NCBI RefSeq assembly: GCF_001598255.1
Contig: NZ_BCYP01000026.1
Coordinates: 62,001 to 126,000, forward strand
Length of the DNA: 64,000 nucleotides
Direction: 5' to 3'
DNA from: Mitsuaria chitosanitabida ATCC BAA-476 = NBRC 102408
Lineage (GTDB): Bacteria; Pseudomonadota; Gammaproteobacteria; Burkholderiales; Burkholderiaceae_C
In this document: positions 1-64,000 of the stretch, in pieces
Layout of the letters: every line of letters starts with the position of its first letter
Position numbering within the stretch: position 1 is the first letter of the stretch
Notes under the pieces: generated by a model
What the model was told of the DNA's origin: nothing
The model's input: the letters and a program-made list of their open reading frames with translations, nothing else
Database searches by the model: none
Position numbers and translations under genes: made by a program

Positions 1-513
1 TACGTCGTGGAGGTGTGGCTGCGTCGCGGGGCGTCGGGCGACTGGGAGGTGGCCCGGGCCGATCTGCGCGGTGAGGACGGGATGCAGAACTTCCTGTTCG
101 CGGCGGGCGCCGTCACACTGCCCCCGCCGCCGTTCTGCGACTTCTCCTATCCCCCCGAGCGCAGCGACGAGTTCCAGCAGGCGCCGCGCCTGAGCGGCTT
201 CGTCGAGGTGCCCCACGCGGACCGTCGTGCCGCGCTCGAGCGGTTGGCCAGCGCGCGGGTGCTGCCGGTCGACCGCGAGGACTTCCGGCGTTTCGCCGGC
301 CACGACCAGACGCGAAAGAACGGGTATCTGCTGCGCACGGTGCGCTACGCGCAGCTCGACGGCGGGCGCTACCAGGTCTTCAAGCTGGGGCGGCAGGTCT
401 ACGTGTCCTACGGCGTCAGGGGCGAGGCGCGGCCCTGCGAGGAGTCGGTGATCGCCCTGGAGACGGATGAACCGATCACCACGGCCTTCGCGGCGGCGGG
501 CAGCGCGAGCTGA
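1..513 (+). CDS. Unknown protein, 5' end cut off by the window
   Basis: The reading frame is already open at base 1, so the true start lies upstream; a GTG at base 7 is only the first possible start inside the window. About 170 residues are visible and the gene ends in TGA. I do not recognise the family. The visible part is soluble-looking, with a proline-rich stretch (PPPPFCDFSYPP) about 40 residues in, followed by an Arg-rich segment and a beta-rich C-terminal half. No membrane segment is seen. A VOC-family gene follows 37 bases later on the same strand, so the two may be co-transcribed. GC-rich third positions support it being a real gene. Confidence 0.7.
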   Translation, partial: YVVEVWLRRGASGDWEVARADLRGEDGMQNFLFAAGAVTLPPPPFCDFSYPPERSDEFQQAPRLSGFVEVPHADRRAALERLASARVLPVDREDFRRFAGHDQTRKNGYLLRTVRYAQLDGGRYQVFKLGRQVYVSYGVRGEARPCEESVIALETDEPITTAFAAAGSAS

Positions 514-550
514 CGGGGGCAGAATCGGCGCTTCCTTCCGGGAGCCCGCC

Positions 551-946
551 TTGATCGATCACCTCGACCACCTGGTCCTCACCACCGCCCATGAGGCGGA
601 CTGCATCCGCTTCTACACCGAGGTCCTCGGCATGACGCTGGAGCGCTTCGTCGGCGGCACGCCGCCGGTCGCGCGCCAGGCCTTCAAGTTCGGCGCGCAG
701 AAGATCAACCTGCATGTGAAGGGGCGCGAGTTCGAGCCCAAGGCCCACACGCCCGTCCCGGGCGCGCTGGACCTATGCTTCATCGCCTCGGTGCCGCTGG
801 ACGAGGTCATCCGCCGGCTGGGCGCGCTGCAGGTGCCCATCGTCGAGGGCCCGGTGATGCGCACCGGCGCGACGGGCAAGATCCGCTCGGTCTACCTGCG
901 CGATCCCGACCTCAACCTGATCGAGATCTCCGAGCCGGTGGTCTGA
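551..946 (+). CDS. VOC family (glyoxalase/bleomycin-resistance fold) protein
   Basis: A 131-residue single-domain protein of the vicinal oxygen chelate fold. It opens with the family's beta-strand and helix, HLDHLVLTT then RFYTEVLGM, and closes with DPDLNLIEIS. The N-terminal His and the C-terminal Glu are the usual metal ligands, and INLH marks the middle strand pair. The start chosen is TTG because GGGAG lies six bases ahead of it and the protein then begins exactly at the conserved strand. Longer starts would run into the preceding gene. Members include glyoxalase I, extradiol dioxygenases and virulence-protein homologues, so the substrate cannot be told from sequence. It may share a transcript with the truncated gene before it. 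Confidence 0.85.
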   Translation: MIDHLDHLVLTTAHEADCIRFYTEVLGMTLERFVGGTPPVARQAFKFGAQKINLHVKGREFEPKAHTPVPGALDLCFIASVPLDEVIRRLGALQVPIVEGPVMRTGATGKIRSVYLRDPDLNLIEISEPVV

Positions 947-1016
947 TCCGGCCGCCGGAATCGACCGCCCGACCGAGTCGCGCGAACCGGTCGATCGAGC
1001 GGTCCGCCGGGTCGCT

Positions 1017-1556
1017 TCAGCGCAGCCGGACGGTCGCCTGCGCGTGCGCCGCGGCGTGGGCCTGCGCCAGCAGCGTGCCCGAGGACATCGCCGAGGCCGG
1101 TGTCAGCATGGCGGCCTGGGTCGCCGCGCTGACGACCATCGCCGCCGTCGCGGTCCAGGGCAGGCCGACGCGAGCTTCCGCCAGCAGCCGCGCGGGGATG
1201 GGCTCCTCGTGGACGTGAGGGAGGATGGTCAGGTACTCGTCCGCGCGGGCGAGCTCGATGTCCTCCTCCGCCATGCCGACGAACACGTGCGCGAAGCCGC
1301 GCTCGATCGCGTCCAGCGCCGCCTCGGTCGCGCGGCGCCAGCGCTTGACGGCCGCCACCTCGGACCGCGACGCGGTGTCGGGCACCGGCCAGCGCGGGTC
1401 GCCCCCGGTCACCGCCAGGCAGGCCTGGAAGGACTCGACCACGCCTTGCGGCCCGCCCAGCCGGGCGTCCAGCACCTGGGTCGCGATCGTCCGCGCCAGA
1501 TCGTGCTGGTGATACGGGACCATGACCCGTTCAAGAATGACTTCGTAGCGTCGCAT
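1017..1556 (-). CDS. Unknown 179-residue protein under LexA-type control
   Basis: I do not recognise this family. The protein begins MRRYEVILERV, is rich in Ala, Arg and Glu, and looks soluble. The middle has an Arg-rich helical stretch (KRWRRATEAALDAIERGF); the C-terminal third is Ala-rich with small residues (VVSAATQAAMLTPASAMSS). There is no signal peptide and no obvious catalytic motif. The ATG is preceded by AAGGAAGGA at good spacing, which decides the start. About 65 bases upstream is a promoter whose spacer is a perfect LexA box, so the gene is probably switched on by DNA damage. It stands alone: the upstream Bug gene ends 250 bases away and the VOC gene is convergent. Confidence 0.72.
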   Translation of the reverse strand: MRRYEVILERVMVPYHQHDLARTIATQVLDARLGGPQGVVESFQACLAVTGGDPRWPVPDTASRSEVAAVKRWRRATEAALDAIERGFAHVFVGMAEEDIELARADEYLTILPHVHEEPIPARLLAEARVGLPWTATAAMVVSAATQAAMLTPASAMSSGTLLAQAHAAAHAQATVRLR

Positions 1557-1620
1557 GACGGTTCCTTCCTTGGCGTCGCTGCCTCGAGCGCCGCCTGTCG
1601 TTGTGGCTGGGGGAGGAAGG

Positions 1621-1649
1621 AGAATACTGTACGAACATACAGTATTCAA
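1621..1649 (-). promoter_or_regulatory. Sigma70 promoter with LexA (SOS) box in the spacer
   Basis: On the minus strand TTGAAT (1649-1644) and TATTCT (1626-1621) are separated by 17 bases. The spacer overlaps a perfect CTGT-N8-ACAG palindrome (1627-1642), extended on both sides to AATACTGT/ACAGTATT (1623-1646). This matches the LexA consensus of Escherichia coli and beta-/gammaproteobacteria. A repressor bound here would cover both hexamers. Transcription would start near 1614 and reach the ATG at 1556 after a leader of about 58 bases. The palindrome also faces the plus strand, but no plausible gene begins there. Confidence 0.85.
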
Positions 1650-1810
1650 TCCGTCGCGTGTCCCGCGAAGGGGCAAGCTGCCATGGCCTGTCAGCAGGGC
1701 GGACACCGAGGGACAGGGACGCGCCGAGAGGCCCTTCAAGGGGCTGGCGGCGGTGGTCCCCGGCCGGCCGTCGGTACGCCCGCCGATCGCTGTCCTGACG
1801 ACGGGACCGT

Positions 1811-2914
1811 TCAGTCCGCCGGGACGCGCAGGGCGCGTTCGCGTTCCTTGGCGATGCGCGCCGCGAAGGCCGCCGAGGTCCCGCCGGTCGGCAGGTTGCT
1901 GACCTCCAGGATGCGGGCGCGGATCTCGGGCTGGCGCAGCGCCTCGTTGACCAGGGCGTTGATCAGCCGCAGCCGTTCCGGCGGGACGCCGCGTGGGGCG
2001 AACAGCCCGAAGGTCGAGACCAGGTTGGCCTCGGGGTAGCCGAGCTCGGCCAGCGTCGGCACCTCCGGCAGCACCGGCAGCCGCACCGGGGAGCCGATCG
2101 CCAGCGCCCTCAGCCGGCCCTGCCGCACGAACTGCAGCTGCGTCGAGGCGACGTTGGACGACAGCAGCTCGAACTGCCCGCCGATCGCGTCGGTGAGCTG
2201 CTGGCCGCCGCCCTTGTAGGGCACGTGGATGATGTCGACGCCCGCCGCGGCGCGGATCTGCGCCAGCACCATGTGGCCGACCGTCGCATGGCCCGAGGTG
2301 GCCCAGCGCAGTTGGCCGGGCGCGGCGCGGGCCGCCGCGAGCATGGCCGCGAAGCTGTCCGCCCTGAAGGACGGATGGGCCAGCACCAGCACCGGCGTGT
2401 CCATGACGCTGACCACCGGCGTGATGTCGCGCGGGCCGTCGAAGGCGGGCCGGGGCGCGGGCGCCGCGCCGGGCGTGGCGCCCGGCGGCGCGAAGACCAG
2501 CGGGCTGATCGCGCAGTAGGCGAGGGTCTGACCGTCGGGCGCGGCGCGGGCCAGCGATTCCAGCGCGGTCAGGCCGCCGGCGCCGGCGCGGTTCTCGACG
2601 ATCACAGGCACCTTCAGCCGGGCGCCGATGAACTGCGCCAGCGCGCGGGCCGTGTCGTCGCTGACGCCGCCGGGCGGATAGGCCACCAGCAGGTGCAGCG
2701 GGCGCGTCGGCCAGGCCGGCGCGCTGGAGGACGCCGACGTGCTCGTGGCCGCCGCGGCGCTTCCCGGGGCCATCGCGGCGAGGCCCGCCGCGAGGCCGCC
2801 CACGACGCCCCCCGCGATGCCGGTCGCGACGCCATCCACGAGGCCGCCCGGGGGAGCGCCCGCGAGGGCGCCGATCGCGGCCGCGGCCCGCTGGATCGCC
2901 TCGCGCCTACGCAT
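1811..2914 (-). CDS. Bug/TctC-type periplasmic solute-binding protein
   Basis: A 367-residue receptor of the tripartite tricarboxylate transporter family (Bug), which binds carboxylates in the periplasm. Diagnostic strings are LLVAYPPGGVSDDTAR near residue 75 and VENRAGAGG near residue 107; the rest follows the usual two-lobe layout. The N-terminus carries RRRE and a long Ala/Gly-rich stretch, consistent with an export signal, possibly Tat-like, with an unusually long low-complexity linker up to about residue 65. The ATG overlaps the end of the LysR gene by eight bases (ATGCGTAG), so the two are translationally coupled. No TctA/TctB membrane genes are nearby, which is common for orphan Bug genes in Burkholderiales. 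Confidence 0.9.
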   Translation of the reverse strand: MRRREAIQRAAAAIGALAGAPPGGLVDGVATGIAGGVVGGLAAGLAAMAPGSAAAATSTSASSSAPAWPTRPLHLLVAYPPGGVSDDTARALAQFIGARLKVPVIVENRAGAGGLTALESLARAAPDGQTLAYCAISPLVFAPPGATPGAAPAPRPAFDGPRDITPVVSVMDTPVLVLAHPSFRADSFAAMLAAARAAPGQLRWATSGHATVGHMVLAQIRAAAGVDIIHVPYKGGGQQLTDAIGGQFELLSSNVASTQLQFVRQGRLRALAIGSPVRLPVLPEVPTLAELGYPEANLVSTFGLFAPRGVPPERLRLINALVNEALRQPEIRARILEVSNLPTGGTSAAFAARIAKERERALRVPAD

Positions 2915-3827
2915 CGCCGTGCGCCTTCGCGATGCGGCGGGCGAGGGCGAGGAAGGTGGCCGTCGGCCCTTCCTGGTCGTGCGTCCGCCAGGCCAGCGTG
3001 AGCGGCGCCTCCAGCCGCGCGTGGCGTGGCAGCGGCCGGAACACGATGGAGTGGGCATGCACGCCACGCATCGACGCCGGCACCACCGAGATGCCGGCGC
3101 CCGCCGCGACCAGGTTGAGGTTCATCATCATCCGGTCGACCTCGACGAAGCTGCGCGGGCGCACGCCCTCGCGCTCGCACAGCGCCAGCAGGTTGGCGTA
3201 GAGGCCGGGCGCGCCGGGACGGCGCACGAGGATCAGGTCCTCGCCCTCGAGCTCGCCCAGCGGCACCGGCGTCGTCGCCGCGCGCGGCGCCTCGGCCAGG
3301 CGATGGTCCAGCGGCAGCGCCAGCAGCGCGGGTTCGCTCAGCAGGGGCTCGAAGCTCAGGCCCTCGGGCCGCGCCACCGGCACGCGCAGGAAGCCGCAGT
3401 GCAGGCGCGACTTGGCGATCGCGTCGATCAGCTCGGCGGCGTTGTTCTCGGTCATCGAGAGCGCGATGCCCGGGTGCTCCCCGCGGCACGCGCGCAGCAC
3501 CGCCGGCGTGAACGCATGCGCCGCCGCCGAGCTGGTGAAGCCCACCGACAGCAGCCCGTGCTGCCCGCCCGCGAGGCGGTCCATGCGCTCGCGCATGTCG
3601 CCGAAGTCGCGCAGCAGGCGCCTGGCTTCGTCGAGGAAGTGCCGGCCCGCGTCGGTCAGGCTCACGCCCTTGGGATGCCGGTGCAGCAGGGACAGGCCGA
3701 GCTCCTGCTCCAGCGTCTTGATCTGCTGGCTCAGCGGCGGCTGCTGCATGCCCAGCAGCGCCGCGGCGCGCGTCATGTGGCCGGTCTCCGCGACCGTCAC
3801 GAAATAGCGCAGGTGTCTCAGGTCCAT
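2907..3827 (-). CDS. LysR family transcriptional regulator
   Basis: A 306-residue LysR regulator. Residues 2-61 form the winged helix-turn-helix: LRHLRYFVTVAETGHMTRAAALLGMQQPPLSQQIKTLE has the classic spacing and the AA..L...QPPLSQQI signature. A linker helix and the substrate-binding-like effector domain follow (about 90-300). It lies directly upstream of, and overlaps, the Bug receptor gene, the usual arrangement for a regulator of carboxylate uptake. It is divergent from the porin gene at 4081, with a 253-base intergenic region that holds a spaced inverted repeat. The start is the ATG that brings the helix-turn-helix to the N-terminus; longer reading frames add only low-complexity sequence. 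Confidence 0.92.
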   Translation of the reverse strand: MDLRHLRYFVTVAETGHMTRAAALLGMQQPPLSQQIKTLEQELGLSLLHRHPKGVSLTDAGRHFLDEARRLLRDFGDMRERMDRLAGGQHGLLSVGFTSSAAAHAFTPAVLRACRGEHPGIALSMTENNAAELIDAIAKSRLHCGFLRVPVARPEGLSFEPLLSEPALLALPLDHRLAEAPRAATTPVPLGELEGEDLILVRRPGAPGLYANLLALCEREGVRPRSFVEVDRMMMNLNLVAAGAGISVVPASMRGVHAHSIVFRPLPRHARLEAPLTLAWRTHDQEGPTATFLALARRIAKAHGDA

Positions 3828-3902
3828 CGCCAGGGGTCTCCAGGTCCTTCGGGCGTGACGCGCGGCGGCCGATCGGCGCGAGGGCGCGATGGCGGCGGCG
3901 TC

Positions 3903-3961
3903 CGCTCCATATCGAAAACGTCTCGGACTCTGCGATTCAGTGTATTTGACGCTATGGAGCG
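3903..3961. promoter_or_regulatory. Spaced inverted repeat in the LysR/porin divergent region
   Basis: CGCTCCATA (3903-3911) is repeated in exact inverted form as TATGGAGCG (3953-3961), centre to centre 50 bases, close to five helical turns. The second arm sits inside the spacer of a possible plus-strand promoter, TTGACG (3946-3951) and TAAGGT (3969-3974), 17 bases apart. LysR regulators often bind two sites on one face of the helix in a divergent promoter, so this is a candidate operator for the adjacent regulator. The promoter call is weaker than the repeat. Confidence 0.5.
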
Positions 3962-4080
3962 CGGTCACTAAGGTCCGCCCCGGATAGCGCGAACGGGCCC
4001 GGCGGCATCGCCGGACCCGCGCCGACCTTCCGATCACGGTCCCGACGAGGACACGACGACAACCAGACGGAGACAAGACA

Positions 4081-5241
4081 GTGAAGAACGCATCGAGGAT
4101 GACGACGAGGTCCACGGCCGGCGCGACGACGCGCGCGGCCGACGCCGCGCGGCGGGCGAGAAGGTCGGGGCGCGCGCCGGCCCGGGCCGCGTGGATGGCG
4201 GCGGCCACGGCGACCGCGGCCTTCGCGCCGGCGGCGTGGGCGCAGGAGAGCGGCGTGCAGGTGTTCGGGCTGCTGGACATCGGCGTGCAGGCGATCAAGG
4301 CCAGCGGCGCCGACACCCGCTACTTCGTCAACAGCGACGGCAACACCTCCAGCCGCTTCGGCGTGCGCGGCACCGAGGACCTGGGCGGCGGCCTGAAGGT
4401 GGGCTTCTGGCTGGAGTCCGCCGTCTCCGTCGACGACGGCACGAGCGGCGCCACCAGCACCAACAACAAGGATTCGGTCAGCGGCGGTCTCACCTGGGGC
4501 CGCCGTGCGACGGTGCAGGTCTCCGGCCCCTGGGGCGAGCTGCGCCTGGGCCGCGACTACGTGCCCTCGTTCGGCAACCTCACGACCTCCATGCATCCCT
4601 TCGGCACCAACGGCGTGGGCAGCTCGGGGCTGATGTTCTATCCGGTCGCGGCCGGCGGCACGACGGCGCGCACCAACGTGCGGGCGTCCAACTCGATCGG
4701 CTACTTCACGCCCTCGGGCATCAACGGTTTCTACGCGCACGTGATGGTCGCGCTGGGCGAGCAGGGCGCCGGGCCCACACATCGCGACGGCGACCTGCAG
4801 GGCGCGCGCCTGGGCTGGCGCAACGAGGACATCAACGTCTCCGGCGCGATGTCCCGCACGCGCTACGCCACCGGCGACTACACGCAGAGCAACGTCGGCG
4901 CGACCTGGCAGGTCGGGCCCGCCAAGCTGATGGCGCTGTGGGGCGAGAACAAGGTCGGCGTCACCAAGACGGTGGCGCGCATGCTGGGCACGCAATGGCG
5001 GCTCGGACCCGGCGAGCTGCGTTTCGCCTACACCTGGCTGAGCGCCAAGGGCGTGGCCAGCGACGCGACGCATATCGCGATGGGCTACGTCCTCGACCTG
5101 TCCAAGCGCACGGCGCTCTACGGGAACATCGCCCGCATCGACAACAAGGGCCCCGCGATGCGCTTCAACGTCGGTGTCGCGTCGACGCTGGCCGGCGGCG
5201 ACAGCGGCGGCGTCGAGGCCGGCGTGCGCCACAACTTCTGA
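4081..5241 (+). CDS. Outer-membrane porin (Gram-negative trimeric type)
   Basis: A 386-residue general porin that forms a beta-barrel channel in the outer membrane. After the signal peptide it reads ESGVQVFGLLDIGVQ, then SRFGVRGTEDLGGGLKVGFWLES, the standard first strands of Burkholderiales porins, followed by GELRLGRDY. It ends GVEAGVRHNF, with the terminal Phe needed for BAM-dependent insertion. The start is GTG with GGAG upstream. The signal peptide is unusual: about 37 Arg/Ala/Thr-rich residues precede the hydrophobic core, with likely cleavage after AWA at residue 54. The gene is divergent from LysR and may serve uptake of the same solutes as the Bug receptor, though that is inference. 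Confidence 0.92.
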   Translation: MKNASRMTTRSTAGATTRAADAARRARRSGRAPARAAWMAAATATAAFAPAAWAQESGVQVFGLLDIGVQAIKASGADTRYFVNSDGNTSSRFGVRGTEDLGGGLKVGFWLESAVSVDDGTSGATSTNNKDSVSGGLTWGRRATVQVSGPWGELRLGRDYVPSFGNLTTSMHPFGTNGVGSSGLMFYPVAAGGTTARTNVRASNSIGYFTPSGINGFYAHVMVALGEQGAGPTHRDGDLQGARLGWRNEDINVSGAMSRTRYATGDYTQSNVGATWQVGPAKLMALWGENKVGVTKTVARMLGTQWRLGPGELRFAYTWLSAKGVASDATHIAMGYVLDLSKRTALYGNIARIDNKGPAMRFNVGVASTLAGGDSGGVEAGVRHNF

Positions 5242-5331
5242 CCCATGTCCCTCGGGCGCGTCGCCGGTCCGGTCGCGGCTTCATGGCCGCTTCAAGCCGG
5301 CGACAAGCCCCAGCAACGCAGGAGCCTCAGC

Positions 5332-6609
5332 ATGTCCTTCATGACCTCTCCCCAGCGCCTGGCCGGCGCGGCCGCGCTCGTGGCCGCGTCGCTGGCGTCC
5401 TTCGGCGCCCATGCCGAAGCCACCAGGATCCTGTTCGTCGGCAACAGCTACACCTTCGGCCGCGTCGATCCGGTGATGAGCTACAACGCCGCCAACGTCC
5501 ACGACCTCACCGCCGCGATGTACGCGACGAACCCGAGCGGGGCCAACAGCTTCGAGCCCCATCCCTGGGGCGGCGTCGCGGGCATCTTCAAGCAGTTCAC
5601 CGTCGAGGTCGGGCTGGACTACGACGTGTCCCTCTCGGCGCGCAACGCGGCCTCGCTGCGCGGGCAGTTCCTCAACAGCAACGGCGCGGGCTGGGACCTG
5701 CGCGGCAACATCGGCTCGCAGGCCTGGGACAAGGTCGTGCTGCAGGAGCAGAGCGACGAGCCGCTGACCCGGCAGCCGGGCCTGGCCTCGAACCCCGCCT
5801 ACTTCAGCACCTACGCCGATCTGATCGAGAACTGGATCCACCAGGGCAACGCGCTGAGCTACCGCGAGCGCGACCTGATCGGCGGCACGAACGCGAAGTG
5901 CGCCGACATCACCGGCGCGTCCGCCGGCACCTGCGGCACCCTGCGCAACATCCCGGCCAACGCGAACGCCAACCCGAACGCGCAGGTCTACCTGTACCAG
6001 ACCTGGGCCCGGCCCAACCTGGTCGACGCGCCAAGCCAGACGACCACCGATCCGGTGACCGGCGCCGTCATCCCGACCGGCGTGCCGGCGACCTCCTTCT
6101 ACACGAGCCTGCAGGCGATGACGGATGACCTGCGCGGCGCCTATCTCGGCGCGGCGCTGGCGGCGGGCGCGGACGGCTCGGGCGGCATCGCCGGCATCGC
6201 CCCGGTGGGCGACGCCTTCATGCGGGCGATCGCCGACGGCGTCGCGACGCCGGACATGTATGCGCCGTCGGCGATGTCGGATGGCTTGATCGACCTGTGG
6301 TTCGACGACGGCACCCATGCGAGCAAGTACGGCTCCTACTTGAGCGCGCTGACGCTGTTCGGCACGATCACCGGGCTGGATCCGGCGACGCTGGGCCTGA
6401 ACGAGATCGCGGCGCGCGACCTGGGCATCAGCGCGAAGGACGCCGGCCTGCTGCAGCGGGTCGCCAGCGCGCAGCTCGGCCTCGCCGCGGTGCCGGAGCC
6501 GGCGACGCTGGCGCTGGTCGGACTGGGCGTGGGCTTGATGTGGCTGCGTCGCCGTCGCGGCGCGGCTCCCGGCGCGATGGCGCCAGCGATGGCCGCGATG
6601 GCGGCTTGA
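5332..6609 (+). CDS. PEP-CTERM sorted, SGNH-hydrolase-like exported protein
   Basis: A 425-residue exported protein. Residues 1-28 form a signal peptide (AAALVAASLASFGAHA). The mature part starts TRILFVGNSYTFG, resembling block I of SGNH/GDSL hydrolases (GNSYT with a candidate nucleophile Ser39), and a late FDDGTHASKYGSYL supplies the Asp/His expected of such enzymes. Near residue 387 is a PEP-CTERM signal: VPEPATLALVG, a hydrophobic helix, then RRRR. This is read by exosortase, encoded elsewhere. Oddly, 17 further Ala/Met/Pro residues follow the Arg cluster. The ATG chosen has AGGAG upstream; an ATG at 5245 would add 29 residues ahead of the signal peptide. Catalysis is inferred, not shown. 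Confidence 0.82.
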   Translation: MSFMTSPQRLAGAAALVAASLASFGAHAEATRILFVGNSYTFGRVDPVMSYNAANVHDLTAAMYATNPSGANSFEPHPWGGVAGIFKQFTVEVGLDYDVSLSARNAASLRGQFLNSNGAGWDLRGNIGSQAWDKVVLQEQSDEPLTRQPGLASNPAYFSTYADLIENWIHQGNALSYRERDLIGGTNAKCADITGASAGTCGTLRNIPANANANPNAQVYLYQTWARPNLVDAPSQTTTDPVTGAVIPTGVPATSFYTSLQAMTDDLRGAYLGAALAAGADGSGGIAGIAPVGDAFMRAIADGVATPDMYAPSAMSDGLIDLWFDDGTHASKYGSYLSALTLFGTITGLDPATLGLNEIAARDLGISAKDAGLLQRVASAQLGLAAVPEPATLALVGLGVGLMWLRRRRGAAPGAMAPAMAAMAA

Positions 6610-6634
6610 ACCCGAGACGGGATCGGAGATCAGG

Positions 6635-8101
6635 ATGACGATGCAGGCAAACGCGCGGACGGCGCTCACGAGGCGGACGACGCGCACGGACCGCGGGACG
6701 CGCCGCATGCGAACGATGCGGATCGCGCGTTCGGGCGCATGGATCGCGCTGACGCTGAGCTTGGGCATGTCCGCCGCTGTCGCGAAAGACGCGGCGAAGG
6801 ACGCGCCGCCTTTCGTGCTCCAGGGCTCAGCGGCGACCGAGGTGACCGGCGAGGCCGCGCCCGTGCCCACGGCCTGCCCCGCGGGCGTGGGCGAGGGCAC
6901 GACCTGCCTGTCCGGGAAGGACCGGGCGGGCGCGTTCTACCTGATCGCGATGCCCCGGCAGTGGAACGGCGACCTCGTGCTGCACGCGCATGGCGGGCCT
7001 TTCCTCGGCGCGCCGACGGCCAAGCGGGTGGCGGAGGACCTGGAGCGCTGGTCGATCATGCCGAGGCTGGGCTACGCCTGGGCGGCGTCGAGCTATCGGC
7101 AGGGCGGCGTCGCCGTCACCGCCGCGGGCGAGGACACGGAGCGGCTGCGCAAGCTCTTCATCGCCAAGGTCGCCAAGCCCCGGCATGTGTGGCTGCACGG
7201 GCAGTCCTGGGGCGCGAGCGTGGCGGCCAAGGAGGCTGAGAACTTCGCGCAGGGCAAGCCCTACGACGGTGTGCTGCTGACCTCGGGCGTGCTGGGCGGC
7301 GCGACCCGGAGCTACGACTTCCGCATGGACCTGCGGGCGGTCTACCAGTACCTGTGCCACAACCACCCGCTGCCCAGCGAGCCGCAGTACCCGCTGAACA
7401 TCGGGCTGCCGCTGGACTCGACCCTGAAGCAGCACGAGCTGGCGAAGCGGGTGGACGACTGCCTGGGCCTGAACAAGCCGGCGGCCGAGCGCACGCCGGA
7501 GCAGGCGCGCAAGGTCAAGACCATCGTGGACGTGGTGCACATCCAGGAGCGCAGCATCCAGGCGCATCTGAACTGGGCGACCTGGCACTTCCAGGACGTG
7601 ACCTTCAAGCGCACCGGGGGGGCGAGTCCCTTCGGCAACGAGGGCGTGGTGTACGCGGGCTCCTCGGACGACGCCGCGCTGAATGCCGGCGTGCCGCGTT
7701 TCAAGGCCGATCCCCAGGCGATCGCGACGCTGTCGGCCGACGCCGACCTGGGCGGCCGGATCCCGGTGCCGGTGCTGACGGTGCACGCGATCCACGATCC
7801 GACGGCGATGGTGGAGTTGCAGGAGGTCTTCGGCAAGACCATGGCCGCGGCCGGTCGCGGGGATGCGCTGGTGCAGACCTACACCGGCGACAAGGACCAC
7901 AGCTACCTGAGCGATCCCACCTATGCCGCGCTGATGGAGGCGTTGACCAGCTGGGTGGAGCAGGGCCGCAAGCCGACGCCGGAGGGCATCGCGGCGGGCT
8001 GCGAGAAGGCCAAGGCGACGCTGGGCTCGACCTGCCGGTTCGAGCCGGCGTATCAGCCCAAGGACTTGGAGACGCGGATGCCCTTGCGGATGAAGCCCTG
8101 A
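6635..8101 (+). CDS. Secreted alpha/beta hydrolase
   Basis: A 488-residue alpha/beta-fold hydrolase. A hydrophobic signal segment (WIALTLSLGMSAAVA) ends near residue 50 after a long Arg/Thr-rich leader; an ATG at 6707 would give a more ordinary signal peptide. LHAHGGPF (117-124) looks like the oxyanion region, HGQSWGAS supplies nucleophile Ser191 in GxSxG, HAIHDPTAM the acid and GDKDHSYLS the His. Two Cys pairs (C81/C91 and near the C-terminus) fit a periplasmic or secreted protein. Similar proteins are annotated only as alpha/beta hydrolases, so the substrate is unknown. It follows the PEP-CTERM gene by 25 bases and may be co-transcribed. Confidence 0.82.
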   Translation: MTMQANARTALTRRTTRTDRGTRRMRTMRIARSGAWIALTLSLGMSAAVAKDAAKDAPPFVLQGSAATEVTGEAAPVPTACPAGVGEGTTCLSGKDRAGAFYLIAMPRQWNGDLVLHAHGGPFLGAPTAKRVAEDLERWSIMPRLGYAWAASSYRQGGVAVTAAGEDTERLRKLFIAKVAKPRHVWLHGQSWGASVAAKEAENFAQGKPYDGVLLTSGVLGGATRSYDFRMDLRAVYQYLCHNHPLPSEPQYPLNIGLPLDSTLKQHELAKRVDDCLGLNKPAAERTPEQARKVKTIVDVVHIQERSIQAHLNWATWHFQDVTFKRTGGASPFGNEGVVYAGSSDDAALNAGVPRFKADPQAIATLSADADLGGRIPVPVLTVHAIHDPTAMVELQEVFGKTMAAAGRGDALVQTYTGDKDHSYLSDPTYAALMEALTSWVEQGRKPTPEGIAAGCEKAKATLGSTCRFEPAYQPKDLETRMPLRMKP

Positions 8102-8118
8102 GCGGGAAACGCGCGGTC

Positions 8119-8742
8119 TCAGGGCTTGGCGGCCGGGGCGATCGTCAGCCGGGATTCGCCTTCGGCCAAGGTGGTCACCTGCGTGCAGCCATCAGGCAAG
8201 CGCTCGCACAGCATGACCACGATGTGTCGTGAGCCGTCTTGCGCGGGGGCGATCACCATGCCTTGCTCGTCCCGTCGAGGGTAGGTGAGCGCCGTCCGCA
8301 GGGCCGCCTTCGGGATCGCCGGGAGGCGTCCCGCCAACCAGTCCAGGTTGGACAGGGACAGGTCCTCATTGAGGCGACCATCGACGCTCGAATAGGTGCC
8401 GTGAAGGGCAAGCACCGCGTCGGTCTCAAGAACGATGGGGTCGCCTGCCAATGCAAGGAGCGTGCAAACCGACAGGCATTTCCCGGATACGACGATCCGC
8501 TTGTTGGCGAATTTCGCGAAGAGGAACTTGTCCGCGATCGAGTCGCCGCCCGGGATGTCGCGCAACCGGATCTCCTCGATGTTCCAGTGCTTGTTGAACA
8601 TCGCCTCGATGAACTCGATGTCCTGGAGCCCGATCGGCCCGTTCTCGATCCATATCGTGCGGCCGTCGGTATGGGCAATCTGCCTTTCATCAGCGATGGA
8701 GAGTAGAGGGATCGCAAGAATGAGGATGGGGAGCATCTTCAT
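8119..8742 (-). CDS. Periplasmic ClpP/crotonase-like protein (COG3904-like), function unknown
   Basis: A 207-residue protein with an N-terminal hydrophobic signal (MLPILILAIPLLSIA). The central part, VVSGKCLSVCTLLALAGDP followed by VLALHGTY, matches in outline the GxCxSxC...H pattern of predicted periplasmic ClpP-like proteins grouped in COG3904; Cys89, Ser91, Cys93 and His114 are the conserved-looking residues. Whether they form a protease is not established for that family. The gene and the 440 bases upstream are visibly richer in A/T than their surroundings and use codons avoided by neighbours, which suggests later acquisition. It converges on the alpha/beta hydrolase. The ribosome-binding site is weak, so the start (ATG, with a second ATG two codons on) is less certain. 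Confidence 0.68.
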   Translation of the reverse strand: MKMLPILILAIPLLSIADERQIAHTDGRTIWIENGPIGLQDIEFIEAMFNKHWNIEEIRLRDIPGGDSIADKFLFAKFANKRIVVSGKCLSVCTLLALAGDPIVLETDAVLALHGTYSSVDGRLNEDLSLSNLDWLAGRLPAIPKAALRTALTYPRRDEQGMVIAPAQDGSRHIVVMLCERLPDGCTQVTTLAEGESRLTIAPAAKP

Positions 8743-9184
8743 GGCAGATACGGGTTCTGACCCATCGAGATCTCTCCTTGGGTCAGTTCTTGGATCATTG
8801 ACTTCTCCAGTTCGATGTGACGATCCGATCCGAGTTTGAATCGGGTTGATTGGCGGCCGCGGAACGAGTGTCCAGCACCGTCTTCGGCACGCCCATTCAG
8901 GGAATGTCCTGCTCGGGAGACTGCCTAGAGGATTCAAGTCGGTCCGCTACCGCGACTGCTGGAGACAGTCGCGCGGGATGGTCAGTTCAAGTCGACCCCA
9001 TCGACTCAAGCCGAACTTGATCAAACAAGCGCGAGGCAATGCCCAACTGTCGCGCTCTGGAATTGGCCGATCCAGTTGGAACGCATCGCCAGCTCGACAG
9101 CACGGGCCAGGCGCCCGTTCCGACAGCGGCATTCGCGATCGGCGGCCCGGTGATCTCCCGATCGTTGGGCCGCCGACCCGGCAA
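8743..9184. other. Intergenic, relatively AT-rich; no gene seen
   Basis: I find no convincing gene, hairpin terminator or repeat here. The sequence is less GC-rich than its neighbours, and the short frames in it lack ribosome-binding sites and codon bias. It holds the promoter region of the ClpP-like gene and the 3' side of the neopullulanase gene. It may be the remains of an insertion, but nothing recognisable as a transposase fragment is present. Confidence 0.4.
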
Positions 9185-11209
9185 TCACTCGATGCTCAGC
9201 ACCGTCACCGACCGCGCCGGCACGGTGAGCGTGCGGCCCAGCGTGTGGCGCTCGCCGGTGATCACGTCGGTGGCGGTGTCGCCGGCCTGGATCATCTCGG
9301 CGAAGCGCGTCAGGTCCAGCTCGTGCGGACCGTCGGTCTTGTTCAGCACCAGCATCACCCGACGGCCCTTCAGGCCCTGCGCCGCGTCGTAGCGGAACAG
9401 CACGTAGCTGCCGCCCAGCGGCGCGTACTGCATCAGCGCGCCGTCATGCACCAGGCGCTCGGACTTGCGCCAGGTGAGCAGCCGTCGCAGGAAGGTCTGC
9501 GCCTCGCGCTGGCGGTCGGTCAGGCCGGCGCCGGTGAAGGCGTCGATCTTGTCGCCCGCCCAGCCGCCCGGGAAGTCCGAGCGCACCACGCCGTCGTCGC
9601 GGTGGCGCGGGCTCTCCATCAGGATCTCGGTCCCGTAGAAGAACTGCGGGATGCGCTTGACCACGCTGATGTAGGACCACGCCATCTTCGTCAGCGCCAG
9701 GTCCTCGTGCAGCACGCTGTACACGCGCGGCGTGTCGTGGTTGCCCTCGAAGAGCACCAGGTTGCCGGGGTCTGGATAGACGAAGTCGTGCGCGAGCGCC
9801 TCGTACACGCGCGTGAAGCCGCCGTCGTGCGCGTCCTTCACGTTCAGGCCGGCCAGCAGCGCCTCCTGCAGCGGGAAGTCCATCAGGCTGGGCAGCGACG
9901 AGACGTAGCCGTCATGGTTGCGCTTGCCCGCCTGCCAGTAGGACACGACCGCCGGGTGGGAACTCCACTCCTCGCCGACGATGTTCAGCTTCGGGTACTC
10001 CTCCTTCAGGCGCCGGGACCAGGCGGCCAGGAAGTCCTTGTCGGAGTAGCTGTAGGTGTCGGTGCGCACGCCCGCCAGGCCGGCGTGCTCGATCCACCAC
10101 AGGCTCATCTGCGTCAGGTAGGTCGCCAGCAGCGGCTGGCGCTGGTTCAGGTCGGGCATGCCGGGGCTGAACCAGCCGTCGCTGAAACGCTTGCGGTCGC
10201 TGGGCGCCGCGTACGGGTCCTGCAGCGTCATGCGCGCGTGATGCGTCTCGGTGTACTGGGGCCAGGTGTTGACCCAGTCCGCCGTCGGCAGGTCCGCCAT
10301 CCACCAGTGATGGCCGCCGATGTGGTTCAGCACGATGTCCTGGATCAGGCCGACGCCGCGGCGCCTGGCTTCGACGCTCAGGCGCACGTAGTCCTCATTG
10401 CCGCCGAAGCGCGGATCGATCTTGTAGAAATCGGTCGCGGCGTAGCCGTGATAGCTCCACTTGGGGCTGTCGTTCTCCGAAAGCGGCGTGGGCCACAGCA
10501 TGGTGAAGCCCATGCCGGCGATGTAATCCAGATGCGCGATCAGGCCGGCCAGGTCGCCGCCGTGGCGACCGCCCGGGTCGGCGCGGTTGGCGCCCTCGGC
10601 CATGCCGGCGACCTCGTCGTTGCGGGGATCGCCGTCGGCGAAGCGGTCGGGGACGACCAGGTAGATCGCGTCCTTCGGGCCGAAGCTCTCGCGCTGCGCG
10701 GAGCCGGCGGCACGCGCGAGCAGCGCATAGGGGTGTTCGAGCACGACCTGACCCCCGCGCCGCAGGCGCAGCGTCAGCGTGCCGGGCGCGGTCGAGGGAT
10801 CGACGCGCAGGTCGACGAAGAGGTAGTTGGGGCTGTCGCCACGCCGCGTGCCGACCAAGGTCACGCCGGGCATCGGGGCGATGTCGACCTCGAGCGCGCC
10901 GATGCCGCTGCCGTGCAGCATCACCTGGAGCTCGGGGCGGGCCATGCCCACCCACCAGTGCGGCGGCTCGACGTGGGCGAGGCGCGGGGACGTGCCGGCC
11001 GGCGCGGTGCCGGAGGAAGGAGCGGCCGTCGCGGCGACGGCGACCGAGGGCTGGGTCATGGCGGTGAGGCTCAGGACGAGAGGAAGAAAGAGGGCGGATC
11101 GTCGCGAGAGCGTGAGCGGCGACGATGACGAGGGCATGGCGGCGGTGTCGGACGTGTCGGGCGACGGGGCGAGCGGTGGACGCGGTGACGGATCGGACGA
11201 CGAACGCAT
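9185..11209 (-). CDS. GH13 neopullulanase/cyclomaltodextrinase-type amylase, exported
   Basis: A 674-residue glycoside hydrolase family 13 enzyme hydrolysing alpha-glucans such as pullulan or cyclodextrins. It has the N-terminal beta domain of the SusA/cyclomaltodextrinase type (VEPPHWWVGMARPELQVMLHG), then the TIM barrel: YLVVPDRFADGD, DIVLNHIG, nucleophile Asp384 in GVRTDTY, acid Glu413 in VGEEW, Asp492 in EGNHDTPR. A C-terminal beta domain ends in the family's usual PARSVTVLSIE. The N-terminus has SRRSALFLPLVLSL, a possible Tat signal. The start (ATG, GAGGG upstream) lies 11 bases after the stop of the upstream amylase gene, so the two form an operon; a later ATG at 11137 lacks a ribosome-binding site. 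Confidence 0.93.
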   Translation of the reverse strand: MRSSSDPSPRPPLAPSPDTSDTAAMPSSSSPLTLSRRSALFLPLVLSLTAMTQPSVAVAATAAPSSGTAPAGTSPRLAHVEPPHWWVGMARPELQVMLHGSGIGALEVDIAPMPGVTLVGTRRGDSPNYLFVDLRVDPSTAPGTLTLRLRRGGQVVLEHPYALLARAAGSAQRESFGPKDAIYLVVPDRFADGDPRNDEVAGMAEGANRADPGGRHGGDLAGLIAHLDYIAGMGFTMLWPTPLSENDSPKWSYHGYAATDFYKIDPRFGGNEDYVRLSVEARRRGVGLIQDIVLNHIGGHHWWMADLPTADWVNTWPQYTETHHARMTLQDPYAAPSDRKRFSDGWFSPGMPDLNQRQPLLATYLTQMSLWWIEHAGLAGVRTDTYSYSDKDFLAAWSRRLKEEYPKLNIVGEEWSSHPAVVSYWQAGKRNHDGYVSSLPSLMDFPLQEALLAGLNVKDAHDGGFTRVYEALAHDFVYPDPGNLVLFEGNHDTPRVYSVLHEDLALTKMAWSYISVVKRIPQFFYGTEILMESPRHRDDGVVRSDFPGGWAGDKIDAFTGAGLTDRQREAQTFLRRLLTWRKSERLVHDGALMQYAPLGGSYVLFRYDAAQGLKGRRVMLVLNKTDGPHELDLTRFAEMIQAGDTATDVITGERHTLGRTLTVPARSVTVLSIE

Positions 11210-11220
11210 CGCGCGGGCCC

Positions 11221-13005
11221 TCAGCGTAGACGGAAAACGCGCACCGAGCGCGCCGGCATCGGAATTGACACCGCGCCTCGGGCGTCGGCACGGAGGTCGG
11301 CGGCGCTCATCCCCGCTGCGCCGGCTGCATTCGTGGCGTCAGCGGCATCCGCCGCGCCGACCTTGCTCGCGGCCTGCGTGGCGGCCGAACCCGCGGCGCC
11401 CGCCGCCGGATACAGCGACGCCAGGCGCGCCTTGGCGGGCAGCGTCGGCGTGGCCGTGGCGGCCTCGTCGCCATAGTTGACGACGACCAGCACGCGCTGA
11501 CCGCGCCAGGCGCGCTGGAAGCTCAGCACCTGGCCTTGCGCGAGGGGAGCCTCGTAGCTGCCGCGCGCGATCGCGGGCTGGCTGTTGCGCAGCGCCAGCA
11601 TGGCCTTGTAGAAGTTCAGCAGCGAGCCCGGGTCGGCCGCCTGTGCCTGCGCGTTGTGGGAGGCCGCGTTCGGCGACACCGGCCGGAAGGGCTTGCCGGC
11701 GCTGAAGCCCTGGCCATCGGCATTCCAGCTCATCGGCGCGCGCAGCGGCTCGTCGCCCGGCAGGCCGTCGACGCCGGCCTGGCCGATCTCCTCGCCGTAA
11801 TAGATGAAGGGTGTGCCCGGCAGCAGCAGGTAGGTCGCGGCGGCCAGCTTGTAGCGCGACTCGTCGCCGCCGAACTGGTCCCAGGCCCGCTTGCCCGCGA
11901 AGATGTCGTGATTGCTCAGCATGGTCGCCATGCTCAGCGGCGCGGTCTTGAAGAAGTCGGCCACCTGGGCGACCGCCTCGGCCGACGCCTGGCCGCCCTT
12001 GGCCGCGTCGATGACGGCGCGCTCCAGTCCGAAGGCGAAGGCGCTGCCGCAGACCTCGTCGCGGGTGTAGACGCGCGGCTCGGCGGTCGCCTCGCAGACG
12101 ACGTAGCGGCGCGGATAGCGCTTGATCTGCTGCGTGTACCAGCCGGTCAGCTGGCGACTCTCGGGCTGGTCGTTCCAGTCCTTGGCGCTGTTCTCGATCA
12201 GATGCGGGACGGCGTCCAGCCGGAAGCCGTCCAGCCCGCGGTTGAGCCAGAAGCGCAGGCTGTCGGCGTGGTACCGCACCACCGCCGGATTGCGCATGTT
12301 GAAGTCGGGCATGTGCGGCCCGAACACCGCGAAGTAGCGCGGCGTGCCGGCCGGCGCGTCCGGCTTGGGCGGGGCGCTGGCGCCCTCGGCGACCTGCGGG
12401 ACTTCCTCGCCCGGCAGATACCAGGGCGTGTGGCCCCAGATGTCCCAGTCCTTGAGCGTGGACAGCGGCGCGTCCGACCACACGAACCAGTCGCGCCAGG
12501 GGCTCTTCGGATCGGCCGCGGCGGCCTGGAACAGCGGATGCTCGCGGGCCGCGTGGTTCAGGATGTAGTCCATGACCACGCCGATGCCGCGCTTGTGGGC
12601 CTCGCGCAGCAGCTCGTCGAAGTCGGCCAGCGTGCCGTACTGCGGCTCGATCGCGCGGTCGTCGGCGATCGCGTAGCCGTGGTCGTGATCGGCGCTGGCG
12701 GTGATGGGCATCAGCCAGATGCCCTTGATGCCGAGGTCCTTGAGGTAGTCGAGCCGGCCGATCAGCCCGCGCAGGTCGCCGACGCCGTCACCATCGCTGT
12801 CCTGGTAGCCGCGCACGAAGATCTCGATGAAGGCGCCGTGCTGCCAGCCCTCGGGCAGAGTGCTGCGCCCCAGGCGTTCCGGGACCGCGGACAGGTCGAC
12901 CGGTGGGGCGGGGTGTCCGGCGGCGATCGCGGCGTTCATGCCTGCCGCCAGGCCGGCGGCGGACATCAGGACGGCGATCGAGGCGGCGAGCGGGGCGCGC
13001 TTCAT
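11221..13005 (-). CDS. GH13 alpha-amylase family enzyme, exported
   Basis: A 594-residue GH13 enzyme with a signal peptide ([23 protein letters not shown]). The barrel begins [25 protein letters not shown] and carries DYILNHAA, nucleophile Asp264 in GFRLDAV, acid Glu305 in VVCEAT and Asp367 in LSNHDIF. The [10 protein letters not shown] string is a probable calcium site. Its barrel resembles oligo-1,6-glucosidase/trehalose-synthase-like amylases more than classical endo-amylases, so the exact bond is uncertain. The C-terminal domain contains a low-complexity Ala/Gly/Thr insert of about 40 residues (near 540-575). GGAG precedes the ATG. It is first gene of the operon with the neopullulanase and divergent from the pullulanase, with an operator-like site 28 bases upstream. 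Confidence 0.93.
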
Positions 13006-13033
13006 GCGGCAGGTCTCCGGAGTCTTGTTGTGT

Positions 13034-13046
13034 GTAGCAAAAGTAC
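13034..13046 (-). promoter_or_regulatory. Operator-like site, copy 1 (amylase side)
   Basis: GTAGCAAAAGTAC, 28 bases upstream of the alpha-amylase ATG. Its reverse-oriented twin at 13157-13169 differs by one base. Each is partly palindromic (GTA/TAC ends), as expected for a dimeric repressor such as a LacI-family regulator. No regulator gene of that type is in the window, so the factor is unidentified. Confidence 0.6.
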
Positions 13047-13156
13047 GAATCTTGTCGCCGCCGGAAAGCGCCAATCGATGGCGGCACCCAGGGCTTCAAG
13101 CGCTGGGCAGCATAGAAGGATTGGTGTTTGAAGGGAAGTCCTGATACCCCTGATAT

Positions 13157-13169
13157 GTAGTTTTGCTAC
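13157..13169 (+). promoter_or_regulatory. Operator-like site, copy 2 (pullulanase side)
   Basis: GTAGTTTTGCTAC; read on the other strand it is GTAGCAAAACTAC, identical at 12 of 13 positions to the copy near the amylase. It lies 55 bases upstream of the pullulanase ATG. The mirrored placement in front of both divergent starch-degradation genes argues for one shared regulator. Confidence 0.6.
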
Positions 13170-13224
13170 CATCTTTGTCGACCGTTCCAGACCCGTGAGC
13201 GGCACACAAGAACATGGAGACCCG

Positions 13225-16200
13225 ATGGGATCGCGATCGCACCCGTACCGCCTGTTGCCGCTGCTCGCGGCGATGAGCCTCTTCGGCCCGCAAGTCGGTC
13301 AGGCCGCTCAAGGCAGCCAGGCTCCGCAAGTCGGCCAGGCTGCTCAAGCCGGTCAGGCTCCGCAAATTGGTCAGGCGGCTCAAGCCGGTCAGGCTCCGCA
13401 AATTGGTCAGGCTGCTCAGGCCGGTCAGGCTCCGCAAATTGGTCAGGTCTCGCGAGGCGCGAATGCGGGGCAGGTCGCGTCGACGAACTCCCTCTCCCGC
13501 GGGGCGGGAGAGGGCGGGGGTGAGGGTGGGAGCGCGCTCAGTACGCCGGACGAGGCTGCCGCCTGCGCCGGCCCGCTGGCGACGGTGATCACGCCGATCT
13601 CGCCCGCCTTCGCCAAGCCCGACGGTCTCCCTCAGCCGGTGTGGATCGATGCCCGCCGCCTTCTCTGGCCAGGCCTGACGCTCCATCCGGGCGAGGTCGT
13701 GCGCCTGCATCGCTCCGCCGCCGGCGTGCTGACGCTGACCGACGGCCGCATCACGGGTGCGGACCGCAGCCTCACGCTCTCGCCATCGACCGAGCCGCTC
13801 TCCACCGAGATCGCCGACCAGACGCGCTACCTCCAGACCGACGTCCAGTTCGCGCTGCCCGACGCGCCGCCGCCCGCCGCGGCGGGTTCCGCCGGCACGG
13901 CGTCCACGCCCGACATGGCCGATGCCCAGGCGCTGCATCGGGGTCAGGTCGTGCTTGCCGTCGAGGACGCGCAGGGCCGCGTGCGGCGCTGGAGTGCCGC
14001 GCAGTCCGCGCGCGCGCTCGACGCGCTCTATGCCGCCGCCGAGAGCGAGCCCGCGCTGGGCGTGTCGCTCAGCGGCGAGCGCGCGAGCTTCAAGCTCTGG
14101 GCGCCGACGGCCGATCGCGTCGAGCTCTGCGCCTATCCCGGCCCCGACGCGCCGGCGAGCGCGCGCCTCCCGCTGGCCCGCGACGACCGCACCGGGATCT
14201 GGTCCGCGACCGCGCCCGGCGTGCGCCCGGGCGACTCCTACCGCTACCTGGTCGAGGTCTTCGTCCCCGGCCTGGGCCGCGTGCGCAACCTGGTCACCGA
14301 TCCCTATGCGGTGAGCCTGTCGGCCGACTCTGCGCGCAGCTACGTCGCTGATCTGGACGAGCCGCGCCTCAAGCCCGCCGGCTGGGACGCGAGCCGCATC
14401 CCCGACCGCGTGAGGACCCCCACCGACATGGTGGTCTACGAGCTGCACGTGCGCGACTTCTCCCGCGACGACACGAGCGTCCCCGCGGCGATGCGCGGCA
14501 AGTACCTGGCCTTCACGCAGCAGCGCTCGCAAGGCATGCGCCATCTGCGCGAGCTGTCGCGCGCCGGGCTGACCGACGTGCACCTGCTGCCGATCTTCGA
14601 CATCGCCTCGGTCCCCGAGCGCGCTTGCCAGGCGCCGCCGATGCCGCCCCGGAGCGCCGGCCCCGAGGCGGTCGCGCGGGCGGCGCGCGAGGGCGCGGCC
14701 CGGGACTGCTTCAACTGGGGCTACGACCCCTTCCACTACACCGCGCCCGAGGGCAGCTACGCGAGCGACGCCAACGACGGCGCCGTCCGCGTGCGCGAGC
14801 TGCGATCGATGGTGATGGGCCTGCACGCGGCGGGGCTGCGCGTGGGCATGGACGTGGTCTACAACCACACCAGCACCTCGGGCCAGGCGGCCCAGTCGGT
14901 GCTGGACCGCATCGTCCCCGGCTACTACCAGCGGCTGGGCGCGACGGGCCAGGTCGAGACCTCCACCTGCTGCGACAACACGGCCACCGAGCACCGCATG
15001 ATGGGCAAGCTGCTCGTCGACTCGGTGGTGACCTGGGCGCGCGCGTACAAGATCGCCTCCTTCCGCTTCGACCTGATGGGCCATCAGCCACGCGCGGTGA
15101 TGGAGCAGCTGCAGGCGCGGCTCAAGCGCGAGCTGGGCCGCGAGGTGCAGTTGATCGGCGAGGGCTGGAACTTCGGCGAGGTCGCCGACGGCCGGCGCTT
15201 CGTGCAGGCCTCGCAGCTGTCGCTGAACGGCACCGGCATCGGCACCTTCAGCGACCGCGGCCGCGACGCGGTGCGCGGCGGCGCGGCCGGCGACGGCCCG
15301 GCGGAGGCGGTCCGCCATCCGGGTTTCATCGTGCCGGCCGATCCCGCCGACGCGGCGCGCCGCGAGGAGCTGCTGCGCCAGTCGGACCTGCTCAAGCTGG
15401 CGATGGCCGGCACCTTGCGCGACTACCCGCTGGAGACGGCCGACGGCCGACGCGTCACCGGCGAACAGCTGCCCTACGGCGGCCAGCCGGGCGGCTACGC
15501 CTCGGTGCCGGCGGAGGTCGTCAACTACGTCGAGAACCACGACAACATGACGCTGTTCGACGCGCTGGTGCTGAAGCTGCCGGCCACGACCCGCGTCGAG
15601 GACCGCGCCCGCACGCAGATCGTCGCCCTGGGCCTGAATGCCCTGAGCCAGGGCATCGCCTACTTCCATGCCGGCGGCGAGCTGCTGCGCTCCAAGTCGC
15701 TGGACGGGAACAGCTACGACTCGGGCGACGGGTTCAACCGGCTGGACTGGTCGATGACGGACAACGGGTTCGGCATCGGGCTGCCGCCGACGGCACAGCG
15801 GTCCGGCCCCCAGGGGGAGGCGCCGCCGCTCCTGCCTTACCTCGCGCTGCCGGCCAAGCCTGACCCGGCCACCATCGCCTGGACCAGCCGCGCCTTCATG
15901 GACCTGCTGCGCGTGCGCGCCAGCACGCCGCTGTTGCGGCTGGCCGACCCGGCGGAGATCCGGCGTCGTCTGGTCTTCCACAACACCGGACCGGGGCAGC
16001 AGGCCGGGGTGATCGTCGGCCGACTGGACGGACGGGGCCGCGCCGATGCGGTCTTCGACCGGCTGCTCTACGTGATCAATGCCGGCGCCGCGCCGGCAAC
16101 GCTGACGCTGCCCGAGGAGGCCGGCTTCGCCTGGCGCCTGCATCCGGTCCAGCGCGCGGCGGGAGCCGCCGACCAGCGGGTCCGGCAGTCGTCGACGCTT

Positions 16201-16266
16201 GACCGCGCGAGCGGCCGCGTCCAGGTGCCGGCGCGCAGCGTGACCGTGTTCGTCGTGGCGCGCTGA
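13225..16266 (+). CDS. Pullulanase-type alpha-1,6-glucosidase, exported
   Basis: A 1013-residue debranching enzyme that cleaves alpha-1,6 bonds of pullulan and branched starch. After a short signal segment ([12 protein letters not shown]), residues 22-74 are a 12-residue tandem repeat and 88-102 an [12 protein letters not shown] linker encoded by a dispersed palindrome. Then come an N-terminal beta domain, a CBM48-like domain ([17 protein letters not shown]), and the catalytic barrel with YELHVRDFS, the pullulanase signature NWGYDP, nucleophile Asp616 (FRFDLMG), acid Glu646 (GEGW) and Asp773 (ENHDNMT). The C-terminal beta domain ends [12 protein letters not shown]. The ATG with GGAGA five bases ahead is preferred to a GTG at 13195. 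Signal cleavage could fall within the repeats. Confidence 0.95.
13288..13446 (+). repeat. 36-bp tandem repeat inside the pullulanase gene
   Basis: Four full 36-base units start at 13288, 13324, 13360 and 13396, followed by 15 bases of a fifth. The unit begins CCGCAAATTGGTCAGG and encodes [12 protein letters not shown]; early copies read [12 protein letters not shown] and [12 protein letters not shown]. The last two full copies differ at two bases only, so the array is probably young and prone to change in copy number. Because the unit is 12 codons, expansion keeps the frame. Confidence 0.9.
13490..13528 (+). repeat. Dispersed palindromic repeat, copy 1 (inside the pullulanase gene)
   Basis: CCCTCTCCCGC (13490-13500) pairs perfectly with GCGGGAGAGGG (13504-13514) around a three-base loop, followed by the tail CGGGGGTGAGGG. 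It is the same element as the four intergenic copies elsewhere in the window, but here it is translated in frame as part of a Gly-rich linker. Confidence 0.85.
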
Positions 16267-16445
16267 GCCCGGGAGGCGCGCTCGGCGCCGGTGCCGAGGC
16301 CCCGCGATCGGGTGGGGCGGCGACCGGGGCGTGACCGGGTTCGCGCCCGCGAAAGCCGTGTCCGTCGCACGGGCGTGCGCACAGCGCGCGGGAGGGCTAG
16401 CATCCTTTCCCAGCGGCCCTGTCAGAGGCCGCATCGGAGATGGTC

Positions 16446-17756
16446 ATGGATGCTTCCCCCCTCGTCGCGTCGGCCAGGACGCTCACCCCGCGGTCCCTTC
16501 GGGGACGAGATCCCCGCAGCCTGAGGCGACGGCTGGCGCAGGTCCTGTCGGGAGGTCGCGTCGCGGCGCTGGGGGTGGCGGCGGTCGCCGTGATGGCGCT
16601 GAGCGCCTGCTCGACCCCGCCGACCGCGCGCACCGACCAGGTCGTGCTGGTCCATGACGAGCTCTTCGCGCCGACCACCGACCGCATCGATCCCGAGGAG
16701 GTGATGGCGATCACGCCCCAGATGCGCGAGTTCATCCACACCAAGGTGCCGCGCCTCTCCGGCCTCGGCGCCTTCGAGCTGCGCGACGCCCGCAACCTGC
16801 TGCTGGAGGCGCTCTACACCAAGGGCGACCTGCAGCTGGAGTACGACGCCGAGGAGACCCGCACCGCCGCCGAGGCCTTCGACGCGCGATCGGGCAACTG
16901 CCTGTCGCTGGCGATGATGACCGCGGTCTTCGCGCGCGAGATCGGCGTGCCGGTGCTCTTCCGGCAGATCTACGAGGAGGAGCAGTGGAGCCGCGTCGGC
17001 GACCTGCAGGTGGTCTCGGGCCACGTCAACATCGCGCTGGGCCGGCGGCCCAACGCCTTCCGCGTCGTCACCGACGAGGAGCCCTCGCTGGTGGTGGACT
17101 TCCTGCCCGGCGCCAAGATCCGCGCGCAGCGGGCCATCACGCTGGACGAGCGCACCATCGTCGCGATGTACCTGAACAACCGCGCCGCCGAGCTGATGTC
17201 GCAGTCGCAGCTGGACCGCGCCTACTGGTGGGCGCGGGCGGCCTGGCTGCACGACCCGCGGCTGCTGACCTCGCTGAACACGCTGGGCGTGATCTACCGG
17301 CGGCACGGCCATCCGGCGCTGGCCGAGACCGCCTTCCGCGGCGTGCTGCAGCGCGAGCCCGCCAACACGCAGGCGATGTCCAACCTCGCCTCGCTGCTGC
17401 GCTCGACCGGGCAGCTCGCCGATGCCAAGCAGGTCGAGGACAAGCTGGCGCAGCTCCAGCCCTATCCGCCGTTCAAGTTCTTCGACCTGGGCGTGGCCGA
17501 GATGAAGGCCGGTCACTACGCCGCCGCGCGCGACTTCTTCGCCAAGGAGATCTCGCGTTCGGCCTACTACCACGAGTTCCATTTCTGGATGGCGATGGCC
17601 AACGTCGGCCTGGGCGACTGGGACGCCGTGCGCAAGGAGCTCGCGATGGCGCAGGAGTACAGCACCACCAACAAGCAGCGGCAGCTCTACACCGCCAAGC
17701 TCGACTCGTTGAAGGCCAAGATGCCGCTGCGGGGCAGCAAGAGCTACTCGCCCTGA
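16446..17756 (+). CDS. TPR lipoprotein with transglutaminase-like domain
   Basis: A 436-residue predicted lipoprotein. The hydrophobic stretch AALGVAAVAVMALSAC ends in a lipobox with Cys55 as acylation site, so the protein should be anchored in the periplasm. Residues about 90-230 resemble a transglutaminase-like fold: SGNCLSLAMMTAVFAREIGVPVLFRQI holds the Cys, and SGHVNIAL a later His. Residues about 230-430 are tetratricopeptide-type helices (LNTLGVIYRRHGHPALAETAFRGVL). ATG at 16440 is only one base from GGAGA; the next ATG at 16446 has proper spacing and is taken as start. Family members are annotated as TPR or transglutaminase-like proteins of unknown role; catalytic activity is not assured. 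Confidence 0.8.
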   Translation: MDASPLVASARTLTPRSLRGRDPRSLRRRLAQVLSGGRVAALGVAAVAVMALSACSTPPTARTDQVVLVHDELFAPTTDRIDPEEVMAITPQMREFIHTKVPRLSGLGAFELRDARNLLLEALYTKGDLQLEYDAEETRTAAEAFDARSGNCLSLAMMTAVFAREIGVPVLFRQIYEEEQWSRVGDLQVVSGHVNIALGRRPNAFRVVTDEEPSLVVDFLPGAKIRAQRAITLDERTIVAMYLNNRAAELMSQSQLDRAYWWARAAWLHDPRLLTSLNTLGVIYRRHGHPALAETAFRGVLQREPANTQAMSNLASLLRSTGQLADAKQVEDKLAQLQPYPPFKFFDLGVAEMKAGHYAAARDFFAKEISRSAYYHEFHFWMAMANVGLGDWDAVRKELAMAQEYSTTNKQRQLYTAKLDSLKAKMPLRGSKSYSP

Positions 17757-17913
17757 GCGCTGAACGCGTCTGGCGTTCCTCGCGTGCCTGACGACACGGG
17801 CAGCGGGCCGGAGCCGTGTGTGTGGAGCGGTGGCGGCGATCTGGCGATCGCCGGCCTGTGATCGGTGATCGAGGTCTTGCGAGGAAGTGCGCCGATCGTC
17901 GAAGGATCGGCCG

Positions 17914-18249
17914 TCAGAGCGGCGCCAGCCCGTGGCGAGCGCGGGCGCGGTTGCAGGCCTCGTCGCCCAGGCCCAGCGGGGCGCGCATGCCGAACTCGCG
18001 ACACGGGGAGGGGCGCCACTCGTAGATGCCGCAGCCGGCGCGCTCGCCGATCTGTCCCTGCAGCGCCGCGCAGCGCGGCCGCGCATGGTCGGTGCCGCGC
18101 ATCCGGCAGGTCGAGTCCGTCACCTCCACCGTCAGGCCGTCGGGCACGCTGCCGCCCTCGCTGAGCAGCTCCTGGCGGGCGAAGTCGACGCGGAAGCTGG
18201 CGCAGCAGGCGCCGCAGCGGGTGCAGGGATTGTCTTGGGCGGCAGTCAT
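17914..18249 (-). CDS. YkgJ-family cysteine cluster protein
   Basis: A 111-residue protein with the CxxCGxCC motif of the YkgJ family (NPCTRCGACCASFRVDF, residues 8-24) and further Cys residues later (STCRM, RCAAL, GCGIYEWRPSPCREF), the pattern thought to bind zinc or an iron-sulfur cluster. The biochemical role of the family is not established. Its ATG shares one base with the stop of the kinase gene (TGATG), so it is the last cistron of a phosphoesterase/kinase/YkgJ operon. The gene faces the TPR lipoprotein gene convergently across a 157-base gap in which I see no clear terminator. Confidence 0.88.
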   Translation of the reverse strand: MTAAQDNPCTRCGACCASFRVDFARQELLSEGGSVPDGLTVEVTDSTCRMRGTDHARPRCAALQGQIGERAGCGIYEWRPSPCREFGMRAPLGLGDEACNRARARHGLAPL

Positions 18250-19781
18250 CAGTTGGAGGCCGAGGGGCTGATCAGCGCATCATCGCCGCCCGGCGCGTCG
18301 GGCAGGGCGGGTTCGCGCACCACGGTCACGGTGCAGGCGCACTGCGTCACGACCTGGGCCGACACGCTGCCCAGGTAGCGCCGCAGCGCCGAGCTCGCCC
18401 GCGCGCCCATGACGACGTGGTCCACGCCGGTCTTGGCGGCGAACTCGATCAGCGCGTCCGCGGCGTCCGGCGCCTCCAGGACATGGAAGGTCAGCCGGCC
18501 GTCCTCCAGCGCGAGCTCGCGCGTCATCGGATGCGCCCAGTTCTTCAGCGCGATCAGCTGCTGCACATGGTGGCTGCGGCCCTGCGCGTCGGTCAGCTCG
18601 TCCATGCCGATGCGGTTGGTCTTCATCACACCGACGCAGGCCAGGCGCGCGCCGGGCTCGGTCTGCATCAGGCGGCGCACGACCTCGCGCAGTTCCTCGA
18701 GCAGCGCGGGCGTCGCGCCCTGCACGTCGACGGCGGCCATGATCACCGGGCTGCGCGCCACCTGCGCGCCGACCGAGGCGGGCGGCCGCGGTTCCTCGCC
18801 CATGGCCAGGAACCAGCGCTTGAAGCGCCGCACCAGGCCGCTGCGCTGCAGCTTGTGGGCGCGCGCGGTCAGCGGCACGGCGTCGGGTCGCTGCAGGTCC
18901 AGCGCGAGCTGCGCGGCGCTCTGGTAGCGGCGCTCCGCATGCACCTCCAGGCAGTGCAGCACGATCTCCTGGAACCAGGGCGGCAGCTCGGGCCGGATGG
19001 CGCGGGGCGGGATCGGGTCGACGTAGAGCCGGCGCCGCAGCTGCCGTACCGAGGCGGGCTGGCCGAAGGGGCGTTCCCCGGTGGACAGGTGGTAGAGCAT
19101 CACGCCCAGCGCGAAGAGGTCGCTGCGCGGGTCGTTGCGGATGAACTGCACCTGCTCCGGCGACATGTAGGGGCCGGTGCCCATGGGCAGCGAGAACTCC
19201 TCCTCCAGCAGGTCGGGCAGGAAGTCGTGGCGGGAGAGCCCGAAGTCCACGAGCACCACGCCGCCGCCGGGGCGCAGCAGGATGTTGCTGGGCTTGATGT
19301 CCAGGTGCACCAGGTGCTGGCGGTGCAGGTCGGTCAGCGCATGCGCGATCTGGATGCCCAGCTCCACGACCTCGACCAGCGGCAGCGGGGCCTGGTCCAG
19401 ACGCGGGCGCAGGGTGTCGCCCTCGATGCGCTCCATCACGATGTAGGCCTGGCGCCGCCAGTCGCCGCGCGCGACGAAGCGCGGCACATGCGGCCCCTTG
19501 AGCGCCGGCATGATCATCTGCTCGACCTCGAAGCCGACGATGCTGGCCGGGTCCTCGCCGCCCTTGATGCGGGGGACCTTCATGATCAGCGGGAAATCCT
19601 CGCCGGGCAGGGGCTGCTCGCGGCGCACCTGCCAGAGGTTGGCCATGCCGCCCTGGTGCAGCCGCGCCTCCAGCACGAAGCCGTCCAGCACCTGGCCGGG
19701 CTGCAGCGGCGTGGTGACGGGAGTCGGGGACGCCGTTGGGGGCGCGGACGATGGAGAAGGCGGCGGGGACGTGTCGTTCAT
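18249..19781 (-). CDS. Ser/Thr protein kinase fused to a universal stress protein domain
   Basis: A 510-residue fusion. After a Pro/Ser/Thr-rich leader (1-28), residues 30-300 are a Hanks-type kinase: glycine loop LHQGGMANLW, Lys68 in LIMKVPR, catalytic loop HLDIKPSN with Asp161, DFG at 179-181, and SPEQ activation segment. Leu replaces Arg before the catalytic Asp, so it is a non-RD kinase. Residues about 365-500 form a UspA-like domain; MGARASSALRRYLGSVS approximates the nucleotide-binding motif, with Ala replacing one Gly. There is no transmembrane segment, so it should be cytoplasmic. It begins four bases after the metallophosphoesterase stop and overlaps YkgJ. The phosphorylated targets are unknown. 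Confidence 0.9.
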   Translation of the reverse strand: MNDTSPPPSPSSAPPTASPTPVTTPLQPGQVLDGFVLEARLHQGGMANLWQVRREQPLPGEDFPLIMKVPRIKGGEDPASIVGFEVEQMIMPALKGPHVPRFVARGDWRRQAYIVMERIEGDTLRPRLDQAPLPLVEVVELGIQIAHALTDLHRQHLVHLDIKPSNILLRPGGGVVLVDFGLSRHDFLPDLLEEEFSLPMGTGPYMSPEQVQFIRNDPRSDLFALGVMLYHLSTGERPFGQPASVRQLRRRLYVDPIPPRAIRPELPPWFQEIVLHCLEVHAERRYQSAAQLALDLQRPDAVPLTARAHKLQRSGLVRRFKRWFLAMGEEPRPPASVGAQVARSPVIMAAVDVQGATPALLEELREVVRRLMQTEPGARLACVGVMKTNRIGMDELTDAQGRSHHVQQLIALKNWAHPMTRELALEDGRLTFHVLEAPDAADALIEFAAKTGVDHVVMGARASSALRRYLGSVSAQVVTQCACTVTVVREPALPDAPGGDDALISPSASN

Positions 19782-19785
19782 CGCT

Positions 19786-20544
19786 TCAGCGGCCGGCGAG
19801 CAGCCGCTGCGCGAGGCGCTCGGCCAGATCCGTCGGGAGGCCCGGCGCGGCGCGCAGGCCGGCCGCGGCGGCGTCGACATCGTAGGGAACGCGCTGGAAG
19901 GTCAGTTCCTCGCTGTCGTGGTCGAACAGCGCATAGGCGGCGGCCGGGTTGCCGTCGCGCGGCTGGCCGCAGGCGCCGGGGATGACCAGCCACTGGCGAT
20001 TGGGCAGCAGCGGGATGGGCATGCCGGGCTGGGGCTTGAAGTCGCCCGCCTTGCCGGTGCCCGACAGGTGATAGAGCATGGGCTCGTGCATGTGGCCGCA
20101 GAAGGTGTAGCGGCACTCGGTCGCATGCAGGCTGCGCATCGCCTCCAGCCGGCCCTGCACGTAGGCGAAGCCCGAGGGGTCGAAGGCGTTGGCGTGCACG
20201 TAGAGGCAATCGTCCTGTTCATCGGACATCGGCAGCGTCGCGAGGAAGCGCAGCTGCTCCGCGTCCAGCCGCGCGCGCGTCCACTCGATGGCGGCCCGCG
20301 CGTCCTCGTTCATGCCGGGGCGAGGGCCGTTCGCGACGCCCAGGTCGTGATTGCCGGCGACGACGATGGCGCCCTCCGCGCGGAGCTCGCGGACGCGGTC
20401 GACCACCCAGCCCGGGTCGCTGCCGTAGCCGACGTAGTCGCCCAGCAGCGCGTAGTGCCGGGCGCCCTGCTGCCGGGCGTGCTCGAGGACGGCCTCGAAC
20501 GCCTGACGGTTGGCATGCAGGTCGGAGATCAATGCGGTTTTCAT
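19786..20544 (-). CDS. Calcineurin-like metallophosphoesterase
   Basis: A 252-residue single-domain phosphoesterase with all metal motifs: Asp8 and His10 in SDLHANR, GDYVGYG (Asp36), GNHD (64-67) and the late CGHMHEP. It resembles the YfcE/diadenosine tetraphosphatase-like group that acts on small phosphodiesters or phosphoproteins. The first MKTALISDLH places the start; longer frames add no homology. It is the first gene of a probable three-gene operon with the kinase-Usp fusion and YkgJ, four bases from the kinase, and might reverse phosphorylation made by that kinase. That pairing is inferred from position alone. Confidence 0.9.
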   Translation of the reverse strand: MKTALISDLHANRQAFEAVLEHARQQGARHYALLGDYVGYGSDPGWVVDRVRELRAEGAIVVAGNHDLGVANGPRPGMNEDARAAIEWTRARLDAEQLRFLATLPMSDEQDDCLYVHANAFDPSGFAYVQGRLEAMRSLHATECRYTFCGHMHEPMLYHLSGTGKAGDFKPQPGMPIPLLPNRQWLVIPGACGQPRDGNPAAAYALFDHDSEELTFQRVPYDVDAAAAGLRAAPGLPTDLAERLAQRLLAGR

Positions 20545-20744
20545 GTGCCGGCAAGCATGCCACGGGCGGCTGACGCGTCGCTGATCCGCGCTGCGGGGGA
20601 ACCCTCGATCCTCCCCCGCATGGGCGGGGAGTGACCTCCAGATGGGCGGGGAGAGGGGAATCATGAGGAACGGCACCCCGGGTGTTTGCTAATCTGGCCG
20701 TCTGACGTGGGACGCCGACGGCGCCCGGCACGGGAGACAACAAG

Positions 20745-21620
20745 ATGCATCGATCGGGATCGGGACGACACGAGGCGCCTGGGGGACGCGGCGGGAGGTC
20801 GCGGGGTGGGCGGCGGCCGCTCTTTCTGGGGCTCGTGCTGGCCCTGATGGGGTCCCCCGCCTGGGCGGATTGCACGCGGGCGATGCGGGTGCCGGTGGCG
20901 CCCATCGGGCTGAGCGTGATCTCCTCGGGCGGCGAGGTCGCGGGCGTGTACCCCGACGTGCTGAACAAGGTCAGCGCGGAGACGGGCTGCCGCTTCGAAT
21001 TCGTGGTCGTGCCGCGGGCGCGGCTGGAGGCGATGTTCAACAGCGGCGGCGCCGACCTGCTGGTGCCGGCGACACGCACCTCGGCCCGCGACGCGCGGGG
21101 CGACTTCATTCCCATGGTGCGGGTGCGTCCGATGCTGATCTCGCTGGCGTCGGACCGGGCGCCGCTGGAGAGCCTGGCGGACCTGGCCGAGCGCCGCGAG
21201 CTGCGCGTCGCGGTGGTCCGGGGCTTCGACTACGGCGAGTCCTACCAGCGCCTGCTGCAGACGCTGCGCGATCAGAAGCGGTTGGTGCTGGAGGCGGACA
21301 CGCTGTCGGTGGCGCGCGCGCTGGAGCGCAGCCTCGCCGACGTGACGGTGATGGCGCCGTCCATCTTCACGGGGACGCTGCAGCAGGACTCCAAGGCCAA
21401 GGGCCTGCTGGAACGCCTGCGCTTCGAATCGATGGCGGAGCTGGGCTGGAGCGACAGCGGCGTCTACCTGTCACGCCACCTGTCTCCGAAGGACCGGGAG
21501 GTCCTCACCGACGCGCTGGAGCGCAACGTGCGCTCGGGCGCCGTGTGGAAGACGGTGCAGAAGCACTACCCGGCCGGGACCTACGAAGAGGGCATGAAGC
21601 CGCTGGTCACGCTGAAGTAG
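20745..21620 (+). CDS. Periplasmic solute-binding protein, amino-acid ABC type (SBP_bac_3 fold)
   Basis: A 291-residue exported protein. An Arg/Gly-rich N-terminus precedes LFLGLVLALMGSPAWA, cleaved after residue 41. The mature part follows the type II binding-protein fold: GVYPDVLNKVSAETGCRFEFVVVPRARLEAMFNSGGADLLVPATRT, then ELRVAVVRGFDYGES. No ABC permease or ATPase genes lie nearby, so it may be an orphan receptor, or a sensor-like protein of the kind common in Burkholderiales, rather than part of a transporter. GGAG precedes the ATG. It converges on argF, with two hairpins between. Confidence 0.82.
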   Translation: MHRSGSGRHEAPGGRGGRSRGGRRPLFLGLVLALMGSPAWADCTRAMRVPVAPIGLSVISSGGEVAGVYPDVLNKVSAETGCRFEFVVVPRARLEAMFNSGGADLLVPATRTSARDARGDFIPMVRVRPMLISLASDRAPLESLADLAERRELRVAVVRGFDYGESYQRLLQTLRDQKRLVLEADTLSVARALERSLADVTVMAPSIFTGTLQQDSKAKGLLERLRFESMAELGWSDSGVYLSRHLSPKDREVLTDALERNVRSGAVWKTVQKHYPAGTYEEGMKPLVTLK

Positions 21621-21677
21621 CGAGGCCGGCGCGGTCCCGGTGGTGCGCGTTCCGAAGATCCGCGGGCCCATGAAGAA

Positions 21678-21724
21678 GGCCCGCGCGAGGCGGGCCTGGA
21701 GCTGGTCGCGGGGCACGGCCCCGC
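21678..21724 (-). terminator. Tandem hairpins after argF
   Basis: GCGGGGC/GCCCCGC (21708-21724, three-base loop) and GGCCCGC/GCGGGCC (21678-21696, five-base loop) follow the argF stop on the minus strand. The second is followed by TTCTTC, a short U-tract, so it may end the argDF transcript and also slow the opposing gene. Confidence 0.55.
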
Positions 21725-21737
21725 GAGGGCGGGGCGG

Positions 21738-22679
21738 TCAGCCGATGCGGCCCAGCAGCAGGTACTCCATCAGCGCCTTCTGCACGTGCATGCGGTTCTC
21801 GGCCTCGTCCCAGACCACCGACTGCGGGCCGTCGATGACCTCGGCCGCGACTTCCTCGCCGCGGTGCGCCGGCAGGCAGTGCATGAACAGCGCATCCGGC
21901 TTGGCCACGGCCATCATGTCCGCATCGACGCACCAGTCCGCGAACGCGGCGCGGCGCGCCTCGTTCTCGGCCTCGTAGCCCATGCTGGTCCACACGTCCG
22001 TCGTCACCAGGTCCGCGTCGCGGCAGGCTTCCTTCGGATCGGCGAAGACCTTGTAGCAGGCGGTGTTCTTGATGCCCGCCACGGCCGGGTCGATCTCGTA
22101 GCCGCTGGGCGTGCTCACGTGCACCGTGAAGCCCAGGATCTCCGCCGCCTGCAGCCAGGTGTTGGCCATGTTGTTGCCGTCACCGACCCAGGCCACCACG
22201 CGACCCTTCAGGCAGTCCATGTCGATCGCGCCGCGTCGGTCCATGCCGCGCTGCTCGATGAAGGTGAACAGGTCCGCCAGGATCTGGCACGGGTGGTACT
22301 CGTTGGTCAGGCCGTTGATCACCGGGACCCGCGAGTGCGCCGCGAAGCGCTCCAGCTTGGTCTGCTCGTAGGTGCGGATCATCACGATGTCGACCATGCG
22401 GCTGATCACGCGGGCGCTGTCCTCGATGGGCTCGGCGCGGCCCAGCTGGCTGTCGCCGGTGGTCAGGTGCACCACCGAGCCGCCCATCTGGTACATGCCC
22501 GCCTCGAAGCTCACTCGCGTGCGCGTGGAGGCCTTCTCGAAGATCATCGCCAGCGTGCGGTCCTGCAGCGGCTGGTACTTCTCGTAGTTCTTGAAGCGAC
22601 GCTTGATGGTCGAGGCGCGTTCGAAGAGATGGGCGTACTCCTCGGCGCGCAGGTCCTTGAACTGCAGATAGTGGCGCAT
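21738..22679 (-). CDS. argF: Ornithine carbamoyltransferase
   Basis: A 313-residue cytoplasmic enzyme joining ornithine and carbamoyl phosphate to citrulline in arginine synthesis. It has the carbamoyl-phosphate motif STRTR (51-55 in FEKASTRTRVSFE), HPCQ (in EYHPCQILADLFTF) and the ornithine-binding HCLP (LFMHCLPAHRGEEV). The start is the ATG with GGGAG eight bases upstream; a second ATG at 22700 overlaps the argD stop (ATGA) and would add seven residues. Length matches the family. It forms an operon with argD just upstream, and a DUF3579 gene lies divergently beyond argD. Confidence 0.97.
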   Translation of the reverse strand: MRHYLQFKDLRAEEYAHLFERASTIKRRFKNYEKYQPLQDRTLAMIFEKASTRTRVSFEAGMYQMGGSVVHLTTGDSQLGRAEPIEDSARVISRMVDIVMIRTYEQTKLERFAAHSRVPVINGLTNEYHPCQILADLFTFIEQRGMDRRGAIDMDCLKGRVVAWVGDGNNMANTWLQAAEILGFTVHVSTPSGYEIDPAVAGIKNTACYKVFADPKEACRDADLVTTDVWTSMGYEAENEARRAAFADWCVDADMMAVAKPDALFMHCLPAHRGEEVAAEVIDGPQSVVWDEAENRMHVQKALMEYLLLGRIG

Positions 22680-22696
22680 CAGGCTGTCTCCCGGCT

Positions 22697-23914
22697 TCAT
22701 GGCGCGGGCGCGGCCAGGAAGGCCTTGATCAGCGGCAGCAGGCGCGCGGCGATCTCCGCGGCCTCGGCGCTGCTGACGATCAGCGCGGGCAGCAGGCGCA
22801 CCACGGAGTCCGCCGTCACGCTGATCAGCAGGCCGGCTTCCGCCGCCTGGCCCAGCAGCACGCCGCAGGGGCGGTCCAGCTGGATGCCGATCATCAGGCC
22901 GTAGCCGCGCACCTCGACGAAACCGGGCACGCCGGCCAGGCCTTGCTCCAGCGCCGCCTTCAGCTCCGCGCCGACCTTCGTGGCGTTGGCCAGCAGGCCG
23001 TCGTCCTCCATGACCGACAGCGTCTCGACGCCGGCGCGCATGGCCAGCGGATTGCCGCCGAAGGTCGTGCCGTGGTTGCCGGCGCCCAGCACCTTGGCCG
23101 CGCGCGGACCGCAGACCACGGCGCCGATGGGCACGCCCGAGCCCAGGCCCTTGGCCAGCGGCATCACGTCGGGGACGATGCCGGCCCACTGATGCGCGAA
23201 CCACTTGCCGGTCCGGCCGATGCCGCACTGGACCTCGTCCAGCATCAGCAGCAGGTCGTGCTGGTCGCACAGGCGGCGCAGTGACTTCAGGAAGTCCATG
23301 TGCGCCGGGTTGATGCCGCCTTCGCCCTGGATGGTCTCCAGGAAGATCGCGGTGATGTTGGGGTTCTGCGCGATGGCCTGCTCGATCGCGGCCACGTCGT
23401 TCAGCGGAACGCGGACGAAGCCCGGCACCAGCGGACCGAAGCCGGCCTGCACCTTGGGATTGCCGGTGGCCGACAGCGTGGCGATCGAACGTCCGTGGAA
23501 GGCCTTCTCGAACACGATCACGGCGGGGTTGTCGTTGCCGCGGTCATGACCGAACTTGCGCGCGATCTTGAGCGCCGCCTCGTTCGCTTCCAGGCCGGAG
23601 TTGCAGAAGAAGGCGTTGGTCAGGCCGGAGAGCTCGCAGAGCTTGGCCGCCAGCGTCTCCTGCAGCGGGACGTGGTAGTAGTTGCTGGTGTGGATCAGCT
23701 TGCCCACCTGGTCCCGCAGCGCCGCGACCAGCCGGGGGTGGTTGTGCCCCAGCGTGTTGACGGCGATCCCCGACAGCGCGTCCAGGTATCGTCGGCCGGC
23801 CGTGTCCCACACCGTGAGGCCTTCGCCGTGCGACAGCGCGAAGGGGAGGCGACCATAGGTCTGCATCACATGGGGATCGGTCGGGGCGGCGAACGAGGAG
23901 TCCGGGGCGTTCAT
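22697..23914 (-). CDS. argD: Acetylornithine aminotransferase
   Basis: A 405-residue PLP enzyme, class III aminotransferase, converting N-acetylglutamate semialdehyde to N-acetylornithine and often able to serve in lysine synthesis. Recognisable blocks are TVWDTAGRRYLDALSGIAVNTLGHNHP, the LDEVQCGIGRTGKW segment with the PLP-contacting Asp, and the Schiff-base Lys in MPLAKGLGSGVPIGA. The ATG has GGAG six bases ahead; a TTG just before it is not needed. It is first of the argD-argF operon and ends in a position where its stop overlaps an alternative argF start. No ArgR box could be identified by eye in the 276 bases upstream. Confidence 0.96.
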   Translation of the reverse strand: MNAPDSSFAAPTDPHVMQTYGRLPFALSHGEGLTVWDTAGRRYLDALSGIAVNTLGHNHPRLVAALRDQVGKLIHTSNYYHVPLQETLAAKLCELSGLTNAFFCNSGLEANEAALKIARKFGHDRGNDNPAVIVFEKAFHGRSIATLSATGNPKVQAGFGPLVPGFVRVPLNDVAAIEQAIAQNPNITAIFLETIQGEGGINPAHMDFLKSLRRLCDQHDLLLMLDEVQCGIGRTGKWFAHQWAGIVPDVMPLAKGLGSGVPIGAVVCGPRAAKVLGAGNHGTTFGGNPLAMRAGVETLSVMEDDGLLANATKVGAELKAALEQGLAGVPGFVEVRGYGLMIGIQLDRPCGVLLGQAAEAGLLISVTADSVVRLLPALIVSSAEAAEIAARLLPLIKAFLAAPAP

Positions 23915-24190
23915 CAAGTCTCCAGAGTCGAGGAGGGGGTGGGGGAAATGCGGCGCGGGCCGCGTCGGAAAACTCCAGTCGGCGAACGGCGTGCCTCACT
24001 GGGGTGGGCGCCTGGTCGACATGAGCGGACGATTCTACGGGTCGACCCCGGAACGTGAGGAGATTCCTCCTGGACAGGGTCGCCAGCCACGCTTACCAGC
24101 GGGCGAGGAGAAGCCCGCGTGTGCTGCGGCGCAACACATCCGAGGCACAATAGCGGTTTTGCCGGGACGCGTGAGATCGCCGATTTGCCA

Positions 24191-24538
24191 ATGACTGAGC
24201 AGCCCAAGCCGCGAGAAGTGTTCATCCAGGGGATCACCACGGATGGCCGCACCTTCCGCCCGAGCGACTGGGCCGAACGTCTGGCAGGGGCCATGTCCTG
24301 TTTCCGCCCCGGCGGCACCCGCAGCGGCCGCGACGCCTACCTGGGCTACAGCCCCTACTGCGTCCCGCGTGTGGTCAACGGCGTCAAGTGCGTCATCGTC
24401 AACGAGGCGCTGAAGTCCGTCGAACCCATGGCCTGGGACTTCGTCATGAACTTCGCCCGGGACAACAAGCTCACCGTCGTCGACGCCTGCCTGCTGCCCG
24501 AGGGCGGCACCGGCCCCAAGCCCGGTCCGGCCGTCTGA
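24191..24538 (+). CDS. DUF3579 domain protein
   Basis: A 115-residue cytoplasmic protein with the hallmark strings of DUF3579: REVFIQGITTDGRTFRPSDWAERL, GYSPYCVPR and EPMAWDFVMNFARDNKL. The family is almost confined to betaproteobacteria and commonly lies next to argF; its function is unknown. It is transcribed away from argDF. Its stop is followed directly by a 9-bp minisatellite and a dispersed palindrome. Confidence 0.9.
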   Translation: MTEQPKPREVFIQGITTDGRTFRPSDWAERLAGAMSCFRPGGTRSGRDAYLGYSPYCVPRVVNGVKCVIVNEALKSVEPMAWDFVMNFARDNKLTVVDACLLPEGGTGPKPGPAV

Positions 24539-24562
24539 GCGCCCCGGCGCTCGACTGACTCG

Positions 24563-24661
24563 GCGCTCCCCGCGCCATCCGCGCTCCCCGCGCCATCCGC
24601 GCTCCCCGCGCCATCCGCGCCATCCGCGCCATCCGCGCCATCCGCGCCATCCGCGCTGCCC
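24563..24661. repeat. 9-bp minisatellite (11 units)
   Basis: Eleven contiguous 9-base units. The first six alternate GCGCTCCCC and GCGCCATCC (three 18-base dimers), then four exact GCGCCATCC, then one degenerate GCGCTGCCC. It lies 24 bases after the DUF3579 stop. Frames across it (runs of Ala-Asp-Gly or Gly-Trp-Arg) are repeat artefacts, not genes. Confidence 0.92.
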
Positions 24662-24673
24662 ACCCATCGACGC

Positions 24674-24713
24674 CCCCTCGCCCGCTTGCGGGAGAGGGTC
24701 GGGGTGAGGGTCT
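24674..24713 (+). repeat. Dispersed palindromic repeat, copy 2
   Basis: CCCTCGCCCGC pairs with GCGGGAGAGGG (24688-24698) with one mismatch, followed by TCGGGGTGAGGGTC. It is the same element as copies at 13490, 48042, 48830 and 60818, here directly after the minisatellite and upstream of the M14 gene. Confidence 0.8.
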
Positions 24714-24794
24714 GGCCCGAACGGGCCATCGCCGTCGCGCACGTCCACGTCTAGCCTTGCGGGTTCGCTCCGTCATCCTGGCAAGGCCAAGGAC

Positions 24795-25847
24795 ATGGCC
24801 GTCTTCACCGCTGACGCGGCACCCGTCGTCGCGCCCGCCCTGCCGGAACTGCAGGAACTCTGGCGCCTGATCGATCAGGGCGGCGCGATGGTCCGCGCGC
24901 GCGAACTGGCCCGTGTGAGCGTGGCGGGCGGCGAGCTGCCGGTGGTCGCGGTGACGATGGGCAACCCCGATCCCGCCGTGCCGGGCCTGGGCTTCATCGG
25001 CGGTGTGCATGGCCTGGAACGTATCGGCGCGCAGGTGGTGCTGGCCTACCTCGGCAGCCTGGTGCGGCGCCTGCGTTGGGATCTGAGCCTGCATCAGCAG
25101 CTCGAGTCGCTGCGGCTCGTCTTCCTGCCGGTGGTGAATCCGGGCGGCGTGCTGACAGGATCGCGCGCGAATCCGCAGGGCGTTGACCTGATGCGCAACG
25201 CGCCGCAGGACGCGGAGCATCCGGTGCCCTTTCTTGTCGGCGGCCAGCGCCTATCGCGCCGCCTGCCGTGGTATCGCGGCGCGATCGGCGCGCCGATGCA
25301 GCCGGAAAGCGATGCGCTCTGCCGTCTGGTGCGCGAGGAGCTGCTCGGGCGTCCGGTCGCGATGACGATCGACTGCCATTCCGGCTTCGGTCTGCACGAT
25401 CGCATCTGGTTCCCCTATGCCCGCAGCCGCCGGCCGATGCGGCACCTGGCCGAGGTCCATGCGCTGTGCGAGGTCCTCGACCAGGGCTTGTCGCCGCATC
25501 CCTACATCATGGAGCCGCAGAGCCGGCATTACCTGACCCATGGGGACCTGTGGGACCACCTGTACGACGAGTCCATCACCCTCGATCGTGGGGTCTTCCT
25601 GCCGATGACGCTCGAAATGGGGTCATGGCTGTGGGTGAAGAAAAATCCGCGCCAGCTACTCTCCCGGCACGGGATGTTCAACCCGTTGATCGAACATCGC
25701 CAGCGGCGCGTGTTGCGTCGTCACATGGCCTGGCTGGACTTCATGACGCGCGCCGCGCAGGGCGCGTCCCGATGGATGCCGGGGCCGGAGTCGCGGCTGG
25801 ATCATGGCGAGCAGGCGCTCATCAGGTGGTACCGCAGGAGGGATTGA
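24795..25847 (+). CDS. M14-family zinc carboxypeptidase / amidohydrolase
   Basis: A 350-residue cytoplasmic member of peptidase family M14. Zinc ligands are visible as H72xxE75 in GGVHGLER and His195 in DCHSGFG; NPGG and DLMRN supply substrate-contact residues, and a late LEMGSW carries the probable general-base Glu. No signal peptide is present, so it resembles the cytosolic succinylglutamate-desuccinylase-like and murein-peptide-like branches rather than secreted carboxypeptidases. The substrate is unknown. Its stop overlaps the start of the next hydrolase gene (TGATG), so the pair is translationally coupled. Confidence 0.87.
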   Translation: MAVFTADAAPVVAPALPELQELWRLIDQGGAMVRARELARVSVAGGELPVVAVTMGNPDPAVPGLGFIGGVHGLERIGAQVVLAYLGSLVRRLRWDLSLHQQLESLRLVFLPVVNPGGVLTGSRANPQGVDLMRNAPQDAEHPVPFLVGGQRLSRRLPWYRGAIGAPMQPESDALCRLVREELLGRPVAMTIDCHSGFGLHDRIWFPYARSRRPMRHLAEVHALCEVLDQGLSPHPYIMEPQSRHYLTHGDLWDHLYDESITLDRGVFLPMTLEMGSWLWVKKNPRQLLSRHGMFNPLIEHRQRRVLRRHMAWLDFMTRAAQGASRWMPGPESRLDHGEQALIRWYRRRD

Positions 25848-26662
25848 TGGAGGGGCAGGGTAGTCAGACCTGGGTGTTGCTGCGCGGACTGACGCGCGAG
25901 AGTGCCCATTGGGGCGACTTCCCCGCGCGGCTGCTGCGGGCGCTGCGCATTCAGCAGCCGCAGGCGCAGCTCGAGCTGCTGGACCTGCCGGGCAACGGCG
26001 ACAAGCATCGCCAGAGCAGTCCGACGCATGTCGAGGACATGATGGAGGATTGCCGCGCCGAGCTCCGGCGCCGCGGCGTGCCGCCGCCGTACCAGTTGCT
26101 GGCGATGTCGCTGGGCGCGATGGTCGCGAGCGAGTGGGCGGCCCAGTATCCGGAGGAATTGACCGCCATCGTGCTGATCAATACCAGCCTGCGGCCGTTC
26201 AGCGCGTTCTTCCGCCGCCTGCGGCCATCGAATTACTGGTCGCTGCTGATGCTCAGCCTGACGCGCCTGAGCCTGCGCCAGCGCGAGGCCAAGGTGCTGT
26301 CGATGACGACTCGGCTGCAGCAGCAGCCGGATCGGGTGATCGAGGATTGGGTCTCCATCCAGCGCCGGCATCCGGTGCGCAAGCGCAATGCGCTGCGTCA
26401 GCTGCTGGCGGCCGCCCGCTACCGGGCCAGCGTCGCCAAGCCGGAGCCGCCGATGCTGCTGCTGTGCAGCCAGGGAGATGCGTTGGTGGATTGGCGCTGC
26501 TCGCAGGCCATCAGCCGCGCCTGGGGGGCGCCGCTGCGGCTGCATGCCCGGGCCGGGCATGATCTGCCGTTGGACGACGGGGAGTGGGTCGCGCGCAATG
26601 TCGCCGACTGGCTCCACGTGCGCGAAGTCGTCGGCCAGGTCACCGCTCCGATGCCGCTCTGA
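25847..26662 (+). CDS. Alpha/beta hydrolase
   Basis: A 271-residue alpha/beta hydrolase. WVLLRGLTRESAHWG is the first strand and oxyanion loop, LLAMSLGAM carries nucleophile Ser88, LLCSQGDALVDW the acid and RAGHDLPLDD the His. AGGAGG in the end of the M14 gene serves as its ribosome-binding site and its ATG overlaps that gene's stop by one base. The two enzymes likely act on the same compound, but nothing identifies it. A bidirectional terminator separates it from rpsT. Confidence 0.87.
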   Translation: MEGQGSQTWVLLRGLTRESAHWGDFPARLLRALRIQQPQAQLELLDLPGNGDKHRQSSPTHVEDMMEDCRAELRRRGVPPPYQLLAMSLGAMVASEWAAQYPEELTAIVLINTSLRPFSAFFRRLRPSNYWSLLMLSLTRLSLRQREAKVLSMTTRLQQQPDRVIEDWVSIQRRHPVRKRNALRQLLAAARYRASVAKPEPPMLLLCSQGDALVDWRCSQAISRAWGAPLRLHARAGHDLPLDDGEWVARNVADWLHVREVVGQVTAPMPL

Positions 26663-26680
26663 GAGCGAAGGGCTGAAATG

Positions 26681-26708
26681 AAAAAGCCCGCCTGAGGCGG
26701 GCCTTTTC
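26681..26708. terminator. Bidirectional intrinsic terminator between hydrolase and rpsT
   Basis: GCCCGCC (26686-26692) and GGCGGGC (26696-26702) form a seven-base stem with TGA loop, flanked by AAAAA on one side and CCTTTTCTT on the other, so it can end both the hydrolase transcript and the opposing rpsT transcript. Confidence 0.85.
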
Positions 26709-26731
26709 TTGCACCAGAGCTGGTTTGGTTG

Positions 26732-27028
26732 TCAGGCGGCCAGCGCCTTGATCTTGGCGGACAGGCGGCTCTTGTGACGAGCAGCCTTGTTCTTGTGGAA
26801 GATGCCCTTGTCGGCGACGGAGTCGATGACTGGCTGGGCGGTCTTGAACAGGTCGGCGGCCTTGGCCTTGTCACCCGTGACGATCGCCTTTTGCACGTTC
26901 TTGATGACCGTGCGGAACTTCGAACGCAGTGCCGAGTTGGCGGCGTTCAGCTTGACGTCTTGACGTGCGCGCTTGCGGCCCGAGGCCAGACGCACGGTTT
27001 TCTTCTTGGCTTTGGAAGAGCTTGCCAT
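26732..27028 (-). CDS. rpsT: 30S ribosomal protein S20
   Basis: A 98-residue, Lys/Arg/Ala-rich protein binding 16S rRNA. It has the family's N-terminus [13 protein letters not shown] and the central helix [18 protein letters not shown] with the C-terminal [15 protein letters not shown]. Length fits S20 well. The ATG start matches known S20 N-termini. It is monocistronic, has a strong promoter of its own and ends at the bidirectional terminator. It is divergent from murJ, a conserved arrangement in betaproteobacteria. Confidence 0.97.
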
Positions 27029-27061
27029 TGTGTTCTGAATCCAGTTGGTGCAAAGACGGCG

Positions 27062-27090
27062 AGTATAGCAGGCGCGCGGCGAATATCCAA
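27062..27090 (-). promoter_or_regulatory. rpsT promoter
   Basis: On the minus strand TTGGAT (27090-27085), 17-base spacer, TATACT (27067-27062). This is close to the sigma70 consensus and gives a leader of about 27 bases before the rpsT ATG. Confidence 0.75.
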
Positions 27091-27155
27091 GTTGAGCGAT
27101 TTCGGGGCTCCATAATGCGCGACCGCCCCCGGCCCGCCCACAAGAATTTCCCCGC

Positions 27156-28730
27156 ATGAATCTGCTGCGTACCGCCTCCGTCGTTTCGGTGTTCACGCTG
27201 TTGTCCCGCATCACGGGGCTGGTCCGGGAGCAGATGATCGCCGGCCTGTTCGGCGCCAGCGGGATGACCGACGCCTACAACGTGGCGTTCCGCATTCCCA
27301 ACATGTTGCGGCGGCTGTTCGCGGAGGGCGCGTTCTCCCAGGCCTTCGTGCCCTCGCTGGCGGCCGCCCGGGCCCGCGACGGCGACGAGGCCACCCGCCA
27401 CCTGATCGACGCCGTGGCGACCGTGCTGCTGTGGGCGCTGCTGGCGACCTGCGTGCTTGGCGTGATCGGCGCGCCGGTGCTGGTGTGGATGCTGGGCGCC
27501 GGGCTGGCGGCCGACACCCATGGCGCCGCCGTGGTGATGACCCGCTGGATGTTCCCGTACATCGGCTTCATGTCGCTGGTGGCGCTGTCGGCCGGCATCC
27601 TCAATACCTGGAAGCGCTTCATCGTGCCCGCGGTGACCCCGGTGCTCCTGAACGTCGCCTCGATCGCCGCCGGCTACGGCCTGGTGCCGGTGCTGGCGCG
27701 TCTGGGTTACGAGCCCATCTACTCGCTGGCCATCGGCGTCATGATCGGCGGCATCCTGCAACTGGCCGTGCAGGTGCCGGCGCTGCTGAAGATCGGCCTG
27801 ATGCCGCGCTTCTCGATGAGTTTCTCCGGCCTGCGCCGCGCCTGCGCGGACGAGGGGGTGCGGCAGGTGCTGCGCAAGATGGGTCCGGCGCTGCTGGGCG
27901 TGGGCGTGGCTCAGCTGTCGCTGCTGATCAACACGCAGATCGCGATCTCGGTGGGCGAGGGTGCCGCCTCCTGGCTGACCTATGCGGACCGGTTGATGGA
28001 GTTCCCGATCGCGCTGCTGGGCGTGGCGTTGGGCGTGGTCCTGACCCCGCAGCTGGCGGCCAGCACGGCTCATGGCGACGCCGCGAAGTACTCGGGCCTG
28101 CTCGACTGGGGCTTGCGCCTGACCCTGCTGCTGGCGTTGCCCTGCGCCGTGGCGCTGCTGGTCTTCGCCGATCCGCTGGTGGCGGTGCTCTATCAGCGGG
28201 GCGCCTTCAAGCCCGAGGACGTGGCCCACACCGCCCACGCGGTCATGGGCTACGGCCTGGGCCTGATGGGGCTGGTGTCGATCAAGGTGCTGGCGCCCGG
28301 CTTCTACGCGCGCCAGGACATGCGCACCCCGGTGCGCATCGCGGTGGGCGTGCTGATCCTGACGCAGCTCTTCAATGCCTTCTTCGTCTTCGGTCTGAAG
28401 GTCGGCGTGGCCGGGCTCTCGCTGTCGATCGGCCTGGGCGCGATGGTCAACGCCTTCCTGCTGCTGCGCGGTCTGCGCAAGCTGGGCAGCTACACGCCCG
28501 AGGCCGGCTGGTCGCTGTTCCTGCTGCGCATCGTGATCGCCAGCGCCGCCATGGGCGCGCTGCAGTGGTGGCTGGCGGGCTACTTCCCCTGGACGGCCGG
28601 CAAGGGCTTTCACTTCGAACTCGAGCGCGCGGGCTGGATGGCGCTGAGTCTCGGCGGCTCGGCGCTGCTCTATTTCGCGGTGCTGCTGCTGCTGGGGGTG
28701 AAGCTGCGCCAGTTCGCCCGACGCGGGTGA
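27156..28730 (+). CDS. murJ: Lipid II flippase MurJ
   Basis: A 524-residue inner-membrane protein of the MOP superfamily that flips lipid II for peptidoglycan synthesis. It has about 14 hydrophobic segments. Family strings at the N-terminus are [50 protein letters not shown], with the conserved Arg residues. [22 protein letters not shown] lies mid-protein. The C-terminal pair of helices ends [11 protein letters not shown]. Start and length match known MurJ proteins. It leads a run of plus-strand genes (sirB1-like, hda, HAD, pcnB, folK), though gaps suggest several promoters. Confidence 0.96.
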
Positions 28731-28776
28731 GGGCGGTCGCATCGGGGGTGGGCATCGCGGGCGTAGACTCGGGCGC

Positions 28777-29550
28777 ATGACTTCGCCCCTGCAGTGGTCG
28801 GTGCCGACGGCACTGGACTATTTCTCGACGTTGGTCGCCGACGACGACACGCTGAACCTGGCCGAGGCCGCCACCGCGCTCGCGTTGGACGACGTGCCCC
28901 GCCTGGACGTGCAGCAGGTGATGGCGGAACTGGACCGGATGGGCGAGCGCCTGCGCCAGCGGCTTCCCGCCGACGCCCCGCCCAGCCATCGGCTGCGCAT
29001 GCTCAACCAGTACTTCCACGGCGAACTCGGCTTCGCCGGCAACGTCAACGACTACTACGCCGTCGGCAACAGCTACCTGCACCAGGTGCTGGCCACGCGC
29101 CGCGGCATCCCGATCACGCTGGCCATCATCTACATGGAGCTGGCCTCGCACGTCGGCCTGCGGGTCAAGGGCGTGAGCTTCCCGGGTCACTTTCTGATGA
29201 AGCTGCGCTTGCCGCAGGGCGAAGTCGTGCTGGATCCCTTCAGCGGGCGCTCGCTGGGGCGCGGGGAGCTGGACGAGTTCCTCAGCCCCTGGCGCGACCG
29301 GGCGGGCCTGGCGCCGGACGAGCCCATGCCGCTGGACACCTTCCTGGGGACGGCCTCCTCGCGGCAGATCCTGGCGCGCATGTTGCGCAACCTCAAGCAG
29401 ATCCATCTCGAAGCCCAGGACCTGCCGCGGCTGCTGGCCGTGCAACGCAAGCTGGTGGCCCTGCTGCCCGACGACCGGGTCGAGCGGGTGGAGCTGGACC
29501 AGTGGCTCCAGCAGATCAGAGACGGAGAAGGTCCCGCGACGCTTCATTGA
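28777..29550 (+). CDS. SirB1-family protein (transglutaminase-like with TPR tail)
   Basis: A 257-residue SirB1-family protein. FHGELGFAGNVNDYYAVGNSYLHQVLATRRGIPITLAIIYMELASHVGL is the diagnostic block of the transglutaminase-like domain, and GVSFPGHFLMKL holds the family His. The usual catalytic Cys is replaced: SYLHQVL stands where many transglutaminases have Cys, as in SirB1 proteins generally, so enzymatic activity is doubtful. The C-terminus is helical (TPR-like). It lies 46 bases after murJ, a linkage I know from other betaproteobacteria. Confidence 0.9.
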   Translation: MTSPLQWSVPTALDYFSTLVADDDTLNLAEAATALALDDVPRLDVQQVMAELDRMGERLRQRLPADAPPSHRLRMLNQYFHGELGFAGNVNDYYAVGNSYLHQVLATRRGIPITLAIIYMELASHVGLRVKGVSFPGHFLMKLRLPQGEVVLDPFSGRSLGRGELDEFLSPWRDRAGLAPDEPMPLDTFLGTASSRQILARMLRNLKQIHLEAQDLPRLLAVQRKLVALLPDDRVERVELDQWLQQIRDGEGPATLH

Positions 29551-29617
29551 CCGATTTCGGGGCGACTAGAATCTCGCGTCTCCGAGGGGCCTCGTTCCCC
29601 ATCCAAGGCTTGGTCGT

Positions 29618-30289
29618 TTGAAGCAAATTCCCCTGTCGCTCGGGCCCGAGCCCGACTTCACCTTTGACACGCTCCTCACCGGCGCCAACGTCGCGGCCCT
29701 GACGCACATCATCGGGCTGGGCGCGGGCTCGCCGCCGGTGTTCCTGTGGGGCGCGCCCGGCACTGGCAAGACGCATGTGCTGCGGGCGCTCGCCCAGCAC
29801 TGGCAGGCCGCCGGCGCGCAGGTCGGCTGGTACGACGCCGACACCCCGCTCCCCTGGGAGTTGCCCACCCACCCCAGCCTGCTGCTGCTGGACGACTGCC
29901 AGCGCTTCGACGCCGGCCAGCAGCACGCCGCCTTCGCGCTGTTCGTCGAGGCCGCCACGCTGGGCCTGGCGGTGGTCTCCACCGGCACCGCGCCGCCCGT
30001 CGACCTGGCCCTGCGCGAGGACCTGCGCACCCGGCTCGGCTGGGGACCGACCTTCGCGCTGCAGCCGCTCTCCGAGTTCGAGGTCCGCGCCGTGCTGCGC
30101 CGCGAGGCCGACCGCCGCGGCATCGCCCTGAGCGACGACGTGATGGACTATCTGCTCACCCGCTACGAGCGCGACCTCAAACACCTGATGAAGCTGCTGG
30201 ATGGCCTGGACGAGTTCGCCCTGGCCAGCAAGCGCGCCGTCACCGTGCCGCTGCTGCGGCAGATGCTGGCCGACCAGGTCACCGCCTGA
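29618..30289 (+). CDS. hda: DnaA regulatory inactivator Hda
   Basis: A 223-residue AAA+ protein that, with the DNA polymerase sliding clamp, stimulates ATP hydrolysis by DnaA and so limits re-initiation. The N-terminus KQIPLSLGPEPDFTFDTL contains the clamp-binding pentapeptide-type motif (residues 3-8). Walker A is GAPGTGKT (45-52), Walker B LLLLDDCQ, and the sensor region TAPPVDLALREDLRTRLGWG. The start is TTG, giving MKQIPL as in homologues; no better ATG exists. A TTGACC...TAGAAT pair upstream has only a 14-base spacer, so I do not call a promoter. Confidence 0.93.
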   Translation: MKQIPLSLGPEPDFTFDTLLTGANVAALTHIIGLGAGSPPVFLWGAPGTGKTHVLRALAQHWQAAGAQVGWYDADTPLPWELPTHPSLLLLDDCQRFDAGQQHAAFALFVEAATLGLAVVSTGTAPPVDLALREDLRTRLGWGPTFALQPLSEFEVRAVLRREADRRGIALSDDVMDYLLTRYERDLKHLMKLLDGLDEFALASKRAVTVPLLRQMLADQVTA

Positions 30290-30397
30290 ACCGCGCCGCC
30301 CGACCATGCCCTCGACGTCCCGACCCCCTCGCGCTTCGCGCGCCGTGACGTCGCCCAAGCCCCCTTCCTTCTTCCAGACTCTTCAAGGACTCGCGAC

Positions 30398-31066
30398 GTG
30401 GACCTGACCCTGTTCGACCTCGACGGCACGCTGATCCCGCAGGACTCCGACCACGCCTTCGGCGCCTACATGGTCGAGATCGGCTGGGCGGATGCCGGCG
30501 TCTGGTCCGCCCGCAACGACGAGTTCTACGCCCAGTACCAGCGTGGCGACCTCAACCTGGACGAATATGTCGAGTTCGCCACCTCGGTGTGGCGCGCTAA
30601 GCCCCCGGCCGAGGCCGAGGCGGCCCGGGCCACCTTCATGGAGCGCATCGTCGGACCCATGTTGCGCGACAATGCGCGCGCGCTGGTGCGCCGCCATGTG
30701 GAGGCGGGCGACCTGGTGGCGGTGGTGACGGCGACCAACGAATTCGTCACCGAACCCATCGCCAAGGCCTTCGGTATCGATCACCTGATCGCCGTGCAAC
30801 TGGAGAAGGACGACGCGGGCCGCTACACCGGCCGCGTGCGCGGCGTCCCTTCGTTCCAGGCCGGCAAGATCGTGCGGGTGCGGGACTGGCTGGCCGGGCA
30901 GGGCCGGCGCTGGGAGGATTTCGAGCGCGTGCATTTCTACAGCGACTCGATGAACGACCTGCCGCTGCTGGAGCAGGTCAGCCACCCCGTCGCGACCAAT
31001 CCGACGGCGGCGCTGGAAACGCTGGCGCGCGATCGCGGCTGGCCGATTTTGAAGCTCTTCGAATGA
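30398..31066 (+). CDS. HAD-superfamily IB hydrolase (SerB-like phosphatase)
   Basis: A 222-residue HAD phosphatase: nucleophile Asp7 and Asp9 in FDLDGTL, the helical cap, TATN in motif II (VVTATNEFVTEP), Lys in FQAGKIVRV and motif III YSDSMNDLPLLE. This subfamily includes phosphoserine-like and histidinol-phosphate phosphatases; in Burkholderiales the protein beside pcnB is usually annotated only as HAD-IB. The start is GTG with AAGGA upstream. The stop overlaps the pcnB start (ATGA), so the two are coupled. Confidence 0.9.
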   Translation: MDLTLFDLDGTLIPQDSDHAFGAYMVEIGWADAGVWSARNDEFYAQYQRGDLNLDEYVEFATSVWRAKPPAEAEAARATFMERIVGPMLRDNARALVRRHVEAGDLVAVVTATNEFVTEPIAKAFGIDHLIAVQLEKDDAGRYTGRVRGVPSFQAGKIVRVRDWLAGQGRRWEDFERVHFYSDSMNDLPLLEQVSHPVATNPTAALETLARDRGWPILKLFE

Positions 31067-32688
31067 TTAAGAAACTGATCAACAAGCTGTTGGGCAAGCC
31101 GGACGGGGCCATCGCCACGCCGCTGGGCAAGCGCGTCGAGGTCTCCGTCGAGGAGCACCGGATCGATCCGGAGTTGCTCGACGAACGTGGCGTCAAGGTC
31201 GTCAAGGGGCTGACCGATGCCGGCTTCGAGGCCTACATCGTGGGCGGCGCCGTGCGCGACCTGCTGCTGAGCCGTCGCCCCAAGGACTTCGACGTGGCCA
31301 CCGACGCCACGCCCGAGCAGGTCAAGAACCAGTTCCGGCGTGCCTTCATCATCGGCCGACGCTTCCGCATCGTGCACGTGGTCTACGGCCGCGGCCGGGA
31401 GCATGAAGTCATCGAGGTCTCGACCTTCCGGGCGCTGCTCAAGGAGGACGACGCCGAGCAGGTGCAGGGCAACGAGAAGACGTCCAAGGGGGCGCTGGAA
31501 GGCAAGTCCCACGTGGTCGACGCCTCGGGCCGCGTGCTGCGCGACAACGTCTGGGGTCCGCAGATCGAGGACGCGGCGCGCCGCGACTTCACCGTCAACG
31601 CGATGTACTACGACCCGCAGAAGCAGATGGTCGTGGACTACCACGGCGGTCTGGCCGACGCGCGCAAGAAGGTGCTGCGCATGATCGGCGACCCGGAGAC
31701 CCGCTACCGCGAGGATCCGGTCCGCATCCTGCGCGCGGTGCGTTTCGCCGCCAAGCTGGGCTTCACCATCGAGCCCAAGACCCGCGCCCCGATCGCCGCG
31801 ATGGCGCCGCTGCTGGCCAACGTGCCGCTGTCGCGCATGTTCGACGAGATGATCAAGCTGCTGCAGACCGGTCACTCGCTGGCGAGCATCGACGAGCTGC
31901 GCAAGCAGGGCCTGGCGCGCGGCGTCTTCCCCATCCTGGACGCGGTCCTGGACAAGGAAGGCAAGCTCCCGGAGAACGTGCATGGCAAGTTCGTCCGACT
32001 GGCGCTGGAGGACACCGACCGCCGCGTGGCCGAAGGCCGCTCGGTGGCGCCCAGTTTCATGCTGGCCAGCATGCTGTGGGGCGAGGTCCAGCAACGCTGG
32101 AAGCGCCTGATGGACGGCGGCGAGGGGCCGGTGCCCGCGCTGCAGCAGGCCATCGACCTGGTCTTCGACGCCCGCGTGGGCGACATCTCGGGCCGCGGCA
32201 AGCTGGCCGCCGACATGCGCGAGATCTGGATGATGCAGCCGCGCTTCGAGCGCCGCACCGGCAGCGGCCCGCACCGCCTGATCGAGCAGCCGCGCTATCG
32301 CGCCGGCTTCGACTTCCTGGCGCTGCGCGCCGAGGCGGGCGAGATCGATCCGGCGCTGGCCGACTGGTGGGAGGACTTCGCGCTGGGCAGCGAGGACGAC
32401 CGCCGCGCGCTGCTCGACCAGGCGCGCGAGACGCAGCGTCAGGGCGGCCCGCGCAGCAAGCCCAAGGCCGGTGGCGGCCGCGTGCACTCGGTGCCGCGTG
32501 GCGCCGTCAGCACGCAGGTGGCCGGGGAGTCGGCCGCCGCGATCCCGTTCGAGTCCGACTCGGGCGAGGCCGGCGACGCGGACGGGGAGGGCGCGCCCAG
32601 CCCCGCCAAGAAGCGCCGTCGCCGTCGCAAGCCCAAGGCGGCGGGCGGCGCCGGAGCGCCCGCGGAAGGCGCCGGCGGCGACGCATGA
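31063..32688 (+). CDS. pcnB: Poly(A) polymerase I
   Basis: A 541-residue nucleotidyltransferase that adds poly(A) tails to RNA and speeds decay. Head domain: YIVGGAVRDLLLSRRPKDFDVATDATPEQV with the catalytic DxD, then RRDFTVNAMYY and REDPVRILRAVRFAAKLGF, all diagnostic; PcnB is told from CCA-adding enzyme by the RRAFIIGRRFRIVHV segment. The neck and body follow, ending in a poorly conserved tail from about residue 465 that is rich in Gly/Ala and finishes with KKRRRRRKPK, a probable RNA-binding patch. It overlaps the HAD gene and folK by four bases each (ATGA). Confidence 0.96.
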   Translation: MIKKLINKLLGKPDGAIATPLGKRVEVSVEEHRIDPELLDERGVKVVKGLTDAGFEAYIVGGAVRDLLLSRRPKDFDVATDATPEQVKNQFRRAFIIGRRFRIVHVVYGRGREHEVIEVSTFRALLKEDDAEQVQGNEKTSKGALEGKSHVVDASGRVLRDNVWGPQIEDAARRDFTVNAMYYDPQKQMVVDYHGGLADARKKVLRMIGDPETRYREDPVRILRAVRFAAKLGFTIEPKTRAPIAAMAPLLANVPLSRMFDEMIKLLQTGHSLASIDELRKQGLARGVFPILDAVLDKEGKLPENVHGKFVRLALEDTDRRVAEGRSVAPSFMLASMLWGEVQQRWKRLMDGGEGPVPALQQAIDLVFDARVGDISGRGKLAADMREIWMMQPRFERRTGSGPHRLIEQPRYRAGFDFLALRAEAGEIDPALADWWEDFALGSEDDRRALLDQARETQRQGGPRSKPKAGGGRVHSVPRGAVSTQVAGESAAAIPFESDSGEAGDADGEGAPSPAKKRRRRRKPKAAGGAGAPAEGAGGDA

Positions 32689-33191
32689 TCACGGCCTACG
32701 TCGGCCTGGGCGCCAACCTCGGCGACCTGCGGCGCACGCTGGAGACGGCCCTGGCCGATCTCGCCGACGTGAGGGGTGTCCAGATCGATGGGGTGTCCTC
32801 GGCCTGGCGCAGCGCGCCGGTCGACAGCGACGGCCCCGACTACCTGAACGCGGTCGCCCGCGTGCGCACGGACCTGCCGCCGCTGACGCTGCTCGCGGCC
32901 CTGCAGGCCATCGAGGCGCGCCACGGCCGCGAACGCCCCTATCGGAACGCGCCTCGCACGCTCGACCTGGATCTGCTGCTCTACGGTGACCAGACCGTGG
33001 ATCTGGACCGGCTGGTGGTGCCGCATCCGCGCCTGCACCTGCGCGCCTTCGTGCTGCGGCCCCTGCTGGAGCTGAACCCCGCGCTGGACGCGCCAGACCT
33101 GGGCGCGCTGGCCGATTTCCTTCCCGCCACGGCCGACCAGGTGCTGCAGCGCGACGCGCAGCCGCTGCGCCTGCCACATCCGGACGCCTGA
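32685..33191 (+). CDS. folK: HPPK, 2-amino-4-hydroxy-6-hydroxymethyldihydropteridine pyrophosphokinase
   Basis: A 168-residue folate-pathway enzyme transferring pyrophosphate from ATP to hydroxymethyl-dihydropterin. Family blocks: YVGLGANLGD at the start, SSAWRSAPVDSDGPDYLNAVARVRT, the signature RNAPRTLDLDLLLYGD with the two metal-binding Asp residues, and VVPHPRLHLRAFVLRPL. The ATG overlaps the pcnB stop (ATGA). The pcnB-folK order is conserved in betaproteobacteria. Confidence 0.96.
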   Translation: MITAYVGLGANLGDLRRTLETALADLADVRGVQIDGVSSAWRSAPVDSDGPDYLNAVARVRTDLPPLTLLAALQAIEARHGRERPYRNAPRTLDLDLLLYGDQTVDLDRLVVPHPRLHLRAFVLRPLLELNPALDAPDLGALADFLPATADQVLQRDAQPLRLPHPDA

Positions 33192-33243
33192 TCCGGGAAC
33201 GCTGCTTGCTGGCGCCCGACCGCTTCACTCAACGGAGATGCCC

Positions 33244-33597
33244 ATGTTCGGAACCGCCGCCGGTTGGCAGACGGTCGGATTGCTGACGCTGTCCAACGTG
33301 TTCATGACCTTCGCGTGGTACGGCCACCTGAAGGAGCTGAGCGCGCGCCCCTGGTACGTCGCCGCGATGATCAGCTGGGGCATTGCGCTGTTCGAGTACC
33401 TGCTGCAGGTGCCGGCCAATCGCATCGGCTACCAGGGTGGCTTCACGCTGGCGCAGCTCAAGATCACGCAGGAGGTGATCACGCTGGCGGTGTTCGTGCC
33501 GTTCTCGATGCTGTTCATGAACCAGCCTTTCCGCACCGACTTCATCTGGGCGGGGCTGTGCCTGCTGGGCGCGGTGTACTTCATCTTCCGGGGTTGA
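33244..33597 (+). CDS. DUF486/DMT-family small membrane protein
   Basis: A 117-residue inner-membrane protein with four hydrophobic segments; TFAWYGHLKE, SWGIALFEYLLQVPANRIGY and FVPFSMLFMNQP are characteristic of DUF486, a branch of the drug/metabolite transporter clan of unknown substrate. GGAG lies directly against an ATG at 33238 but six bases from the ATG at 33244, so the latter is taken as start. It stands alone between folK and the phosphate genes. Confidence 0.88.
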   Translation: MFGTAAGWQTVGLLTLSNVFMTFAWYGHLKELSARPWYVAAMISWGIALFEYLLQVPANRIGYQGGFTLAQLKITQEVITLAVFVPFSMLFMNQPFRTDFIWAGLCLLGAVYFIFRG

Positions 33598-33761
33598 TTC
33601 CCGGATCGACGTGGCTTCGGCGCGACGGCCGCTCCCGCGGCTGTGCGCACGTCCGGCTCCCTGGGCTTCATGCGGGCCGGTACACTCCCGGGTTTTCCGT
33701 GACGCGGAAATGAACTATTTGTGACGATCCGCCGAGGATCGCACGGCCCGTGGAGCCATTC

Positions 33762-34409
33762 ATGTTTTTCGGCAAGCTACTGCCCCGCGAGGGCAATTTT
33801 TTTGAACTGTTCAACGAGCACGGCGCGCAGATCGTCGAGGGCGCGCGCGCCTTCATGCTCATGATCCAGAACTACAACGACCTGACGCTGCGCGAGAAGT
33901 ACGCCGCCGAGGTCGACCGCGCCGAGCATCACGCCGATCGCATCACCGCCGAGGTGAACCGGCTGCTGCACCGCACCTTCATCACGCCGATCGACCGTGA
34001 GCAGATCCACGGCCTGATCAACGCGATGGACGACATCCTGGACCTGCTGCAGGACTCGTCCGAGACCATGCAGCTGTACGACGTGCGCTCGATCCCGGAA
34101 GAGGTCCTGCGACTGGGCGACCTGTCGGCCAAGTGCTGCGAGCGCGTGAAGCACGCCGTGTCGCTGCTGCCCAAGCTGAGCGAGGCCCAGACCGCCGAGG
34201 CGGCGATCAAGGCCTGCGAGGAGATCGACAAGCTCGAGTCCGACGCCGACCGCGTGATGCGCGCCGCCATGTCCAAGCTGTTCCGCGAGCAGGAGGACGT
34301 GCGCGAGCTGATCAAGCTCAAGGCCATCTACGAGCAACTGGAGTCCATCTCCGACCGCTGCGAGGACGTCGCCAACCTGATCGAGGGCATCGTCCTCGAG
34401 AACTCCTGA
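33762..34409 (+). CDS. DUF47 (PhoU-like) accessory protein of the Pit transporter
   Basis: A 215-residue all-helical protein of the DUF47/TIGR00153 family, related to PhoU. It starts MFFGKLLPREGNFFELFNEHG, the typical N-terminus, with metal-site acidic clusters EVDRAEHHAD and INAMDDILDLLQD and a second repeat EIDKLESDADRVM. Proteins of this family are encoded beside Pit transporters and are thought to modulate them. GGAG six bases ahead fixes the ATG at 33762 over a GTG at 33750. The pit gene follows after 31 bases. Confidence 0.93.
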   Translation: MFFGKLLPREGNFFELFNEHGAQIVEGARAFMLMIQNYNDLTLREKYAAEVDRAEHHADRITAEVNRLLHRTFITPIDREQIHGLINAMDDILDLLQDSSETMQLYDVRSIPEEVLRLGDLSAKCCERVKHAVSLLPKLSEAQTAEAAIKACEEIDKLESDADRVMRAAMSKLFREQEDVRELIKLKAIYEQLESISDRCEDVANLIEGIVLENS

Positions 34410-34440
34410 TCCCCGCGATCGGACGATAGGAGCTTCTCCC

Positions 34441-35451
34441 ATGGGAACGATGCAGGTGGCCTTCTGGGTCGTGGCCATGCTCGTGGTGCTGGCCGTGCTG
34501 TTCGACTTCATGAACGGCTTCCACGACGCGGCCAACTCGATCGCGACGGTCGTCTCGACCGGCGTGCTCAAGCCGCAGCAGGCGGTGCTGTTCGCGGCCT
34601 TCTTCAACGTGATCGCGGTGCTGTTCTTCGAGCTGAAGGTGGCGGCCACGATCGGCAAGGGATCCATCGATCCAGGCATCGTCGATCACCACGTGATCTT
34701 CGGCGCGCTGATCGGCGCGATCGCCTGGAACGTGATCACCTGGTTCTACGGCATCCCGTCGAGCTCCTCGCACGCGCTGATCGGCGGGCTGGTGGGCGCG
34801 GCGATCGCCAAGGCGGGCACCAAGGGCCTGATCATGAGCGGCATCGGCAAGACCGTGCTGTTCATCTTCGTCTCGCCGCTGCTGGGCTTCCTGCTGGGCT
34901 CGCTGCTGATGGTCGCGGTGGCCTGGTTGTTCCGTCGCAGCTCGCCGCTGCGCGTGGACAACTGGTTCCGACGCCTGCAACTGGTCTCGGCCGGCCTGTA
35001 CAGCCTGGGCCACGGGGGCAATGACGCGCAGAAGACCATCGGTCTGATCTGGATGCTGCTGATCGCCTCGGGCTATGCCTCGGCGGACTCGCATTCGCCG
35101 CCCGCCTGGGTGATCGGCCTGTGCTACCTCGCGATCGGCCTGGGCACGATGTTCGGCGGCTGGCGCATCGTCCGCACGATGGGTCAGAAGATCACCAAGC
35201 TCAAGCCCGTCGGCGGCTTCTGCGCGGAAACCGGCGGCGCGATCACGCTGTTCCTGGCCACCGCGCTGGGCGTCCCCGTCTCGACGACCCACACCATCAC
35301 CGGCGCCATCGTCGGCGTGGGCTCGACGCAGCGCGCCTCCTCGGTGCGCTGGGGCGTGGCCGGCAACATCGTCTGGGCCTGGATCTTCACGATCCCCGCC
35401 TCGGCCTTCATCGGTGGCCTGTTCTACTGGATCAGCTTCACGCTGTTCTGA
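34441..35451 (+). CDS. pit: Low-affinity inorganic phosphate transporter, PiT family
   Basis: A 336-residue inner-membrane phosphate symporter. The PiT signature occurs near the N-terminus as FDFMNGFHDAANSIATVVSTGVL, and again in degenerate form in the C-terminal half as YSLGHGGNDAQKTIGLI. GIPSSSSHALIGGLVGAA and VPVSTTHTITGAIVGVG are the paired Ser/Thr-rich loops, showing the internal duplication. About ten hydrophobic helices are seen. It probably forms one transcript with the DUF47 gene, ended by the hairpin at 35491. Confidence 0.94.
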   Translation: MGTMQVAFWVVAMLVVLAVLFDFMNGFHDAANSIATVVSTGVLKPQQAVLFAAFFNVIAVLFFELKVAATIGKGSIDPGIVDHHVIFGALIGAIAWNVITWFYGIPSSSSHALIGGLVGAAIAKAGTKGLIMSGIGKTVLFIFVSPLLGFLLGSLLMVAVAWLFRRSSPLRVDNWFRRLQLVSAGLYSLGHGGNDAQKTIGLIWMLLIASGYASADSHSPPAWVIGLCYLAIGLGTMFGGWRIVRTMGQKITKLKPVGGFCAETGGAITLFLATALGVPVSTTHTITGAIVGVGSTQRASSVRWGVAGNIVWAWIFTIPASAFIGGLFYWISFTLF

Positions 35452-35490
35452 GCCGGGGTCGCGGGGCTCGGGCCCCGACGGCAGATGGAC

Positions 35491-35516
35491 GAAAGCCCGG
35501 CATTGCCGGGCTTTCT
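35491..35516 (+). terminator. Intrinsic terminator after pit
   Basis: AAAGCCCGGC and GCCGGGCTTT form a ten-base stem with an ATT loop, followed by CTTCTT, 40 bases after the pit stop. The leading A-run also suits the opposing TM2 gene. Confidence 0.85.
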
Positions 35517-35559
35517 TCTTGGCGGGTGAAGGTTCGCCAGGGAGGCGTTCTGGATGCGC

Positions 35560-36030
35560 CTACTGGCTGATCTCGCGGGCGGCCTCGACCTGCGATTCGA
35601 AGTAGCGCTGCGCCGAGAACGCGATCGTCGCCATCAGGCAGGCGCCGCCCACCATCAGGCAGGCGATGGCGCCGAGGATGGGGCCCCAGCCGGACTTGCG
35701 CAGCTCGCCGTGGTTGTGGCGCTCGGCCCAGCGCTCGTCGGAGGTCAGGCCGGTGACGATGCCGGCGAGCATGCTCTGCGCCAGCATCAGTCCCAGGAGC
35801 GGGATCAACCACCAGGCGGTGACGTCGTCCTGCCCCAGCGTGTCCATGCGGTGCACGCCGTACAGGCCCAGCAGGGTCGGCACGGGGTGAAGCCACCCGA
35901 GGCGGTCGCCCAGGCCGTACAGATAGAAGCGATGCACCCCCAGGCTGCCGAGCGCGAAGCTCAGCCAGGTGGCGACGGTCTTCGACTTGATCTCGGCGCG
36001 CATCGCGGCGCTGGGGGTGGCGGTGCTCAT
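35560..36030 (-). CDS. TM2-domain membrane protein
   Basis: A 156-residue membrane protein. Residues 12-45 (KSKTVATWLSFALGSLGVHRFYLYGLGDRLGWLH) form a TM2-type helix pair with the HRFYLG-like turn; two more hydrophobic segments follow (WWLIPLLGLMLAQSMLAGIV and ILGAIACLMVGGACLMATIAF). TM2 proteins have no settled role. The ATG overlaps the GNAT stop (ATGA), so it is the second cistron of a two-gene operon. Confidence 0.85.
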   Translation of the reverse strand: MSTATPSAAMRAEIKSKTVATWLSFALGSLGVHRFYLYGLGDRLGWLHPVPTLLGLYGVHRMDTLGQDDVTAWWLIPLLGLMLAQSMLAGIVTGLTSDERWAERHNHGELRKSGWGPILGAIACLMVGGACLMATIAFSAQRYFESQVEAAREISQ

Positions 36031-36632
36031 GCGGCGGGAGTCGTGCTGGTGGCGACGGCCGGTGCGCTCGTCGCGGTGGCCGCGCCGGTGGGCGAGCTGC
36101 TGTCGCCTTGGCCCAGCTGGCGCTGCATCAGCACCACGTCCAGCCACTTCCCGAACTTCCAGCCGGCCGACTTCATCAGGCCGGTCTGCTCGAAGCCCAG
36201 CGTGCGGTGGACGCCGATGGAGCCCAGGTTCTGGGAGTCCCCGATCACCGCGACCATCTGGCGCGCGCCGGCGGCCTCGCAGCGGGCGATCAGCTCGGCC
36301 AGCAGCAGGCGGCCGACGCCCTGGCCCTGGGCCGTCGGGGCCAGGTAGACCGAGTCCTCGACGAAGTAGCGGTAGGCCAGGCGGGGGCGGAAATAGTTGG
36401 CGTAGGCGAAGCCCAGGACCTGCCCGTCGCGCTCGGCGACCAGGTAGGGGAGGCTGCGGCTCAGGACCTCGGTGCGGCGGCGCGCCATCTCGGCGCGGTC
36501 GGGGACGTCGGTCTCGAAGGTGCCGGTCCCGTGGAGCACCGCGTGCTCGTAGATCTGCTGGATGGTGGCGATGTCACCCTCCAGGCTGGGGCGGATCACG
36601 AGGGGCGCGGAACTGCTGGAAGTTGTCGTCAT
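36027..36632 (-). CDS. GNAT N-acetyltransferase, phosphinothricin-acetyltransferase-like
   Basis: A 201-residue acetyltransferase. IRPSLEGDIATIQQIYEHAVLHGTGTFETDVPD matches the N-terminus of the Pat/Bar-like group, and VEDSVYLAPTAQGQGVGRLLLAELI is the acetyl-CoA motif A. A 25-residue Ala/Thr/Ser tail ends the protein. Members of the group acetylate amines such as phosphinothricin, methionine sulfoximine or other small molecules; the substrate here is unknown. There is no good ribosome-binding site before the ATG, so the start is the least certain part. Confidence 0.88.
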   Translation of the reverse strand: MTTTSSSSAPLVIRPSLEGDIATIQQIYEHAVLHGTGTFETDVPDRAEMARRRTEVLSRSLPYLVAERDGQVLGFAYANYFRPRLAYRYFVEDSVYLAPTAQGQGVGRLLLAELIARCEAAGARQMVAVIGDSQNLGSIGVHRTLGFEQTGLMKSAGWKFGKWLDVVLMQRQLGQGDSSSPTGAATATSAPAVATSTTPAA

Positions 36633-36722
36633 TGCGGGAGGAAGACAAAGCGTCAGGAGCGAGTTTATAATGGCCGGTTTTGGCGCTGGCCCTTGGGTGT
36701 GGTCACCAGGCCTCGGGACTCC

Positions 36723-36728
36723 TTGACA
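36723..36728 (+). promoter_or_regulatory. Possible -35 element for the rpsP operon
   Basis: A perfect TTGACA lies in the 273-base region between GNAT and rpsP, but the matching -10 position reads TGAGTG, far from consensus. A separate TATAAT at 36666-36671 has no fitting -35. The rpsP operon must start in this region, but the exact promoter is unclear. Confidence 0.3.
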
Positions 36729-36905
36729 GGAGCCGCTCGGGGTGATGAGTGAACCGGGGGCGTATCTACGGTGCCTGCATGCGATCACGGATGGGGAACA
36801 GTTGCGCGACACACGCGTCCCTCGTCCGGTCGGTCGTCATATTGTCTGCTTGCCCCTGTGTGTCTCCCTGGTGCGGTGGAACGCTGAAAACCTGAAGGAT
36901 AGATC

Positions 36906-37175
36906 ATGGTCGTGATTCGACTCTCCCGCGGTGGCTCCAAGAAGCGTCCGTTCTACAACCTGGTCGTGAGCGACAGCCGCAACCGCCGTGACGGCCGCTT
37001 CATCGAGCGCGTCGGCTTCTACAACCCGGTCGCTTCCGGCAACGCCGAAAGCCTGCGCGTCTCGCAAGACCGCATCGCCTACTGGGTGGGCGTCGGCGCC
37101 CAGCTGTCGCCGGCCGTCGCCCGTCTGGTCGACGTCGCCAAGAAGGCTGCCGCCGCTCCGGCCGCCGCCGCCTGA
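36906..37175 (+). CDS. rpsP: 30S ribosomal protein S16
   Basis: An 89-residue ribosomal protein: [41 protein letters not shown] is the standard N-terminal half, then [19 protein letters not shown]. The last residues are an Ala/Pro run typical of betaproteobacterial S16. AAGGA precedes the ATG. It leads the conserved rpsP-rimM-trmD-rplS cluster. Confidence 0.98.
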
Positions 37176-37192
37176 TCTCCGGGACACCGTAG

Positions 37193-37786
37193 ATGAAGGC
37201 AGCGCCCGACGTGATCGAGACCTCTGGAGCTTTTCCGGAGGACGCCATCGAAGTCGGGCGCGTGCTTGACGCCTGGGGCATCAAGGGCTGGATGAAGATC
37301 CTGTCTCATTCGGCCGATGCCCAGGCGCTCTTCGCTTCCCGCCGCTGGTTCCTGAAACCGAGCGAGAAAGCGCTGCCGGGCAAACCGCACATCGTGCCGC
37401 CCGTGCTCAAGATTCTGGCTGTCCGCGATCACGCGGACGGCATCGTCGCCCAGGCCGAGGGCCTGTCCGACCGCAATGGCGCCGAGGCCCTGAAGGGCGC
37501 GCGCATCTTCGTCTCGCGCAGCGTCTTCCCCGAGACGGACGACGACGAGTACTACTGGATCGACCTGATCGGCATGGCCGTCATCAACAAGGATGGTCAG
37601 ACGCTGGGCGAGGTCGTCGACCTGATCGACACCGGTCCGCACTGCGTGCTGCGCATCACGCCGGCCGGCAAGGTCGCTCCGGTGAAGCCGGATGAAGAGA
37701 TCCTGATCCCGTTCGTCAACGCCTTCGTCGGCCAGGTCGACAAGGCCGCGAAGACGATCGCGGTCGATTGGGACCTCGACTACTGA
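37193..37786 (+). CDS. rimM: 16S rRNA processing protein RimM
   Basis: A 197-residue 30S maturation factor that binds S19. It contains the N-terminal RimM domain (IEVGRVLDAWGIKGWMKI) and the PRC-barrel half (YYWIDLIGMAVINKDGQTLGEVVDLIDTGPHCVL, EEILIPFVNAFV). It lies 17 bases after rpsP. Confidence 0.96.
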   Translation: MKAAPDVIETSGAFPEDAIEVGRVLDAWGIKGWMKILSHSADAQALFASRRWFLKPSEKALPGKPHIVPPVLKILAVRDHADGIVAQAEGLSDRNGAEALKGARIFVSRSVFPETDDDEYYWIDLIGMAVINKDGQTLGEVVDLIDTGPHCVLRITPAGKVAPVKPDEEILIPFVNAFVGQVDKAAKTIAVDWDLDY

Positions 37787-37819
37787 TCCGCATCCGCGGT
37801 CTCCTTCGAGACTCGCCCC

Positions 37820-38620
37820 ATGCGCTTCGACGTCCTCACGCTATTCCCTGAACTCTTCGACCCCTTCCTGCGGGTCGGTGTGACGCGTCGCGCGTACGAG
37901 AGCAAGCAGGTCGACGTGCGGCTGTGGCAGTTGCGCGACTACGCCGAGGACAACTACCGCCGCGTCGACGACCGTCCCTTCGGTGGCGGTCCCGGCATGG
38001 TGATGCTGGCGGCCCCCCTGGAGCGCGCCATCGCCGCGGTCAGGGCCGATCGCGCGACGACGCATCCCGGCGCTCCGGCCGTCATCCACTTCAGCCCGAC
38101 CGGTCGCAAGCTCGACCAGGCGCTGGTGCGCGAACTGGCGCAAGGCGAGGGGGCCGTGCTGCTGTGCGGCCGCTACGAAGGCATCGACCAGCGCGTGCTG
38201 GATCGTCACGTGACGATGGAGATCAGCCTCGGCGACTTCGTGCTCTCGGGCGGTGAACTGCCCGCGATCGCGATGCTGGACGCGCTGACCCGTCTGCAGG
38301 AAGGCGTGCTGAACGATGCCGCCTCGCATGAGCAGGACAGCTTCTCCGACGGGCTGCTCGACTGCCCGCACTTCAGCCGCCCCGAGGTGCTGGAGACGCC
38401 CGAGGGTCCGCTGCCGGTGCCGCCGGTGTTGCTCTCCGGCCATCACGCCGAGATCGCGCGCTGGCGCCGGGAGCGCTCGCTGGCGCTGACGCAGGGCCGC
38501 CGGCCCGAGCTCATCGAGGCCGCGCGTCGCGAGGGCAAGCTCAGCAAGAAGGACGAGAAGTTCCTGTCCGAGCTGGCCGCGCAGGCCCGCGCGACGGGTC
38601 GTCAGACGCCCAAAGTTTGA
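37820..38620 (+). CDS. trmD: tRNA (guanine-N1)-methyltransferase
   Basis: A 266-residue SPOUT enzyme methylating G37 of tRNA. It opens [17 protein letters not shown] and shows [13 protein letters not shown], the knot segment [13 protein letters not shown] and [26 protein letters not shown]. The C-terminal domain ([28 protein letters not shown]) is complete. It is 33 bases after rimM. Confidence 0.97.
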
Positions 38621-38644
38621 CGATCGGTCATCCACGTCTATAAT
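38617..38644 (+). promoter_or_regulatory. rplS promoter overlapping the trmD stop
   Basis: TTGACG (38617-38622), 16-base spacer, TATAAT (38639-38644): near-consensus sigma70 promoter starting within the trmD stop codon. It gives rplS independent transcription and a leader of about 160 bases. Confidence 0.75.
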
Positions 38645-38813
38645 CGCGGGTTTTTCCGATCCTCTACCGGGCTGATGGGGCAAGGGCGGCGCAGGACTGT
38701 GGTCCAAGGTGCTGTTGGTTGAATCCCCACGCGGGCGGTGCCGCTGAAGTTCTTCATGGCATTCGCACTGGAATCATCCTGATTCGCGCCGGCATGATCA
38801 CCAGGAGATCCTC

Positions 38814-39185
38814 GTGAATCTGATCCAGACCCTCGAGCAAGAAGAAATTGCTCGCCTGAACAAGACCATCCCCGTGTTCGCCCCTGGCGACACCGTGATC
38901 GTCAACGTGAACGTCGTCGAAGGCACCCGCAAGCGCGTGCAGGCCTACGAAGGCGTGGTCATCGCCCGCCGCAACCGCGGTCTGAACTCCAACTTCATCG
39001 TCCGCAAGATCTCGAGCGGCGAAGGCGTGGAGCGCACGTTCCAGCTGTACAGCCCGCTGATCGCCTCGATCGAAGTCAAGCGCCGCGGCGACGTCCGTCG
39101 CGCCAAGCTGTACTACCTGCGTCAGCGTTCGGGCAAGTCGGCACGTATCAAGGAAAAGCTGGCCACCAAGACGGTCGCCGCCTGA
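38814..39185 (+). CDS. rplS: 50S ribosomal protein L19
   Basis: A 123-residue ribosomal protein at the 30S/50S interface: [64 protein letters not shown], and [13 protein letters not shown]. The start is GTG preceded by CAGGAG. Unlike the tightly spaced rpsP-rimM-trmD, it is separated by 193 bases and has its own promoter. Confidence 0.98.
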
Positions 39186-39206
39186 TCCTCGACGCAAGTC
39201 GCCCTC

Positions 39207-39245
39207 AAAGCCGCTCCAAGGCCCTGCCCGGAGCGGCTTTGTCGT
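39207..39245 (+). terminator. Intrinsic terminator after rplS
   Basis: AAAGCCGCTCC (39207-39217) and GGAGCGGCTTT (39230-39240) form an 11-base stem with a 12-base loop, ending in a T-run and GTCGT. Confidence 0.8.
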
Positions 39246-39318
39246 TTCTGGCGTCCAATCGGGACTTCGCGCCCGCAGGCGCCCTCGAACAAGTCCGGCT
39301 CACCGGACGCCCCCGCGC

Positions 39319-40095
39319 ATGTCGACGCCTCCCCCTCGCCGTCCTCCGATCAAGGATCCTCGCGCCGTGCCCGTGGCCGGCACCGATGCCCACCTGCCCG
39401 CCATCGCGCGCGAGCACCTGACGGCCGACTGGCTGCGTCAGCGCTTCCTGCACGCGCCCGATGCGGCGCTGGCGCCCGAGATCCCCGGCGACGGCGGCCA
39501 GTTCGCCGGCCGCGCGCCGACGCCCGCCGCGGTGCTGGTGCCCTTGGTGCAGCGACCCGAAGGCCTGAACGTGCTGCTGACCCAGCGCGCCAGCCACCTG
39601 CGCGACCACGCCGGCCAGGTGAGCTTCCCTGGCGGTCGCGCCGAGCCCGAGGACGGCTCGCCCGAGCGCACCGCGCTGCGCGAGTCGGAGGAGGAGATCG
39701 GCCTGGACGAATCGCTGGTCGAGCTGATCGGCCAGCTCCCGATCTACCGCACCATCACCGCCTACGAGGTCACGCCCGTCGTGGGTCTGGTGCGCCCGGA
39801 CTTCTCGCTGCGCCTGGACGCCTTCGAGGTGGCCGAGGCCTTCGAGGTGCCGCTGGCCTTCCTGATGAATCCGGCGCATCACCAGCGCCACGAGTTCGAG
39901 TACGAGGTGCCCGGCGACGAGGGCCCGCTCAAGGGCCGGCGCCAGTTCCTGTCCATGCCGTGGACGGGGCCAGGTCTTGCGATGTCGAACGCCGATCCGG
40001 ACGTGGGATTGAGCGCGTCGACGCCCAAGGAGTTCTTCATCTGGGGCGCGACGGCGGCCATGCTGCGCAACCTCTACCGCTTCCTGCAGGCTTGA
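39319..40095 (+). CDS. CoA pyrophosphatase-type Nudix hydrolase
   Basis: A 258-residue Nudix enzyme. The Nudix box is FPGGRAEPEDGSPERTALRESEEEIGL, and the preceding VLLTQRASHLRDHAGQVSFPGG is the NuCoA motif of coenzyme A pyrophosphatases (NudL type). The C-terminus FFIWGATAAMLRNLYRFL also fits. An N-terminal extension of about 60 residues is not part of the domain. It lies next to the CobD/CbiB-like gene, as in other betaproteobacteria. Confidence 0.92.
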   Translation: MSTPPPRRPPIKDPRAVPVAGTDAHLPAIAREHLTADWLRQRFLHAPDAALAPEIPGDGGQFAGRAPTPAAVLVPLVQRPEGLNVLLTQRASHLRDHAGQVSFPGGRAEPEDGSPERTALRESEEEIGLDESLVELIGQLPIYRTITAYEVTPVVGLVRPDFSLRLDAFEVAEAFEVPLAFLMNPAHHQRHEFEYEVPGDEGPLKGRRQFLSMPWTGPGLAMSNADPDVGLSASTPKEFFIWGATAAMLRNLYRFLQA

Positions 40096-40168
40096 GCGCC
40101 ACGGTCCGGCGAACGGGGGAGCGATCTCCCGCTTCGGAGGGTGTTGCGGGCCGCTATCATCCCGGGCC

Positions 40169-41158
40169 ATGAACTTCTTCGCGGTCTTGCTGGCGCTGGT
40201 GTGCGAGCAGCTCAAGCCTCTGCCGCACGGGAATCCGGTCCATCAAGGCATGATCGCCTGGGTGCGCTGGACCGGGCGCAATTTCGACGCGGGACGGTCG
40301 CATCACGCGGCCGTCGTGTGGACGATCACCGTCGTGGGTCCGGCGCTGCTGGTCGGCGCGATCTATGCGCTGGTGCGTCCGTACAGCCTGCTGCTGTCGC
40401 TGGCGCTCGACGTGCTGGTGCTCTACCTGACGCTGGGCTTCCGCCAGTTCAGCCACTACTTCACCGACATCCGCGACGCGCTGGAACGCGGTGACGAGCT
40501 CGAGGCCCGTCGCCTGCTGGCCGAATGGCGCCATCTGGACGCCAGCGAGCTGCCGCGCACCGAGCTGCTGCGGCATGTGCTGGAGCACTCGCTGCTCGCC
40601 GCGCATCGCCACGTCTTCGGCGTGTTCTTCTGGTTCGTGCTGCTGTCGACGCTGGGCCTGGGCCCGGCCGGCGCGGTGCTGTACCGCATGGCCGAGTTCG
40701 CCGGCCGTTACTGGGCCTTCAAGAGCCGCACGCTGGACGCGCCGACCAACGAGCGCCTGATGGTGCTGTCGCGCAAGCTGTTCGGCCTGATCGACCACAT
40801 CCCCGCCCGCCTGACCGCCACCGGCTTCGCCATCGTCGGCAACTTCGAGGAGGCGGTGAACGCCTGGCGCCGTGACGCGGCGCTGTGGGCGCACAGCAAC
40901 GAGGGCGTGATCCTCGCCGCCGCGGCGGGTGCCGTCGGCGTGCAGCTGGGGGGCAGCGCCGCCCCGGGCGTGACACCGGACCGCAGCAAGACCTTCGAGT
41001 CCGGCGGCGACATGGACGCGACGCGGGCCGAGGGGTCGACCAGCGGCGCGCCCCCGCAACTGGGCCACCTCCAGAGCGTGGTGGGCCTGGTGTGGCGCTC
41101 CGTCGTGCTCTGGATGATGCTGCTGGCCCTGCTGACGCTGGCCAACCTCGTCGGCTGA
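40169..41158 (+). CDS. CobD/CbiB-family membrane protein
   Basis: A 329-residue inner-membrane protein of the CobD/CbiB family, whose classical members attach aminopropanol to cobyric acid. The visible layout is an N-terminal helix, VCEQLKPLP, two hydrophobic segments (VVWTITVVGPALLVGAIYALV, SLLLSLALDVLVLYLTLGFRQFS), HVFGVFFWFVLLSTLGLGPAGAVLYR, and a C-terminal helix. Residues about 265-300 are a Gly/Ser/Thr-rich insert. No other cobalamin gene is in the window, and such orphans beside a CoA-Nudix gene are widespread in betaproteobacteria, so a role in cobalamin synthesis is doubtful. Confidence 0.85.
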   Translation: MNFFAVLLALVCEQLKPLPHGNPVHQGMIAWVRWTGRNFDAGRSHHAAVVWTITVVGPALLVGAIYALVRPYSLLLSLALDVLVLYLTLGFRQFSHYFTDIRDALERGDELEARRLLAEWRHLDASELPRTELLRHVLEHSLLAAHRHVFGVFFWFVLLSTLGLGPAGAVLYRMAEFAGRYWAFKSRTLDAPTNERLMVLSRKLFGLIDHIPARLTATGFAIVGNFEEAVNAWRRDAALWAHSNEGVILAAAAGAVGVQLGGSAAPGVTPDRSKTFESGGDMDATRAEGSTSGAPPQLGHLQSVVGLVWRSVVLWMMLLALLTLANLVG

Positions 41159-41190
41159 TTCCCCGCCCCACCCGAGCCTGAGCGCCCGCC

Positions 41191-41970
41191 TCAGGCGTCT
41201 CGCACATCGGCCAGCACCTGCTGGCCGAAGTCGTTTCTGGCGAGGAACTTGAGCACCCGGGCGGCGGTGTCGTCGGCGGTCGCGAGCTGACCTTCGCTCT
41301 TGAAGGCGGCGAAGCGATCGCGATCCGGGAACTTGGACAGGTCGCCGCTGCGCAACTGGACCTGCATGTCGGTGTCGATGATGCCGGGGGCCAGCGAGAC
41401 CACGCGGGCCGCGCGCTCGCCCTTGGCGGCCTTGTGTTCCTCGTCCAGGGCCATGGCGCGGCTGAGGTTGTCCATGCCGGCCTTGGCGGCGCAATAGACG
41501 GCGCTGCCGGCCATCGCTCGGCGGCCCAGGCCCGAGGAGATGTTCAGCACCTTGCGATCGGCGGACCAGTCGCGCGTGGCGTCGAGGAAGGCCGCGCTGA
41601 GCAGCAACGTCGCCTCCAGTCCCACGCGCAGCGCGGCGGACAGCACGGGCAGCGATTCGCCGTCGATCGGGCCGGGCGTCGTGACGACGCCGGCGTTGTT
41701 GATCAGCGTGGCGGCGGTCCACTCGCGCGGCTGCGTGCGCAGCCAGTCGGCCAGGTGCTGCGCGATCTGCAGCGGATTCGACAGGTCCGCCTGCCACTGC
41801 TGCAGCGGCAGGCCGCGCTCGTGGGCGAAGTGCTCCAGCGCCTCGCTGCGGCCGCGGGCGATGCCGACGACCAGGTGGCCGGCCTCCAGCGACTGGCGTG
41901 CCAGCGCCTCGCCGAGCCCGCGCGAGCTGCCGGTGATGAGGGTCAGGGAATGCGGTTGGGACGGGGACAT
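41191..41970 (-). CDS. Short-chain dehydrogenase/reductase
   Basis: A 259-residue Rossmann-fold oxidoreductase: cofactor motif TGSSRGLG near residue 14, NNAG, catalytic Ser in NISSGLG and YCAAK (Tyr/Lys). ARGRS after the second strand suggests NADP(H). It resembles sepiapterin-reductase-like SDRs in length and start, but the substrate is not known. It is last of a probable minus-strand group with RluA and the phosphatase. Confidence 0.9.
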   Translation of the reverse strand: MSPSQPHSLTLITGSSRGLGEALARQSLEAGHLVVGIARGRSEALEHFAHERGLPLQQWQADLSNPLQIAQHLADWLRTQPREWTAATLINNAGVVTTPGPIDGESLPVLSAALRVGLEATLLLSAAFLDATRDWSADRKVLNISSGLGRRAMAGSAVYCAAKAGMDNLSRAMALDEEHKAAKGERAARVVSLAPGIIDTDMQVQLRSGDLSKFPDRDRFAAFKSEGQLATADDTAARVLKFLARNDFGQQVLADVRDA

Positions 41971-42042
41971 CGGGGCTCCTTGGATCGCGGAAGGCGGATG
42001 GCGGTCAGGGTGAAGGTGACGGGGCGGCGTGCGGTCGCGCGC

Positions 42043-42801
42043 TCAGAACGCGGCCGGCGAATGCAGGGACAGCGCCGGCGCGTCGAGCAGCGCCGGCAGG
42101 CGCAGGTCGCGCGCGTGCAGCAGCAGGCGCGGCGCCCGCGCCAGGACCTCCGGCGGCGCGTACAGCGCGTCGCCGAGGATGGGGTGGCCGATGGCCAGCA
42201 GGTGCACGCGCAGCTGGTGCGAGCGACCGGTGACGGGCTCCAGTTCCACGCGCGTGGTGCCGGCGTCGAGGTCGCGCGCCAGCACGCGCACGCGGGTGAG
42301 GCTGGGCTTGCCGCGCGCGTGGTCGATCATCTGCCGCGGCCGATTGGGCCAGTCGACGATCAGCGGCAGGTCGATCTCGAAGGCGTCGCGCTCGATCAGG
42401 CCGTGCACCACGGCCTCGTAGCGCTTGTCGACGAGGCGGGCCGCGAAGGCCTCGCTCAGCGCGCGCTGCATGGCCTCGCCGCGCGCGTAGACGATCAGGC
42501 CGGAGGTGCCTTGATCGAGGCGATGGACGATCAGCGCCTCGGGGAAGCGCGCGTGCACGCGGGCCCAGGCGCAGTCCTGCTTGTCGGGGCCCCGGCCGGG
42601 CACGGACAGCAGTCCTGGCGGCTTGTCGACGACCACGCGCGTGGCATCCACATGGCGCAGCTCGAGCGGCAGCTCGGCGAAGGCGTTGGCGGTGGGGTCG
42701 GCGGCGGCGGGCGTCGCGAGGTCGGCGGCGCCGTGGTCGGCGACGCGCCCGGCGATGGATTCGCCAGGGGGAGGGGGGGATGCGGACGGCGCCTCGGACA
42801 T
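42043..42801 (-). CDS. RluA-family pseudouridine synthase
   Basis: A 252-residue pseudouridine synthase. Catalytic Asp96 lies in VHRLDQGTSGL; VVDKPPGLLSVPGR, RYEAVVHG, and GRSHQLRVHLLAIGHPILGD complete the family blocks. There is no S4 domain; the first 45 residues are Ala/Pro-rich and may not be conserved. RluA-type enzymes modify 23S rRNA and tRNA U32. Two ATGs (42801, 42810) are possible; neither has a strong ribosome-binding site. Confidence 0.92.
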   Translation of the reverse strand: MSEAPSASPPPPGESIAGRVADHGAADLATPAAADPTANAFAELPLELRHVDATRVVVDKPPGLLSVPGRGPDKQDCAWARVHARFPEALIVHRLDQGTSGLIVYARGEAMQRALSEAFAARLVDKRYEAVVHGLIERDAFEIDLPLIVDWPNRPRQMIDHARGKPSLTRVRVLARDLDAGTTRVELEPVTGRSHQLRVHLLAIGHPILGDALYAPPEVLARAPRLLLHARDLRLPALLDAPALSLHSPAAF

Positions 42802-42836
42802 GGCCCGCATTGTCGCGGTGCCGGGCCGCGGGCGCG

Positions 42837-43313
42837 TCAGAACTGGTCGATCCAGCCCGACTGCAGCGCGGATTGCGGATTGGAGCCGGCGGCCCGCACG
42901 GCCTCGACGGCCTGGATCGTGGTCGTGCCCAGCGCCTTGAGCACGCACGCCGCCATGGTGCCGGTGCGGCCCATGCCGGCGGCGCAGTGCAGCAGGGTGC
43001 GGTCGCCCAGGCGCAGGCCGTTGGCGATCTGCTCGACGCCGTTGCGGAAGGCGGTCGCGTCCGAGGCCAGGCCGTAGTCCCGCATCGGCACGTGCATCCA
43101 GCGGAAAGGCAGGCGGCCCTCGGCGATCGCGCGGTGATAGGCGGGGGAGAGCTCGGCCACTTCCTCCAACGGGTTCAGGCAGACCACCAGGTTGAGCTGG
43201 CGCAGGCGCGCCTCGTCGAGGAAGAAGCCCCAGGGCTCGCGGCGGCCGGGCATCGACTGCAACCACAGCTGGCCGGGGACGGTGTCGGGGAGGGCGAGGG
43301 ATCGGAAGGCCAT
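42837..43313 (-). CDS. Dual-specificity/tyrosine phosphatase-like protein
   Basis: A 158-residue phosphatase of the cysteine-based PTP fold: HCAAGMGRTGT carries Cys110 and Arg116 of the CX5R loop, and Asp79 in PMRDYG is the probable general acid. It opens with WLQSMPGRREPW, as in small bacterial dual-specificity phosphatases. It is divergent from the questin-oxidase operon; its ATG lies 37 bases from the palindrome at 43350. Confidence 0.88.
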   Translation of the reverse strand: MAFRSLALPDTVPGQLWLQSMPGRREPWGFFLDEARLRQLNLVVCLNPLEEVAELSPAYHRAIAEGRLPFRWMHVPMRDYGLASDATAFRNGVEQIANGLRLGDRTLLHCAAGMGRTGTMAACVLKALGTTTIQAVEAVRAAGSNPQSALQSGWIDQF

Positions 43314-43349
43314 GGGAGCGATTGTCGGGTCTCCCTTCGCGGTGCATTG

Positions 43350-43372
43350 TTAATAAACAAAATGTTTATTAA
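43350..43372. promoter_or_regulatory. Perfect AT-rich operator palindrome
   Basis: TTAATAAAC (43350-43358), five-base AAAAT spacer, GTTTATTAA (43364-43372), an exact inverted repeat of nine-base arms in an otherwise GC-rich genome. It sits in the 114-base divergent gap, 37 bases from the phosphatase start and 55 from the questin-oxidase start, and includes TATTAA hexamers that could be -10 elements in both directions. It is the best candidate binding site for the regulator encoded at the end of the downstream operon. Confidence 0.75.
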
Positions 43373-43427
43373 ACGGGGCAACCGAGAGATGATCCTGACC
43401 ACGCCAGCAAAGAAGAAGGAGCTCGCG

Positions 43428-44384
43428 ATGATCGACATTCAGGAAGCCGAGGCCCGCGTGCAGCGGCGTGCGCTCGACGAGGCGCTCGACCAATCGGTGC
43501 GCTTCGGGCCGATGTACGGCACCGAGGCGATGCCGCTGTTCAACCATCTGCCCATGGCGCTGGGCGCGCTGGCCCGGCTGGGCGCGCCGCTGGAGGCGAT
43601 GCAGCGCCACATCGATCACTGGGCGCCGCTGTCGCGTCCCGCCCTGGATGCCGATGTCGCGCCGCCTTCCATCGACGAGGCGCTTCGCCGCGTGCTGGAC
43701 GCACCGGAGGCGCAGGCCTTCCACGTGGCGATCCGGCTCGGGTACGCGCTGCAGGGCGGGCATCGGAAGGAGCTCGACGCCGCGCTGCGGACCACGATCG
43801 GACTCGAGAGCCCGATCGGCCCGCCCGTCCCGGCCGGGGCGGGCGGCGAGCGCCTGCGCGACGTGATCGACGCGGTGCGCGTGGATCCCATCCTGGCGAT
43901 GCCGGGCATGGCCGGCACGCTGATCACCACGCGCATGCAGAACGCGGCCGCGCGGCCCGGCTTCAACGTCTACGTCCAGCGCCCGACGCTGACGCTGGAC
44001 GGCCTGGCCGAGGCCTCGCTGGCGGTCTACCTGTCGACGCTGGACTTCACCGCGCTGCATCTGGTGACGGGCACGCACGCCCTGCGCGTGATGCTGGAGA
44101 CCGCGGCCGCGCGCGGCTTGCCGGTGGACGAGGGCCAGGTCTTGCGCACCGCCTGGCGGGCCTGGCTGGGCGCCTACATCTCGATGCGCAAGCCCGCGCC
44201 GGCCTGGGCCCTGGTGCACGTGGGCAGCGCCTTCGAGGACGACTGGATCCGTGCGATGCCCTCGCTGCACGCCTCGCTGAACGATCACCGCATCAAGCTC
44301 GCCGACGCGGCGCGCGAGGAGTGGCGCCATCGCGGCTGGCCGGGGTATGCCTTGTGCCTGCGGCGCGGCGGGGCCGCAGAATGA
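43428..44384 (+). CDS. Questin oxidase-like protein (DUF4243 family)
   Basis: A 318-residue protein resembling the questin oxidase family, named for a fungal Baeyer-Villiger-type enzyme that opens the ring of an anthraquinone. The tell-tale block is MPLFNHLPMALGALARLGA near residue 35; later conserved-looking parts are LGYALQGGHRKELDAA and FTALHLVTGTHALRVML with several His residues. AAGGAG six bases ahead fixes the ATG at 43428; an ATG at 43389 is less likely. Its stop overlaps the MFS start (ATGA). The natural substrate in bacteria is unknown; assignment to an aromatic or quinone oxygenation is by family name only. Confidence 0.78.
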   Translation: MIDIQEAEARVQRRALDEALDQSVRFGPMYGTEAMPLFNHLPMALGALARLGAPLEAMQRHIDHWAPLSRPALDADVAPPSIDEALRRVLDAPEAQAFHVAIRLGYALQGGHRKELDAALRTTIGLESPIGPPVPAGAGGERLRDVIDAVRVDPILAMPGMAGTLITTRMQNAAARPGFNVYVQRPTLTLDGLAEASLAVYLSTLDFTALHLVTGTHALRVMLETAAARGLPVDEGQVLRTAWRAWLGAYISMRKPAPAWALVHVGSAFEDDWIRAMPSLHASLNDHRIKLADAAREEWRHRGWPGYALCLRRGGAAE

Positions 44385-45637
44385 GCGCCGTGCTGTCCTC
44401 CTCCACTCCCCCGATCGCGGCGCCCTCCGCGCCGCTGCGCCATCCGCACCTGCTGCTCTGGGCGGTCTGCGCGCTGGCGCTGATGAGCACCGCCGGCGTC
44501 GCGCTGCCGTATCCCATCCTCGCGCCGATCTTCGTCGGCGGTCCGGTGGACGGCTTCACCCATTTCGCCGGCCTGCGGCCCGAGCTGCTGATGGGCCTGG
44601 CCCTGGCGGTGAACCCGGCCGGCATCCTGGCCGGCAGCCTGGTGGTCGGGCCCATGTCCGACCGCTACGGGCGGCGCCGCGTGCTCGGCGTCACCATCAC
44701 CGCGACCCTGGTCGGCTACGGCTTGAGCGCCTTCGCGCTGGCCTCGCGGGACTATCCGCTGTTCGTGCTGTCGCGCTTCGCCACCGGCCTGACCGAGGGC
44801 AACGTGGCGGTCGTGCGGGCGCTGCTGGCCGACTGGCATCCGCAGCTGGAGCGCACGCGCAGCTTCGCTTGGCTCAACGCCAGCCTGTACATCGGCTGGC
44901 TGGTGGGGCCGCTGCTCGGCGGCCTGACCTTGCCCTGGGGCGAGGGCGTGCCCTTCATGGTCGCGGCGGCGGTGCTGGTGCCGTGCCTGCTGCTGCTCGG
45001 CCTGGGCCTGCCCGACGACCGGCCCGCGCAGGCGCCCGAGGGCGGCATGCTCGCCGCGATGCGGCGCCAGCAGTCGCTGGGGCTGGTGGTGCAGGACCCG
45101 GTGCTGCGGCATCTGGCGCTGCTGCAGCTGGCCTACACGCTGGGCGTGAACGCGCTGTACGAGTTCGCGCCGTTGTGGATGTTCCAGCAGGCCGGACTGG
45201 ACAGCCGCGGCATCGCGCTGGTGACCGCCTTCCAATGCGCCGCGATGACGGCCGCCAGCGTGATCGCGGCGCGCATCGGCTCCGGCCCGGCGCCGCTGCA
45301 TCGGGCGGCGAGGTTCGCGGTCGTGGCCTCGGTCGGCCTGCTGGCGCTGAGCCTCGCGCCCTCCTGGGCCGGGCTGTTGCTGATTCCCTTGCTGGGCATT
45401 CCGCTGTCCTTCTACAACGCGCTGATGCCGGCGTGGATGTCGGAGCGCTTCGCCGGGCACGGACAGGGCCGCGTGATGGGCCTGCTGACGACGACCTTCT
45501 GCCTGTCCAACACGCTGATCGCCCTGATCGGCGGCGCGCTGGGCATGTTGTCGGCGCGATGGATCATGCTGCTGGGCGGCACGATGTGCCTGCTCGCCGC
45601 CATCGGCTTCATCCGCTTCGCGAGGCGCCATTCATGA
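44381..45637 (+). CDS. MFS transporter
   Basis: A 418-residue major facilitator protein with 12 hydrophobic segments. The loop 2-3 signature reads GPMSDRYGRRRVLG, and a related RSFAWLNASLYIGWLVGPLLGG follows in helix 5. It looks like a drug/metabolite exporter. It overlaps the enzyme gene before it and the regulator after it by four bases each (ATGA), so it likely exports the substrate or product of the questin-oxidase-like enzyme. The Ala/Ser-rich first 20 residues are cytoplasmic. Confidence 0.9.
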   Translation: MSAVLSSSTPPIAAPSAPLRHPHLLLWAVCALALMSTAGVALPYPILAPIFVGGPVDGFTHFAGLRPELLMGLALAVNPAGILAGSLVVGPMSDRYGRRRVLGVTITATLVGYGLSAFALASRDYPLFVLSRFATGLTEGNVAVVRALLADWHPQLERTRSFAWLNASLYIGWLVGPLLGGLTLPWGEGVPFMVAAAVLVPCLLLLGLGLPDDRPAQAPEGGMLAAMRRQQSLGLVVQDPVLRHLALLQLAYTLGVNALYEFAPLWMFQQAGLDSRGIALVTAFQCAAMTAASVIAARIGSGPAPLHRAARFAVVASVGLLALSLAPSWAGLLLIPLLGIPLSFYNALMPAWMSERFAGHGQGRVMGLLTTTFCLSNTLIALIGGALGMLSARWIMLLGGTMCLLAAIGFIRFARRHS

Positions 45638-46281
45638 GTCAGGGGAACGAGGACCGGCTGCTGTACGAGATCAAGAGCCGCGGGCCGCAGCCGGTCGCCG
45701 CGCTGGCCGCGGCCTTGGCCATCACGCCGATGGGCGCGCACAAGCTGCTGGCGCGGCTCGAGGAGCAGGGGCTCGTCGAGGCGCGCGAGGAGGACGGGCA
45801 GGAGACCCGCGTCGGGCGGCCGCGCAAGCTGTGGTCCTTGACGTCGGCGGGACATGGCCGCTTCCCCGATCGGCATGGGGATCTGACCGTGCAGCTGATC
45901 CAGCAGGCGCGGGCGGTCTTCGGCGAGGCGGGCCTGGATCAGCTGATCGCCGCGCGGGAGCGCGACAGCGAGCAGCGCTATCGCGCCGCGCTGGCGCGTT
46001 GCCGCACGACCGGCGACGCGGTGAAGGAGCTCGCCCGGCTCCGCGCCGAGGAGGGCTACATGGCCCGCGCCGAGCGCGTCGGCCGCGACTGGGTGCTGAT
46101 CGAGGATCATTGCCCGATCTGCGCCGCCGCGCAGAGCTGCCAGGGCTTCTGCCGCTCGGAGCTGGCGCTGTTCCAACGCTGCCTGGGGCCAGGTCTTGCC
46201 GTCGAACGCACCGAACACCTGCTCGCCGGCGCCCGGCGCTGCGCCTATCGTGTCAGCGCGGTGGAAGCGGACGCGGCCTGA
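45634..46281 (+). CDS. SufR-like winged-helix regulator with Cys cluster
   Basis: A 215-residue transcriptional regulator. Residues 5-72 form a DeoR/ArsR-like winged helix (YEIKSRGPQPVAALAAALAITPMGAHKLLARLEEQGLVEA, then GRPRKLWSLTSAG). The C-terminal part has Cys160, 163, 169, 173, 183 and 203 in DHCPICAAAQSCQGFCRSEL...RRCAY. The C160-x12-C173 pair and the later C203 resemble, from memory, the iron-sulfur ligands of SufR (COG2345-type). The three-gene overlap chain suggests autoregulation through the palindrome at 43350. Iron-sulfur binding is inferred; a zinc site is the main alternative. Confidence 0.82.
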   Translation: MSQGNEDRLLYEIKSRGPQPVAALAAALAITPMGAHKLLARLEEQGLVEAREEDGQETRVGRPRKLWSLTSAGHGRFPDRHGDLTVQLIQQARAVFGEAGLDQLIAARERDSEQRYRAALARCRTTGDAVKELARLRAEEGYMARAERVGRDWVLIEDHCPICAAAQSCQGFCRSELALFQRCLGPGLAVERTEHLLAGARRCAYRVSAVEADAA

Positions 46282-46409
46282 TCGAACTGAAGGACCCGGT
46301 CCGGCCGGCGCGCCCATGACGGCCGATCGAGCCGATCGGGCCGGGCAGGCCGAGCGGGCATCTGGTGCGATCGATCGGGGCGAGCCATCGGGCGATCACG
46401 CCCGCGCGC

Positions 46410-47006
46410 TCAGGACACGATGTAAGCCGCCGCGCCGGTGGCCAGCAGCCGGCCCTGCTCGTCGGTGAAGGACATGCGCGTGTTGGCCACGCGGCTGCCC
46501 AGGCGCATCACCTCGGCCTCGCAGAAGAAGAGGGCGCCGATGGCGGGGCGCAGGTAGTCCACGCGCAGGTCGATCGTGCCCAGCTTGCCGAAGCGCTGCA
46601 GGCGTTGCATCGGCGGCTCGTCCATGTGACGGGCGCCCGTGGCGGCCATCACCGCCAGACCGCCCATCGAGTCCAGCGTCGCACTGATCACGCCGCCATG
46701 CATGCGGTTGTGGGCGAAGTGGCCGATCAGCTCCGGCCGCATGCGCAGGTGCGCGCGCACGGACTCGTGGCCCAGCGCGTCGACCTTCACGCCGAGCAGC
46801 TGATTGAAGCTGATCATCTGCTCGAAGATCTCGCAGAGCTTGGTGGTGAACTCGGCCTCGAAGACGCTGTGCACGGTGCGGTCGTCGTAGGCGATGGCCG
46901 CGGGCTGGGCAATCGGCGCTGGTGCTGCGTGGGCCGTGCGTGCCTCGGAGGCGGCGGTATCGGCGGAGGAGGTCGGGGGCGTCGACGTGGAATGCTTGTC
47001 GGTCAT
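46410..47006 (-). CDS. PaaI-type hotdog thioesterase
   Basis: A 198-residue hotdog-fold protein. After a 45-residue low-complexity leader the domain shows GHFAHNRMHGGVISATLDSMGGLAVMAAT, the PaaI/YigI-like motif with HGG, and IDLRVDYLRPA. It should hydrolyse an acyl-CoA of unknown identity. Two ATGs are possible (47006, 47018), neither with a strong ribosome-binding site. It is convergent with the regulator gene. Confidence 0.86.
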   Translation of the reverse strand: MTDKHSTSTPPTSSADTAASEARTAHAAPAPIAQPAAIAYDDRTVHSVFEAEFTTKLCEIFEQMISFNQLLGVKVDALGHESVRAHLRMRPELIGHFAHNRMHGGVISATLDSMGGLAVMAATGARHMDEPPMQRLQRFGKLGTIDLRVDYLRPAIGALFFCEAEVMRLGSRVANTRMSFTDEQGRLLATGAAAYIVS

Positions 47007-47215
47007 GCGGGCGACCATAGCGCAAGGGGCAGGGCGGGCGGCCTAGCGCTCGCCCTGAGGCGAGGTGACGCCATGGCGACAGCGACGCATCGCGGCCGTG
47101 CCGCAGCGCCGCGGCACGACCGCCACCGGCTGCACCGTAGCGCAACGCCGCAACGCCGCAACGCGGCGATGCCGCGTTGTCGTCGAGGGCGGGACGCTTC
47201 GGCACAATGCGCGCC

Positions 47216-47752
47216 ATGAGCGAGACCTCCACCCCCTCCATCGACGGCGCGGCCCGTCCCGACGGCTTTCTTCGCGTCAGCGCCGCGTTGCGCGCGCTGG
47301 CCCATGCGCATGAGCCGCGCTGGCTGGACACCTCCGCCCGCAGCTCACAGGAAGCGGCCGACGCGCTGGGCGTCGCCTTGGGGCAGATCGCCAAGAGCGT
47401 GGTGTTCCGGCGCAAGGCGGATGACGCGGCGGTGCTGGTCATCGCGTCGGGCGACAAGCGCGTCGACGAGCGCAAGCTGGAGGCGCACACGGGCAAGCTC
47501 GGTCGCGCCGACGCCGATTACGTGAAGGCGCGCACCGGGTTCTCGATCGGCGGCGTGTCGCCGCTGGGCTTCGCGCCCAGCCATGGCGTCGACGGCGGCG
47601 GCGAGCCGCCGGTGCTCTACATCGATCGCGAGCTGTTCCGCTTCGACGTGATCTGGGCCGCGGCCGGACATCCGAACGGCGTGTTCCCGATGTCGCCCGA
47701 TGAGCTGGTCGCGCTCACCGGCGCGCCGGTCATCGAGGTCGCCCAATCGTGA
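47216..47752 (+). CDS. YbaK/EbsC family aminoacyl-tRNA deacylase-like protein
   Basis: A 178-residue trans-editing-like domain: SSQEAADALGVALGQIAKSVVFR, VIASGDKRVDERKL, FSIGGVSPLGFAP and YIDRELFRFDVIWAAAGHPNGVFPMSPDELVALT match the YbaK family, including the conserved Lys in AKSVVF. These proteins hydrolyse mischarged tRNAs such as Cys-tRNAPro. The stop overlaps the next gene (GTGA). Confidence 0.92.
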   Translation: MSETSTPSIDGAARPDGFLRVSAALRALAHAHEPRWLDTSARSSQEAADALGVALGQIAKSVVFRRKADDAAVLVIASGDKRVDERKLEAHTGKLGRADADYVKARTGFSIGGVSPLGFAPSHGVDGGGEPPVLYIDRELFRFDVIWAAAGHPNGVFPMSPDELVALTGAPVIEVAQS

Positions 47753-48006
47753 TCGCCGTGGACATCGTCACCGCCGAGAACGTCGGACGCACGTCGGAAG
47801 GTCGCGTGGCCTCGCCGTGCATCAACGTCTGCAAGATGCATGAGGAGACGGCGCTGTGCCGCGGCTGCGCGCGGACGATTCCGGAGATCGCGGGCTGGAG
47901 CAAGTCGGATGACGAGTCGCGGATCCGGTTGCTGAATCTGCTGCCGGAGCGGCGGGAGCTGCTGAAGGCGCATGGCGTGCTGGGCGTCATGCCGGCGCGC
48001 GATTGA
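47749..48006 (+). CDS. DUF1289 small Cys-rich protein
   Basis: An 85-residue protein whose core SPCINVCKMHEETALCRGCARTIPEIAGWS carries the four Cys of DUF1289, probably a metal-binding knuckle. The family has no established function. It starts at a GTG overlapping the YbaK stop, so the two are coupled. Confidence 0.88.
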   Translation: MIAVDIVTAENVGRTSEGRVASPCINVCKMHEETALCRGCARTIPEIAGWSKSDDESRIRLLNLLPERRELLKAHGVLGVMPARD

Positions 48007-48041
48007 CGGTGCGCGATTGACGGCGGCGGCCGGCCACGCTC

Positions 48042-48083
48042 CCTCCCTCACCCCGCCCTCTCCCGCCCTGCGGGAGAGGGAGT
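48042..48083. repeat. Dispersed palindromic repeat, copy 3
   Basis: CCCTCTCCCGC (48056-48066) pairs exactly with GCGGGAGAGGG (48070-48080), preceded by CCCTCACCCCG. It lies between the DUF1289 and isomerase genes. Confidence 0.85.
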
Positions 48084-48129
48084 CCCACCACCGAGAAGGG
48101 CGCCGACGACGGCGCCGCGAGGACCTCCG

Positions 48130-48771
48130 ATGCGCACGATCGATTTCTACTTCGACCCGATCTCGCCTTACGCCGCCTTGGCGTTCGAGCGGCTGCCCGA
48201 GGCGCTCGCGGGACGCAGCGTCGCGGTGCGCTACGTGCCGATCCTCTTCGGCGCGATGCTGAAGTCGCTCGAGCACAAGGGGCCGGCCGAGATCCCCGGC
48301 AAGCGCGACTGGACCTATCGCCAGGTGCTGTGGCAAGGGCATCGGATGGGGATCCCGCTGGACCTGCCGGCGGCGCATCCCTTCAATCCGCTGGGGCTGC
48401 TGCGCCTGCTCTGGGCCACGGCGGACGCCGGTCGGACGCCGGGGCGATACGCCGTCGAGCGCGTGCTGCGGCATGTCTGGCGCGGCGGCGAGGACGCGGC
48501 CGATCCGGCGCGCCTCGCGGCGCTGACGGCGGACCTGGCGTCGCGTCGGGATCCGGCCTCCGACGAGGTCAAGGCGGCGGTGCGTGAAGCCACCGACGCG
48601 GCCATCGCCCGGGGCGTCTTCGGCGTGCCGACGATGGGCGTCGACGACAAGCTGTTCTGGGGGCTGGACGCGATCGACATGCTGACGGGCTATCTGGATG
48701 GCGATGCGTGGTTCGACGGGCCGGGATGGGCCGCGGCCGCCGCGTTGCCGGCGGGCGTCAGGAGGGGGTGA
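48130..48771 (+). CDS. 2-hydroxychromene-2-carboxylate isomerase/DsbA-family protein
   Basis: A 213-residue thioredoxin-fold protein of the kappa-GST/HCCA-isomerase family: TIDFYFDPISPYAALAFERLPE at the start with the Ser-Pro pair in place of CxxC, PFNPLGLLRLLWA, and ARGVFGVPTMGVDDKLFWGLDAIDML. Family members act on hydroxychromene carboxylate in naphthalene catabolism or serve as glutathione transferases. No aromatic degradation genes are adjacent, so the specific role is open. Confidence 0.87.
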   Translation: MRTIDFYFDPISPYAALAFERLPEALAGRSVAVRYVPILFGAMLKSLEHKGPAEIPGKRDWTYRQVLWQGHRMGIPLDLPAAHPFNPLGLLRLLWATADAGRTPGRYAVERVLRHVWRGGEDAADPARLAALTADLASRRDPASDEVKAAVREATDAAIARGVFGVPTMGVDDKLFWGLDAIDMLTGYLDGDAWFDGPGWAAAAALPAGVRRG

Positions 48772-49127
48772 GCCTGCGGCTTCCAGGCGCGGGCATGGCT
48801 CGGGCGATGGGGGCTCTGGTGTGCCACGGCCCTCACCCCAACCCCTCTCCCGCGCAGCGGGAGAGGGGAAGATGGCGGCGGCGCGCCGACGCTCCCGTGC
48901 CGCGGGGCAGGACCACTGGGGGGGCGCCTCGGCTCGGTAGGGACATACCCTCTGCTGCGGCGCACATCGGTCGAAATTCCGCATCGAGAAATTCGAAGCA
49001 AGGGTTCGGCCTGAATTTGTCAGCCTGAGGCAAGCAACTCGTCAGAAATGGGTCAGAGGCGACTCGGATAGTTCCATGCAAGAGTCATCGGTCGATGATT
49101 CTGGGTGAACCCGAGGAGACAAAACCC
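48772..49127. other. Intergenic, holds a dispersed repeat and the MHS promoter region
   Basis: A 356-base gap. Its first half contains dispersed repeat copy 4; the second half is less GC-rich (AAATTCGAAGC and nearby) and must carry the promoter of the symporter gene, but I could not assign -35 and -10 hexamers with confidence. No coding capacity is seen. Confidence 0.5.
48830..48868. repeat. Dispersed palindromic repeat, copy 4
   Basis: CCCCTCTCCCGC (48842-48853) pairs with GCGGGAGAGGGG (48857-48868) around GCA, preceded by CCCTCACCCCAA, as in copy 5. Confidence 0.85.
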
Positions 49128-50810
49128 ATGGCAACTGCAAGCGCAGTGACCACCAAGACACCGATGACCGCCGAGGAGAAGAAGGTCATCTTCGCCTCGT
49201 CGCTGGGCACGGTGTTCGAGTGGTACGACTTCTATCTGTACGGCTCGCTGGCCGCGATCATCGGCAAGCAGTTCTTCGCCGGCCTGGATCCGACGGCGCA
49301 GTTCATCGCCTCGCTGATGGCGTTCGCCGCGGGCTTCATCGTGCGCCCCTTCGGCGCGCTGGTCTTCGGCCGCCTGGGCGACATGATCGGCCGGAAGTAC
49401 ACCTTCCTGGTGACGATCCTGATCATGGGTCTGTCGACCTTCATCGTCGGCGTGCTGCCGACCTACGAGCAGATCGGCCCCGCCGCCGCGGTGATCCTGG
49501 TCGGCCTGCGCCTGCTGCAAGGTCTGGCGCTGGGCGGCGAGTACGGTGGCGCCGCGACCTACGTCGCCGAGCATGCCCCGCACGGCAAGCGCGGCGCGTA
49601 CACCTCGTGGATCCAGACCACGGCGACGCTGGGCCTGTTCCTGTCGCTGATCGTGATCCTGGGCACCCGCACGGCGCTCGGCGAGACGACCTTCGCCGCC
49701 TGGGGCTGGCGCATTCCGTTCGTCGTGTCGATCCTGCTGCTGGGCATCAGCGTATGGATCCGTCTGTCGATGAACGAATCCCCCGCCTTCCAGAAGATGA
49801 AGTCCGAGGGCAAGACCTCCAAGGCGCCGCTGTCCGAGTCCTTCGGCCAGTGGAAGAACCTGAAGATCGTGCTGCTGGCGCTGTTCGGTCTGGTGGCCGG
49901 CCAGGGCGTGGTCTGGTACTCGGGTCAGTTCTACTCGCTGTTCTTCCTGCAGAGCGTGCTGAAGGTGGATCCGGCCGCGGCCAACATCATGGTGGCCGTC
50001 GCGCTGCTGATCGCCACGCCGTTCTTCGTGATCTTCGGGACGCTGTCGGACAAGATCGGCCGCAAGCCGATCATCATGGCCGGCCTGCTGCTGGCCTGCC
50101 TGACCTACTTCCCGCTGTTCAAGGCGCTGACCGCCGCGGCCAACCCGGACCTGGCCCGCGCCCAGGCCAGCGCGCAGATCACGCTGGAGACGGACCCCGC
50201 GCAGTGCTCGTTCCAGGGCAGCCCGGTGGCGCGTGACGTCGACTTCACGACGCCGTGCGACATCGCCAAGCGTGCCCTGGCGCAAGCCTCCGCCAGCTAC
50301 GAGACCACGACCGGCGGCGCCGGCACGGGTGTCGTGAAGGTGGGCGACAAGGTCATCAACGTGCCGAGCGCGACGCTGACGGCCGGTGGTCACAAGTTCG
50401 ACGAGGATAGCGCCAAGAAGATCGCCGCCTTCAAGAAGGAGCTGAGCGAGGCCATGAAGGCCGCGGGCTACCCGGCCAAGGCCGATCCCGCCAAGGTCAA
50501 CACCCCGCTGGTGGTCGCGATCCTGACCGTGCTGGTGCTGTACGTGACCATGGTCTACGGCCCGATCGCCGCGATGCTGGTGGAGCTCTTCCCCACGCGC
50601 ATCCGCTACACCTCGATGAGCCTGCCGTACCACATCGGCAACGGCTGGTTCGGCGGTCTGCTGCCGTCCATCAGCTTCGCGATGGTGGCGCAGAACGGCA
50701 ACATCTATCACGGCCTCTGGTACCCGATCGGCATCGCCGGGATCACCTTGGTGATCGGCCTGCTGTTCGTTCGCGAGACCAAGGACGTGGACATCTACGC
50801 CCGCGACTGA
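49128..50810 (+). CDS. MHS-family MFS symporter with large central loop
   Basis: A 560-residue metabolite:proton symporter. It opens SSLGTVFEWYDFYLYGSLAAIIGKQFF, the hallmark of the MHS family, then FGRLGDMIGRKYTF and GLRLLQGLALGGEYGGAATYVAEHAP. Residues about 334-459 form a hydrophilic insert of some 125 residues between late membrane segments, with two Cys about 17 residues apart (QCSFQG, PCDIAK), longer than in classical members such as KgtP or ProP. The last helices resume with LVVAILTVLVLYVTMVYGPIAAMLVELFPTRIRYT. GAGGAG nine bases ahead sets the start. The substrate is unknown, probably a carboxylate or osmolyte. Confidence 0.92.
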   Translation: MATASAVTTKTPMTAEEKKVIFASSLGTVFEWYDFYLYGSLAAIIGKQFFAGLDPTAQFIASLMAFAAGFIVRPFGALVFGRLGDMIGRKYTFLVTILIMGLSTFIVGVLPTYEQIGPAAAVILVGLRLLQGLALGGEYGGAATYVAEHAPHGKRGAYTSWIQTTATLGLFLSLIVILGTRTALGETTFAAWGWRIPFVVSILLLGISVWIRLSMNESPAFQKMKSEGKTSKAPLSESFGQWKNLKIVLLALFGLVAGQGVVWYSGQFYSLFFLQSVLKVDPAAANIMVAVALLIATPFFVIFGTLSDKIGRKPIIMAGLLLACLTYFPLFKALTAAANPDLARAQASAQITLETDPAQCSFQGSPVARDVDFTTPCDIAKRALAQASASYETTTGGAGTGVVKVGDKVINVPSATLTAGGHKFDEDSAKKIAAFKKELSEAMKAAGYPAKADPAKVNTPLVVAILTVLVLYVTMVYGPIAAMLVELFPTRIRYTSMSLPYHIGNGWFGGLLPSISFAMVAQNGNIYHGLWYPIGIAGITLVIGLLFVRETKDVDIYARD

Positions 50811-50831
50811 ACGACGATCGAGTTCGATCCC

Positions 50832-50858
50832 AAAGGCGGCTTCGGCCGCCTTTTTCGT
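50832..50858 (+). terminator. Intrinsic terminator after the MHS gene
   Basis: AAAGGCGGC, TTCG tetraloop, GCCGCCTTT (50832-50853), followed by TTCGTTT. A nine-base stem with a stable tetraloop. Confidence 0.88.
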
Positions 50859-50868
50859 TTCTGACCCT

Positions 50869-50904
50869 GTTCCCGTTCCCGTTCCCGTTCCCGTTCCCGT
50901 TCCC
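50869..50904. repeat. Hexanucleotide repeat (GTTCCC)6
   Basis: Six perfect tandem copies of GTTCCC directly after the terminator. It is non-coding, so copy-number change would have little protein effect. Confidence 0.92.
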
Positions 50905-50931
50905 GAAGTCCTCCATGGTGGTTGGCGTAGC

Positions 50932-51085
50932 GGACATGCCCGATGCCGCCGGCGCAGCCCGCGCGGCGCGCGGAGCGCGCCTTCAAGACTGACTGGGCGC
51001 CACTGTTTGAGCCGAGAGAGCCGAAGGCGAGCGGGGCGAGTTGGGCGCCCGAGCGAGGGCTGCGCCGGCGGCATCGGGCATGTCT
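50932..51085. repeat. Inverted-repeat element, 29-bp arms
   Basis: The sequence at 50932-50960 (begins GGACATGCCCGATGCC) is repeated in inverted orientation at 51057-51085 with 28 of 29 matches, around 96 bases. The interior holds a smaller inverted repeat, TGGGCGCC near its start and GGCGCCC near its end, with CTGTTTGAGCC and GGCGAGTTGGG between. There is no coding sequence. It may be a non-autonomous mobile element or a large hairpin of a dispersed family. Confidence 0.65.
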
Positions 51086-51198
51086 GCTGCGCGCGCTCGT
51101 CGGAGCGAACGCGGGGGGAGGATCTTGCTCAGCCTGACGTCAGCATCGCCGCCAAGAATGGTCGTGTCCAAAAGGATTAACTCTGGAGACCTGACCCC

Positions 51199-51414
51199 AT
51201 GTGGAAGCTTGTAGTTGGATTCATCGTGTTCGCCGCGATCGCGTTGTTCGTGCTCATGAAGAGTGGCGGGAACATCGACCTGACGGGCGAGAAGCATGAC
51301 GTGACGGGCGGTCACACCGAGGGTGCGGAGCGTGCGGCGAGCGAGGCCTCGGCGGCGCTGGCGGCGGCGTCCGCGGCCTTGCCGGTCGCGCCGGCGTCGG
51401 CGGCTTCGCAGTAA
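51199..51414 (+). CDS. Small single-span membrane protein, unknown
   Basis: A 71-residue protein: residues 3-20 form one hydrophobic helix (KLVVGFIVFAAIALFVLM), then a polar segment GGNIDLTGEKHDVTGGHTEGAE and an Ala/Ser-rich tail. GGAGA lies nine bases before the ATG. I do not recognise a family with certainty; proteins with a similar short helix plus DLTGEKH-like stretch are found as hypotheticals in related genomes as far as I recall. It converges on the histidine kinase gene 79 bases on. Confidence 0.65.
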   Translation: MWKLVVGFIVFAAIALFVLMKSGGNIDLTGEKHDVTGGHTEGAERAASEASAALAAASAALPVAPASAASQ

Positions 51415-51492
51415 GGGGCCGCGAGGGCGAGGCAAGGGCGACGCGAGGGGCCTGCCCAGGACCGGGCGCCGGTTGGCGCCACCGCCTCGGTG

Positions 51493-53055
51493 TCAGCCGA
51501 CGCGTCCCTCGCCGGTGCCTCGCAGGGGCGCCTCGACGGGAAGCCGCATGAGCATGCGGGTGCCCTCGCCGGGCTGGGAGATCACCTCGATCTGCCCGCC
51601 GAGCACGTTGGTCACGATGTTGTGGACGATGTGCATCCCGAGACCGGAGCCGCCCTTGCCGAGCTTGGTCGTGAAGAAGGGGTCGAAGATCTTGCGCACG
51701 ACCGAGGCGTCCATGCCGCGCCCGTCGTCGACGACGGACAGCTCGACCTGCGACGCGTCGAGGCGATGGCAGGCCACCTGGACCTGCCCGGCCTCCCGCC
51801 CCTCGAAGGCGTGGACCAGCGCGTTCATCAGCAGGTTGGTCAGCACCTGGCCGAGCGCGCCGGGATAGCTGCTCATGCGCAGGTCCGGATGCAGGTCGGT
51901 GACGATGCGGAAGGGCGTGTGCTTGAAGCTGGGCTCGACCATCACCAGCACGTCCTCCACGACCTGCGCGAGCTCGAAGTCGCGCCGCGTGTCGCTGGTC
52001 TGATCGATGGCGACCTGCTTGAAGTCTTTCACCAGGTCGGCGGCCTTCTGCACGTTGCGATGCAGGATGTCCTGCCCGCGCCGCGTGTCCTTGACGAGTT
52101 CCTCGAGCTGGCTGCGCCGCATCGGCGTGTTGTCGGCCAGCATCCGGTCCAGCTTGCCCCAGCGGTCCTCCAGCGCCGACACCACCGTCAGCGCGTTGCC
52201 CAGCGGCGTGTTGAGCTCGTGCGCGACGCCTGCCACCAGCCGGCCCAGCGACGCGAGCTTCTCGGATTCGACCAGCTCCCGCTGCGCCGTCCTGAGGTTG
52301 GCCAGCGCCTGCGTCAGCTCGGCGTTCGCCTCGGTCAGTTGCGCGGTGCGCTGCGCCACCTGGTCCTCCAGCGTGGAGGCATGGCCGCGCAGATCGTCGA
52401 AGGCCTTGAGCAACGCCTGCCGCATCCGTTCCATCGCCTTGCCGACGCGGGCGATCTCGTCCTCGCCGCCCAGCTTCAGCGGCCGGTCCAGTTGACCGGA
52501 GGCCAGCTCGTCGGCCGCGCGGGACAGGCGTTCCATCGGCCGCAGCACCCGCCGCTGCATCACCACCAGGATCAGCGCCAGCGACACCGTCAGCGTCAGC
52601 ATGCTGCGCCACAGGGCGTTCCAGAGGTCGTCGCGCTTGCGGGCCATCAGCGGCTCCGCGCTCATGACGATGGTGAGCTTGGCGATCTCGCGCCCGTCGC
52701 GCATCACCGGCCGGGTCTCGGTCAGCGTCATCGCGTCGTCGGGCGTGCCGCGATGGAATTCGACGAAGGCCTGCTGGGCCGAGTTCTCGGTCACCACGAT
52801 GGAGACGAAGCGCGGGTCGTCCACCTGCGCCTTGACCATGGGCTCCGCCAGGTCGGGCGAGACCTGCCAGATCGGCTCCGCCAGCGAGAGCGCCAGCACC
52901 TCGGCGACCCGGGACAGGTCGCGGCGCAGGTCCTCCATCACCGTCTTGCGGCTGAGCTGCTGCTCGTACAGCAGCACGCCGGCGGTCGGCAAGGCCAAGC
53001 CCACCAGCAGCGCCAGGATCACGGCGCTGCGCAACGAAGTCTTCATCAGGGCCAC
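51493..53055 (-). CDS. Membrane sensor histidine kinase
   Basis: A 520-residue kinase: transmembrane helix (10-30), a periplasmic region of about 115 residues, second helix (150-168), HAMP (168-220), coiled coil, then HisKA with His279 in LVAGVAHELNTPLGNAL, and HATPase with N box LGQVLTNLLMNALVHA, DDGRGM and GGSGLGMHIVHNIV. The HELNTPLG form belongs to the HisKA branch seen in many GGDEF-linked or orphan kinases. The start is a GTG with GGGAGG nine bases ahead; an ATG at 53046 lies too far. No response regulator is adjacent; the next gene upstream encodes a degenerate GGDEF protein. Confidence 0.9.
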   Translation of the reverse strand: MALMKTSLRSAVILALLVGLALPTAGVLLYEQQLSRKTVMEDLRRDLSRVAEVLALSLAEPIWQVSPDLAEPMVKAQVDDPRFVSIVVTENSAQQAFVEFHRGTPDDAMTLTETRPVMRDGREIAKLTIVMSAEPLMARKRDDLWNALWRSMLTLTVSLALILVVMQRRVLRPMERLSRAADELASGQLDRPLKLGGEDEIARVGKAMERMRQALLKAFDDLRGHASTLEDQVAQRTAQLTEANAELTQALANLRTAQRELVESEKLASLGRLVAGVAHELNTPLGNALTVVSALEDRWGKLDRMLADNTPMRRSQLEELVKDTRRGQDILHRNVQKAADLVKDFKQVAIDQTSDTRRDFELAQVVEDVLVMVEPSFKHTPFRIVTDLHPDLRMSSYPGALGQVLTNLLMNALVHAFEGREAGQVQVACHRLDASQVELSVVDDGRGMDASVVRKIFDPFFTTKLGKGGSGLGMHIVHNIVTNVLGGQIEVISQPGEGTRMLMRLPVEAPLRGTGEGRVG

Positions 53056-53117
53056 GGTACCCGTCCCTCCCCACACCCCTCGGTGCGGGCGATTATGAGC
53101 GCCTGTCGTGACAGTGC

Positions 53118-54143
53118 TCATGCGGCGAAACGCTCATCGGCCGCCAGGACCGTGACGCGGTTCCGCCCCTGTGCCCGGGAGGCCTGCAGCGCCTGGTCGG
53201 CCCGGGCCAGGAAATCGCGGCCGTTCTCGCCCTGGCCGAGCTGGGTCACGCCCAGCGACAGGCTCAGCCGGCGCTCCCCGCCGGGCTGCAGCTGGGCGAC
53301 GCCGTGGCGCAGCTGCTCGGCCAGCGCGTGGGCCTCGTGCAGGCCGGCACCGGGTATCAGCAGCGCGAATTCCTCGTCCTCCAGCCGCGCGGCCACATGG
53401 TGGCTCTGGGCGATGCTGCGGACCGTGTTGGCGACCTGCTGCAGCGCGTCGTTCAGGCGCGACTCGCTGAGCTGGCGGCGCAAGGCCTCGAAGTCGTCGA
53501 TGTCGCCCAGCAGCAGGCAGGGCGCGACCGGCGTGCCGGCGTCGGGACTGCGCAGGCAGTCGGCCAGCGCGCGGTCGAAGCCGCGGCGGTTGCTCAGCCC
53601 GGTGAGGGGGTCCAGCAGCGCCTCGCTGCGGGCGCGGTGCACTTCCTGGCGCAAGGCGGCGACCTCCTGCCGGCTGGCTTCCAGCCGCGCCAGCAGGCCG
53701 GAAACGGCGTGGCCCATGTCGCGCGTGCCCTGCAGCGCCTCGGCCAGCACCTGGACGTGCTGCCCGGGCGCGGCCGCGCGCAAGGCGCGCTCCCAGCCCT
53801 GCAGCGCCCGCGCGTAGTGCTGGATCTGGCCGCCGGCCTGGTCGGTGCAGTCGGACACGCCGCGCAGCACGTCGCCGACGTCCTGCGCCAGCGTCACGGC
53901 CATGTCCTCGTCCAGCTCGGCGATGTGCTTGCGGTAGAGCGCCCAGGTCTGCGGCTCGTCCAGCGTGCCGCCGTCCTGGGTCAGCGACATCAGCTCGCGG
54001 CTGAGCGCCCCGTTCATCGCGGTCACATGCTCGTACCAGACGGCATAGGTGACCGGGTGAAGCGCGGCGCGTTGCCTCGACATCAGCGGCAGGGCGGTCC
54101 GCAGCGCTTGCGCGCTGGCGGAGATGCTCTCGGTGTACCTCAT
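53118..54143 (-). CDS. GGDEF-domain protein with degenerate active site
   Basis: A 341-residue soluble protein. The N-terminal helical domain (TESISASAQALRTALPLM, VTYAVWYEHVTAMNGALS) is common ahead of GGDEF domains. The GGDEF domain begins at DPLTGLSNRRGFDRAL (178-193), but the signature loop reads EDEEF (255-259) in place of GGDEF. The metal/guanine-binding DIDxFKxxND segment is DIDDFEALRRQ (214-224), lacking the Lys and Asn-Asp. Diguanylate cyclase activity is therefore unlikely; a binding or scaffold role is possible. It lies 62 bases upstream of the kinase gene on the same strand, so they may be co-transcribed. Confidence 0.88.
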   Translation of the reverse strand: MRYTESISASAQALRTALPLMSRQRAALHPVTYAVWYEHVTAMNGALSRELMSLTQDGGTLDEPQTWALYRKHIAELDEDMAVTLAQDVGDVLRGVSDCTDQAGGQIQHYARALQGWERALRAAAPGQHVQVLAEALQGTRDMGHAVSGLLARLEASRQEVAALRQEVHRARSEALLDPLTGLSNRRGFDRALADCLRSPDAGTPVAPCLLLGDIDDFEALRRQLSESRLNDALQQVANTVRSIAQSHHVAARLEDEEFALLIPGAGLHEAHALAEQLRHGVAQLQPGGERRLSLSLGVTQLGQGENGRDFLARADQALQASRAQGRNRVTVLAADERFAA

Positions 54144-54497
54144 CGGCAGGGTCCCTCGCAGGTCCGGGATCGTCGCGTCCGTCGGCGCGCGATCCCTTGT
54201 CGTTTCCTATCCCTTGCCCGCCTGCGCCGGCGAGCGACCTGTGATCGGCCGTCCGGGGTCAGGGCTTGAGGGGCGAGGGCCAGGTTTTGCGCGTCGTCAT
54301 GCAAGTCGGCGAGGGTCCCGACAACTATTCACGCGGGAAGGGACAGCGCAGGGGACACGTCCCGGACAGCGCACGGCGGGGGCTTCCAGGGTTCCCCGAC
54401 GCGGGCGGCGATCGTCCGCGAAGCCCCGGGCGATCGGCAATCCAGCATTGCCCCTTCGCGAATCCGCGCGGGGAGCCGCTTCCTAGAATCGACCGCC
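54144..54497. other. Intergenic between divergent GGDEF and EamA genes
   Basis: A 354-base divergent gap. It must hold promoters for both flanking genes, but I see no clear -35/-10 pairs, operator palindromes or repeats. Local GC content stays high and the short frames lack support. Confidence 0.4.
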
Positions 54498-55415
54498 ATG
54501 AGCAGTTCCGCCCCCGCCACGCCCGCCGCCACGTCCCCGCCCTTGAGCGGCCTGCTGCTGGCCATCGGCGGCGCGATCGGGTTCTCCGGCAAGGCGATCA
54601 TCGTCAAGCTGGCCTATCGCCACGGTGTCGACGCCATCACCCTGCTGATGCTGCGCATGCTGCTGTCGCTGCCGCTGTTCCTGCTGCTCGCCTGGTGGGC
54701 CGGACGCGGCAAGCCGGCGCTGACCGGGCGCGAGAAGCTGGCCGTGGTCGGCCTGGGCTTCAGCGGCTACTACCTCGCCAGCTTCCTGGACTTCGCCGGT
54801 CTGGCCTATGTCACCGCCAGCTTCGAGCGGCTGATCCTGTACCTCAACCCCACCATCGTTCTGCTGCTGTCCTGGGCGCTGTATGGCCGCCGCGTGGGCC
54901 TCCGGCAGGCGGGCGCGCTGGCGGTCAGCTACGCGGGCGTGCTGCTGGTCTTCGGGCACGAGCTGACCGTGGCGGGATCCAACGTGTGGCTGGGCGGCGC
55001 CCTGGTGCTGGGCAGCGCCGTCGCCTATGCGCTCTACCTGGTCTACAGCGGCGAGTGGGTCAAGCGCCTGGGCGCGATGCGACTCACCGGGCTGGCGACC
55101 TCGGTGGCCTGCGGCTTCTGCATCGCGCAGTTCGTGCTGACCCGGCCGATCTCGGGCCTGGCCGACCTGGCCCCGGCGGTGTGGTGGCTGTCGGTGCTCA
55201 ACGCGCTGGCCTGCACTTTCGCGCCGGTGCTGATGGTCATGATGGCCATCGAGCGCATGGGGGCGGGTGTCGCCGCGCAGACCGGCATGATCGGACCGAT
55301 GTCCACGATACTCATGGGCGCCCTGATCCTCGACGAGCCGCTCACCGGCTGGGTCGTGGCGGGGACGGTGCTGGTGCTGGGCGGCGTGTGGCTGCTGGCG
55401 CGGCAACGACGCTGA
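54498..55415 (+). CDS. EamA/DMT-family transporter
   Basis: A 305-residue inner-membrane transporter with ten helices in two EamA repeats: LLLAIGGAIGFSGKAIIVKLAY...MLRMLLSLPLF and VWLGGALVLGSAVAYALYLVYSG...RMGAGVAAQTGMIGPMSTILMGALILDEPLTGWVVAG. The repeat ends LDEPLT, as in the family. The substrate is unknown; many are amino-acid or metabolite exporters. The first 16 residues are Ala/Pro/Ser-rich. Confidence 0.9.
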   Translation: MSSSAPATPAATSPPLSGLLLAIGGAIGFSGKAIIVKLAYRHGVDAITLLMLRMLLSLPLFLLLAWWAGRGKPALTGREKLAVVGLGFSGYYLASFLDFAGLAYVTASFERLILYLNPTIVLLLSWALYGRRVGLRQAGALAVSYAGVLLVFGHELTVAGSNVWLGGALVLGSAVAYALYLVYSGEWVKRLGAMRLTGLATSVACGFCIAQFVLTRPISGLADLAPAVWWLSVLNALACTFAPVLMVMMAIERMGAGVAAQTGMIGPMSTILMGALILDEPLTGWVVAGTVLVLGGVWLLARQRR

Positions 55416-55520
55416 GCCCGGGGTCGCGGCATCGCGCGGCGACCGTGGGTAGCGGAGGACTTCCACGGTGGCGCCCGCGGCGCGACCGGCAAACACGTCC
55501 GCGAGGACACGGAGAGCACG

Positions 55521-56309
55521 ATGGATCTGGGACTGACGGGCCGCTGGGCCCTGGTGTGCGCGGCCTCCAAGGGCCTGGGCGCGGGCTGCGCCGAGGCGCT
55601 GGCGGGCGAGGGCGTCAACGTGGTGATCACCGCCCGCGGCGAGGAGGCGCTGCAGGCGCAGGCCGCCAAGCTGCGCGCGGCCAATCCCGGCGTGCAGGTG
55701 ATCGCCGTGGCCGGCGACATCACCACGGAGGCCGGACGCGCCGCCGCGCTGGCCGCCGCGCCGCAGATCGACATCCTGGTGAACAACGCCGGCGGTCCGC
55801 CCCCGGGCGATTTCCGCGACTGGGAGCGCGACCAATGGATCGCCGCCCTCGACGCCAACATGCTGACCCCGATCGCGCTGATCAAGGCGACGGTGGACGC
55901 GATGGCCGCGCGCGGCTTCGGGCGCATCGTCAACATCACCTCGGGCGCGGTGAAGGCGCCCATCGACGTCCTGGGCCTGTCCAACGGCGCGCGCTCGGGC
56001 CTGACCGGCTTCGTCGCCGGTCTGTCGCGGCAATCGCGCATCGCGGGCCGCAACGTCACCATCAACAACCTGCTGCCTGGCGCTTTCGACACCGAGCGCC
56101 TGCAGAAGACCCTGGTGGCCGGCGCGCAGAAGTCGGGCCAGGCGCTGGACGAGGTCCGCGTCAAGCGCATGGCCGGCATCCCGGCGCAACGCTTCGGCAG
56201 CGCCGAGGAGTTCGGCGCGATCTGCGCGCTGATGTGCTCGGCCCACGCCGGCTACCTGACCGGGCAGAACATCCTGCTGGACGGCGGGGCGTATCCGGGC
56301 ACGTTCTGA
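55521..56309 (+). CDS. SDR-family protein lacking the YxxxK pair
   Basis: A 262-residue Rossmann protein. VCAASKGLGAGCAEAL stands for the TGxxxGxG motif, then NNAGGPPPGDF, and Ser in NITSGAVKAP. Where YxxxK is expected it reads LGLSNGARSGL, so both catalytic Tyr and Lys are missing. The C-terminus FGSAEEFGAICALMCSAHAGYLTGQNILLDGGAYPGTF is typical of FabG-like enzymes. A recognised subgroup keeps this LSNGAR sequence, so the loss is not decay. GGAG-like AGAGCA precedes the ATG. The function is unknown. Confidence 0.88.
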   Translation: MDLGLTGRWALVCAASKGLGAGCAEALAGEGVNVVITARGEEALQAQAAKLRAANPGVQVIAVAGDITTEAGRAAALAAAPQIDILVNNAGGPPPGDFRDWERDQWIAALDANMLTPIALIKATVDAMAARGFGRIVNITSGAVKAPIDVLGLSNGARSGLTGFVAGLSRQSRIAGRNVTINNLLPGAFDTERLQKTLVAGAQKSGQALDEVRVKRMAGIPAQRFGSAEEFGAICALMCSAHAGYLTGQNILLDGGAYPGTF

Positions 56310-56351
56310 GGACGGAGACCGAGGGCGGGCTCATCGAGCCCGCTGAGGGGC

Positions 56352-56377
56352 GCAACTAGCAAATGCTTGCTAGTTGC
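56352..56377. promoter_or_regulatory. Perfect palindrome between the SDR gene and a small gene
   Basis: GCAACTAGCAA (56352-56362), ATGC, TTGCTAGTTGC (56367-56377). No T-run follows, so a terminator is less likely than an operator or structured RNA. Just after it CACTCGAATG occurs twice (56380 and 56411). The next start codon is at 56496. Confidence 0.55.
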
Positions 56378-56495
56378 CCCACTCGAATGAGCTGGTCGCA
56401 GCCGCTCAATCCACTCGAATGCGGATCGAACTCATCGGGTCGACCGCGAAGAATCGTTGCTGTTCCCACCACGCCTCGCGCGAAGGACAGCGACC

Positions 56496-56804
56496 ATGGA
56501 TCCCGCCCGGATCAGCTTCGACCCCGGCGCCGGCAATGCCGGCGCCGACCCTCAGGATGCCTTCGATGTGCGGGCCCGCGCCGACGGCGTCGAGCGCATC
56601 GAATGCATCGAGCGCGTCGAACGTTCCGAGCGGGTGATTCGTATCGTCCGGGCCGGCTCGCGCACCGCGGGCCCGTCCCGGCCGCGGGAGGCGCGGCCGG
56701 TGGTCGAGGCGGAGGTCATCGACGTGCCCTGGCGCGAGACGACCGACCCGGCGCCGCGTCACGGGCTGGTGCTCAACGGCGTGTGGGTGCCGCTGGCGCG
56801 CTGA
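56496..56804 (+). CDS. Small protein of unknown function
   Basis: A 102-residue soluble, charged protein. The centre repeats a short charged pattern (ERIECIERVERSERVIRIVR), then an Arg/Pro-rich linker and a C-terminal DVPWRETTDPAPRHGLVLNGVWVPLAR. AAGGA eight bases ahead of the ATG and codon bias support it being expressed. I do not recognise the family. It converges on the EamA gene, 45 bases away, and lies downstream of the palindrome at 56352. Confidence 0.6.
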   Translation: MDPARISFDPGAGNAGADPQDAFDVRARADGVERIECIERVERSERVIRIVRAGSRTAGPSRPREARPVVEAEVIDVPWRETTDPAPRHGLVLNGVWVPLAR

Positions 56805-56849
56805 GTCCCCGCTCCTCGGGCGCTCTCGAGAGGACGCCGGTGGGGCGCC

Positions 56850-57770
56850 TCAGCCCCGGCGAGGCGCCGACACCGCGATGCCCGCCGCGATCAGCGCGAA
56901 GGCCGCGCCATGGAACCAGGCCGGCCATTCGCCCAGCAGCGCGGCCGACATCAGCGCCGCGAAGACCGGCGTCAGGTTGCCGAAGAAGGCGGCCAGCGTC
57001 GGCCCCGCCTGGGCGACACCCAATCCCCAGCACCGGTAGGCGATCAGCGAAGGTCCGATCGCGACATAGGCCAGTGCCGCCGCGAGCGGCCAGCCCCAAC
57101 GTACCGGGGCCGCGCCGATGGCCTGCTCGACGCCCGCCGAGGCCACGCCGAAGGCCAGGCCGAACACCAGCTGCGCCATCAGCAGCTGCGACCAGTCCCA
57201 GTCGGGACGCTCGTCGCCCCGCATGTGGGCCGGGGGGCGCGCCAGCAGCCAGCTGTAGAAAGCCCAACTGATCACCGCCAGCAGCATCAGCAGATCGCCG
57301 CGCACGAACTGCACCTCGGCCAGGCGCTCCAACCGGCCCCGCGAGATCACCAGCGCCACGCCCGCCAGCGACAGCGCCGCCCCGGCGAGTTGACGTCGCG
57401 TCGGCCAGACGCGGTAGATCAGCGCGCCCACCGCCAGCATCCACACCGGCAGGCTGGCCGCGATCAAGGTGACGTTGAGCGCCGTCGAGCTGTGCAGCGC
57501 CTGGTACTGCAGCGCGTTGTAGCAGCCCATGCCCAGCAGGCCCGACAGCGCGAAGTAGCCCCAGCGGCGCCACAGCGGGGTCAGGTCTTGCAGCAGCGCC
57601 CGGGCCCGGGGCGCGACCAGCACCAGCAGCGCGAAGGCCAGCGTCCAGCGCATCGCGTTGAGCAGCAGCGGCGGCACCTGCGCGCCGACCGCGCGACCCA
57701 CCACCGCGTTGCCGGCCCACAGCAGGGGTGGCAGCGTCAGCATCAGGGCCAGTCGTGGGGTCAAGCTCAT
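56850..57770 (-). CDS. EamA/DMT-family transporter
   Basis: A 306-residue transporter with ten helices: LALMLTLPPLLWAGNAVVGRAV...LNAMRWTLAFALLVLVAPRA and the second repeat GDLLMLLAVISWAFYSWLLA...FGNLTPVFAALMSAALLGEWPAWFHGAAFALIAAGIAVS. It is of the same superfamily as the product of the gene at 54498 but not a close copy. The ATG opens at the first helix. It is divergent from the quinone oxidoreductase with 97 bases between. Confidence 0.9.
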   Translation of the reverse strand: MSLTPRLALMLTLPPLLWAGNAVVGRAVGAQVPPLLLNAMRWTLAFALLVLVAPRARALLQDLTPLWRRWGYFALSGLLGMGCYNALQYQALHSSTALNVTLIAASLPVWMLAVGALIYRVWPTRRQLAGAALSLAGVALVISRGRLERLAEVQFVRGDLLMLLAVISWAFYSWLLARPPAHMRGDERPDWDWSQLLMAQLVFGLAFGVASAGVEQAIGAAPVRWGWPLAAALAYVAIGPSLIAYRCWGLGVAQAGPTLAAFFGNLTPVFAALMSAALLGEWPAWFHGAAFALIAAGIAVSAPRRG

Positions 57771-57867
57771 CGCGGGGATGCAAGCGGGACGGGAGACTGG
57801 CACGATAGCCCGCTTCGCCGCGTCACCCGCGACGCGAGAGCGACATCCCCACTCGAGGAGAACCCTG

Positions 57868-58830
57868 ATGAGCGACAGCGCCGTGCGCATCGAGCAACCC
57901 GGCGGACCGGAGGTCCTGCGCATCGAGACCGTCCAGGTCGGCGACCCCGGTCCCGGCGAGATCCGTATTCGTCATCACGCCTGCGGCCTCAACTACATCG
58001 ACATCTATCACCGCAGCGGCGTCTACCCGCTGTCCATGCCCTCGGGCCTGGGCATGGAAGGCGCCGGCATCGTCGAGGCGGTGGGCGAGGGCGTCACCCA
58101 TCTGAAACCGGGCGACCGCGCGGCCTACGCCAGCAACCCGATCGGCGCCTATGCGAGCGCCCGCGTGATGCCGGCGCGCTGCGTGGTCAGGCTGCCGGAC
58201 TTCCTGAGCTTCGAGCAGGGCGCCGCGATGATGCTCAAGGGCATGACGGTGCAGTACCTGCTGCGTCGGACCCTGCCGCCGGCGGGACTGCAGGCGGGCG
58301 ATCACGTGCTCTTCCACGCGGCGGCCGGGGGCGTGGGCCTGATCGCCTGCCAATGGGCCAAGGCATTGGGGCTGCAACTGATCGGGACCGCGGGCAGCGA
58401 CGCCAAGTGCCGGCTGGCGCTGGATCACGGCGCGGCCTTCGCGATCAACTACGCGACCGAGAACGTCGCCGAGCGCGTCAAGGAGATCACCGGCGGGCAG
58501 GGTGTGAAGGTGGCCTACGACTCGGTCGGCGCGTCGACCTGGGAGGGCTCGCTGGCCAGCCTGCGGCCGTTCGGGCTGATGGTCAGCTTCGGCAACGCCT
58601 CGGGCGTGGTGCCGCCAGTGCCGCTGAGCGCGCTCGCGGCCAAGGGGCTCTACCTGACGCGGCCGTCGCTGTTCACCCACCTGAGCTCTCGGGAGGTGAC
58701 GCAGGAGATCGCCGGCGAGCTGTTCAAGGTGGTGGAGAGCGGCGCGGTCCGCATCGAGGTCGAGAACCGCTACCCGTTCGACGAGGTCCAGCGGGCCCAT
58801 CGCGAGATGGAAGCCCGCACGACCACCGGC

Positions 58831-58851
<21 letters not shown>
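57868..58851 (+). CDS. NADPH:quinone oxidoreductase, zeta-crystallin type
   Basis: A 327-residue zinc-independent medium-chain dehydrogenase: GPEVLRIETVQVGDPGPGEIRIRHHACGLNYIDIYHRSGVYP is the QOR N-terminus, then GMEGAGIVEAVGEGVTHLKPGDRAAYA, the NADPH motif HAAAGGVGLIACQWAK and a conserved NY in FAINYATE. It reduces quinones with NADPH. GAGGAG seven bases ahead of the ATG. The gene's last 21 bases overlap the end of the convergent PAS kinase gene. Confidence 0.94.
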
Positions 58852-60588
<1,737 letters not shown>

Positions 60589-60950
60589 GGGTGGGGCCGG
60601 GCCGCGTGGTTACATTCAGTCGCAGCGGATTGTCGCCGCCGGGCGTGTCATGTCCATGGTGATCGATGCCTATTCCGTCACGCCCGTCGGCGACGCGTCG
60701 AGCTTCGTCGCGGGCACCGTGCGAAGGGCACGATCGGGCCTTCAAGGCTACGCAGCGCGGCGTGGGCGCACCAGCCTCGTTTCTCCGGAGGAACCCGGGC
60801 TTGACCGGGCGTGAAGACCCTCACCCCAACCCTCTCCCGCCAGCGGGAGAGGGGGCCAGGCCGGCGAGTGCCACGCCGGTCCGGCGGGAGCGGGACCGCG
60901 CCGCCTCGCGCTGCGGCGCGAGGCGAGGGTGGGGCGGTGCGGGCGGGACC
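60589..60950. other. Intergenic with dispersed repeat; no gene seen
   Basis: A 362-base gap between the PAS kinase start and the lspA 3' end. It contains dispersed repeat copy 5. Short frames cross it but lack ribosome-binding sites or family resemblance. The kinase promoter should lie near its left edge, but I could not pick one. Confidence 0.45.
60818..60856. repeat. Dispersed palindromic repeat, copy 5
   Basis: ACCCTCACCCCAA is followed by CCCTCTCCCGC (60831-60841), a two-base loop CA, and the exact inverse GCGGGAGAGGG (60844-60854). Confidence 0.88.
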
Positions 60951-61448
60951 TCAGCCGCGCTTGACGCGGCGGAGCTCGTCGACGATCAGCAGGATGGCGC
61001 CGACGGTGATGGCGCTGTCCGCGATGTTGAAGGACGGGTAGTACCAGCCGGCCCAGTGCAGCTGGATGAAGTCCACCACGTAGCCATGCAGCAGGCGGTC
61101 GACCACGTTGCCCACCGCGCCGCCCAGGATCAGGCTGAGCGCGGTCGCGAACTGCGTCTGGTGGCCGTGGCGGCGCAGCAACCACAGGATGAAGCCGGTG
61201 GCCACGACGCCCAGCGCCACGAAGAACCAGCGCTGCCAGCCCGAGGCACCCGCCAGGAAGCTGAAGGCCGCCCCGGTGTTGTGCACCCGGACCAGGTTGA
61301 AGAAGGGGAAGACGTAGCGGCTGTCCCCGTACTGGAACTCGTGCAGGACCAGCACCTTGGTGAACTGGTCCAGCACCACGACCAGCAGCGCGATGGCCAG
61401 CCACAGGATCAGGCGGTTGTTGGACGAGGCGGAGGACTTGGAGGCCAT
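60951..61448 (-). CDS. lspA: Lipoprotein signal peptidase
   Basis: A 165-residue inner-membrane aspartyl protease that cleaves prolipoproteins. Four helices are seen. Family blocks: [44 protein letters not shown] with catalytic Asp126, and [11 protein letters not shown] with Asp144 (18 apart, as expected). The usual upstream partner ileS is missing here: the region upstream holds a divergent sensor kinase. The start [10 protein letters not shown] adds a short polar leader before helix 1. Confidence 0.96.
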
Positions 61449-61556
61449 GGGGTGTGCTGCGATGCTGCGGGCGCCGTGACGGCGCGAAACCCGCAACTGT
61501 AGCGCCGCCGGCGGGGAGAGCGGGGCGCTGGGCGGTGCGGCTACAGTGCGGCCGCT

Positions 61557-62963
61557 ATGAGACTGCGCCTGAAGATCCTGTTGCTGGCGATCCTGCCGCT
61601 GGTCGCGTCGCTGCTGCTGATCGCGGTGGCGGTGCGGCAGCAGGAGCGCGCCCTGCTCGAGCGCGAGCACGAGGCCGTCCAGCGCGCCTACATGGACGCG
61701 CGCCGCGACGAGCTGCGTCATTACGTCGAGCTGGCCGTCAGCACGCTGCAGCCGCTGTACGAGCGCTCCAACGGCGGCCCGGCCGCCGAGGTGGAGCGCG
61801 ACAAGCGCGAGGCGCTGCGCCTGCTGTCGTCGCTGGATTACGGCGAGGACGGCTACTTCTTCGTCTACGACCTGCAGGGCAAGGTGCTGATGCACTCGCG
61901 CCAGCCGGAACTGCTGGGCCGCGACCTGTGGAACCTGCGCGACCCGCAGGGCCGGCCCACGATCCAGCAGCTGATCGGCCAGGCCAAGGCCGGCGGCGGC
62001 TATGTCGACTACCTCTGGCGCAAGCCCTCCAGCGGCGAGATCGCGCCCAAGCTGGGCTACGTCGTGGCCATGGACCGGTGGGACTGGATGCTGGGCACGG
62101 GCCTGTATCTGGACGGCATCCGCGCGACGCTGGAGCAGCTGGACCACGAGGCGCAGGCCAACATCGCGCGCACCATGTGGTGGATCGCCGCGATCGCGGT
62201 CTTCGGCGTGGCGCTGATCAGCCTGTGCGCGGTGGCGCTCAACCTGTCGGAGCACCGGCAGGCCGAGGTCAAGCTGCGCGCGCTGGCGCACCAGGTGGTG
62301 CGCTCGCAGGAGGAGGAGCGGGCGCATCTGTCCCGCGACCTGCACGACGGCGTCAGCCAGACCCTGGTGTCGACCAAGCTGCTGATGGAATCGGCGCAGC
62401 AGGCCGGGACGACGACCTTGCTGCCGCGCGCCCTGGAGCGGCTCAACGACAGCCTGACCGAGGTGCGGCGGCTGTCGCACCGGCTGCGTCCCGCGCTGCT
62501 GGACACGCTGGGCCTGCCCGCCGCGCTGGAACACCTGGCGCGCGAGTTCGACGAGGCGGGCGCGGTGCCGGTCGCGATGCGCATGGTCGGCGCGCCGCGC
62601 GAGCTGCCGGAGCTGCTCAACACGGTGCTGTTCCGCGTCGCCCAGGAGGCGCTGACCAATGTCGCCAAGCATGCGGGCGCGGCGCGGGTGGAGATGACGC
62701 TCTCGTTCGAGCCCGGCGACGCGCGCGGCGAACCCGGCGGGGTGCTGCTGCGGGTGCTGGACGACGGGGAGGGCTTCGACGCGGATGACGCCGAGGGCGC
62801 GGACCCGCACCAGGGCATCGGCCTGCGCAACATGCGCGAGCGCATGGCCTCGGTGGGCGGCGCGCTGGACCTGCAGTCGAGCCCGGGCCACGGGACGCAG
62901 ATCGAGGCGACGGTGTCGGCCGCCGCCATCCGGCGCCTGGCGCGCGACAATCCGGCGCCATGA
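61557..62963 (+). CDS. Cache-domain sensor histidine kinase, NarL-partner type
   Basis: A 468-residue kinase: helix 1 (9-26), a periplasmic single-Cache domain (about 30-205: [44 protein letters not shown]), helix 2 (207-229), HisKA_3 with His263 in [15 protein letters not shown], and HATPase ([37 protein letters not shown]). Cache domains of this type bind small carboxylates. It overlaps its response regulator gene by four bases (ATGA), and cstA follows, so it probably senses pyruvate or a related acid; this is inference from position. Confidence 0.92.
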
Positions 62964-63634
62964 GCCCCGACCGTCCCGAACCTTCCGCGCCGACCGAGGC
63001 GCGGCCCGTGCGCATCCTGCTGGTCGACGACCATCCGCTGGTGCGCGAGGGGCTGCGCTCGCGCCTGCAGGGCGAGGCGCGCTACCTGGTCGTGGGCGAG
63101 GCCGGCGGCGCCGAGGAGGCGATGGTGATGCTGGTGTCCACGCAGCCCGAGGTGGTGCTGCTGGACGTGGGGCTGAAGGGCCACAACGGCATCCAGCTCG
63201 CGCAGACCATGCTGGAGCGCGTGCCCGACCTGCGCGTGCTGATGTACAGCATGTACGACAACCCGGAGTACGTGCAGCGCGCGCTGCAGGCGGGCGCCCG
63301 GGGCTACGTGCTCAAGGACGCGCCGGCGGGCGAGATCGTCGCGGCCATCGACGCGGTGGCCGCGGGCGGCACCTTCCTCAGCCCGGGCGTGTCCAAGCGC
63401 ATGTTCCGCAGCCAGCAGCCGCGGCCCATCCTCTCCCCCCGCGAGAGCGAGATCCTCTCCGCGCTCGGCCGCGGCGAATCGAGCAAGCAGATCGCCAAGG
63501 CGCTGGACCTGTCGGTACGCACGGTCGAGACGCATCGCCAGAACATCAAGCGCAAGCTGGAACTGGAAGGGCAGGCCGAGCTGATCCGGTACGCCGTCGA
63601 GCACGCGCGCGGCCTGCATCGCGACGAGCCGTAG
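62960..63634 (+). CDS. NarL/LuxR-family response regulator
   Basis: A 224-residue regulator. Receiver domain 17-135 with Asp23/24, phospho-acceptor Asp69 in VVLLDVGL, and Lys in YVLKDAP; DNA-binding LuxR domain from about 152: [43 protein letters not shown]. Coupled to the kinase gene by an ATGA overlap. The gene for its likely target, cstA, starts 160 bases downstream. Confidence 0.95.
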
Positions 63635-63681
63635 CCCGCCATCCGGGTTGACCCCTACGTGCTCCCACGCTCGGGGGCTAG

Positions 63682-63694
63682 TCCGTCTGACGGA
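63682..63694. promoter_or_regulatory. Palindrome TCCGTC-T-GACGGA upstream of cstA
   Basis: A perfect six-base inverted repeat with one central base, 100 bases before the cstA start, in the gap between the response regulator gene and cstA. TTGACC lies upstream near 63647. It is a candidate site for the adjacent NarL-type regulator, though a random match of this length is possible. Confidence 0.4.
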
Positions 63695-63794
63695 TGTGGC
63701 TTTCCGCACAGGAGCGGACACTGCCGGTCGCAAGACAACATCCGCGCGCCAGGTCCTCTCGCTTGCATCGGTGCGCGCCCATAAGGAGACATCG

Positions 63795-64000
63795 ATGTCG
63801 AACATGAGTCGCCACCTCGCCTGGGCGGGCGTGGCCATCCTCGGGGCGTTCGCCCTGGCCACCGTCGCGCTGGCGCGCGGCGAAGCGGTGAGCGCGCTGT
63901 GGGTCGTCGTGGCCTCGATCTGCGTCTACCTGATCGGCTACCGCTACTACAGCCTCTTCCTGGCCACCCAGGTGCTGGGCCTGGACCCGACGCGCAAGAC
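63795..64000 (+). CDS. cstA: CstA-family carbon starvation/pyruvate transporter, 3' end outside the window
   Basis: Only the first 68 codons are present. They encode a hydrophobic start with LAWAGVAILGAFALATVALARGEAVSALWVVVASICVYLIGYRYYSLFLATQVLGLDPTRKT, split here as two helices; the block YRYYSLFLA...VLGLDPTR is typical of CstA/BtsT proteins. These are inner-membrane transporters for pyruvate or peptides. AAGGAG lies upstream of the ATG. It is likely controlled by the kinase/regulator pair just before it, as in BtsSR-BtsT systems, though the kinase here has a Cache sensor instead. Confidence 0.85.
   Translation, partial: MSNMSRHLAWAGVAILGAFALATVALARGEAVSALWVVVASICVYLIGYRYYSLFLATQVLGLDPTRK

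Follow-up and report, generated by a model that had tools for sequence, protein, structure and literature searches.

The stretch of DNA analyzed here (the window, 64,000 nucleotides) comes from a soil-type bacterium with a 5.8-Mb Roseateles/Mitsuaria genome. It carries a short operon encoding an enzyme, an exporter and a regulator, which faces a divergent gene across a gap containing a palindrome. The features are as follows.

42837..43313, minus strand: DSP/tyrosine-phosphatase-like gene (Pfam PF22784/PF13350)
43350..43372, no strand: putative operator, perfect palindrome TTAATAAACAAAATGTTTATTAA (palindrome search, conservation)
43428..44384, plus strand: QOX, questin-oxidase-like (PF14027), putative non-heme-iron hydroquinone dioxygenase (Pfam, fold match)
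44381..45637, plus strand: MFS exporter, MFS_1 (Pfam MFS_1, 122.7 bits)
45634..46281, plus strand: REG, SufR-like winged-helix regulator (TIGR02702, 97.3 bits, below the curated cut-off of 178.8)

A first-pass annotation had proposed three genes, each overlapping the next by ATGA, and the coordinates bear this out at both junctions, QOX/MFS and MFS/REG. The start that it gave, 43314, marks the boundary of the divergent gap rather than the start of QOX, for which the likeliest codon is the ATG at 43428 with AAGGAG upstream. It had also placed a tyrosine-phosphatase gene across the gap, as the Pfam match confirms; this gene is probably a resident neighbor rather than a member of the operon. The surroundings of REG consist of the phosphatase, QOX, MFS and a thioesterase, with no suf operon alongside. 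The exporter appears to be of the drug-efflux DHA1 type. A tetracycline pump was rejected, as the score against Tet efflux pumps (74.8 bits; NCBIfam cut-off, 475) reflects a distant likeness.

A conserved operator candidate

The palindrome, said by the first-pass annotation to be perfect and to lie in the divergent gap, is indeed found there, with 10-bp arms and a 3-nt loop, and can be written in half-site form as TTAATAAAC-N5-GTTTATTAA. Its expectation by chance in the 64-kb window is 0.00, and it occurs at one place in the whole genome, with no second site even when up to three mismatches are allowed. For comparison among genomes, the motif TAAAC-N5/6-GTTTA was scored with at most one mismatch, a definition that the window itself matches. 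Twelve of the 14 congeneric gaps have the motif, and the two lacking it (G014 and G015) are the two loci without MFS; thus the palindrome is not a product of chance. Outside the genus, the motif accompanies 15 of 18 MFS-REG pairs in total: seven of nine in the order sample, where L098 and L099 are without it, and eight of the nine non-genus MFS-REG loci in a second set of 20 loci. In L012 it appears only at two mismatches. By contrast with these pairs, REG loci in other settings gave no match in any of six gaps. At three RND loci (L105, L106 and L108), scoring covered the gap before REG and not the one before the pump genes, and the motif is also absent from these loci as a whole. Outside the tested gaps, it matches once across the 29 loci scanned. 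At the level of sequence, the candidate operator is conserved in relatives and its presence tracks that of MFS together with REG; a chance palindrome is ruled out by the expectation, the uniqueness in the genome and the conservation in congeneric and non-genus gaps. An imperfect related palindrome at L101 was excluded from the operator counts. A search of the divergent gap for a sigma-70-like promoter found none.

Does the palindrome instead serve another regulator, or the phosphatase gene? The gap is shared with the phosphatase, whose start codon is 36 bp away, and binding by REG is a prediction. However, the palindrome is gone in the congener G014 (locus L128), which keeps the phosphatase but has lost MFS and REG, and in other families the site precedes MFS-REG at loci where no match to the phosphatase was found. 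We therefore regard this reading as highly improbable.

The questin-oxidase-like enzyme and its lost domain

QOX scores 40.5 bits against PF14027 (gathering cut-off, 27), the best stretch covering profile positions 244–337 only. Searches of PDB sequences gave no useful match with the window QOX and none with a QOX-only profile. A predicted structure of moderate confidence (pLDDT 72, six sequences) has the hydroquinone dioxygenase PaD (8z4r/8z4q), which seems to belong to the questin-oxidase-like family, as its sole good match in the PDB (probability 1.00, TMq 0.57–0.58), the next-best fold match having a probability of 0.06. The iron of BTG13 is bound by four histidines and a carboxylated lysine. 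In QOX, residues H40, H99, H211, H287 and K290 are present in all 16 sequences compared, and these four histidines and one lysine fit such a site, so that they may be regarded as a candidate ligand set. Alignment of the HxxK motif with K377 of 7y3w is below significance on its own. In a review, GedK is called cofactor-free, and fungal questin cleavage is assigned to a reductase and a dioxygenase, the latter acting on the hydroquinone (PMC9890505).

The first-pass annotation missed that the window QOX is a truncated version of a longer protein: in 10 of the 12 congeners with QOX, a glyoxalase-type VOC domain is fused to its N-terminus, and in the window this domain has been deleted. Decay into a pseudogene after the loss is ruled out by the open frame and by dN/dS values of 0.24–0.38 against three relatives (Nei-Gojobori). 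Relocation of the domain is likewise ruled out, as the genome holds only a distant paralogue (35% identity), and a like paralogue is found in each of two further congeners searched.

The SufR-like regulator

REG is the sole SufR-type match in the genome, and a PDB sequence search with it gave no useful match. The first-pass annotation had called it SufR-like, with Cys160-x12-Cys173, Cys203 and extra cysteines. This is right, since the REG cysteines are at positions 123, 160, 163, 169, 173, 183 and 203, and conservation in relatives argues for the SufR likeness itself. In an alignment of 27 sequences (the window, 13 of 15 wide loci, four of 20 second-set loci and all nine plasmid loci, leaving out L099 and L106, which are like L098 and L105), C160, C173 and C203 are kept in every sequence, C163 in 26 and C169 in 25. 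All five are present in 20 of 20 sequences of a closer set, for which 19 of the 20 second-set loci were used; L021, in which the match is broken into two frames, was left out of it. Three weak loci, L112–L114, gave no REG match and were set aside. The spacing of the three invariant cysteines, 13/30, resembles the 13/28 of Mycobacterium tuberculosis SufR, for which a bound Fe-S cluster and a requirement for C203, C216 and C244 have been demonstrated (PMC6034842).

The neighbors of REG homologues are varied. One homologue (L111) is divergent from a cluster with sufB, the sole suf neighbor among the homologues examined, and has only the three SufR cysteines, C163 and C169 being missing. Superoxide dismutase is divergent from the homologue in three of six annotated plasmid loci, the others having an RND/TolC pump, an MFS pump or nothing closer than PQQ dehydrogenase.

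We consider it unlikely that REG belongs to the ligand-binding or zinc/thiol regulators, its five cysteines coordinating Zn or pairing in disulfides, rather than being an Fe-S protein. The predicted model does have a MarR-like helix-turn-helix half resembling MarR/ArsR types including the zinc-responsive ZitR, the extra cysteines lie in CPIC-x5-C-x3-C, and relatives on plasmids are annotated 'metalloregulator ArsR/SmtB'. Against this, the spacing and invariance of the cysteines match SufR, and it is the homologue bearing only the SufR cysteines that adjoins a suf cluster.

Linkage in other genomes

The full operon is found in eight congeners. Of 16 genus genomes, the window counted, 13 have QOX; REG accompanies it in 12 of these and the site at one mismatch or fewer in 11. 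G011 and G012 have VOC without QOX. The wide non-genus loci most often (9/15) have MFS-REG and no QOX, and all nine MFS-REG pairs of the order sample are of this kind. Because of these nine pairs and the two VOC-only congeners, QOX is judged accessory: by sequence comparison, MFS-REG is the recurrent core, from which VOC and QOX are independently dispensable. The system is not a fixed set of three genes: VOC, QOX and MFS are gained and lost among relatives.

A PF14027 or QOX match was found in 22 non-genus genomes; REG lies beside QOX in one of them, the distant gammaproteobacterium G750, so the expected linkage is seen elsewhere in the genus and once far outside it. At this locus (L136), a REG homologue (44% identity) is divergent from an FMN_red-QOX pair with an 11-bp overlap between its genes, and the gap contains two operator-like sites; by analogy, the reductase/QOX pair would match the fungal reduce-then-cleave chemistry. 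Two relatives of G750 are without QOX, and G313 and G375 have QOX and REG on different contigs. In G570, REG is close (48%), but QOX gave no match and the 3.6-kb locus lacks the site.

Might the operon be an autoregulated MFS-REG efflux unit for general iron or Fe-S/superoxide stress, with QOX a late-captured passenger having an unrelated substrate? The prevalence of QOX-less MFS-REG and the superoxide dismutase, RND pump and suf neighbors of REG homologues are consistent with it. We nevertheless find it rather doubtful, given how often QOX, REG and the site occur together in the genus, the low dN/dS of QOX and its relinking to a REG homologue in G750. It is quite unlikely that the operon serves biosynthesis or catabolism, with QOX modifying or breaking down an aromatic compound produced or consumed by the cell and MFS transporting it. 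Characterized fungal relatives of QOX act in aromatic polyketide pathways (PMC9890505), and a Rhizobium locus has QOX alongside an FAD oxidoreductase and amidohydrolases. However, the operon holds no further pathway gene, and protection fits better because the regulator and exporter are conserved while VOC and QOX are dispensable.

Model and implications

We consider it somewhat probable that this is an Fe-S-sensed, locally autorepressed detoxification/efflux operon against quinone/hydroquinone redox cyclers. Computation establishes the operon, the conserved candidate operator that tracks MFS with REG, the cysteine set, the dioxygenase fold with its candidate ligands, the VOC loss and the linkage in a distant genome, whereas repression, cluster, inducer, substrate and export are inferred. 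REG would be a SufR-type dimer whose C160, C173 and C203 hold an Fe-S cluster labile to oxygen or redox change, with C163 and/or C169 as possible extra participants, and on the palindrome it would repress QOX-MFS-REG. A redox-cycling quinone-like compound, or superoxide from it, would damage or oxidize the cluster and release REG. QOX, as a BTG13/PaD-type non-heme-iron dioxygenase, would then cleave the ring of the compound once it is reduced to the hydroquinone, and the MFS pump would export the parent compound or the product. Fresh REG with a rebuilt cluster would turn the operon off again. In most QOX-bearing congeners, the fused VOC may provide a second metal-dependent step. The first-pass interpretation is partly supported: its 'redox-sensed' and 'quinone-like' readings gain indirect support from the cluster cysteines, the superoxide dismutase and suf neighbors, the hydroquinone-dioxygenase fold and the reductase-QOX operon beside a homologous regulator.

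A broader proposal, tentative and in our judgment somewhat short of an even chance, is that a five-cysteine SufR-like branch comprises Proteobacterial Fe-S redox sensors moved from suf to the control of efflux pumps and superoxide dismutase. In the window and in one distant gammaproteobacterium, they would also command a ring-cleaving hydroquinone dioxygenase, an enzyme type familiar from the polyketide pathways of fungi. They would govern a bacterial reduce-cleave-export defense against quinone-type antimicrobials, in which VOC, QOX and FMN reductase modules are swapped under one operator type. If true, xenobiotic defense would be linked to a family of Fe-S sensors recognized for its part in cluster biogenesis, and bacterial questin-oxidase-family genes would gain a role in quinone detoxification that can be tested. 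The idea is cheap to test because the genome has one operator and one regulator.

Comparison with known systems

All the components belong to known types; in titles and abstract openings of open-licence papers, no description of a questin-oxidase/MFS/SufR-like operon and no study of a bacterial questin oxidase was found. REG resembles SufR (cyanobacterial sll0088; M. tuberculosis Rv1460) in its winged helix and C-x12-C-xn-C cysteines, and SufR represses its neighboring operon and, in cyanobacteria, also itself (PMC7058544 and PMC6034842). REG differs in its predicted target (efflux/dioxygenase instead of suf), two extra conserved cysteines, a score below the TIGR02702 cut-off and an AT-rich TAAAC/GTTTA candidate operator. 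QOX shares PF14027 and the PaD fold with the questin oxidase family (GedK, BTG13 7y3w, AflY 8yxs, PaD 8z4r), and its conserved histidines and HxxK lysine may correspond to theirs; unlike the fungal enzymes, it is bacterial, of about 320 residues, usually VOC-fused in congeners, and encoded next to an exporter in a stress-type operon rather than in a polyketide cluster.

The MhqR/mhqRED and QsrR/YodB systems for quinone detoxification in Firmicutes also have a local repressor and an inverted repeat, along with ring-cleavage dioxygenases and quinone reductases (PMC6798810). The candidate operator is likewise a local inverted repeat beside a regulator and a putative dioxygenase, as in an MhqR-type operon. 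However, MhqR is a MarR repressor that senses quinones without a thiol mechanism, and mhqRED has a dioxygenase and an esterase, with no questin-oxidase-type enzyme and no MFS pump. SoxR is an Fe-S sensor of redox cyclers that controls efflux pumps and oxygenases, and the system proposed here would resemble it in placing such sensing over a pump and an oxygenase; SoxR is a MerR-family activator, and its fold, cluster motif and operator differ from those of the REG system.

Organization of the operon and its operator-like site

The genome belongs to the Roseateles/Mitsuaria group, as the names of the closest loci indicate (two of them MAGs named Rubrivivax). As the first-pass annotation had it, three genes form an operon with ATGA overlaps, both the QOX/MFS and the MFS/REG junctions being ATGA.

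Elements of the locus
Divergent: DSP/tyrosine-phosphatase-like gene, sharing with QOX the gap that holds the palindrome
43350-43372: perfect palindrome upstream of QOX, arms of 10 bp, loop of 3 nt
43428-44384: QOX, questin-oxidase-like gene, first in the operon
44381-45637: MFS, putative exporter gene, second
45634-46281: REG, SufR-like winged-helix regulator gene, third

The product of an ORF at 48130-48771 resembles, as judged by eye, an enzyme of aromatic rings, the GST-kappa-type 2-hydroxychromene-2-carboxylate isomerase. The perfect palindrome that had been noticed is borne out as the sole match in the window, with 0 expected by chance, and it occurs at a single place in the 5.8-Mb genome even when three mismatches are allowed. 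No sigma-70-type promoter was seen in the gap by consensus.

Among 16 genomes of the genus, including the window's own, REG was found in 14, and the phosphatase gene adjoins some form of the operon in 14 of the 15 congeners other than the window; G006 has no queried gene in the stretch examined. The site, defined for relatives as TAAAC-N5/6-GTTTA with at most one mismatch, is present in the window and in 12 of 14 congeneric gaps. Its first base lies 40-42 bases from the edge of the gap in 11 congeners and 55 in G012, and mononucleotide shuffles of the window gap matched this pattern in 13/2000 cases. The site-less gap of G014 precedes a VOC-QOX gene (QOX fused to an N-terminal glyoxalase-type domain) without MFS or REG, and that of G015, with VOC-QOX and REG but no MFS, has the site at two mismatches only. 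Outside the genus, all 15 order-sample loci with a strong REG match were taken: nine are MFS-REG pairs, seven of which bear the site with an N6 spacer, and the other six (RND, divergent MFS, suf or unclear settings) have no site in the tested gap. These 29 loci (14 congeneric and 15 from the order sample) hold one match in total outside the tested gaps. The closest-relative loci beyond the genus set include nine MFS-REG pairs, with the site at no more than one mismatch in eight and at two mismatches in the ninth (L012), and three other loci (L018-L020), two of which have a one-mismatch match ahead of REG. The palindrome thus tracks MFS plus REG across loci and is most simply a putative operator of REG.

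The SufR-like regulator

REG is homologous to SufR, the Fe-S regulator of the suf operon, although its TIGR02702 score (97.3 bits) is under the cut-off (178.8); a low score alone says little, because the profile also matches 12 of 14 control genomes. C160, C173 and C203 are invariant in 27 aligned REG sequences, C163 is absent from one and C169 from two, and all five cysteines are present in 20/20 sequences of a closer set. The equivalent cysteines of M. tuberculosis SufR are required and a cluster was observed (PMC6034842). The sole aligned homologue without both C163 and C169, keeping only the three SufR cysteines, is L111 (G227, 2492-6301), which is transcribed divergently from a gene cluster that encodes SufB (by Pfam) and an ABC ATPase, SufC by position, with one further ORF in between. 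Unlike L111, nearly all efflux- and superoxide dismutase-linked relatives have the two additional cysteines, a possible marker of function; L043, which lacks C169, adjoins superoxide dismutase.

In the order sample, 31/399 genomes contain a REG homologue; the match is strong in 16, a count that takes in the window genome. Nine plasmid REG loci were fetched, and annotation was available for six: superoxide dismutase is divergent from REG in three (L043, L044 and L047), an RND/TolC pump and a divergent MFS pump adjoin it in one each, and in the last the nearest upstream gene is a PQQ dehydrogenase 1.7 kb off. Ferredoxin and flavin reductase genes adjoin the superoxide dismutase-REG pair of L044. 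The RND labels of L105, L106 and L108 were assigned by our own reading of the sequence. L098 and L099 are MFS-REG pairs lacking the TAAAC/GTTTA site, with only a weaker TAAAT/ATTTA palindrome in L099.

The questin-oxidase-like enzyme and loss of its partner domain

QOX passes PF14027 (40.5 bits). Its AlphaFold model (pLDDT 72, pTM 0.75) has two good matches in the PDB, both to PaD, a hydroquinone dioxygenase (TMq 0.57-0.58, prob 1.00); prob falls to 0.06 for the third-ranked match. H40, H99, H211, H287 and K290 are invariant in 16/16 QOX proteins and are also constant in a second set of the window QOX and 14 others. The family relative BTG13 reportedly uses four His and a carboxylated Lys377; in the bacterial relative L037, HxxK falls opposite K377 of BTG13 (7y3w) by our own count, in a stretch scoring below zero bits. 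In fungi, a reductase produces the hydroquinone and a dioxygenase then cleaves it, and GedK is described as cofactor-free, according to a review (PMC9890505). A cofactor-free GedK speaks against iron, unless the later work reported on BTG13 holds.

The module varies within the genus (16 genomes, window counted): a VOC-QOX fusion with MFS and REG in eight; QOX without VOC, with MFS and REG, in three (window, G001 and G008); VOC without QOX, with MFS and REG, in two (G011 and G012); VOC-QOX with REG in one (G015); VOC-QOX alone in one (G014); and no module in one (G006). The VOC domain scores as Glyoxalase PF00903, its structure matches are VOC-type (3ey7 best, then FosA), and H, H and E, which we take to be metal ligands, occupy three positions in 12/12 sequences. 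Trees of flanking genes separate its loss in the window from that in G001 and G008, and G003, a relative of these two, retains it. The window genome has no close VOC copy elsewhere; a distant VOC (glyoxalase-like) paralogue at 554-937 is 35% identical to the lost domain. In loci that lack one of the two domains, VOC or QOX, the other has an extension of low complexity, either a head rich in Ser/Pro or a tail rich in Gln/Pro (L115 7256-7450 in G001; L126 5060-5178 in G012). The window QOX is probably in use without VOC, because its frame is open and dN/dS is low (0.24-0.38 vs three relatives; 0.14-0.35 for five other pairs).

Linkage outside the genus

PF14027 is rare, being found, window genome counted, in 5/369 genomes of a class sample, 15/399 of the order sample (14 over cut-off) and 5/398 of a phylum sample (4 over cut-off), and in 0/14 control genomes. 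In G750, a distant gammaproteobacterium (L136 5584-8008), a REG homologue with 44% identity and all five cysteines is divergent from an operon in which an FMN reductase gene (PF03358) overlaps QOX (PF14027, 109 bits). Two one-mismatch operator-like sites lie in this gap, which is 72% AT and whose shuffles gave at least one match in 119/2000 and at least two in 5/2000, and two more matches lie elsewhere within the 14.5-kb locus. With the G750 regulator as query, 7/321 genomes of a class sample matched, three strongly: G750, the window's own and G570, the last without a QOX match. Besides G750, 21 genomes outside the genus have a PF14027 or QOX match, and none of them showed REG in the flanking sequence, which spanned about 1.5 kb on either side, or less where a contig ended, and was longer in six genomes. 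On Rhizobium plasmids, an FAD oxidoreductase gene overlaps QOX in one operon (L162 3472-5957), and an SDR gene lies upstream of QOX on the same strand with an FAD oxidoreductase gene on the opposite strand (L161 4037-7468). Because both Rhizobium loci read sit by FAD oxidoreductase genes, a redox partner beside bacterial questin-oxidase genes may be common.

Proposed function and relation to known systems

Computation establishes the architecture, the conserved putative operator, the conservation of cysteines and candidate ligands, the fold, the module loss and a second linkage. The operon is best accounted for as a self-repressing defence against redox cyclers of the quinone type, in which REG, as a putative Fe-S switch, would sense the redox cycler and control the operon, QOX would cleave the hydroquinone and MFS would act as exporter. 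No account of the QOX/MFS/SufR-like combination was found in the open-licence papers searched. The MhqR/QsrR quinone systems of Firmicutes (PMC6798810) are close in function to this operon, which differs from them in sensor type and dioxygenase type.
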